DNA from: Sulfurovum sp. FS08-3
Lineage (GTDB): Bacteria > Campylobacterota > Campylobacteria > Campylobacterales > Sulfurovaceae
NCBI GenBank assembly: GCA_000830175.1
Contig: JQIS01000032.1
Location: 1 to 36,566, forward strand
DNA length: 36,566 nucleotides
Reading direction: 5' to 3'
Numbering within the stretch: position 1 is the first letter of the stretch; each line of letters opens with the position of its first letter. The notes beneath the pieces were generated by a model. The model did not search any database and had not been told where the DNA came from. It saw only the letters and a list, made by a program, of their open reading frames with translations. Both the position numbers and the translations under genes were made by a program. Below are positions 1 through 36,566 of this stretch, one piece after another.

Positions 1-30
1 AGCGATTCGAGAGTGGTGACGCTTTTTTGC

Positions 31-137
31 CTACTTTTTTCTAAAAAAGTAGAAATAAATCTTAGATTGCTTCACCCTAAAGGGTTCGCAATGACGTATT
101 GCAATGGGGTAATTTTGTAAGTGCGTAAGGTCAGTTA
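31..137. repeat. Left copy of window-terminal inverted repeat
   Basis: Bases 41-137 match the reverse complement of 36470-36566 with 4 mismatches in 97. Inside it are ACCCT-AA-AGGGT and GCAAT-GACGT-ATTGC hairpins. Bases 31-52 form a perfect 10-bp palindrome (CTACTTTTTT, two-base loop, AAAAAAGTAG). It contains no ORF and looks like a non-coding dispersed palindromic repeat of the kind scattered between genes in many bacteria. Identity with the far end is seen directly; that it is dispersed genome-wide is inference. Confidence 0.85.
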
Positions 138-235
138 CTTACATACACAAGCAATGGGTTTGGAGCGGGGTAATTAATACTCCGTTTAACTTTTTGATGG
201 ATAATGTCTCTATGAGAGCTAAGAAGGAAATCCCC

Positions 236-877
236 ATGATTAATATATTGATGATAGAAGACGATAGCGAATTTGCCGAGTTATTGGCAGAGTATTTGGA
301 ACGCTACGATATTAAAATTACCAACTATGAAGATGCCTATTTGGGACTTTCGGCGGGAGTAAAAAAGTTTGATTTGGTGATACTTGATCTCACACTACCA
401 GGGATGGATGGATTGGAGGCGTGTGAAGAGATTGTCCGCAAATACGATATTCCTATCATCATCTCTTCGGCTCGTAGCGACATTGGGGACAAAATCACCG
501 CTTTGGAACTAGGAGCTGATGACTACCTCCCCAAACCTTATGACCCCAAAGAGATGTATGCACGGATTCAATCGGTGCTTCGACGCTACAACAAAGTAGA
601 AAACAAAAATGAGGTGAATGATTTTGAAATCAAAGCCGATACCATCTATCATCAAGGCAATGCACTCGTTTTGACTCCCGCAGAGTTTGAAGTGCTTTAT
701 TTGCTTATCAAAAATCGGGGCATTGCTCAATCAAGAGAGCAAATCATCAACTCCTCTTCAACCATGAGCGACATCAAAGGCAAGAGTTTGGATGTTATTA
801 TTAGCAAAATTCGAGGCAAACTTAGCGATCCCTCCTTGATTCAAGCCGTGCGTGGAGTTGGGTACAAGCTCGTATGA
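236..877 (+). CDS. OmpR-family response regulator, ArsR-like
   Basis: DNA-binding response regulator of 213 residues. The receiver domain (about 1-115) has the acidic pair E8-D9-D10, phospho-acceptor D51 in VILDLTLPGMDG, and a conserved KP near residue 100. The C-terminal winged helix (about 125-213) ends in the usual RGVGYKL. The receiver strongly resembles the Helicobacter/Campylobacter acid-response regulator ArsR (IIISSARSD, GADDY.PKPYDPKE). The start at 236 is chosen over an upstream TTG at 194 because AAGGA lies 7 bases before it and the receiver begins here. Its stop overlaps the kinase start by 4 bases (ATGA), so the pair is co-translated. The signal sensed is not visible. It is not the arsenic repressor of the same name. 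Confidence 0.9.
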   Translation: MINILMIEDDSEFAELLAEYLERYDIKITNYEDAYLGLSAGVKKFDLVILDLTLPGMDGLEACEEIVRKYDIPIIISSARSDIGDKITALELGADDYLPKPYDPKEMYARIQSVLRRYNKVENKNEVNDFEIKADTIYHQGNALVLTPAEFEVLYLLIKNRGIAQSREQIINSSSTMSDIKGKSLDVIISKIRGKLSDPSLIQAVRGVGYKLV

Positions 878-2067
878 TAAGTTTCACAACCATTAGAGCA
901 AAAATTACGATGATTTTTGGAGTCTCTATTGTTTTGCTTGGGTTGCTCTCTTATGTTCTTTTTGCTACGCATATACGATTTGAACGCCATAGCATGATTG
1001 TGCAAGAGATGGCATCGATTCGTTTTATCTTTCAGTACTATTTGCGTACCCATACCATTGATTTTGCTTTTTTGGAGTCTCAAAACTTCCGCTTGATAGA
1101 CAACGAAGAGGAAAAGCTTGAGATTTTCAATACACTGAGCAAAAAAGAGCAAGAGAAGGGCTTTAGTATCTTCAAGCACCATCAACGCCGATTTCTCTTT
1201 ATCAAAGGCTACAATACGATTTTTATTTTTGAGAGCATGAATCAACCCACAGCACCCAAAAATGTCATTATACTCTCCCTTTTTCTTCTCTTTTTTTTGT
1301 TGATTTTGTACATTATGATTATTCGCAGTCTTCGCCCCTTGCACAAACTCAAAAACGAAATTAAGACCTTTTCGCAAGGCAATTTGGATATCGATTGCCG
1401 TAGCGACAAAAAAGATGAGATTGCACAAGTCGCCAATGAGTTTGATAATGCCGTCAAAAAGATTAGAGAACTCAAACACTCTCGCCAACTCCTGCTTCGT
1501 GCTATCATGCATGAACTCAAAACACCTATTGGCAAAGGGCGACTTGTGAGCGAGATGATTGGTGACGAAAAGCACAAACAGCGTCTCCACTCTATCTTTG
1601 AGCGGTTAAATTTGCTCATTGATGAGTTTGCCAAAATCGAAAAAATCGAGTCCAAAAGCTTTGAACTTGTCTTCAAATCCTACAAAATGAGCGATATTCT
1701 TGATGCTAGTATCGATATGCTTATGATGGAAAATCCCGCCAAACATATCCATCTTGAACTTGCCAACGACTATCTTGTCGATTGCGATTTTGAACTCCTC
1801 TCACTAGCTATCAAAAACCTTATTGATAATGGAATCAAATACAGTCCCGATAAACATGTCACCATCGTGGTAGATAACGGGCTGATGGTAATCAATCAAG
1901 GCAAAGCACTTGAAGAGAGTTTGGAACACTACTTTGTACCCTTTCGTACCAAAAGCAACGGATTGGGGTTAGGGTTTTATATCGTCAAAAATATTGTGGA
2001 TTTGCATCACTTAAAACTCGAATACACTCATAGAGATGGACAAAACACAGTGAGTATCAAGCGATGA
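874..2067 (+). CDS. Sensor histidine kinase, ArsS-like
   Basis: Inner-membrane sensor kinase of 397 residues, cognate partner of the regulator it overlaps by 4 bases. TM1 is at about 12-33, followed by a short periplasmic sensor of about 95 residues and TM2 at about 131-150. A HAMP linker runs to about 195. The H-box MHELKTP carries the phospho-accepting H213. The ATPase domain shows the N-box NLIDNGIKYS and G-box GLGLGFYIVK near the C terminus. In Helicobacter the orthologous ArsS responds to acid, partly through periplasmic histidines. The periplasmic loop here also has several His (H34, H39, H60, H102, H103), but whether pH is the signal in this organism is inference. Confidence 0.88.
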   Translation: MISFTTIRAKITMIFGVSIVLLGLLSYVLFATHIRFERHSMIVQEMASIRFIFQYYLRTHTIDFAFLESQNFRLIDNEEEKLEIFNTLSKKEQEKGFSIFKHHQRRFLFIKGYNTIFIFESMNQPTAPKNVIILSLFLLFFLLILYIMIIRSLRPLHKLKNEIKTFSQGNLDIDCRSDKKDEIAQVANEFDNAVKKIRELKHSRQLLLRAIMHELKTPIGKGRLVSEMIGDEKHKQRLHSIFERLNLLIDEFAKIEKIESKSFELVFKSYKMSDILDASIDMLMMENPAKHIHLELANDYLVDCDFELLSLAIKNLIDNGIKYSPDKHVTIVVDNGLMVINQGKALEESLEHYFVPFRTKSNGLGLGFYIVKNIVDLHHLKLEYTHRDGQNTVSIKR

Positions 2068-2106
2068 TTGGGTAAAATCGTATTCAATTAATTTTAGGAG
2101 AATAGA

Positions 2107-2820
2107 ATGAAAAAACTTTTGAGTTTGATGATGACATTAACGGTTGCACTCTTTGCTATGGGAGATCCATCGGGTGAGAAGATGGAGACAAAAAAGGGAA
2201 ATATGGAGATGTTTCAAAGCGTCAATCCTGCCCAAGCAACCCTTTTGCAAGAGGGTGCAAACAAGCTCTATTGTCCCTTGTGCGGTATGACTTTGCCGAT
2301 GTTTTACAAAACCAACCACGCCGCTACCCACAAAGGGCATACCAAACAATACTGCTCTATTCATTGTCTAGCCGACGATAATGCCAAACATCCCAATGAA
2401 CTTACCAACATGAAAGTCGTTGATGTCACAACGCTTCAATTTATCGATGCCGCTAAGGCTTTTTATGTCGTAGGTTCAAGCAAACAAGGGACAATGTCCA
2501 TGGTAAGCAAATACGCTTTTGGTACCAAAGAGGCCGCAAGTGCCTTTGCTAAAGAGTTTGGCGGTGAGCTAAAAAGCTTTGAAGAGGCTTTGAAAATCGC
2601 AACCGATGGCGTAGCAAAAACCAATGCCATGATAGCAAAAAAACGCATCATGATGGCAAAGAAGGGCAAACAAGCCTATGAGAAGTTTTGTAAACCAACC
2701 ACTCAAACATTTGCTTCCATCGCCGATGCCAAAGCCTATATCGAACAAAACAAACTCTGTGGAGAGTTGCAAGGTCCAATGCTTCAAGCCATTGCCCTCT
2801 ATCTTGTCTCCCAAAAATAA
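2107..2820 (+). CDS. NosL-like copper-binding protein with haem-less cytochrome-like tail
   Basis: Probably exported protein of 237 residues (signal peptide about 1-19, no lipobox Cys). Residues about 45-165 match NosL: CPLCGM, then a CSIHC motif, FYVVGS..GTMSMVSKYAF, and the repeating FGG..KSFEEA pattern. NosL-family proteins bind Cu(I) and deliver it to copper enzymes such as nitrous-oxide reductase, though many occur without nos genes, as here. The last 60 or so residues (KQAYEKFCKP..FASIADAKAYI..LCGELQ..) look like a small c-type cytochrome domain lacking the CXXCH haem site. SD TAGGAG precedes the ATG. It follows the two-component pair by 39 bases in the same orientation, so it may be regulated by it. 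The copper role is inferred from family. Confidence 0.75.
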   Translation: MKKLLSLMMTLTVALFAMGDPSGEKMETKKGNMEMFQSVNPAQATLLQEGANKLYCPLCGMTLPMFYKTNHAATHKGHTKQYCSIHCLADDNAKHPNELTNMKVVDVTTLQFIDAAKAFYVVGSSKQGTMSMVSKYAFGTKEAASAFAKEFGGELKSFEEALKIATDGVAKTNAMIAKKRIMMAKKGKQAYEKFCKPTTQTFASIADAKAYIEQNKLCGELQGPMLQAIALYLVSQK

Positions 2821-2825
2821 AAGAA

Positions 2826-2842
2826 GGTGGAGCATCTCCACC
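2826..2842 (+). terminator. Small hairpin after the NosL-like gene
   Basis: A perfect 7-bp stem (GGTGGAG / CTCCACC, loop CAT) begins 5 bases after the NosL stop. It is followed by AAATTCCTC rather than a clear U-tract, so it is a weak terminator or an mRNA-stabilising hairpin between this gene and the next promoter. Confidence 0.45.
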
Positions 2843-2885
2843 AAATTCCTCTGTCGGTTTCACCCCCATCTAAACACTTTTTAGG

Positions 2886-2891
2886 TATAAT
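2886..2891 (+). promoter_or_regulatory. -10 box for the aminotransferase-hisZ-purA operon
   Basis: A perfect TATAAT lies 55 bases before the aminotransferase start and just after the preceding hairpin. No -35 match is seen, as is usual for sigma70 promoters of Campylobacterota. Confidence 0.55.
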
Positions 2892-2946
2892 CTCTATAAC
2901 TATGCACTCTACAAGTGTGTGCAATTTTATGCAAAAAGAGGATACT

Positions 2947-4055
2947 ATGCTACTTTTTACCCCAGGTCCTACACCTGTACTTGAGAGCGTTCGTCAAGCA
3001 ATGGCTACAGCTACACTGCACCATCGAACGCCTGAATTTGAAGCGATTTTTAAAGAGGCTAGAGAGAATTTAATCAAACTGTTCAATATGCCCGAAGCGA
3101 TTATGTTGGCTAGTTCGGGTACGGGAGCGATGCAAAGTGCGATGTTGCACCTATGCAAAAGCAAGGCACTCACTATCAATTCAGGAAAGTTTGGTGAGCG
3201 TTTTTCTAAAATCGCCGATGCTCTTAATATCCCTAAAATTGAGCTTAAATATGAGTGGGATACACCTGTAAAGCTTGATGATGTCCAAGAGGCACTTCAA
3301 ACGCATCCTGATATTGATGCGATTTTTGTGCAAGTAAGCGAAAGTGCGGGGGGCTTAAGACACCCCGTTGAAGCCTTAGCGGCTTTGGCAAAACAGATCA
3401 ATCCCAATATTATGATAGTAGCCGATGGGATTACTGCTGTAGGGGTAGAGCCTATTGATACCACGCATATTGATGCCCTTATTACAGGTTCTCAAAAAGC
3501 TTTGATGCTTCCTCCTGGTCTAGCGATGATGGGACTAAGCCATGAAGCGATTGCCAAAATTGATAAAGGGGTTGATTACTACTTCAATCTTGCTTTGGAG
3601 CTTAAAAACCAACGTCAAAATACTACGGCATTTACTCCAGCGACCACGTTGATTATGGGACTTAATGCAATGTTTGGGGAGATTGAAAAGGCAGGAGGAT
3701 TGGATAAGTTTTATGCCAACAGTGCCAAACGTGCCAAAGCCACACAAGGTGCGCTTGAAGCTATCGGACTCACAATCTACCCAACCGCCCCTGCTCTCTC
3801 TATGAGTACGGTGATTGATGAAAATGCCAATGAGATTCGCAAAATACTCAAAAACAAATACGGTGTCAATATGGCAGGTGGGCAAGATCATCTCAAAGAG
3901 AAGATATTTAGAATCAATCAAATGGGACTCATTCCCGCTTACGAGTCGGCATGGGTGGTCAATGCTGTTGAGTTGGCACTGAGCGATTTGGGGAGACGAG
4001 CCTATGATGGTAGTGCCAATAGAGTCTTTAATGAAATCTATTACAAAGAGAATGA

Positions 4056-4059
<4 letters not shown>
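2947..4059 (+). CDS. Class V PLP aminotransferase (serine/alanine-glyoxylate type)
   Basis: Cytosolic PLP-dependent enzyme of 370 residues. It opens with LLFTPGPTPVLESVRQAM, the signature of alanine-glyoxylate / serine-pyruvate aminotransferases, followed by HHRTPEF and the cofactor site SSGTGAMQSA. The PLP lysine lies in TGSQKALMLPPGL. The ATG at 2947 is preferred to 2929 because AGAGG sits 5 bases upstream and the family motif begins at once. The stop overlaps hisZ by ATGA. It is the first gene of a coupled run of amino-acid and nucleotide biosynthesis genes. Related proteins include serine-glyoxylate aminotransferase, phosphoserine aminotransferase-like enzymes and the PucG type, and the exact substrate cannot be read from the sequence. 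Confidence 0.85.
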
Positions 4060-6163
<2,104 letters not shown>

Positions 6164-6172
6164 GGAGTACCT

Positions 6173-6724
6173 ATGAGATTAAAAGAGAACCAGACACGAT
6201 ACGTCGCTACAAAAATAGGTATAGATTTGGCAAATGCCCCATTTGTGCGTATGCCAAAGGGCAAAGAGGCGGTAGTGAGTGCCATTAAAGCCCTCATTGA
6301 TGAGAACCTCAAAAGCGAAAGAGCCTTGGATGATAAAGTCAAAAAGATATTGGATGAAAACGATGATGAGATAGAGTTTCAACACGCCAACGAACGCCAA
6401 CTCTTTTTTATGATCAAAAAGAAATTAGCACCCCAATACGGCGTGATTATGAATTATGACGATAGATACAACGACCTTTCGCACAAAATTTTGGATGAAC
6501 TCTACGAAGAGTATCTCCTTGAGTACGATGTCAATGAAAATCAAGTCAAAAATGTCATTTTCAAAGGCTTTAAAGATTTTGCTAATGCCTTCGAGAAGAT
6601 TGATGATACCGTCTATAAGAAGATCAAAGCAATGAAAAGAGAGGTTATACCAGGTACGCAAGAGTATGAACTTATCTACGAGCGACTCTACGAAGAAGAG
6701 CTTAAAAAACGAGGTATGTTGTAA
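6173..6724 (+). CDS. DUF507 family protein
   Basis: Protein of 183 residues, highly charged and mainly helical, made of two roughly similar halves (about 1-90 and 95-183). Each half has a pattern of a basic start followed by an E/D-rich helix, matching DUF507 proteins of Campylobacterota and some Deltaproteobacteria. No catalytic motif, signal peptide or membrane segment is seen. It follows purA by 9 bases and lies before carA, an arrangement I recall as common in this phylum. Function is unknown, and context suggests only co-expression with nucleotide synthesis. Confidence 0.8.
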   Translation: MRLKENQTRYVATKIGIDLANAPFVRMPKGKEAVVSAIKALIDENLKSERALDDKVKKILDENDDEIEFQHANERQLFFMIKKKLAPQYGVIMNYDDRYNDLSHKILDELYEEYLLEYDVNENQVKNVIFKGFKDFANAFEKIDDTVYKKIKAMKREVIPGTQEYELIYERLYEEELKKRGML

Positions 6725-6730
6725 AGAGTG

Positions 6731-6787
6731 TTAAGTGCTAAGCATTAAGTGCTAAGCAATTTTGTAGGGTGCAATGCATTGTACCCT
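6731..6787. repeat. Tandem 14-mer and palindromic hairpin between DUF507 and carA
   Basis: TTAAGTGCTAAGCA occurs twice in perfect tandem (6731-6744, 6745-6758). It is followed at 6766-6787 by an 11-bp stem with one mismatch (AGGGTGCAATG / CATTGTACCCT). A hairpin of similar sequence recurs at 15227-15248. It looks like a short intergenic palindromic element rather than a terminator, since no U-tract follows. Confidence 0.6.
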
Positions 6788-6805
6788 GTATATGATGGAG
6801 AGAAA

Positions 6806-7924
6806 ATGCAAAAAATTTATATCTATTTAGAGAATGGAACATTTTTAGAAGCCAACAGTTTTGGAGCAACAGGTACAAGCGTGGGCGAGATTGTCTTTAA
6901 TACCTCTTTGAGTGGTTATCAAGAGATTGTCACAGACCCTAGCTACGCAGGGCAGTTTGTCACCTTTACAATGCCCGAAATTGGCAATGTGGGGTGCAAT
7001 GAGCAAGATATGGAGAGCAAAGGTGCTTATTGCAAAGGCATTATTGTACGCTCTTATCAAGCTAGACCCTCCAATTTTCGCTCTCAAGAGAGTTTGGAAG
7101 CGTTGTTGGTTCGCTATGGCGTGATAGGTATTTGCGATATTGATACACGCTATCTTACCAAAATGATTCGTGATGAGGGAGCGATGATGATGGTAGCCTC
7201 CACACAGATAAGCGACAAAGAGGAGCTTAAAAAAATCCTTGAGGCTTCACCACGCATTGAAGATATCAATTACATTGAGCAAGTTAGCACCAAAGAGAGC
7301 TATATTCATCCCAATGCTACCTACGATACGGTTGCTTTTGAGTACAAAAAACCCCAAACTACCAAAAAGATTATCGCTCTCGACTTTGGTATCAAACGCA
7401 ACATACTCAATGAACTTACCCATGCGGGTATGGAGGTGGAGGTTGTGCCTAATAGTATCGATGCAACCGATGTGATAGCCAAATACGAAGCAGGTGAAAT
7501 TGGAGGCATTTTTCTCTCCAATGGTCCAGGCGATCCGCTCATTTTAAAAGAGGAACAAGCCAAAATCAAACGTTTCATCGAAGCCAAAATACCTCTATTT
7601 GGTATCTGCTTAGGGCATCAATTGCTCTCTATTGCACACGGTTACGATACCTATAAGCTCAAATTTGGACACCACGGGGGCAACCATCCTATCAAAAATG
7701 AGGAGGGTATGGTAGAGATTACCGCTCAAAATCACAACTACAACGTACCTCAAACGATTACACAAGTCGCACGCGTGACGCATACCAATCTCTTTGATGG
7801 CACAATTGAAGGATTGGCGTACAACGATTCGCCTACTCTCTCGGTTCAACACCACCCCGAAGCCTCTCCAGGGCCTCATGAGAGTGCTTACATCTTTAAA
7901 AAATTCTTCGAGATGGTACGCTAA
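6806..7924 (+). CDS. carA: Carbamoyl-phosphate synthase small (glutaminase) subunit
   Basis: Enzyme subunit of 372 residues that hydrolyses glutamine and passes ammonia to CarB for carbamoyl phosphate, feeding arginine and pyrimidine synthesis. The N-terminal CPSase_sm domain starts IYIYLENGTFLEANSFGA. The C-terminal class I glutamine amidotransferase has the nucleophile in FGICLGHQ and the His-Glu pair in QHHPEASPGPHES. ATG 6806 is chosen because of GGAG 5 bases upstream and family start; an upstream in-frame start at 6749 runs through the repeat. The stop shares one base with the next start (TAATG). carB is not present, as is common in this phylum where the two subunits are unlinked. Confidence 0.96.
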   Translation: MQKIYIYLENGTFLEANSFGATGTSVGEIVFNTSLSGYQEIVTDPSYAGQFVTFTMPEIGNVGCNEQDMESKGAYCKGIIVRSYQARPSNFRSQESLEALLVRYGVIGICDIDTRYLTKMIRDEGAMMMVASTQISDKEELKKILEASPRIEDINYIEQVSTKESYIHPNATYDTVAFEYKKPQTTKKIIALDFGIKRNILNELTHAGMEVEVVPNSIDATDVIAKYEAGEIGGIFLSNGPGDPLILKEEQAKIKRFIEAKIPLFGICLGHQLLSIAHGYDTYKLKFGHHGGNHPIKNEEGMVEITAQNHNYNVPQTITQVARVTHTNLFDGTIEGLAYNDSPTLSVQHHPEASPGPHESAYIFKKFFEMVR

Positions 7925-8409
7925 TGCACATTATCGTTACGGGAGGGACGATTGACAAACGCTACAATCCTTTGAGCGGTCAAGTCGATTTTGCTTCCTT
8001 CACGCATATTGAAGCGATGCTTCTTCAAGCACGTCTCGATACCCAAACCTACTCCATCACGACCCTTATGCTCAAAGATTCGCTAGAGCTTGACAATAGC
8101 GATAGAGAAGCGATACTTAGTGCTATTGAGGTCTCACCCCACAACAAAATTTTAGTCACTCACGGTACCGACACCATGGTTGAGAGTGCCTCATTTATCG
8201 CACAAGGCATCCAAGATAAAACGGTAGTATTGGTAGGGGCAATGGTTCCTTACCGTTTCAAAGACTCCGATGCTTTGTTTAATCTAGGCTTTGCGATGGG
8301 GGCATTGGAGCATCTTGATAGCGGAGTCTATATCGCCATGAACGGCAAAGTTTTTGCTTACGATAGCGTCACCAAAAACAAAACATTGGGGATTTTTGAG
8401 GCGAAGTAA
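7924..8409 (+). CDS. Single-domain asparaginase-like protein
   Basis: Protein of 161 residues equal to the N-terminal domain of L-asparaginase. It keeps the first catalytic-Thr motif VTGGTID (near residue 8) and the second triad motif THGTDTMVE, plus VLVGAMVPY. The C-terminal domain of normal 320-350 residue asparaginases is absent. The end looks natural rather than broken, since short stand-alone versions are known in Campylobacterota. It is coupled to carA by a shared base. Whether it has amidase activity alone is unknown. Its last codons (GIFEAK-stop) are duplicated about 980 bases downstream, beyond the Rpn gene. Confidence 0.75.
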   Translation: MHIIVTGGTIDKRYNPLSGQVDFASFTHIEAMLLQARLDTQTYSITTLMLKDSLELDNSDREAILSAIEVSPHNKILVTHGTDTMVESASFIAQGIQDKTVVLVGAMVPYRFKDSDALFNLGFAMGALEHLDSGVYIAMNGKVFAYDSVTKNKTLGIFEAK

Positions 8410-8411
8410 CT
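8389..8411 (+). repeat. Direct repeat, copy 1 (asparaginase 3' end), flanking the Rpn cassette
   Basis: These 23 bases cover the last codons and stop of the asparaginase-like gene. They recur at 9373-9395 with 21 of 23 identical, on the far side of the Rpn-type gene. The pair brackets 961 bases and looks like a target duplication or the ends of an inserted cassette. Confidence 0.7.
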
Positions 8412-8437
8412 TGAACTTTTCCAAACCAATAATAGGC

Positions 8438-8443
8438 TATAAT
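8438..8443 (+). promoter_or_regulatory. -10 box of the Rpn cassette
   Basis: GCTATAAT lies 28 bases before the Rpn-type start, with AAGGAG at 8458-8463. The leader (TATAAT, CTCCAA, AAAGGAG, ATTATG) resembles that of the toxin-antitoxin unit at 14556-14595. Confidence 0.55.
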
Positions 8444-8471
8444 ACTCCAAATCCAAAAAGGAGCTTAGATT

Positions 8472-9370
8472 ATGCGATTTCTCAATATCCAAACCGATTA
8501 TGCCTTTAAAAAAGTATTTGGTTCAAGAGAGTCTAAAAATATACTTAAAAGCTTTTTAAACGCTACACTTGAACTCCCCTTGCCCATAGTGGATTTAACC
8601 ATCGAAGACCCCTACAACGTACCCAAACTTCAAGGAATGAAAGAGAGTGCCGTCGATGTCAAAGCAACTCTAAGTGATGGCTCTATGGTCATTGTTGAGA
8701 TGCAAATCCTTAACCATGATGGCTTTGAGAGTCGCATACTCTACAACGCTGCCAAAAACTACGCCAATCAGTTAAACAAAAGCAACAAATACACCCTACT
8801 CAATCCCGTCATAGCCCTCACCGTTGTCAATTTCAAAATGTTTGAGTATCCGCACTACAAATATCCACCTACAAACTCATTGAAAAGAGCAACTTTACCC
8901 ACTACAAAGATGATATTCAACTCATCTTTATTGAACTTCCCAAATTTACCAAACACTTAGAAGAGTGCGAGACGATAGAAGAGAAGTGGATAGCCTTTAT
9001 TAAAGAGGCAAGAGAACTTAGCGTTATACCCCAATCCATAAGCGACCCCGTACTCAAACAAGCTTTCGAGATAGCCAACACTGCCTCACTTACCAAAGAA
9101 GAGCTAGAGATTCAAGAAAAACGAGAGGAGTTTTTGTACATCCAAAAAAACTCCATCGAAAAAGCTCAAAGAGAGGGGTTGGAGAAAGGGTTGGAAGAAG
9201 GATTGGAGAAAGGAAGAGAAGAGGGAAGAGAAGAGGGTGAAAAAAGAGCCAAGATTGAAATAGCTAAAAAAATGTTAGCCAAAAATAGTGATATTGATAT
9301 GATTCTTGAATTTACGGGATTAAATACCAAAGAGATAGAAGCTATCAAGCAATCTATGGAAATCCAATAA
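8472..9370 (+). pseudogene. Rpn-family PD-(D/E)XK nuclease, frameshifted
   Basis: The gene would encode about 299 residues but is split by a one-base loss between about 8859 and 8870. Upstream frame: MRFLNIQTDYAFKKVFGS, the classic opening of Rpn/PDDEXK-family 'transposase' proteins, with nuclease residues D62, E76 and Q78 (VDVKA..VIVEMQ) and RILYNAAKNYANQL. The downstream frame from 8870 continues YKLIEKSNF..IELPKF..ETIEEKWIAFIKEA and ends in an EKGLEEGLEKGREEG-type charged tail. Rpn proteins are DNA endonucleases that promote RecA-independent recombination in E. coli. Both halves look otherwise intact, so the break is recent, a sequencing error, or recoded. The gene has its own promoter and SD and sits between two copies of the asparaginase gene's 3' end. 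Confidence 0.85.
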
Positions 9371-9372
9371 TA

Positions 9373-9395
9373 GGGACTTTTGAGGCGAAGTAGCT
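9373..9395 (+). repeat. Direct repeat, copy 2, flanking the Rpn cassette
   Basis: Second copy of the 23-base asparaginase 3'-end sequence (2 differences). It overlaps the stop codon of the convergent agmatine deiminase at 9394-9396, so this copy probably marks the original junction between the two housekeeping genes. Confidence 0.7.
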
Positions 9396-10392
9396 AGAGG
9401 GCTACTTGCATCGTGGAGCAGTGGAGTGAGCCACCTTGTTCGATGAGTCTCATGCAGTCAATCCCAATAATCTCTTTGTCGGGGAAAAAGGCTTTGAATA
9501 TTTCGCCTACTTTTTTGTCGTTGGCATCTTGATAGGTGGGATAGAGAAGAGCGTGATTGGCGATAAAAAAGTTGGCGTAGGTAGCAGGTAGGCGTTTGCC
9601 CTCTTGGTTGTATTTGGGTGAGGTCATGGGCAAAGGGATAAGCGTATAGGGTTCGCCATTGGTTTGCGTGAAGCTTTGAAGCTGGGTTTTCATCGCCAAC
9701 AACGCTTCGTAATGTTCGTCATGGAGGTCGTTGCACTCAACATACATAATGGTATCTTTGGCTACAAATCGTGCCAATGTGTCGATATGACTATCGGTAT
9801 CGTCTCCCGCCAAAAAGCCATGATTAAGCCACAATACTCGTCTAGCTCCCAAATACTCTTTGAGTTTGGATTCTACTTGGGCTTTGCCTAATCCTCCGTT
9901 TCGGTTGGGGTTGCACAAACACTCCGTGGTAGTCAAAATCGTCCCCTCTCCGTCACTCTCGATAGAACCGCCCTCTAGCGTAAAATCAATCGACTCCAAA
10001 AGGGTATCACCAAAATAGCCTTTGATATGGAGATGTGCATTTACTTGATTGTCAAGATGGTAGGCAAATTTTCCTCCCCATGCATTAAAATCAAAATCAA
10101 GCAATTTTGTCGTACCACCCTCCTCTATGGAGATTGCACCGTAATCTCGTATCCATGTATCGTTGGTAGGCAATTCGACAAACTCTAGGTTGTGTGTGGA
10201 ACAAAACATATCGGATATTTTGGCTTGATTGTCGCAAACAATAATGACTTTTTGGTTGTAGGCAACGCCCAGTGCGATTTTAACAAAAGGACTCAATGCA
10301 CGTTCCAAATCATCCGCCCAATCACTCTGAGGATGAGGGAAACTTAAAAGCAATGCTCGTTGTTTCTCCCATTCGGCTAACATTCGTCTCAT
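9394..10392 (-). CDS. aguA: Agmatine deiminase / peptidyl-arginine deiminase-like hydrolase
   Basis: Cytosolic guanidino-group hydrolase of 332 residues converting agmatine to N-carbamoylputrescine, a step in putrescine synthesis. It opens with MLAEWEKQRALLLSFPHPQSDW as in the PAD_porph family. TWIRDYGAI and LEGGSIESDGEG hold substrate-binding Asp and Glu residues, NHGFLAGDDTDSHIDTLARF holds the catalytic His region, and the C terminus GGSLHCSTMQ carries the nucleophile C325. The next gene upstream ends 9 bases away on the same strand. The first start at 10392 (MRRMLAEWEKQ) could also be three codons later. No agmatine-forming arginine decarboxylase is in the window. Confidence 0.9.
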   Translation of the reverse strand: MRRMLAEWEKQRALLLSFPHPQSDWADDLERALSPFVKIALGVAYNQKVIIVCDNQAKISDMFCSTHNLEFVELPTNDTWIRDYGAISIEEGGTTKLLDFDFNAWGGKFAYHLDNQVNAHLHIKGYFGDTLLESIDFTLEGGSIESDGEGTILTTTECLCNPNRNGGLGKAQVESKLKEYLGARRVLWLNHGFLAGDDTDSHIDTLARFVAKDTIMYVECNDLHDEHYEALLAMKTQLQSFTQTNGEPYTLIPLPMTSPKYNQEGKRLPATYANFFIANHALLYPTYQDANDKKVGEIFKAFFPDKEIIGIDCMRLIEQGGSLHCSTMQVAL

Positions 10393-10401
10393 TGGTGACC
10401 C

Positions 10402-11895
10402 CTAGTAAAGGTTTTCGTAATCAATGGGTGCTTTCTTTTCGGGATCGTAAGGACTGGAGTTTCCTTTTTCATCGATCACAACAAATCTATTTTTGGGCAA
10501 TACGAAGGTTTCATGGCGATTCTCTTGGGTTGATTGAGCGATGATTTGATCGTAAGCGTAAATATCGTATTTGAAGTGGGCTTGGTTGTTTTCGACATAA
10601 ACGGTAAAATAGAGAATATGCATAGGTATGGGACGTGGTAAATGCACCGTTGCAGGTTCGAGAGAATCAAGTATCTTATCAATCTTTTGCTTGTCGTATC
10701 GATCGCCCATTAAATAGCGTAAAAAGGTAAAAGGATTTTTGACACGCATACACCCAGAGCTGTAAATCCTGTACTCTCTATCCAAAAGATATTTGTTGTC
10801 GGTATCGTGGAGATAGACGGCGTATTTGTTGGGAAACATAAATTTGATACGTCCCAAAGCGTTGGTTTTGCCTGCATGCTGAACGAAGCTATAGGGTACT
10901 CGTTGTTTGCTATGCTCGTAGCTAAAGAGCTTTTGCATATCAAGCTTTTTGGCTCCAAAGACTCCATTGACGTAGATGTTGTTCTCTTCTAGGTAGTTGG
11001 GATTGTATTTGAGTACATGAATCAAATCCCGCTTGATGAGACTATCGGGAACGGTCCAGGTAGGATTGAGAACCACAAATTTGATATAGTCATCAAACAT
11101 AGGGGTAGGTCGTGAGATTTTGCCCACAACGATATTGGTTTTAAAAAGCTCCATGCCATCTTGATAGTAGCGTAAGCGATAGTCGGGTAGATTGATCTCT
11201 ACATGTCTATCTTCAAAACTTCGTGGATAGAGTTTGGTCTTGTCAAGATTGACAATAATGGCATTAAGTTTATCTTTGGGTTTCTTTTTGCGTTTGTATT
11301 GTTGAAGCAGTGTCACCAAACTTGCGTAACGATCTTTCATGGAGATAAGAGAGTCGAGATAGTTGTGAATATCGCCATAGGTAATAGCATGATAGAGCGT
11401 GTTGCTACTTGGCATGGATTTGGGGTGCATCTCCCAATTGGCTCGAATGTCGTTGGTTTTTCGTAGATTTTTAAGTTTGCGTTGAACCAAATCCCAATCC
11501 ACATCGCCAACGTGTACAAAATGCACCAAAGAGACAAAGGCATTGGTAAGTTCAATATCGACAATGGCATAAAGTTGCAATTTTTGCATAATATCCATAT
11601 TTTCATTATCAATTCTGGATAATAGCTTGGCAATCTTGGCTTGATTAAAAGACTTTCCTTTGTAGTTGTATTTAATGCTTTTAAGTGCTGCTCTCATATC
11701 GTCAATACGTTGTCTTGAAACCACCCATAAAGGCTTGTACCCTGCTTTGGCATAAATATCATACACTACAGAACCATTGGCACGATAGGGGGCTAGATGC
11801 TCTACGATATGGGGTGACATCTCGGATGAGGAGATGCTAAGAGCGGATAAAAAATAAGTGTGTAACAAAAACATCAAAACGGCAATGAAACGCAT
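10402..11895 (-). CDS. L,D-transpeptidase, YcbB-like, exported
   Basis: Secreted cell-wall enzyme of 497 residues that forms 3-3 peptidoglycan cross-links or attaches proteins. Signal peptide about 1-19 (MRFIAVLMFLLHTYFLSALS). An N-terminal scaffold region (about 30-225) is followed by the YkuD domain (about 228-400). The catalytic motif is H363 (YAVYLHDTD) with SSGCMR containing the nucleophile C382. DRHVEINLPDYRLRYY and NIVVGKISRPTP mark the start of the catalytic domain. It is about 100 residues shorter than E. coli YcbB and I see no clear peptidoglycan-binding module. AGGAG lies 5 bases before the ATG. The 149 bases upstream are A/T-rich and hold the convergent terminator of the porin-like gene. 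Confidence 0.88.
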   Translation of the reverse strand: MRFIAVLMFLLHTYFLSALSISSSEMSPHIVEHLAPYRANGSVVYDIYAKAGYKPLWVVSRQRIDDMRAALKSIKYNYKGKSFNQAKIAKLLSRIDNENMDIMQKLQLYAIVDIELTNAFVSLVHFVHVGDVDWDLVQRKLKNLRKTNDIRANWEMHPKSMPSSNTLYHAITYGDIHNYLDSLISMKDRYASLVTLLQQYKRKKKPKDKLNAIIVNLDKTKLYPRSFEDRHVEINLPDYRLRYYQDGMELFKTNIVVGKISRPTPMFDDYIKFVVLNPTWTVPDSLIKRDLIHVLKYNPNYLEENNIYVNGVFGAKKLDMQKLFSYEHSKQRVPYSFVQHAGKTNALGRIKFMFPNKYAVYLHDTDNKYLLDREYRIYSSGCMRVKNPFTFLRYLMGDRYDKQKIDKILDSLEPATVHLPRPIPMHILYFTVYVENNQAHFKYDIYAYDQIIAQSTQENRHETFVLPKNRFVVIDEKGNSSPYDPEKKAPIDYENLY

Positions 11896-11996
11896 TGAGA
11901 CTCCTAAGTTTGAAAATTTGCAATATTATATAATAATAATCAAAAAAATACTTGATAAATAGGAATAATTTTTGAGTAATAAGGGAATTTTGTAAT

Positions 11997-12040
11997 AAAA
12001 AAAAAGGGGGTTAAGCACCCCTCGAAAGAGGGATACTTAA
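11997..12040 (-). terminator. Rho-independent terminator of the outer-membrane protein gene
   Basis: On the minus strand, bases 12040-12028 and 12023-12011 pair (TTAAGTATCCCTC / GAGGGGTGCTTAA, one mismatched pair, TTTC loop). They are followed by CCCCC and a run of about nine T. It begins 5 bases past the stop of the porin-like gene. Confidence 0.9.
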
Positions 12041-12044
12041 GCAA

Positions 12045-12698
12045 TTAGAATTTGTAAGAGATACCTACGTTTACAGTACTTACATCAAAATCATCAGCCA
12101 ATCCTGTAACTGTTACACCATTTACATCAACTTCATCAATCATAGCAAGTTTTGTGTAATCAACAAATACAGAGAGGTTTTCGTTTACGTTGTAAGAAGC
12201 ACCTACACCCCATTGAAGACCATCTGTCTCATATTTATCTTTTACTAAGGCATTTGCATCTTCGATAGTTGTTTGACCATAACCTACCAATCCGTAAACT
12301 GTTACGATTTCAGCCACTGGGTACATTACTTTTGCATAGATAGCAGCATTTGTAAGGTCATAATCTGCTACATCAACATTATTGTATTTAGCATCATCCA
12401 AACTTGCTGTAAATCGAGCTTCAACAGCGAAGTATTTGTTGATTTGGTAACCTGCCATTACCATACCCGCAATTTCCCATGTAGTATCGTCTGCTCCAAC
12501 AATAAGGTTTGGTGTTATACGACCTGTTCTTTCAGCTTCCATAGCATACGTGTAAGCTCCACCGATATAGAAACCAGCAGATGAATCTTGTGTTACTACT
12601 TCTGTTACTGCTTCTACTACTGGCTCAATATCTCCACCAGCGATTGCAAAAGAACTCATTGCTACGATTGTAGCGATACTTAGTGTTAATTTTTTCAT
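12045..12698 (-). CDS. Outer-membrane beta-barrel protein
   Basis: Protein of 217 residues with signal peptide MKKLTLSIATIVAMSSFAIA and then a short acidic linker (GDIEPVVEAVTEVV). About eight amphipathic strands follow (GFYIGGAYTYAM, AGMVMAGYQINKYFAVEARF, AAIYAKVMYPV, VYGLVGYGQTT, LQWGVGASYNVNENLSVFVDYTKL, VSTVNVGISYKF). The terminal Phe is the BAM recognition signal. It matches the OMP_b-brl/OmpA-like eight-strand barrel family but has no periplasmic OmpA domain. It stands alone, with strong SD AAGGAAG, an AT-rich upstream region and a strong terminator, as expected for an abundant outer-membrane protein. Specific role unknown. Confidence 0.85.
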   Translation of the reverse strand: MKKLTLSIATIVAMSSFAIAGGDIEPVVEAVTEVVTQDSSAGFYIGGAYTYAMEAERTGRITPNLIVGADDTTWEIAGMVMAGYQINKYFAVEARFTASLDDAKYNNVDVADYDLTNAAIYAKVMYPVAEIVTVYGLVGYGQTTIEDANALVKDKYETDGLQWGVGASYNVNENLSVFVDYTKLAMIDEVDVNGVTVTGLADDFDVSTVNVGISYKF

Positions 12699-12725
12699 TT
12701 TTACTTCCTTGAATTGAAATACGAA

Positions 12726-12731
12726 ATTTTA
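12726..12731 (-). promoter_or_regulatory. Probable -10 box of the outer-membrane protein gene
   Basis: TAAAAT on the minus strand (within TAGATAAAAT), 28 bases before the start codon. It is surrounded by periodic A/T tracts and there is no -35 match. Confidence 0.35.
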
Positions 12732-12842
12732 TCTATTTTTGCTTTAGATTGGTTGTAAAATTCTGTAATTGAATTGATATTTTTCGTGCAAATCTTATAA
12801 AATGGTTGAAATGTGCTAAAATGTTATCAAAAAGGCTCTTGT

Positions 12843-13889
12843 TTGCTCCTCTATATCCATATTCCCTATTGCGATTCCAAGTGTCACTATTGCAGTTTCA
12901 ACTCCTTTACCGATAGAAGCCAAAGCAAAGTTGAGTACATCAAAGCACTCCAACGCCAACTTCACAAAGAGCTAGAGACTCTAAAGCCTTACAGTATCAC
13001 TTCGCTTTTTATTGGAGGAGGTACTCCCTCGACGATAGAACCCTCTCTTTATGAACCTATTTTTAAACTACTCAATGGCTATATGCAAGAAGATTGCGAA
13101 ATCACTATCGAAGCCAACCCCAACTCCGCCTCGCTTGATTGGCTCAAAGGGGTCAAAGGTTTGGGGATGAATCGTATCAGTTTTGGAGTCCAAAGCTTCA
13201 ACTCTGCCAAGCTCAAAAGCCTCAACCGCTCCCATACGCCCCAAAACGCCTACAAAGCACTTGAAGATGCTCATAAGGTAGGTTTTGAAAACATCTCGCT
13301 TGATATTATCTACAATGTCCTAGGAGATACCAAAGCGTTGCTCAAAAAAGATATTGATGAGGCGTTTAGACTACCTATTAATCATATTTCGGCCTATGAG
13401 CTTACTATCGAAGAGCATACCCCCTTTGAAAAAACGCCTCACATGCGGGTAGAAAATCTTGAAATGGTCTATTTTGTACGCAATGAGATTATCCAAAGAG
13501 GCTTCAATCAATACGAAGTTTCCAATTACGGTCTCTATCAATCAAGACACAATTTAGGCTATTGGCAACTTCAAGAGTATATCGGCGTAGGTGCGGGTGC
13601 GGTTGGATTTAGAGCCAATCAACGCCTCTATCCCCATAGCAACCTCGATGCCTACATCGCCCATCCACTCTATCAAAGCATTGAAGTACTCAAAGATGAG
13701 GATATTTTGCTCGAAAAAATCTTTTTGGGACTACGCTCGAAAGTTGGTATAGCCAAAAAACTCCTAACACCCTCCATGCAAACCAAAGCCGATTTCTTAG
13801 TCGAAGCAAAAAAACTTCTCTTTCAAAACGACACCTATTACAATATCAATTATCTCCTAAGCGATGAGATAGCACTCTATTTGATGTAG
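12843..13889 (+). CDS. hemW: Radical SAM protein HemW (haem chaperone / HemN-like)
   Basis: Radical SAM protein of 348 residues from the chosen TTG start. YIHIPYCDSKCHYCSF gives the 4Fe-4S motif C10, C14, C17. FIGGGTPS, EANPNS, RISFGVQSFN, LDIIYNVLGDT and AYELTIEEHTPF follow the HemN/HemW pattern, and a short HemN C-terminal domain ends the protein. HemW binds haem and is thought to insert it into target enzymes; older annotation calls it coproporphyrinogen oxidase. A GTG at 12813 would add 10 residues, but TTG 12843 has AAAGG 7 bases upstream and matches the family start (LLYIHIP). Both are non-ATG. It stands 144 bases from the divergent porin-like gene. Confidence 0.9.
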   Translation: MLLYIHIPYCDSKCHYCSFNSFTDRSQSKVEYIKALQRQLHKELETLKPYSITSLFIGGGTPSTIEPSLYEPIFKLLNGYMQEDCEITIEANPNSASLDWLKGVKGLGMNRISFGVQSFNSAKLKSLNRSHTPQNAYKALEDAHKVGFENISLDIIYNVLGDTKALLKKDIDEAFRLPINHISAYELTIEEHTPFEKTPHMRVENLEMVYFVRNEIIQRGFNQYEVSNYGLYQSRHNLGYWQLQEYIGVGAGAVGFRANQRLYPHSNLDAYIAHPLYQSIEVLKDEDILLEKIFLGLRSKVGIAKKLLTPSMQTKADFLVEAKKLLFQNDTYYNINYLLSDEIALYLM

Positions 13890-13938
13890 TGCTTCAAAAA
13901 AAAGAGATTGAGTCACAAAAAGCTATACTAAAATGGTG

Positions 13939-13944
13939 TATAAT
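13939..13944 (+). promoter_or_regulatory. -10 box before the coiled-coil membrane protein gene
   Basis: A perfect TATAAT in GGTGTATAATGTG, 29 bases before the ATG at 13973. No -35 at suitable spacing. Confidence 0.5.
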
Positions 13945-13972
13945 GTGAATAGTTTAGCAAAAGGTGGTTTTA

Positions 13973-14443
13973 ATGATTTCACTCAAACACTCTATGATAT
14001 GGATTTTAGGTGCGATGGTTGTTGGATTGCTCAATATCAATTGGCACTTGAAGGTCTCTTTGCCTCTTGAATTTAAAACAAAAATGGCTAATCTTGAAAA
14101 ACAAAATAGACAACTCAAAGATAAAACCGCTTCGCTTCAAAAGCAAAATAAAACTATCTCCCAAAAATTTAAAAACTATCGCATAGCCAAAACCGATGCA
14201 CTGCTCAAAAGAGTGAAATACAAACTATCCACAGCTCCCGCCAAAGCCCTACCCGTAGTGGCAACAGCTGCAATGATTACGACAACAATTGATGATATTC
14301 ATGATTTGTGCAACGATGTGCAAGATATGAACAATCTTGAAAAAGAGCTATTGGCGACACAAGATAGTGCTTTGGATACTTTGCCATCGATTTGCAAACT
14401 CGATATTGAAGCCTATATCAAATCAAAAATGAGCAGTTTTTAG
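13973..14443 (+). CDS. Membrane-anchored coiled-coil protein, function unknown
   Basis: I do not recognise this protein of 156 residues. An N-terminal hydrophobic segment (about 6-24) is an inner-membrane anchor or uncleaved signal. Residues about 35-80 form a lysine-rich heptad coiled coil (KMANLEKQNRQLKDKTASLQ). A small Ala-rich patch (about 90-105, AKALPVVATAAMITTT) follows, and then an acidic helical end with two Cys (DLCNDVQ, SICKLD). The start at 13973 is preferred over a GTG three codons upstream because AAGGTGG lies 5 bases before it. It has its own -10 box. The layout resembles small envelope-organising proteins, but nothing identifies a role. Confidence 0.65.
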   Translation: MISLKHSMIWILGAMVVGLLNINWHLKVSLPLEFKTKMANLEKQNRQLKDKTASLQKQNKTISQKFKNYRIAKTDALLKRVKYKLSTAPAKALPVVATAAMITTTIDDIHDLCNDVQDMNNLEKELLATQDSALDTLPSICKLDIEAYIKSKMSSF

Positions 14444-14482
14444 TGCAATTTGAGACTCTTCAAAAGTAGGATGCATTAAAAT

Positions 14483-14516
14483 TGCACTATTTTAAGCATT
14501 ATTATTTCACACCCTC
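14483..14516. repeat. 34-base direct repeat, copy 1, left of the toxin-antitoxin unit
   Basis: Identical over 34 bases to 15248-15281. The second copy contains the stop and last codons of aroA, so this copy is a displaced duplicate of the aroA 3' end. The two copies enclose 731 bases holding the toxin-antitoxin genes. Confidence 0.85.
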
Positions 14517-14552
14517 GAGAGAGATGGAGCGAGGAAACAAACCCCCAACTTA

Positions 14553-14561
14553 TGCTATAAT
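14553..14561 (+). promoter_or_regulatory. Extended -10 promoter of the toxin-antitoxin unit
   Basis: TGCTATAAT (TGn-TATAAT) lies 31 bases before the antitoxin ATG at 14593. SD AAGGAG is at 14581-14586. Confidence 0.65.
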
Positions 14562-14592
14562 ATCTCCAATAGTGCCAATAAAGGAGTGTATT

Positions 14593-14814
14593 ATGATAAC
14601 CCTTACCATTGATGATAGCATCATTGAAAATATCTATATTTATGAGTTTGAACATAATCCAGATAAGTTTTTTCACTTTATCAAAAGCAGTTTTGCCAAG
14701 TGGCGAGAGTCAAATACGAATCAAACACAAGAAGAGAATTTGCAACATTTGCAATCAACTTCCTTGGCTCATCTGTGGGATAATAACGAAGATAAGGTTT
14801 GGGATGAGTTATAA
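14593..14814 (+). CDS. Putative antitoxin of a MazF/PemK-type module
   Basis: Small protein of 73 residues starting MITLTIDDSIIENIYIYEF, a beta-strand then helix opening. It is followed by a helical, Gln/Asn-rich middle and an acidic tail (LAHLWDNNEDKVWDEL) of the kind that wraps a toxin. No known antitoxin DNA-binding fold is obvious. The identification rests on size, on the AAGGAG/ATG spacing, and on the 11-base overlap with a MazF-like gene. An upstream in-frame start at 14482 is rejected because it would run through the direct repeat and the promoter. It stays intact although the toxin is frameshifted. Confidence 0.65.
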   Translation: MITLTIDDSIIENIYIYEFEHNPDKFFHFIKSSFAKWRESNTNQTQEENLQHLQSTSLAHLWDNNEDKVWDEL

Positions 14815-15126
14815 ACGAGGGGATATTGTTTTGATTCGCTTTCCCTTTAGCAATCTTTCCAAATCCAAAAAACGCCCCGTCTTAATGATGCAAGAACCCA
14901 ATGAAAAGGGGACTTTACCGCTTTTCAAATCACATCCAATGGCAACCAAAAGCATCTATTGCCACTCAAAAAGCGTGATTTGCTAGAAACCAAACTTACT
15001 GTAGATTCTTATTTGCGATACGATAAATGTTTTACACTCAGTAGTGAAATTATTGATAAAAAAATTGCAAAAGTAAACGAAGATTTAATGCAAGAGCTAA
15101 AAAAAGTTTTTTGTAATCAAATTTAA
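14804..15126 (+). pseudogene. MazF/PemK-like endoribonuclease toxin, frameshifted
   Basis: Reads MSYKRGDIVLIRFPFSNLSKSKKRPVLMM, the standard N terminus of MazF/PemK/CcdB-fold mRNA interferases, including the GDIVLI..PF and K.RPVL motifs. The frame breaks in the A4G4 run at 14904-14911. In the frame starting at 14911 the family pattern resumes (DFTAFQITSN, LLETKLTVDSYLRYDKCFTLSSEIIDKKIAKV) to the stop at 15124-15126. One extra base in the run would restore a normal 107-residue toxin. It could be an inactivated toxin, a homopolymer sequencing error, or slippage control. It overlaps the antitoxin by 11 bases and converges on aroA. Confidence 0.8.
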
Positions 15127-15144
15127 ACGGCTTGACAAAAATAA

Positions 15145-15175
15145 ACTCTATCCACAATAGAGGTTTTGATAGAGT
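15145..15175 (+). terminator. Possible hairpin downstream of the toxin
   Basis: ACTCTATC (15145-15152) pairs perfectly with GATAGAGT (15168-15175) across a 15-base loop and is followed by GTTTTGG. A weak terminator at best. It starts 19 bases after the toxin stop. Confidence 0.35.
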
Positions 15176-15226
15176 GTTTTGGCTTCTGTCTGCATTCCAC
15201 CTCTCCCGAGTTTGTGAAATAACAGT

Positions 15227-15248
15227 AGGGTGTCAATTTATGCACCCT
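15227..15248. repeat. Short palindromic hairpin beside aroA
   Basis: AGGGTG and CACCCT arms around a 10-base centre. It is similar in arms and context to the hairpin at 6766-6787 (TAGGGTG..CAAT..ACCCTG) and abuts the second 34-base direct repeat. Confidence 0.5.
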
Positions 15249-15281
15249 GCACTATTTTAAGCATTATTATTTCACACCCTC
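15248..15281. repeat. 34-base direct repeat, copy 2, at the aroA 3' end
   Basis: Identical to 14483-14516. It includes the aroA stop (15272-15274) and the last coding bases. With the first copy it brackets the toxin-antitoxin unit, as expected of att-like ends or a target duplication. Confidence 0.85.
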
Positions 15282-16552
15282 ACTCTATTTAAAATCTCAA
15301 AAAAGTTGGGGAATGAGGTGTCGATGCACTCGATATCTTCGATACTCATCCCGCAATAAGCCCCTGCGATAGCAAAACTCATCGCAATGCGGTGGTCGCC
15401 GTAGCTATTGATGAGTGCCTCTTTTAGCTCACCGCCTACTATCTCGTAGCCATCTTGATGCTCAATCGTCTCAATGCCACAGCGATGAAGTCCCTCTAAT
15501 ACACTGCTAATGCGGTCGCTCTCTTTGACTCGTAGCTCTTGGGCGTTTTTGACGACACTTGTACCATTGGCTAGTGCCATAGCGATAGAGAGAGCAGGAA
15601 GTTCGTCGATAAGCCATGCGATATTTTGGCTCACTTCTAGCGCTTTGAGCTTTCCATTGTAGCTAATCTTAATATCGCCAATAGGTTCGTAAATATCCTC
15701 TTTTGGGATATAATCAATCTTAGCCCCCATTTGCTCCAATACTTTATAGGCTTCGATACGGGTAGGATTGAGGGTGACATTTTCAATCACGACGCTACTA
15801 CCCTCGACGATAGAAGCCAACACCGCAAAGAAAAAACCACTTGATGGATCGGTAGGCACGGTGATAGTGAGGGGTTTTAGGGGAGCTTTGAGGGGTTCAA
15901 TGGCTATCCATCCATCTTCAAGCGTCTCGATAGAAGCCCCCATGCCTCGTAGCATACGCTCGGTGTGGTCACGGCTTAAGAGATCCTCTTTGTAGCGACT
16001 TATGTTATCAGCTTGAAGAGCCGCTAAGATAAGAGCCGATTTGACTTGTGCCGAATCGATAGGAGAGTGGTACTCAAAAGCGTGCAATTTGCCTCCACGA
16101 ATCACAAGGGGAGCAAGTTTCCCGCCCTCTCGTCCATCGATAGAAGCTCCAATACTCCGCAAAGGGTCAGCAACCCTACCCATAGGACGACTACGCAAAT
16201 ATTTATCCCCCGTAAGGACAAAAAGCCCCTCAATACCTGCTAAGAGTCCTGCGTAGAGACGCATTCCCGTACCCGCATTGCCACAATCTAAGACATCGCT
16301 AGGCTCTTGAAGTTTGGCAGGTGGCGTAATCTCTACATCGCCTCCCTTTCGCACTACCGTTGCTCCTAGTTGGGCTGCGATATTGAGGGAGTTGAGTGTA
16401 TCTTCTCCTTGCAAAAAGTTGTGAATGGTTGATTTTTGGTCGCTTAGGAGTGAAAACATTGCACAACGATGCGAGATAGATTTATCGGGGGCAATGTCGT
16501 TGCAAATGAGCGTAAAATCTCGTTTGGCTTTTGGGATAGTGATAGTTTTCAT
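15272..16552 (-). CDS. aroA: 3-phosphoshikimate 1-carboxyvinyltransferase (EPSP synthase)
   Basis: Cytosolic shikimate-pathway enzyme of 426 residues that transfers enolpyruvate from PEP to shikimate-3-phosphate. Conserved elements are DKSISHR (substrate-binding Lys/Ser/Arg), [66 protein letters not shown] and [11 protein letters not shown]. The ATG at 16552 follows AAGGA by 8 bases and matches the family start; a TTG 7 codons upstream is less likely. The 3' end lies inside a 34-base direct repeat and looks intact. aroA converges on the frameshifted toxin gene and follows the GGDEF gene by 47 bases. Confidence 0.96.
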
Positions 16553-16599
16553 CAAATATTTCCTTGGATACAAATTGTGCCATTATATCCAATTAGATT

Positions 16600-18057
16600 T
16601 TAGAGTATCGAAGCAACGGAGAGTTTGGTAATTTTGGCACTCTTTTTGAGCATAGCTATTAGCTCTCCAATGCTTTGTTCATCAAGGATAATGAGATTTT
16701 CTCGGATATGAATAACCGCAGCACTCACGCTTAGTATCTCAAACTCCCTCTCTACCCCAAAGCGGTCTTTCATCAATATCTTGCCTCTTTGTTTGGCTTC
16801 ATCGCTGTAAAAGGTTTGGGTATAAGCGACAAAAGCCTGTTGTGTGTTTTGAATCTCCGTGACGACTTTGTCAAAGTGTGCATTTTCAACCATGACGATA
16901 AAATCATCGCCTCCAATATGCCCGATAAAATACCCCTTTTGTCCAAAAGTCTCTTTGAGCAGTTTTGAAAAAAAGAGTATCGCTTCATCCCCTTTTTCAA
17001 ATCCAAAATGGTCATTAAAGGGCTTGAAGTTGTCAAAATCAAAATAGATAATCATCCTATCTTTATGGTGTTTGAGGAGGTGGTGTAGGTATTTGTTGAT
17101 GCGATTGTTGCCGTTGAGTTGCGTAAGCGGATTGATCTCTTTGGCGTATTTAAGTTCACCCCGTATCCACAAAAGTGCCACAATCAATCCTATCAAAAGC
17201 AACAAAGCACTCAAAATAGCATACTTCATGGTGGTTGCGATGGGGCGTTGGGTTTTTTTGATATCGTGTATAAAGATAGCGTAGGTGTTGCCAAATTGCT
17301 CTTCAAGAGTTTGGGTTTGGCTTACCGTACCGCTCTCCTTGAAGAGTTGGCGATGAATATCGCAAAAGCTGTGAAACTCTCTGTGGTAGTTGCGAAGATT
17401 GTATTTGAGCTTGGTTTTGTAGGTGATGTTGGCATCTTCGATAAGCTCAACCAAACGATTGTAATCATCATCAAAGCTATCGATGTACTTTTTGAGTCCT
17501 CTGAGCATAAAATCTTTTTCATGGCGACGAAGTTTGAGCATATAGTAAGAGAGTTCGATACTTCCTTGATGACGCAAAAACTCCTTTTCGACTTTGTGAA
17601 TACTCTGCCTTAATCTCCCATAGAGTCCCTCTTTGTGATTGACTCCGAGTTGTTGTTTGAGTTCAAAAATCTCTTCAAGCTTCCCTTTGTACTCCTCCAA
17701 AAGCGTGATAAGTGCAAAGAGTCTTCTATCCATTACATCAATGGCTTGGGGTTTGTAGGTGTACTCCTCATGAAGATACTCTTTTTGCAACATTTTGCAT
17801 TTGTGACAATAGCGTTTAAGCTCCTCTTTGAGTTTCAAATCTCCTGTGTAGAGAAAGGTGTATTTGATAGCTGTGTAGCGTTCATAAATCTGCTTGAGTT
17901 TGACAGAACTCTCTTGAATATTGCTATACATTGAAGAGAGATAAAAGCTATAAATCATCAACCCCGCACTTATAAGCAGTGCCACAGAGAGCGTATAGCT
18001 AACAATGAGATAATTTATACGGACATTTCTTTTCATGAGTTTCATAACCACCATCAT
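16600..18057 (-). CDS. Membrane GGDEF-domain protein with variant GGDDF site
   Basis: Inner-membrane protein of 485 residues, a likely diguanylate cyclase or c-di-GMP signalling protein. TM1 is at about 16-38. The periplasmic helical sensor (about 40-275) contains LRRHEKDFMLRG, a signature of helical-bundle (HBM/4HB-type) ligand sensors. TM2 is about 277-298, and the GGDEF domain about 305-470 includes IYFDFDNFKPFNDHFGFEKGDEAI. The active-site loop reads GGDDF (382-386) rather than GG(D/E)EF, and there is no RxxD inhibitory site just before it. Activity is uncertain. Several ATGs cluster at the start (18057, 18054, 18045, 18036) and the choice among them is open. It follows the truncated dynamin-like gene by 130 bases. 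Confidence 0.85.
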   Translation of the reverse strand: MMVVMKLMKRNVRINYLIVSYTLSVALLISAGLMIYSFYLSSMYSNIQESSVKLKQIYERYTAIKYTFLYTGDLKLKEELKRYCHKCKMLQKEYLHEEYTYKPQAIDVMDRRLFALITLLEEYKGKLEEIFELKQQLGVNHKEGLYGRLRQSIHKVEKEFLRHQGSIELSYYMLKLRRHEKDFMLRGLKKYIDSFDDDYNRLVELIEDANITYKTKLKYNLRNYHREFHSFCDIHRQLFKESGTVSQTQTLEEQFGNTYAIFIHDIKKTQRPIATTMKYAILSALLLLIGLIVALLWIRGELKYAKEINPLTQLNGNNRINKYLHHLLKHHKDRMIIYFDFDNFKPFNDHFGFEKGDEAILFFSKLLKETFGQKGYFIGHIGGDDFIVMVENAHFDKVVTEIQNTQQAFVAYTQTFYSDEAKQRGKILMKDRFGVEREFEILSVSAAVIHIRENLIILDEQSIGELIAMLKKSAKITKLSVASIL

Positions 18058-18147
18058 ATAGTATAAAGATTACTATTTAGTATCAAAGCGTCTCCAAAAA
18101 CTTATACTACTTAAACAGGCTAGTCGGTTAGCTCCTCCTAAATATGC

Positions 18148-18153
18148 TATAAT
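18148..18153 (+). promoter_or_regulatory. Orphan extended -10 box on the plus strand
   Basis: ATGCTATAAT points towards a 27-codon reading frame (ATG at 18161) that enters the 3' end of the opposing dynamin-like gene. No recognisable product. It may be a relic of a displaced gene or chance. Confidence 0.25.
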
Positions 18154-18187
18154 GTAACCCATGGAACCAGTAAATGCTCCTTTTTTC

Positions 18188-19486
18188 TTATTTTATCCTA
18201 TTTTTTATTTGGAGATTGGAGGTTGGGTTAGAATTGCTGGGTAACAGTGGCAATATAGCTTTGCCAACCAAAAGGCTCTTGTCTGCTATATCCACAGTAG
18301 ATGTTGCACTTGCAAATATGTCATTACTTTTGATTTCTATATTTTTTATTGTTTCTGCAAAGATTGTTTCAGAATAATTTTTTATTTTTGAAGCAATAAG
18401 AGGTCTTATTAAATCATTTATTTTTGTATTTAAGTGTTCATTCGAGACTTCAATAGCTTCCATTAGACTATGAATATTTAGTCTTAGTCTATTTTCTACA
18501 TCTCTTAACAAATCTACTAATAGTGTTTGAGAAAATTTATTCTCTACTTTTCTTTTTTCACTCTCAAACTCTTTATTTATATCTCTCATACTACTCAATA
18601 AATCAGATATTTTTTTATCTATTTCACTCACATCTAGGCTTATTGTATCTCTTCTTGTTTTTAAATCAAAAATAATAGAATTTACCGCATCTTTTGCTTT
18701 ATAATCAAACAACTTTTGTATAAACTCATCCACATCTATATTCTCAATTATAGATTTAAAATCATCTATTTGATTATCTATCGCAGATACCGTACCTACA
18801 AAAGGGCTTTGTATAATAGATGAAGCCTGTTGTTCTATATGCTTTTTTATCTCTGCTACTTCATTTGGTAATTTTTTGTCTATTTTATTTAGGATAGTAA
18901 CAAAATCCAATCTATAATCTTTTATCTCTTTTAAAAACTCTAAAGTACTATTTTTTATCGTCCCATCTTCGATATTGAGTACCAACACAAAACTAACATC
19001 TTTTGTCATATAGTTTAGTATGGATTGATTGTGTCTTTGGAGATTTGAGTCAAGCCCTGGCATATCTACAAATATGATATTGTGTTTTTGTAATTGCGGT
19101 GAATTGATATATACTTTAAGATAGTCTGCTAAGTCTCTATCGACATCTGCAAAGTTTAGACTATTGACAACTTGTATAGGTGTTTGATTATCAAACTTAT
19201 ACACCTCTATTTTTTCTTGTGGGCTAAAATATAACTCTGTCGCTACTGCTGTCTCTGGTATGATATTTGTAGGCAATAACTCATCGCTATTGAGATATGC
19301 GTTGATAAGCGTACTTTTGCCTGCATTAAAGCCACCGATTAGCGGTAGATACAAGCGAAAATTGTTTATATCCTCTTCGATTACCAAAAGCTGTTGAGTA
19401 AAACTTTGGGCTACTTCTATTTCACTACCATCAATGTACGATTTTACATTTTTGATTTGAGATAATATTCTCTCTTTGTTGCGCAT
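18188..19486 (-). CDS. Dynamin-like GTPase, second of a tandem pair, short C terminus
   Basis: Bacterial dynamin-like protein of 432 residues. GTPase motifs: G1 GGFNAGKST (51-59), G2 threonine in PETAVATEL, G3 DMPGLDS (141-147), G4 LNKIDKK (199-205). The rest is a long helical neck (about 240-400) with a heptad-rich DISLDVSEIDKKISDLL..EFESEKRKVE pattern. It ends abruptly after LLPSNSNPTSNLQIKNRIK with no clear trunk or membrane-binding tip. Partners in Campylobacter jejuni-type pairs are some 600 residues or more, so this copy appears truncated. Its ATG shares one base with the upstream partner's stop (TAATG), so the two are translationally coupled. Base composition is richer in A/T than in the flanking housekeeping genes. 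Confidence 0.85.
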   Translation of the reverse strand: MRNKERILSQIKNVKSYIDGSEIEVAQSFTQQLLVIEEDINNFRLYLPLIGGFNAGKSTLINAYLNSDELLPTNIIPETAVATELYFSPQEKIEVYKFDNQTPIQVVNSLNFADVDRDLADYLKVYINSPQLQKHNIIFVDMPGLDSNLQRHNQSILNYMTKDVSFVLVLNIEDGTIKNSTLEFLKEIKDYRLDFVTILNKIDKKLPNEVAEIKKHIEQQASSIIQSPFVGTVSAIDNQIDDFKSIIENIDVDEFIQKLFDYKAKDAVNSIIFDLKTRRDTISLDVSEIDKKISDLLSSMRDINKEFESEKRKVENKFSQTLLVDLLRDVENRLRLNIHSLMEAIEVSNEHLNTKINDLIRPLIASKIKNYSETIFAETIKNIEIKSNDIFASATSTVDIADKSLLVGKAILPLLPSNSNPTSNLQIKNRIK

Positions 19487-21777
19487 TATTTTACCTCTTC
19501 AAATTGATTTTTGAAATTCTTAACATCTGCAATAGTTTTTTGGTATCTTTTTTTAGCATCGTCTATAATTTCCAAATCTTTAAGTATCGTAGATATCTCT
19601 TTTTGAGAATGCTCTTTGATAGAGTGTATAAATCCATCGCCTTTTTCTTCTAATACTTTTTTAATATCCGCTAATGTTTTTTCAAGCTCTGCTTCTATAT
19701 CTTCACATATTTGATAGATTATCTCACGAACTTTATTTTTTAGTTTATCAATATTATCATCTTGTATTTCGCTACTTGAAAAATAATTTGCAATAGCATC
19801 TCTATACGCTTTGTCTTTCATCTGCAAAGGTTTTACTTTGATAGCCCTAAGTGCATTTTTTACAGGATTAATAATGAAATCTTTATCAAAATTTTCATCT
19901 TCTAAATCAAACCCTTTAAGTGCTGATTTAATCAATGCACTTTCAGCTACTTGTATATCTACGATTTTACCCCATATTTCTGCTACTTCTTCATTGATAA
20001 GTCTTACAAACATGGAGGCATTTTCTGCCGCATCAACTACATTGGCTACATTGTAATTGATTGTTCTGTAGTGAGTTTCATATACCTTTTTACTACTTCC
20101 CCAAGAGAAAGGATTCCACCAACTAGATGTACTTCTTGAACCTGTACAAACTTCATAGCTTTCTTCTTTACTTTTAGATTCAACTTTGATACCAAGATAA
20201 TCCGAACTTCTATCGTTTATTAAACGGATTAGTTTATAAATATTTTCTTCTATATCAAAACTCAAATCTGTAAAAACTTGTTTGACATCGCTACCAGCTC
20301 TATTTAATCCATTTTCAATATATGCAGCTCTTTGTTGTAGCTCTTTTACATTTGCTCTATCTAGCTCTGCCATTTTTGCATTTAATACTTTTAATAAGCT
20401 CTCTAATTGAATATTAAATTCATTGCTTTGACCAGCTATTAAATCTGATAATTTATTGGCTAATATTTCATCTTTTTGTGATTTTATCTTCTCTAAATCA
20501 ATATTTTTTATTCTATCTATATTTGCCAATTCAAATAAAACTTTGTCATCCAGTGTTATGTTATATCTTTTTTCAAGATTTTCAAGTGCGTGTTTTTCCA
20601 TCTCATCAAGATTTTCACGACCTTTTTTAGCTATGTTATAACAAATCCCAGATATAAATTTTACCTCTTTATTTTTGACTTTTTCCATGATAGGTTTATT
20701 TGGATTTGAGTTGATAACAGCTTGTAGTGCATTGTTGGCTTGTTGTGAAAGCTTTTGATAAATATCTTTGATAGCTTTTTTTATATCACCACCATACTTT
20801 TTAAACTCATCCACAAGTACCGAATCAAACTTGCTACCCAACAAAATAATATTTGTAATCCCATCAGCAGGTAAAGTATTGACCAAAAACTCTGTATCCT
20901 CTTGCCCCATAAACTGCGATGATGTGGACAATAAAAAGACAGTATCGCATCTTGATAAAAAGTCTCTTGTCGCCATACCTCTTGAAATAATCGGGTCATT
21001 CACTCCTGGAGTATCTACAAGTTCTATATCCTTAAGTGTTGGTATATTCAAAGATAGAGTTGTATTTCTAGTAATAGGAGTATATTTACCATTTGCACCT
21101 ACATACTCATTGAGTTTACCTATTAAATCAGGGATTGATGCTATATTTTCTATCTTTTGCGTTGTGCCTATTAAATTTCCATAATCAATATGTTCTTTTT
21201 TTGCCATTCGCAAAAGTTCATAAGCACCAAATACAGCATCACCTACCAATCTTTTTGCTTCGTCAAATATCTCTTGTTTTGCAAGCAACTCCTCTAATTT
21301 TGTGTTTTGTTGTAAGATATTATCTTGTTTATTAAGAGCATTAATTAACTTTTTATTGTGTTCATCTATTTGAGATTGTTTTTGTTTTGCAACTTCAAAT
21401 ATCATCCGCTCAAACTCTTGTGCATTTCTCTCTACAATACCCCAGTCTGCTTTTGAATAAAATTCAACTTGGGCAGATAAAGTTTCTGCATATTTGATTA
21501 CCGTTAGTGCCGCCGTCATAGGAGTCGAAGCTTTTGGTAATATATCTTTACCATCAAACAACAAAGCATTAATAAAAGATGATTTACCCGCTTTTACCTG
21601 TCCTACAACACCTATTCTCAAAACCCCATTTTTACTCACTGCATTATCTATTTTTTCAGATAATTTTTCGGAAAGATTTATCAAATCGTTCTTTTGGGGA
21701 ATATTTTCGAGTTCTTTTGTATCTATCAAAAATGTGTGTAGTTCACCTACTAAAGTTTTTATTGCATAGTCATTCAT
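19486..21777 (-). CDS. Dynamin-like GTPase, first of a tandem pair, with Trp-rich tip
   Basis: Large bacterial dynamin-like protein of 763 residues. G1 is GQVKAGKSS (59-67), G2 in TPMTAALTV, G3 DTPGVNDP (255-262), G4-like LGSKFDS near 313-319 (SKFD for the usual NKxD). A coiled insertion of about 100 residues (about 115-215) splits G2 from G3. Near residues 548-563 a short loop SWWNPFSWGSS, rich in Trp, sits between helices and is a good candidate membrane-inserting paddle. ATG 21777 is chosen because AAAGGAG lies 7 bases upstream; a GTG at 21828 overlaps pyrC and lacks an SD. It follows pyrC by 43 bases and is coupled to the shorter GTPase. Paired dynamins tether or remodel membranes; some act in anti-phage defence. 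Confidence 0.85.
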   Translation of the reverse strand: MNDYAIKTLVGELHTFLIDTKELENIPQKNDLINLSEKLSEKIDNAVSKNGVLRIGVVGQVKAGKSSFINALLFDGKDILPKASTPMTAALTVIKYAETLSAQVEFYSKADWGIVERNAQEFERMIFEVAKQKQSQIDEHNKKLINALNKQDNILQQNTKLEELLAKQEIFDEAKRLVGDAVFGAYELLRMAKKEHIDYGNLIGTTQKIENIASIPDLIGKLNEYVGANGKYTPITRNTTLSLNIPTLKDIELVDTPGVNDPIISRGMATRDFLSRCDTVFLLSTSSQFMGQEDTEFLVNTLPADGITNIILLGSKFDSVLVDEFKKYGGDIKKAIKDIYQKLSQQANNALQAVINSNPNKPIMEKVKNKEVKFISGICYNIAKKGRENLDEMEKHALENLEKRYNITLDDKVLFELANIDRIKNIDLEKIKSQKDEILANKLSDLIAGQSNEFNIQLESLLKVLNAKMAELDRANVKELQQRAAYIENGLNRAGSDVKQVFTDLSFDIEENIYKLIRLINDRSSDYLGIKVESKSKEESYEVCTGSRSTSSWWNPFSWGSSKKVYETHYRTINYNVANVVDAAENASMFVRLINEEVAEIWGKIVDIQVAESALIKSALKGFDLEDENFDKDFIINPVKNALRAIKVKPLQMKDKAYRDAIANYFSSSEIQDDNIDKLKNKVREIIYQICEDIEAELEKTLADIKKVLEEKGDGFIHSIKEHSQKEISTILKDLEIIDDAKKRYQKTIADVKNFKNQFEEVK

Positions 21778-21820
21778 AACATTTCTCCTTTGTTGTGCAT
21801 AAAAGTTCTGAGCAAAATAC

Positions 21821-22834
21821 TCACTCAACCAAGCCGATACTCCATCCTATCTCCTCTCCTGCGTACATGGGGACGACGTTACCGTATATTGGGGGTACTT
21901 GAAAGGGTTTTTGTTCTAGTGTGACTCTTTTTTCTTTGGGGTGGATACCGTAGATATTTTTAGCATTATCACTGATAAATTTTTGCAAATTTTCCCTATC
22001 CGCCCCCTCTTTATCAAAAAGCTCTACGAGAAGTTGCAACGCAATAGGGGCGGTAAAGACTCCCGCTGCACATCCGCACGACTCTTTGGCACTTTGGGGA
22101 TGAGGCGCAGAATCGCTTCCAAACATCACTTTGGGATGACCACTAAGAGCAACTCTTCTCAATGCTTCTCTATCAATGGGTCTTTTGGCGATGGGTTTGC
22201 AAAAAAGATGAGGTTGCAACATTCCCCCTGCTACATCATCGAGGGTAATGAGCAGATGGTGAATGGTAATCGTAGCGTAGAGGTTGGGGTATTTATCCAA
22301 AGCCTCCACCGATTCTTTGGTGGTAATATGCTCCATAATGATTTTGAGATTGGGAAAAGCGGAGGCTAATTGCTCATAGATGCTCACAAACTCCGCCTCT
22401 CGCTCCATTACAAAGCCATTGGTCTCACCGTGAACGCAAAGCGGAATGCCTAGCTCACTCATAGCACTAAGCGTTGGTCGAAGCTCCTCTATGTCGAAGT
22501 TGCTTACCCCTCCATCGGAGTTGGTGGTAATCCCTGCTGGGTAGAGTTTGAGTGCGATAATATCCTCTCGTACCTCTTCCAAAAACTCTTTGGTGTAGGT
22601 GGGTTGAAAAAAGAGCGTCAAATGTGCCTCAAAATCCTCTTCGCCTTGTGCTATTTTAATCCTTTGGGCGTAGCTTTTGAGTTGCTCTTTGGTAGTAATA
22701 GGCGGGACAAGATTGGGCATAACCAAAGCTGCTGCAAAGCTTTTGGCGGTAAGTGGAGCTACGGTTTGAAGCATATCGTTGTCTCGCAAATGCAAATGCA
22801 TATCAAGGGGGGTGTTAAGCGTGATGGTTTTCAA
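21821..22834 (-). CDS. pyrC: Dihydroorotase
   Basis: Cytosolic zinc hydrolase of 337 residues that cyclises carbamoyl aspartate to dihydroorotate in pyrimidine synthesis. DMHLHLRD gives the metal-binding HxH, LKLYPAGITTNSDGG the carbamylated Lys, CVHGETNG and MEHITTKESVE further metal His residues, and FGSDSAPHPQSAKE the catalytic Asp. It is the short class II (E. coli-like) type. The start is TTG with AAAGGA 8 bases upstream. A TATAAT at 22864-22869 (minus) is a plausible promoter, which would also serve the dynamin-like pair downstream. Confidence 0.96.
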   Translation of the reverse strand: MKTITLNTPLDMHLHLRDNDMLQTVAPLTAKSFAAALVMPNLVPPITTKEQLKSYAQRIKIAQGEEDFEAHLTLFFQPTYTKEFLEEVREDIIALKLYPAGITTNSDGGVSNFDIEELRPTLSAMSELGIPLCVHGETNGFVMEREAEFVSIYEQLASAFPNLKIIMEHITTKESVEALDKYPNLYATITIHHLLITLDDVAGGMLQPHLFCKPIAKRPIDREALRRVALSGHPKVMFGSDSAPHPQSAKESCGCAAGVFTAPIALQLLVELFDKEGADRENLQKFISDNAKNIYGIHPKEKRVTLEQKPFQVPPIYGNVVPMYAGEEIGWSIGLVE

Positions 22835-22863
22835 TGTTTTGATCCTTTGTATGGTTTATAATG

Positions 22864-22869
22864 ATTATA
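22864..22869 (-). promoter_or_regulatory. -10 box upstream of pyrC
   Basis: GCTATAAT on the minus strand, 29 bases before the TTG start, in the 54-base gap after the m5C methyltransferase gene. Confidence 0.5.
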
Positions 22870-22888
22870 GCAAAGTTTGATAGGTAAG

Positions 22889-23938
22889 TTAATAGGTAGG
22901 AGAAGAAGTGTTGCTGTATTGTTCATGCGTATAGAGATTGGTAGCTAAAAACTTTTTCATTCCCAACGCTCGTTTGATTGAAGTGGCTATATGAAACGCC
23001 AAATTGGGCGGTACGGCATTGCCTACCATCTTGTACCCAGCGGAGAGATTTTTGTAATAAAACCTATGCGTATCGGGAAAGCTTTGTACTCTTGCACACT
23101 CCCTTATGCTTAGCCGTCGATAGAGATGTTGGCTTCCCTCTACAAACTTTTGTCTATCTTTTTCGATTTTCTCCATTTTGGGAGCTTGTGGATGGAGTGG
23201 GGCGTGTCTGCCTCCTGCTTGAATGGTAAAGGATGGCTCATCCCAACTTCTCACACGGTTACGAGACATAAACATCGATGAAAAGCCCCCGACCATATAC
23301 TCATGATTGGCAATTTTGCAGTTATTGGTGCTGTAGTTTTTGCTATCGGCCGATACTGCGTTTTTTTGTAAATCCCAAATAATATCTTTGAGCGTGGGTT
23401 TTGTTTCAAGTGGCTTAGGGAAGCTAAAATGCTCTATATTTAAATCCTCTCGAAATCCCACAAAAAAGATGCGTTTGCGGTCTTGTGCTACGCCGTAATC
23501 GTGGGCATTGAGCCTATCAAAATAGAGCCTATAGCCACTATTGCGAAAATGATTTTTGATATTCTCCAAAGCATCTTTATGACGAGAAGCCAACATCCCT
23601 GAAACATTTTCGGCTAAGAAAAAAAGCGGTTTTTTGGCTCTAAGTACTCGTATAAACTCAAAAAACAACTGCCCCCGATGGTCATCAATCCCCTTAAGCT
23701 TCCCCGCCTCACTCCAACTCTGACATGGCGGCCCACCAATAAGCCCTATCGCATCGGGAATCTCACTTGATGGAATATTGACAATACTTCTTTTATCAAG
23801 CGTGGTATTAGGAAAGTTTTTTTCAAATGTTTCCCATATCTCCTTATCGTATTCATTTGCCCAAATGGTTTGAAATCCTGCTTGATGGAAGCCTAGGTCT
23901 AGGCCACCTGCACCTGAAAAAAGAGATATTAATTTCAT
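22889..23938 (-). CDS. DNA (cytosine-5) methyltransferase, second of the R-M locus
   Basis: m5C methyltransferase of 349 residues. Motif [11 protein letters not shown] (7-16), motif [14 protein letters not shown] with nucleophile C72, motif VI ENVSG (110-114), motif [14 protein letters not shown], and motif X ending [14 protein letters not shown] are all intact. The variable region between VIII and IX (about 165-255) should set the target. It lies directly downstream of the restriction gene, its start sharing the last bases of that stop, so it belongs to the same operon. Together with the other m5C enzyme it would protect the host from the Eco47II-like nuclease, but two m5C enzymes are more than a palindromic site needs. 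Confidence 0.92.
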
Positions 23939-24699
23939 TATATTTTCAAAGCGTTAAATCCCTCATATTTGGAAAATGAGAGAAGATAGAGACTTTTTAA
24001 AATATTATTATCTATCTCTCGCAACTCTTTAAATACACTATTATTAATAGAATTTCGTTGCATACGATTCAAAACATCATCCATTACTTTAGGTAAGACT
24101 TCAACGAGTTGTTTAAACGCCTCTTTTTCGCCTGTCACAATTTCATAAAATTTATCAATGGAGACTCGACGGATATTTTTATGAAGTGCAGTTTCTCCAT
24201 CCAAAGAGACTTGCCATGGTATATTTTGAGAATTTTTGGCAATCACTTCTACAAGATAACACTGAGACTGACTATCTTGAAGCAGTTGATGTTGCATACG
24301 CATATAGGTCTTTTGTGAAGATGAGGAGTTCATGGTGTTGTGTTTGTTTTTCATCTCTACATAAATTTTATCGGCGAGATTGACTATATCAAACCCTTTT
24401 GGTGGCACACTCCAATTGGATTGTTTGGTGTCTTTATGGTAGAGGTACTTAAAGAAGTTTTGTTGAAAGTATCCAATGACATTACTATTGGATTTATCAA
24501 GTTGTCTAATAATCTCAGATTCAACTATCTCTTCAATGCTTTGTCCATAGATTTTGGCATCAAAGGTTAGCTTGATAGGGTCAATCAAGTTTTTGTTAAA
24601 GGCTTTTAAATCAATGGAGAAGCGATACTGCTCAATCGTCTCTTTGACATGATTATACAAATCAATGTCATCAATAAAGCTTAATTCATACTCTTGCAT
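23938..24699 (-). CDS. Type II restriction endonuclease, Eco47II-like
   Basis: Endonuclease of 253 residues. The core reads GFDIVN (D104) then [17 protein letters not shown] with E115 and K117, a PD-(D/E)XK site. The [12 protein letters not shown] string is, as I recall it, characteristic of the Eco47II/Sau96I-type family, which cleaves GGNCC. The N-terminal [31 protein letters not shown] also fits. It overlaps the upstream methyltransferase by 19 bases and abuts the downstream one, so it is flanked on both sides by m5C methyltransferases. The GGNCC target is inferred from family and could differ. The sequence looks complete and functional. Confidence 0.8.
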
Positions 24700-25769
24700 T
24701 GACTCACCTTTGTATAAAGTTCTAAATATTCCCTCATTGCTTTGCCTACCTCTTTGGCTAAATTAACGGGTACAGCATTACCAATTTGTTTATATTTTTG
24801 AGCCAATGACCCCTCAAACTCCCAATCATCAGGAAAGGATTGTATCCGTGCATTTTCACGAATGCTAAAAGGACGCAGTTCGTCAGGGTGACATCGTTCA
24901 GTTTGTTTTTGAGCAGGAGTGCAAAGCACTGTAAGTCCTGCTTCATCCCACGAAAGCCGTCTTGCGATACCCGTGCGTCCACCACCCATAAAGTAAGTTG
25001 TTTTCATATACTCTCTAGCTATATCATCGGGCAAATCTCGCCAACATCCCCCAGGGCTTACATATTTTAAGACCTCTTTTTTCTTCTCATTATAAGTAGC
25101 ACACTCCGAGGGGGGTACATCTTTTAAAATATCTCCTAATGTAAGTTGATAAGCATAGGGTTTTGGAAATTCAAAAGGTTTATTGACAACTTTTACAATA
25201 TCCTTGCGAATACCCACTATAAAAATTCTCTCTCGCTTTTGAGCCACACCATAATGCAAAGCATTTAAAACTTGATAAGCAATAGTGTAGCCCTCATCTT
25301 CAAAAACTTTTATCATTGTTTGCAGTGTTCGACCCTTATCGTGAGTTACAAGCCCTTTGACATTTTCAGCCAAAAACATTTTGGGTTTAAGCTCATCTAA
25401 AATCTTGGCAAAATCATAAAAGAGTGTTCCTCTAGCATCTTCGACCCCTAATCGATTTCCTGCATAGCTAAAGGATTGGCAAGGATAGCCACCTGAAAGC
25501 AAATCTATCTCTTCATTAGTTTCTAAATAATTTTTGATTCCTTGGCTAGAAATTTTTTGAATATCATCTTCAACTACATTCCAATAGGGTCGATTTTTAC
25601 GCAGAGTTTGAGTCGCCCATTTATCAATCTCTACGACTACTTTCGTATCAAAACCTGCTTGTTCTAAGCCCAAAGCCAAACCGCCTGCACCTGCAAAGAG
25701 TTCAATGACACTGTATTTACTCTTTAGGGGTACTAGATGTTGCAATGATGCTTCTAGGAGTCTGGACAC
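24681..25769 (-). CDS. DNA (cytosine-5) methyltransferase, first of the R-M locus
   Basis: m5C methyltransferase of 362 residues. Motif I ELFAGAGGLALG (23-34), motif IV GGYPCQSFSYAG with nucleophile C97, motif VI ENVKG (135-139), motif VIII QKRERIFIVG, and motif X QIGNAVPVNLA are intact. It starts with GTG, with AAAGGA 6 bases upstream, and is the promoter-proximal gene, so methylation would be made before the endonuclease, the usual order for safe establishment. It differs clearly from the downstream methyltransferase (YPCQSFS against PPCQSWS), so it is not a recent duplicate. Confidence 0.92.
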   Translation of the reverse strand: MSRLLEASLQHLVPLKSKYSVIELFAGAGGLALGLEQAGFDTKVVVEIDKWATQTLRKNRPYWNVVEDDIQKISSQGIKNYLETNEEIDLLSGGYPCQSFSYAGNRLGVEDARGTLFYDFAKILDELKPKMFLAENVKGLVTHDKGRTLQTMIKVFEDEGYTIAYQVLNALHYGVAQKRERIFIVGIRKDIVKVVNKPFEFPKPYAYQLTLGDILKDVPPSECATYNEKKKEVLKYVSPGGCWRDLPDDIAREYMKTTYFMGGGRTGIARRLSWDEAGLTVLCTPAQKQTERCHPDELRPFSIRENARIQSFPDDWEFEGSLAQKYKQIGNAVPVNLAKEVGKAMREYLELYTKVSQCKSMN

Positions 25770-25798
25770 AAAAAATCCTTTAGTTTAATCTTTTTAAT

Positions 25799-25804
25799 AT
25801 TGTA
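25799..25804 (-). promoter_or_regulatory. -10 box of the Eco47II-like R-M operon
   Basis: TACAAT on the minus strand, 29 bases before the GTG start of the first methyltransferase, in the 65-base gap after yidD. Confidence 0.4.
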
Positions 25805-25834
25805 CACAAAATGGTTTTAAAAGATAGAAATATG

Positions 25835-26179
25835 TCAAAGTGCTATATTCTCTTCAAAGTCAAAATCCTTTATCACATAATATCGATTATTTTTTTTGGG
25901 TATTAGCCAATATTTTACCCTTATTTTGCTACGACACAAATAGAGCAAAGGCTTGGGTTTATAGACAATCACAGGATAATCAATACCGCCACGAAAGAGT
26001 TGATTGCATCGCAAAATTCTAGCCGCAGTTGCCAAAAAAGCACGGTCGGCTCGATTGGTATCAAACTGCCACACCCCATAATGCGAACAGCTAGGATAGT
26101 ATCGACAACTACTGGGCAACATTTTGGAGATGTATTGATAGGCTTTGATGGGGGCGATAAACCATTGGGTGCTTTTCAT
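25835..26179 (-). CDS. yidD: Membrane protein insertion efficiency factor YidD
   Basis: Small protein of 114 residues, peripheral at the inner membrane, that assists YidC/Sec insertion. It carries the family core SSCRYYPSCSHY near 23-34 and LRCNQLFRGGIDYP near 56-69. The N-terminal amphipathic helix (about 5-20) fits membrane association. The C-terminal 40 residues extend past the usual end of about 75-85. It starts one base after the bioF stop, with its SD inside bioF, so it is coupled to bioF rather than lying in the usual rpmH-rnpA-yidD-yidC cluster. Confidence 0.92.
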   Translation of the reverse strand: MKSTQWFIAPIKAYQYISKMLPSSCRYYPSCSHYGVWQFDTNRADRAFLATAARILRCNQLFRGGIDYPVIVYKPKPLLYLCRSKIRVKYWLIPKKNNRYYVIKDFDFEENIAL

Positions 26180-26180
26180 A

Positions 26181-27284
26181 TTACTCCTTTGGTTTAAGTG
26201 TGTTGATTGCCTCTAGCATCGCTTTGAGATGGGTTTTTGCCTCTCCTAATCGGGGGATGATACGCAATATAGGTTTTTCCACCGTGGGTTGGCGGATAGC
26301 TCCTACGAGATAGCCTTTTTGGATAAGGTGTTGTTTGTTTTGTAGGGCTTGTTGGTTGGAGCTTTGGGCGATAGGGAGGATGAGTGAATGAAGCTCTAAT
26401 CCCAGTATTTTTTGGACAAGCTTTTGGCGTTTTTGGATTTTGGCGATAAATCTCTCTTTTTGGGTGTAGAGCTTTTTGAGATTGACCAGTGCCAAAGCGG
26501 TATCAAAGAGCGAGGGGGCGGTGGAGTAGATGATGGGTTTGGCTCGATTTTCCAAAAAGCTGATAATCTCACTCGAAGCCAAAATATAGGCCCCATAGCT
26601 CCCATAGGCCTTGCCCAGTGTTCCCATTTTGATGTAATTGGATTGAATGGGGAGTTTGTAGTAGTCAAAAATACCCAGCAAATTATCCCCTATCACCCCC
26701 GAACTGTGTGCCTCATCGACGATAAGCAACGCTTCGTATTGATTGGCTATATCAAATATCGCTTTGGGGGCTATATCGCCACGCATGGAGTAAACCCCCT
26801 CAATGGCGATGATGTTTCGACTAGGGCTTTTGTATCGCTCCAATTTGGTTTGCAAATCATCGGGGTCGTTGTGCTTAAATACAATCACTTGCGAAGCATC
26901 CAAAAGCCTTGAAGCCAAAATCCCCGAAGCGTGATACTCTTCATCCATAAAGAGCCTATCTTTTTTGCGTACAAGGGCTTCAATAAGCGAAATATTTGCC
27001 AAAAACCCACTTCCTACCACAATAGCCTCTTCAAAGCGATTGAGTTTGCACAGTGTCTCTTCAAAATATTGATGGATAGGGTGGTAACCATTGACCAGCA
27101 TACTCGCTTTGGGGGCGTAGCAGTTGTAGCTTTGCATCAATTCATAGGCTTTTTGCATCTGTTTGGCATCATTGGCAAATCCCAAATAGTCATTGGAGGC
27201 AAAATCAAGCAAATCGCTAGGATATATCTCCCTCTTGCGCCACCGCCCCGCTTTTTGAATCGCTTCTAGCTCTTTTTCATACAT
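26181..27284 (-). CDS. bioF: 8-amino-7-oxononanoate synthase (KAPA synthase)
   Basis: PLP-dependent enzyme of 367 residues of the alpha-oxoamine synthase family, joining pimeloyl-CoA/ACP and alanine in biotin synthesis. It shows DFASNDYLGFAND, GSGFLANISLIEAL, EGVYSMRGDIAP, DEAHSSGVIG, and the PLP lysine in KMGTLGKAYGSYGAY. Length fits BioF (about 385). No other bio gene is present. It lies 9 bases after the PD-(D/E)XK gene and is coupled to yidD. KBL (glycine C-acetyltransferase) is the main alternative, but its length near 395 and Thr catabolism context fit less well. Confidence 0.85.
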   Translation of the reverse strand: MYEKELEAIQKAGRWRKREIYPSDLLDFASNDYLGFANDAKQMQKAYELMQSYNCYAPKASMLVNGYHPIHQYFEETLCKLNRFEEAIVVGSGFLANISLIEALVRKKDRLFMDEEYHASGILASRLLDASQVIVFKHNDPDDLQTKLERYKSPSRNIIAIEGVYSMRGDIAPKAIFDIANQYEALLIVDEAHSSGVIGDNLLGIFDYYKLPIQSNYIKMGTLGKAYGSYGAYILASSEIISFLENRAKPIIYSTAPSLFDTALALVNLKKLYTQKERFIAKIQKRQKLVQKILGLELHSLILPIAQSSNQQALQNKQHLIQKGYLVGAIRQPTVEKPILRIIPRLGEAKTHLKAMLEAINTLKPKE

Positions 27285-27293
27285 TTTTGACCA

Positions 27294-27905
27294 TTATCCT
27301 TTGGGTTTATCACTATTTTTTGCAAAATTTAGCATGAGGTGATAGAGTTTAAGATTATCATGAATTGACTTATAAAGCTTATCTTTTTCAATCATTTCAA
27401 AAAAATCACCTATTTTATTCATATTAGTATTAGTATTAATATTAATCTTTTTGACAATAAATCCTATCATGCCGTTAATGCCGTAATAGGATGAGTAATA
27501 ACCAGTAGTGAAGCGGTTAATGCCATCAGTGATATAGGCTTTGTTAAGCGTTGAATATCCATCTAATCGTTTACATTCGATGACATAATAAGCATCATGC
27601 TCTTCAAAATCATTTTTGTCAATAATTTTAATATCAACTCGCCCCTCATTTTCATCAACCTCTTTATCGAATCGATATCCCTCGATTAGGCACGAATTTT
27701 GACGGACTTGAGTATCTGTTAAATACTCTAAAAGTATATCTCGAATTGCATTTTCATTATTGTGTGGCACAGTTCTATTTTTTTGAAGCAGATAGAGATA
27801 GCAGTTATAGATATTGAGCATCAATGTTTTAAATTCAAAATCATATTCATAAGTTTCACCTATGATAGGCTCAAAAGTCAAAGCATTGAGTTCTAGTTCT
27901 TCCAC
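27294..27905 (-). CDS. PD-(D/E)XK nuclease-like protein paired with the methylase
   Basis: Protein of 203 residues that I cannot name. It shows a credible PD-(D/E)XK arrangement: an N-terminal helix with E52 (ENAIRDILLEYL), then GRVDIKI with D91, then YYVIECKR with E110 and K112. These are followed by YITDGINRFTTGYYSSYYGINGMIGFIV, a pattern of a helix and core strand. A run ININTNTNMN near 154-163 is encoded by four near-perfect six-base repeats (27422-27445). Its start overlaps the large methylase gene by 13 bases, so the two form an operon and probably a functional pair. Likely a nuclease of a restriction-like defence system; this is inference from fold motif and linkage. Confidence 0.65.
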   Translation of the reverse strand: MEELELNALTFEPIIGETYEYDFEFKTLMLNIYNCYLYLLQKNRTVPHNNENAIRDILLEYLTDTQVRQNSCLIEGYRFDKEVDENEGRVDIKIIDKNDFEEHDAYYVIECKRLDGYSTLNKAYITDGINRFTTGYYSSYYGINGMIGFIVKKININTNTNMNKIGDFFEMIEKDKLYKSIHDNLKLYHLMLNFAKNSDKPKG

Positions 27906-30874
27906 TTTTGTTTACCTGCTCTTAAAATCGCATCTCTAAACTCATAAAAATCCAAATACCCAATAGCTTTATGCCAATTTTTGTATTCATTGGGTTTGAC
28001 GACATAAAAGCCATCTTTTTCAAAGCCTTTGATATCTTTTTGGATAAATAGATTTTCTATGGTTTGTGTTGGCGAGAGTTTTAAAAAGTTTTGGATATTC
28101 TCCTCTTGTTGCCAAGTGATTTGCTCGTTGGGTTTGTCTTTAAGGACTTTGAAATAGATACCAATAGCGTACTCACTCCAAAGCACATTGGCTTGAAAGT
28201 ACATATTGGCGTGTTTGTAGATATTGGTGTAGTGGTTGATAAAGATATTGACATACTCTTCTAATTTTTTTCTATCTTCATTGTTATACTTATAATAGCT
28301 AAATGCTACATCATAGTTTTTTTGTATCACCCAAGGAATGACGATACTATTGGCGTAATCTACTAAGGCGTACTCTTGTTCGTTTAGGTTGAAGGCTTCT
28401 AGCACAGTTTTATCTAATTCATTAATGAGTGTACTTAAATCTCGTTCATAATTCAATGTATTGGGACTTTCGGTATCAAAGTGTTCTTTCTTTAATACTT
28501 CAATTTTAGAAACTAAAGAAACAATTTTTTCGTTTTCAATGTATGGAATACTTAACTTCTCGTAATCATCACATTCTTCTTGTCTAACACCTGTAGAGCT
28601 TGCTGTTTGCAATAAATAATAACTGAAAAAAGTTGAATAAAATAATCCATTTATTGCTTTAAGAACATTAATATCGTTAGTTAAATGCTTCAAAGCAACT
28701 ACAGAGCTTGTAAAAGTTGCATTTCTGTAGCAAATTGCAGAGTTTTGTTTAAGTTCTTTGCTCAATCCTCCCGTAAAGAGCAATATAGGAAGTTTGAAAA
28801 AGTTAGTATAGTTTTCATTTTCTTTTTTTATATATCCTACTGAATCATAAGTAAACTTAGTTAGATTATTAGATATATAGAATGGTTTTAAATCTTTTCT
28901 TTTATCTGTATCAATAAAATCAAAGTCTTTTAGTTCCTTTGTATCAATTTTCGTATTTCCATCTTTTCGTTTAAAACCTTGGTATTTAATTAACTCTTTA
29001 TTATCTACTAAGCTTTGTATTGTATTGTCTTTATAATCCGATTTAAGTCTCTTTACAAAATTATAATCCAAATAGGAGCCGTAGACCAATATCTTCCATA
29101 AATAGTCACTCTCTAATAGTTTGGTTTGCAAAATCTTTTTAAAATCACTTCGTGCAAGTGTCAGTATTTGAAATTTTTTAAAATAGGGGTTTGGTTTCAT
29201 AGAGATATAATTTATCAAATGGTTTTTTATCTCATTCTCATTACTTTTTTGATAAAAGAGTATCGATACAGGCACATTAGCATTTTCAAAAATTTCTCTA
29301 CGCACAGAGGAGAGTTCTAAAATATGATTGAGTTTAAAATTATTAAAAAAGTGTTTAGTTCTAAAAACATTGCTATCTCGATTATATAAGATTTTACTTG
29401 TTACAATAAAGCTTATTTGTGTATCGGTCAATGCAAAGTCTTTGATTCTAAGCATAAAAGGCTGTACAATATCTTTATTTCCGATATTTAGAGACTCATT
29501 TATAATATATTTTTCTACATGACTACCTTTTTTGATACTACTCCCTCCATACGGCGGATTCCCCACAATAAAATCAAGCTCTTTTGCTTTTAAAATCTCA
29601 TTATAGGGGGCTTTGGTATCAAAAAAATCACTATTGAAAAAATTAGGTTCTTTATTTTTGTTACTTTTTAAAAGATAAGGAAAGGTAAAACTCTCTATCT
29701 CTTTTGGATTTTGATAATCAAGCATAGTAAGATAGAGTGAAAACACCGAGATAGATACGGCACTAGGGTCTTTGTCTATACCGAAAATATTATCTTTGGC
29801 TAATTGTTTGAGTTCTTCTGCCTCTATCTTTCTCTTTTTTACCTTTTCAAATTGTGCCACAAGCCTTCTAAAAGTCTCCACCAAAAAAATACCACTACCA
29901 CACGCAGGGTCTAATACTTTGCAATTGTATTCATTTGGATTGTTTTTGAAAAACTCATCTACGGTATATTTGAGTATATAATCGACTAAAAAAGTAGGTG
30001 TATAGTAAGCTCCACTTTTGCGTTGCTCCTCTTCTCCGATAAAGCTCTCATAGACATTGGATATAAACTCAATAGGAATAATTGAAAAATCGTAAATATC
30101 AAAAAGTGACCTTTGACCTGATTGTATCTCTGTACCGCTAATAAGCTCTTTTAAAATATTTAAGTGTTGCGGATTAATCAATTCATCTTCAAGTTTATCA
30201 ATAGGAAACCAATCTCCATTAAATCCATCATCGGATTTTAGATATTCAAAAAGTTCGTAAGTTTTCTCTTTGCTCTCTAAAATTGACTTTAAATCTTCGT
30301 TTGTCAATATCTTGTCGTACTTTTTAAGCTTAATTTCTCTATCAATCAAATAGCGTATAAAGATAACCCTACCAATAAGAGAATTGGCAATATCTCTATG
30401 TTTTTGCAATCCACTCTTTAAAAGTTTTTCTCTTGCATCTTTAATATTTTTAAGCAGTACCGTATCAAGGCGAGTGCTTTTTGGGGTACTTTTAAGTGCT
30501 TTGTAGTAATCACCATTTAAAATCGATAGATAATTGAGGTTCTCTTGAGGTAATTTTTCAAGCTCTTTGGACTCGACGATAAATTCAAATCCATTATAGA
30601 CTTCAAAATCACTCTCGTTTTCGATGATGATAATGGGTGCTTCACTAAAGTTCCATGCGTTTTTAAAGATTTGTGCTTTGCCTAGAGAGTTGTTGTGATG
30701 AAAAAATAGGATAATGGGTTTGTCATTGATAATAAGTATCTCATCGGGCTTGACTGAACGCAAAGAGTGAAGGACTCTTTGGGGTAAATGGGTAGAAAAA
30801 ATCTCATCAAATGTATAGAGAGCATTGTCATTACGCATAGCGTTTTTGATATTTGCCAAATTCATTTGACTCAT
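27893..30874 (-). CDS. Large N6-adenine DNA methyltransferase (type IIG / Eco57I-like class)
   Basis: Protein of 993 residues. The N-terminal part (about 1-270) is helical with an alpha/beta stretch ILIINDKPIILFF..APIIIIENESDFEVYNGFEF and no obvious PD-(D/E)XK triad. The methylase core has GAYYTPTFLVDYIL (288-301), AdoMet motif I VLDPACGSGIFL (320-331) and catalytic motif IV NPPY (439-442). The C-terminal part (about 600-993) is presumably the target-recognition domain, with the GIYFK segment and long helices. Size and order match type IIG/PglX-like enzymes, but cleavage may reside in the overlapping downstream protein. SD AGGGGG precedes the ATG and a TATAAT lies at 30898-30903 (minus). A/T-rich codon use suggests acquisition. 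Confidence 0.85.
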   Translation of the reverse strand: MSQMNLANIKNAMRNDNALYTFDEIFSTHLPQRVLHSLRSVKPDEILIINDKPIILFFHHNNSLGKAQIFKNAWNFSEAPIIIIENESDFEVYNGFEFIVESKELEKLPQENLNYLSILNGDYYKALKSTPKSTRLDTVLLKNIKDAREKLLKSGLQKHRDIANSLIGRVIFIRYLIDREIKLKKYDKILTNEDLKSILESKEKTYELFEYLKSDDGFNGDWFPIDKLEDELINPQHLNILKELISGTEIQSGQRSLFDIYDFSIIPIEFISNVYESFIGEEEQRKSGAYYTPTFLVDYILKYTVDEFFKNNPNEYNCKVLDPACGSGIFLVETFRRLVAQFEKVKKRKIEAEELKQLAKDNIFGIDKDPSAVSISVFSLYLTMLDYQNPKEIESFTFPYLLKSNKNKEPNFFNSDFFDTKAPYNEILKAKELDFIVGNPPYGGSSIKKGSHVEKYIINESLNIGNKDIVQPFMLRIKDFALTDTQISFIVTSKILYNRDSNVFRTKHFFNNFKLNHILELSSVRREIFENANVPVSILFYQKSNENEIKNHLINYISMKPNPYFKKFQILTLARSDFKKILQTKLLESDYLWKILVYGSYLDYNFVKRLKSDYKDNTIQSLVDNKELIKYQGFKRKDGNTKIDTKELKDFDFIDTDKRKDLKPFYISNNLTKFTYDSVGYIKKENENYTNFFKLPILLFTGGLSKELKQNSAICYRNATFTSSVVALKHLTNDINVLKAINGLFYSTFFSYYLLQTASSTGVRQEECDDYEKLSIPYIENEKIVSLVSKIEVLKKEHFDTESPNTLNYERDLSTLINELDKTVLEAFNLNEQEYALVDYANSIVIPWVIQKNYDVAFSYYKYNNEDRKKLEEYVNIFINHYTNIYKHANMYFQANVLWSEYAIGIYFKVLKDKPNEQITWQQEENIQNFLKLSPTQTIENLFIQKDIKGFEKDGFYVVKPNEYKNWHKAIGYLDFYEFRDAILRAGKQKWKN

Positions 30875-30897
30875 TAAATCGCCCCCTATTTTTTCAT

Positions 30898-30903
30898 ATT
30901 ATA
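30898..30903 (-). promoter_or_regulatory. -10 box of the methylase/nuclease operon
   Basis: A perfect TATAAT on the minus strand, 23 bases before the methylase ATG, in the 59-base gap after gpmI. Confidence 0.5.
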
Positions 30904-30933
30904 CTAAAAAATATGACATTTTGAAAGGATGTT

Positions 30934-32412
30934 TTAAAACAACGCCTCGTCCATTTCGTTGGGTATCTCTAATCCCATCAATTTGAGTACCGTTGGGGCG
31001 ATGTTGTTGAGTCCTTTGCCCTCTTTGAGCCTCTCGACTTCATGGGCGATAACAAAGCACCATACATCTCCTACGGTGTGGTTAGTGAGCCTATTGCCCT
31101 CGCTATCTTTCATCTCTTCGCAGTTGCCGTGGTCGCTGGTAAGGACGACGGCGTAATCTTGCTCTTTGGCTTTGGCAAGGAGTCTATTGAGCTGAGTATC
31201 GACGCTCTCTACGGCAATTTTGGCCGCTTCGTAGTTGCCTGTATGTCCCACCATGTCGCCATTGGCAAAGTTTACGACGATGAAATCGTAACCCTCCTCC
31301 ATGGCTTGAATCACCCCATCGCCTACGGCAGGAGCCGACATTTGGGGTTGCATATCGTAGGTTTTGACACTGGGGCTAGGGATGAGCAATCGTGATTCAT
31401 TTTCCATAGGCGTTTCAACTCCACCATTAAAAAAGAAAGTGACATGCGCATATTTTTCCGTTTCGGCGGTATGAAATTGCGACAATCCCGCACGAGCAAT
31501 CACCTCTGAGAGGGTATTTTGGGGAGAGGCTTTGGGGAAAAGAATAGGATAGGGAAAAGAGGAGTCGTATTGCGTCATGGTAGCGATATGAAGGGGTATA
31601 AACTTTCGCTCAAATCCATTGAAATCTCTATCGCCCAAAGCCGTCGTAATCTCTCGCACTCTATCGCTTCTAAAGTTGGCTACAATGACACCATCTCCCT
31701 CTTGCATTCCCTCATATCCCTCAAAGGCTACGGGTTGGATAAACTCATCGTAAATTTTGGCTTGATATTGGCTTTGGATATATTCATGGGCGTTTTGTGT
31801 GCTTTTGGGTGTGGCATAGACAAGGGCAAGGTAGCCCACTTCGACTCGCTCCCAACGGTTGTCTCTATCCATCGTATAAAATCGTCCCGATAGGGTGGCG
31901 ATAGAGATATTTTCATTGCAAATTGCTTCAATCGCTTCAATGTAAGTAGGAGCTGAGGTGGGTGAGACATCTCTTCCATCGGTAATAAGGTGCAAAAATA
32001 CCTTTTTGTTTTGTTGTGCAGCAATTTGGGCAAGACCTATAATATGCTCAATATGCGAATGTACTCCGCCATCGCTAAGGAGTCCGATGATATGCGTACG
32101 ATTGGATTTAGCCAAAGTCTCTACAAGAGCTTCGTTGCTTTGGAGTGAGCCATCTTGAAGTGCCAATGAAATTTTAACCAAATCTTGGTAGAGAATGCGT
32201 CCGCTTCCAATGGTCATGTGTCCCACTTCGGAGTTGCCCATTTGCCCCTGCGGAAGCCCTACGCTTAGTCCGTGCGTGGCTATGAGTGTGTGGGGAGTCT
32301 CTTGAAAAAGTCTATCGTAGGTAGGGGTTGAGGCATCGGCAAAAGCGTTGCAGATACTGTGAGGTTTGTGTCCTATTCCGTCGGTAATAATTAATAGTGT
32401 TTTATTTTTCAT
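30934..32412 (-). CDS. gpmI: 2,3-bisphosphoglycerate-independent phosphoglycerate mutase
   Basis: Manganese-dependent glycolytic enzyme of 492 residues interconverting 3- and 2-phosphoglycerate. It opens [10 protein letters not shown] with the first metal Asp. [17 protein letters not shown] holds the phospho-accepting Ser, [12 protein letters not shown] and [15 protein letters not shown] bind substrate, and the C-terminal [14 protein letters not shown] and [11 protein letters not shown] carry the metal-binding residues. Full length for the family. Divergent from mraY across an 87-base gap. Confidence 0.97.
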
Positions 32413-32499
32413 TTGTTTCTCTCTTTTCCTACTTTTTATTGAAATAATAGTAGAATACTACTTTTTAATATATTAAACCAACCCAAAAGAAGTGCTTAA

Positions 32500-33561
32500 A
32501 TGTTATACGAACTCTATTTGTTGCTTGATTTTAACCTATTGCAATACTCTACCGTGCGTGCTGGATTTGGCTTTATTATCGCCTTTTCACTGACTATCTA
32601 TCTTATGCCCAAATATCTAGCGTGGGCGATTAGCAAAAATGCCAACCAACCTATTAGCAAATATGTCCCCGCCCACGAGGGCAAACGCAAAACGCCTACT
32701 ATGGGAGGAGCGGTTTTTATCTTTGGGACAATTACCGCTACACTTTTGAGTGCCAATCTAAGCAACCTTTATGTTTTGGGGGGCATCTTTACGATTGTCG
32801 CTTTTGGTTTGGTGGGCTTTAAAGATGATATTGGCAAGGTGTTGGCGGGAGACAATCTCAAAGGACTCACTCCACGAGGCAAACTGCTTTGGCAATTGGG
32901 TGCAGGATTGATGGTCGCCTCTTTTTTGGTCTTTGCAGTTGAGTTTCCTACGAGTTTCTATCTTCCTTTTCTCAAAAACCCTGTTTTGGATTTTGGCTAT
33001 TTTGCTATTATTTTTTGGGTGATGGTCTTTTTGGCAACCTCCAACGCCGTCAATCTTACCGATGGACTTGATGGTTTGGCTACCGTCCCCTCTGTGATTG
33101 CTTTCTCCTCTTTTTCGATTATTCTCTACGTCATGGGTCATGCTATCTTTTCGCAATATTTGCTTGTCGAAAACATCAAAGGGGTAGGAGAGGTGACGAT
33201 TATTATCTCTAGTTTTATTGGAGCTTTACTAGCCTTTTTGTGGTACAACTGCTACCCCGCCGAGGTCTTTATGGGTGATACGGGGAGTTTGTCGATTGGT
33301 GGATTTTTGGCCTATTTGGCTATTTTGGCCAAAAGCGAGGTGTTGCTTATTTTGATTGGTATCATTTTTGTTATCGAGACGGTTTCGGTGATACTTCAAG
33401 TAGCCAGTTACAAGTTTAGGGGCGAGAGAATATTCCTTATGGCACCCATTCATCACCACTTTGAACTCAAAAAATGGGCAGAAAACAAAATCATCGTACG
33501 TTTTTGGATGATATCGTTTATTGCCAATATTTTGGCACTGATTACCTTTAAGATACGATAG
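32500..33561 (+). CDS. mraY: Phospho-N-acetylmuramoyl-pentapeptide transferase
   Basis: Polytopic inner-membrane enzyme of 353 residues that makes lipid I from UDP-MurNAc-pentapeptide and undecaprenyl phosphate. About ten hydrophobic segments are present. KRKTPTMGG and GFKDDIGKV (DD motif), [13 protein letters not shown] with the catalytic Asp region, [12 protein letters not shown], and the terminal APIHHHFE are the family signatures. It is followed by a class A penicillin-binding protein gene rather than by murD, which is common next to mraY in many bacteria. Confidence 0.97.
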
Positions 33562-33621
33562 TTGCTCTGTATCTTCTGCTCTTGGGAGCTAAAATGTTCA
33601 AGAGTTAAAAGATATGTTGGA

Positions 33622-33627
33622 TATAAT
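33622..33627 (+). promoter_or_regulatory. -10 box before the penicillin-binding protein gene
   Basis: TATAAT in TGGATATAATAAG, 34 bases before the GTG start, within the 100-base gap after mraY. Confidence 0.5.
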
Positions 33628-33661
33628 AAGCGATTTAAAACAGTGATGGAGTAGCGTTCTT

Positions 33662-35725
33662 GTGATTAATAGTATTATCAAAGGCTCAATTTTAATATTT
33701 TCTATGTTTGCGGTTGCTTTGATTGCTGCATTTATTTATGCTTATGAAGAGGTGAAGCTTGATGCCGATAGACTCATCAACTATCAACCCGACACTTCAA
33801 GCACCATACTCGATCGCAACGGCGAGCATTTGGCGTACGTTTTCAAAGAGAAACACCGTCTCTATGCCAAATACGAAGATATGCCAAGCTACCTTATAGA
33901 GGCACTTGTGGCGATGGAAGATACCCGATTTTTTGAACACAATGGGGTCAATATCGATGCCATTATTCGAGCCATTGTCAAAGATATTCAAGCAGGAGCT
34001 TTTGTAGAGGGGGGAAGTACGCTAACCCAACAGCTTATCAAAAATAAGATTTTAACCAACGAAAAGAAGCTAAGCCGAAAGATAAAAGAGGCGATTTTGG
34101 CCTTGAAGATAGAAAACGAGCTTAGTAAAGAGCAGATTTTAGAACGCTATCTCAATGAGATATTTTTTGGTAACGGCTACTACGGTGTTCGTACCGCCGC
34201 AGAGGGTTTTTTTCACAAACAGTTGCACGAGCTTTCACTTAAAGAGTGTGCCATTTTGGTAGGTTTGCCCAACGCTCCTAGCTCACTCAATCCTGTCAAA
34301 CACTACAAACGCTCACTTGCTCGTGCCAACAGCGTACTTTTTAGAATGCGAAGTATCGGTTGGATATCCGAAGAGGAGTACATCAAAGCCGTCAAAGAGA
34401 CTCCCGAGGTTTTTAGTACAACACTTACCCAAAACAAAGCACCCTTTATTGTCGATGAGGTGCTTCGTCGCTTTGGTAAAGAGCAGTTGGGGGACATTCG
34501 TACGGGAGGCTACACCATCTACACCACCATCGATATTCGATATCAAGAGATAGCCAAAAAAGCAATCGATTTTGGGTATCAGCAACTGCTCAAAAGGTAT
34601 CGTGAAAACGCTCAAACCTCGACGCTTAATGGTGCGTTGGTGGCGGTAGAGAATAAAACGGGGGATATTTTGGCTTTGGTGGGGGGTGTCGATTATGAAA
34701 AGAGTTCCTACAATCGTGCTACGCAATCAAGTCGCCAACCAGGTTCATCGTTTAAACCCTTTATCTATCAAACCGCTTTGGATATGGGCTACAATCCCGC
34801 CAGTAATCTCACCGATATTGCTAGAACTTTTCAATACTACAGTGGCGGTCGTCTCAAGATTTGGGCTCCCAAAAACTCAGGTGGAAACTTCAAAGGCTTT
34901 ATTAAGCTCCGTGAAGCCGTTGTGCATTCAAGCAATCTTGCAACCATCAACCTTGTTCACGATATAGGAGTGCCTACCATTCGCCAACGCCTTGCTTTGC
35001 TAGATGTACCCCATATCCCCAAAGATATGTCGATAGCGTTAGGCAATTTGGGACTTAGTCCTCTTAAGATGGCTCAAATATTCTCCGTATTTGCCAACTA
35101 CGGACACATGATAGAGCCTCGAATAGTGAGCAAAATTCTCTCCAAAGAGGGAGCGGTGATTTATGAAACCAAACCCAAAGAGATAGCCAACTTTACCACC
35201 CCGCCCCAAGCCTATCTTATGACCTCTATTTTAAGAGATGCTGTACGACGGGGTACAGGCTCAAAAGCAGCGGTGAGTGGGATTGAGATAGCGGGTAAGA
35301 CGGGTACTACCAACAAAAATATCGACGCATGGTTTTGTGGCTACTCCCCAACCATTGAAACGATTGTGTGGTTTGGACGTGATAGCAACAAGCCTATTGG
35401 ATTTGGTGCTACGGGAGGACACGCCTCAGCACCCTCTTTTTCCTATTTTTACAGAGAGTTGCTCAAAATCGAACCCAATCTCAAAAGAACATTTGATAGA
35501 CCCCAAGGTGTCTATGAGGGCAAATCCGATGAAGGTAGTGAACTCTACACCGCTGTTTCGCCCTTGCCTTCACAGATATACGGCAACGAGGCTTCGGATG
35601 TGTATGTCGATTCCAACGGCACAGTGATAGACCCCGATGATGCCGATGTGGAATCGAGTCCGCTTCATCCCAAAATTAATCGCCCTACAAGTTCGCCACT
35701 TGATGATAGCGGAACACTCTTTTAG
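33662..35725 (+). CDS. mrcA: Class A penicillin-binding protein 1A (transglycosylase/transpeptidase)
   Basis: Bifunctional peptidoglycan synthase of 687 residues, anchored by TM about 8-28. The GT51 glycosyltransferase has EDTRFFEHNGVN and EGGSTLTQQLIKN (catalytic Glu residues). The transpeptidase has SRQPGSSFKPFIY (nucleophile Ser in SSFK), HSSNLAT (SxN) and KTGTTNKN (KTG). A flexible acidic tail follows the last domain (about 620-687, DSNGTVIDPDDADVESSP). The start is GTG, with GGAG about 11 bases upstream, a rather long spacing. It uses the lipid II made downstream of MraY. Confidence 0.95.
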   Translation: MINSIIKGSILIFSMFAVALIAAFIYAYEEVKLDADRLINYQPDTSSTILDRNGEHLAYVFKEKHRLYAKYEDMPSYLIEALVAMEDTRFFEHNGVNIDAIIRAIVKDIQAGAFVEGGSTLTQQLIKNKILTNEKKLSRKIKEAILALKIENELSKEQILERYLNEIFFGNGYYGVRTAAEGFFHKQLHELSLKECAILVGLPNAPSSLNPVKHYKRSLARANSVLFRMRSIGWISEEEYIKAVKETPEVFSTTLTQNKAPFIVDEVLRRFGKEQLGDIRTGGYTIYTTIDIRYQEIAKKAIDFGYQQLLKRYRENAQTSTLNGALVAVENKTGDILALVGGVDYEKSSYNRATQSSRQPGSSFKPFIYQTALDMGYNPASNLTDIARTFQYYSGGRLKIWAPKNSGGNFKGFIKLREAVVHSSNLATINLVHDIGVPTIRQRLALLDVPHIPKDMSIALGNLGLSPLKMAQIFSVFANYGHMIEPRIVSKILSKEGAVIYETKPKEIANFTTPPQAYLMTSILRDAVRRGTGSKAAVSGIEIAGKTGTTNKNIDAWFCGYSPTIETIVWFGRDSNKPIGFGATGGHASAPSFSYFYRELLKIEPNLKRTFDRPQGVYEGKSDEGSELYTAVSPLPSQIYGNEASDVYVDSNGTVIDPDDADVESSPLHPKINRPTSSPLDDSGTLF

Positions 35726-35734
35726 GAAGACAAA

Positions 35735-36469
35735 ATGTCAAAAAACCACGACTCCAATATAGCAATGCTCATTGATTGCGATAATGTGAGTGCAAAATAT
35801 ATCGATTCTATCTTGAACGATCTCTCCAAATACGGTGTGGTGAATATTCGTAACGCTTATGGCAATTGGAAAGATCCCAAGCTTCGAGGCTGGGAAGAGG
35901 TACTCCAAGAGTACGCCATTAAGCCCATTCAGCAATTTGATTACACCAAAGGCAAAAACGCTACCGATATTGCGATGATTATCGACACGATGGATCTGCT
36001 CTACACCAAAAACCTTAGTGCTATAGCTCTTATTACCAGTGATAGCGATTTTACGCCTGTAGTGACACGCATTTTGTCCGATGGTTTAAGAGTCTATGGG
36101 TACGGAGAGTCCAAAACCCCTGAAGCTTTTGTCAATGCGTGTTCGCAATTTATCTACGCCGAAAAGCTCTTTGATGCCTCTTATGAAGTAGAAGAGAGTA
36201 CGAAGAGTAAAAAAATAGAACGCAAAGAGCTACGTCAAGATACCAAGTTGCTCTATACCTTGCGAAAAGCCGTAGAGCAAACCTGCGACGATGCGGGATG
36301 GGCTAATATTGCAGCGGTGGGTAAATACATCAGTCAAAACTCCTCTTTCTCTCCCATCAACTACGGCTACCTCAAACTAGGACATCTTATCAAAGCCATT
36401 GACCTTTTTGATGTTCGTATGGAAAACAACAATACCGTTATGCTTATACGAGACAAACGCTACTATTAA
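35735..36469 (+). CDS. NYN-domain ribonuclease-like protein with C-terminal LOTUS/OST-HTH domain
   Basis: Protein of 244 residues. The N-terminal NYN (PIN-like, LabA/DUF88) domain, about 8-150, has the metal-binding start MLIDCDNVS (D14, D16), DYTKGKNATDIAMIIDTMDLL and ALITSDSDFTPVV, all acidic residues expected for an active nuclease fold. A charged linker KSKKIERKELRQD leads to an OST-HTH/LOTUS domain (about 168-244, LRKAVEQTCDDAGWANIAAVGKYIS..), an RNA-binding winged helix. NYN-LOTUS fusions are predicted RNA processing or degradation enzymes in bacteria; the target is unknown. It begins 9 bases after the penicillin-binding protein gene with AGGAAG as SD, and ends against the terminal repeat. 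Confidence 0.85.
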   Translation: MSKNHDSNIAMLIDCDNVSAKYIDSILNDLSKYGVVNIRNAYGNWKDPKLRGWEEVLQEYAIKPIQQFDYTKGKNATDIAMIIDTMDLLYTKNLSAIALITSDSDFTPVVTRILSDGLRVYGYGESKTPEAFVNACSQFIYAEKLFDASYEVEESTKSKKIERKELRQDTKLLYTLRKAVEQTCDDAGWANIAAVGKYISQNSSFSPINYGYLKLGHLIKAIDLFDVRMENNNTVMLIRDKRYY

Positions 36470-36566
36470 TAACTGACCTTATGCACTTTAAAAATTACCT
36501 CATTGCAATACGTCATTGCGAACCCTTTAGGGTGAAGCAATCTAAGATTTATTTCTACTTTTTTAG
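36470..36566. repeat. Right copy of window-terminal inverted repeat
   Basis: Reverse-complement match to 41-137 with 4 mismatches. It begins immediately after the NYN-LOTUS stop codon and the window ends inside the palindrome CTTTTTTAG, exactly where the left copy's perfect 10-bp hairpin turns. It may act as a bidirectional hairpin terminator for the last gene. Confidence 0.85.

What the first reader, a model, noticed from the sequence alone, without database searches (positions are those of the whole stretch)
19486..21777. Tandem dynamin-like GTPase pair cotranscribed with pyrC, candidate anti-phage or membrane-remodelling system
Seen: two GTPases with intact G1 and G3 motifs, coupled by TAATG, starting 43 bases after pyrC; the larger has a Trp-rich loop suited to insertion into membrane. 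Known: paired bacterial dynamins form a membrane-tethering hetero-oligomer in Campylobacter, and the Eleos defence system consists of two dynamin-like proteins (LeoA/LeoBC). Inference: with two restriction-type systems within 10 kb on the same strand, this pair is likely defensive. The SKFD G4 motif and the short partner make it unlike the pairs I know.
Basis: partly seen in the sequence, partly recalled or inferred. Interest (0 to 1): 0.65.

Follow-up and report, generated by a model that had tools for sequence, protein, structure and literature searches.

The report
IS-broken three-dynamin cassette beside pyrC
The two neighbouring membrane-remodelling GTPase genes are real, but the second was cut short by a jumping DNA element, and with a fragment on another contig they look like the wreck of a mobile cassette of three different dynamin-like GTPases that recurs, largely undescribed, on bacterial chromosomes and plasmids.

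Summary
In detail: two dynamin-family GTPases (A, 763 aa; B, 432 aa) lie on the minus strand, joined by TAATG, 43 bases after pyrC. The reading needs three corrections. (1) B is short because an insertion-sequence end starts at its codon 416; its last 16 residues come from the element, and the hydrophobic paddle and returning trunk helix of its homologues are gone. (2) SKFD is ordinary: homologues of A have degenerate G4 motifs. (3) The pair is neither Eleos nor the Campylobacter Cj-DLP1/2 pair. Homologues of A sit with a B and a third dynamin-like GTPase, C, at 21 of 22 loci examined (the other is at a contig end), in Campylobacterota and on plasmids. C keeps its GTPase domain but carries differing extra domains. 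Here the 3' half of a C gene, ending in an Lcl_C (C-type-lectin-like) domain, lies on another contig directly behind the element's other end. A 57-base pyrC-tail repeat occurs only before A and at the end of that C. Best reading: an A-B-C cassette integrated at the pyrC 3' end, later gutted by an insertion sequence; this copy is probably dead. Intact cassettes are plausible membrane-acting conflict systems; that is untested.

The parts
19486..21777 (-). Gene A: dynamin-like GTPase, 763 aa, apparently intact
   Evidence: Dynamin_N 9.2e-22; 52% identical to L065 homologue; homologues over most of its length on plasmids
21577..21603 (-). G1 (P-loop) of A, GQVKAGKSS
   Evidence: sequence; invariant core in seven homologues
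21004..21015 (-). G3 of A, DTPG
   Evidence: sequence; invariant in seven homologues
20824..20835 (-). G4 position of A, SKFD; homologues have SKFD, SKMD, SQID, SQVD, TQRD, GQLD
20086..20133 (-). Trp-rich loop of A, candidate membrane-inserting tip
   Evidence: aromatic or hydrophobic loop at the same place in all seven aligned A proteins; function inferred
18188..19486 (-). Gene B: dynamin-like GTPase truncated by an insertion sequence; native up to about 18240, last 16 codons element-encoded
   Evidence: Dynamin_N 3.5e-16; repeat from 18239; homologue L065 is 557 aa
18177..18239 (-). Insertion-sequence end 1 (63 bases), about 18 copies in the genome
18113..18176 (-). Insertion-sequence end 2 (64 bases), about 24 copies in the genome; joined end to end with end 1, interior missing
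21805..21861 (-). 57-base direct repeat: pyrC 3' end plus start of the pyrC-A spacer; its only other copy is on contig C4 917-972 at the end of the C fragment
21821..22834 (-). pyrC, the host gene at whose 3' end the cassette sits
   Evidence: relatives' PyrC 72% identical, C-terminus shared

Best explanation
The pair is the left part of an accessory cassette of three dynamin-like GTPases (A, B, C) that entered the chromosome at the 3' end of pyrC, between 57-base direct repeats of the pyrC tail. A high-copy insertion sequence then removed the 3' end of B and the 5' half of C. Shown: A intact; B cut by an element end; a 3' fragment of C on contig C4 directly behind the matching other end, in compatible orientation; the two repeats; adjacency of A, B and C in relatives. 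Inferred: that C4 continues the window behind the element, so that the window's join to the GGDEF gene at 18176/18177 is an assembly mis-join. Proposed working of intact cassettes (inferred): A and B co-assemble and remodel or tether membrane in a GTP-dependent way through hydrophobic tips (Trp-rich loop of A, paddle of B); C, whose GTPase domain is conserved but whose attached domains differ (Lcl_C, TPR, Sel1/DUF285, ACP-like), senses a trigger such as an invader or envelope damage and starts the assembly. The copy here, without B's paddle and C's GTPase domain, is probably inactive.
For: B homologues run to about 560 aa with a hydrophobic segment lost here. Element ends abut B and the C fragment. 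The 57-base repeat occurs exactly twice in the genome, same orientation. C fragment 40% identical over 128 residues to C of L065, plus Lcl_C 3.2e-24. A, B and C adjacent at 21 of 22 loci. Low G+C of A+B. Swapped attachments on C.
Against: The element end occurs about 24 times, so the C4 link is not proven. Nearest relative L065 has the order C-A-B, which would put C before A, not after B. The Campylobacterota order B-A-C also differs from A-B-C. No integrase was found in the cassette. No function has been measured; PADLOC has no strong model for A, B or C.
Confidence: 0.66

Rival explanations
1. The window join is real: the element's ends were left behind by a deletion that removed B's 3' end and everything up to the GGDEF gene, and the C fragment on contig C4 is the relic of a different dynamin cassette.
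For: The contig as deposited joins them; element-mediated adjacent deletions are common (general knowledge); relative G043 holds two C genes.
Against: Three end-to-end joins in this assembly have different junction letters, one more is head to head (L004), and many contigs stop at the same base of the ends, as expected of a collapsed repeat. The 57-base repeat pairs exactly this C fragment with the pyrC-A spacer.
Confidence: 0.22
2. A working two-gene anti-phage system of the Eleos kind (LeoA plus LeoBC).
For: Weak LeoA match of B (32 bits, 1.7e-8) over the P-loop region; restriction systems nearby; plasmid homologues of A match LeoBC weakly (1e-8 to 7e-14).
Against: A has no LeoBC match, while true LeoBC proteins of the phylum score 400-480 bits; some genomes hold both a true LeoBC and an A homologue far apart; B is truncated.
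Confidence: 0.05
3. A housekeeping membrane-tethering pair like Campylobacter Cj-DLP1/2, co-expressed with pyrC.
For: Best solved-structure matches are the C. jejuni pair (5owv) and BDLP.
Against: Patchy distribution, no N-terminal assembly domain (5owv 123-225 aligns with A 15-117), strong third-gene association, truncated B.
Confidence: 0.07

Closest known systems
Tandem dynamin operons on plasmids (E. coli NZ_CP148279.1, P. aeruginosa NZ_CP133095.1, Calditerrivibrio NC_014749.1), annotated only as 'dynamin family protein'
   Same: Homologous A, B and C genes side by side; A 27-31% identical over most of its length
   Different: Order B-A-C; B and C complete; no pyrC repeat; E. coli copy has a fourth CFI-box gene
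Eleos (LeoA + LeoBC)
   Same: Tandem heterotypic bacterial dynamins; B resembles LeoA weakly
   Different: No LeoBC match for A, third GTPase C, separate loci in genomes that have both
Campylobacter jejuni Cj-DLP1/Cj-DLP2 (Cj0411/Cj0412)
   Same: Heterotypic tandem dynamins; nearest solved structures
   Different: A lacks the 119-residue assembly domain; low identity; third GTPase; patchy distribution

Membership tests
Bacterial dynamin-like proteins | Dynamin_N GTPase domain with G1 and G3 | tested here: met
   Both proteins above Pfam cut-off; motifs present
Bacterial dynamin-like proteins | Helical neck and trunk with membrane-binding tip | tested here: inconclusive
   Models weak (pLDDT 51 and 59); Foldseek of the B homologue ranks BDLP, Cj-DLPs, IniA and LeoA among the top; window B lacks the tip region
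Eleos | LeoA and LeoBC homologues as a pair | tested here: not met
   A no match, B 32 bits to LeoA on 62 residues; true LeoBC 400-480 bits in the phylum
Eleos | Protection against phage | not testable with these tools
   needs an assay
Cj-DLP1/2 tethering pair | N-terminal assembly domain on the larger partner | tested here: not met
   5owv chain A 123-225 aligns with A 15-117; assembly domain is 119 residues (PMC6104087)
Three-dynamin cassette (this report) | A next to B and C | tested here: inconclusive
   A and truncated B in the window; C fragment on contig C4 behind the element end; physical link inferred
Integrated element flanked by direct repeats of a gene's 3' end | Two copies of the gene tail in direct orientation flanking the insert | tested here: inconclusive
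   Exactly two copies, right orientation, but on two contigs; no integrase seen
Diversity-generating retroelement target (Lcl_C domain of C) | Variable repeat with adenine-directed differences from a template repeat, and a reverse transcriptase | tested here: inconclusive
   One 74% identical partner on C53 with differences not restricted to adenines; reverse transcriptase not searched

The most novel reading that the evidence does not exclude
A recurrent, so far unnamed immune system of three dissimilar dynamin-like GTPases, in which the third is a modular receptor whose sensor domain (C-type-lectin-like, TPR, Sel1/DUF285, carrier-protein-like) is exchanged between strains while A and B form the membrane-acting effector; it moves as a cassette and is often broken.
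Probability: 0.35. Interest if true: 0.75.

Novelty: new variant of a known kind. Interest (0 to 1): 0.5.

Why it matters
Bacterial dynamins are mostly described as pairs. A conserved trio with a domain-swapping third member gives a testable case of dynamins acting as an effector under a receptor, comparable in principle to animal dynamin-like immune GTPases. It also shows that the short partner in this strain is decay, not design.

Tried and rejected
Structure prediction of A (pLDDT 51) and of the full-length B homologue (pLDDT 59) was too poor for detailed use; the alignments held two sequences each. B's missing 3' end was sought in the genome with one homologue and with a 15-sequence profile: nothing found, but conservation there is low. 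A homologues in phage records and viral contigs: none. Papers on a three-dynamin defence operon: none found; preprints and many subscription papers are not held. Diversity-generating retroelement reading of the Lcl_C domain: not supported by the one partner repeat. The other dynamin-family proteins of the genome (C57, C58, C59, C62, C16) show only weak, local similarity to A, B and C.

Full report
OBSERVATION. The two genes are present and more than chance. A (21777-19486, minus, 763 aa) and B (19486-18188, minus, 432 aa) overlap as TAATG, and 43 bases separate the pyrC stop from A. Both have the Dynamin_N domain.

WHY B IS SHORT. A search of the own genome with the locus returned, besides the locus itself, eighteen near-identical 48-69-base matches to the last bases of B. 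A wider query split these into two blocks of about 63 bases, found about 18 and 24 times, which abut in the window at 18176/18177. Elsewhere each block mostly occurs alone, and many contigs begin or end at the same base of a block. In a genome of the same genus one block is followed inward by an ORF with weak similarity to the DDE_Tnp_1-associated domain of transposases (22 bits, below Pfam's cut-off of 32). I read the blocks as the two ends of a high-copy insertion sequence whose interior was lost in assembly: three end-to-end joins have different junction letters and one further join is head to head. The block enters B at codon 416, so residues 417-432 are element-encoded. The closest B homologue (L065, 42% identical) is 557 aa and continues with two hydrophobic stretches and about 100 residues of helix; other homologues share this layout. 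By analogy with Cj-DLP2, whose trunk tip holds the lipid-binding residues (PMC6104087), the truncated B should not work normally (inference).

RELATIVES. B homologues are absent from the four other genomes of the genus, and one close B was found among 60 genomes of the family. A is found at E<1e-20 in 25 of 397 genomes of the phylum, from 11 of 68 genera, the own genome included. The closest pair lies in a Campylobacteraceae MAG (JAMOSL010000144.1, L065), beside a third gene with a Dynamin_N domain and TPR repeats. A has homologues on plasmids of E. coli, E. albertii, P. aeruginosa, Moraxella, Photobacterium and Calditerrivibrio. At 22 loci examined A lies with both B and C in 21; in the last the contig ends. 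The usual order is B-A-C; L065 has C-A-B; the Photobacterium plasmid has B-C-A; some Helicobacter-like loci carry split frames. C has a conserved GTPase domain but differing attachments: TPR in L065, Sel1 and DUF285 in L144, an ACP-like domain in L145, an N-terminal extension in P. aeruginosa. G4 of A is degenerate in all homologues, so SKFD is normal for this family, and the Trp-rich loop corresponds to an aromatic or hydrophobic loop in all seven aligned A proteins.

THE MISSING THIRD GENE. A profile of C found, apart from A and B themselves and two weak GTPases, one match in the own genome: contig C4 from base 61, directly behind the element's other end at C4 1-62. The 290-residue fragment matches C of L065 from residue 343 (40% identity over 128 residues) and ends in an Lcl_C domain (3.2e-24). 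At its stop codon lies a 57-base segment 93% identical to the pyrC 3' end plus the spacer before A; a genome search found only these two copies. Relatives' PyrC proteins share the C-terminal residues, so the pyrC copy looks native. This fits the minus-strand layout pyrC, repeat, A, truncated B, insertion sequence, C fragment, repeat: a cassette inserted at the pyrC 3' end. The G+C content of A+B (31%) against pyrC (46%) agrees with import. The physical link is inferred, because the element end occurs many times, and the order A-B-C differs from the orders in relatives.

MEMBERSHIP. Eleos: not met. The ETEC paper describes LeoB and LeoC as one split dynamin, so Leo is a two-dynamin system (PMC4159319). 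Cj-DLP1/2: closest solved structures, but the assembly domain is absent. Dynamin fold: supported by sequence profiles and by Foldseek on a weak model.

FUNCTION. For intact cassettes I favour a conflict or stress system in which C senses and A+B act on the membrane. For: swapped attachments on C; carriage on plasmids; WYL regulators at 4 loci; Zorya genes beside the P. aeruginosa copy; MoxR-vWA genes inside one cassette (L140) and Ter-type genes (TerB-like, TerD, vWA, PP2C) beside others, including downstream of the repeat on C4. Against: most chromosomal flanks are core genes, and no control set was run. In this strain the system is most likely dead.

Noticed in passing
L156 (G000 contig C4) 1237-6378: Directly downstream of the second repeat copy: a TerB-like gene, three vWA-type (TerY-like) genes, a PP2C phosphatase and an EcsC-like gene, a Ter-type stress module.
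   Followed up: partly
L136, L137, L138, L145, L146 (G093, G170, G095, G151, G412): In these Helicobacter-like genomes the cassette sits at one fixed place beside glyQ-like and gpsA-like genes and an AcrB-type pump gene, with split frames in several genomes, as if switching on and off or decaying.
   Followed up: no
L157 (G043 contig C108): The relative G043 has a second C-A copy, flanked by TerD-domain genes.
   Followed up: no
L160 (G000 contig C53, about 22916-23041): A fragment of another Lcl_C (C-type-lectin-like) domain next to an insertion-sequence end, 74% identical to the one on the C fragment.
   Followed up: partly
about 14472-15275 in the window; L156 near 6416-6592 and 9392-9447: A dispersed repeat (TTATTTCACA..CTCGGGAGAGGTGGAATG) shared by the window and contig C4, unrelated to the insertion sequence.
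   Followed up: no
L141 13254-14414, L147 4716-5825, L148 5364-6449, L140 2-781: A recurrent gene (up to 386 aa; ILILYNPYY-type N-terminus) beside several cassettes; the one copy scanned (L141) had no Pfam match.
   Followed up: no
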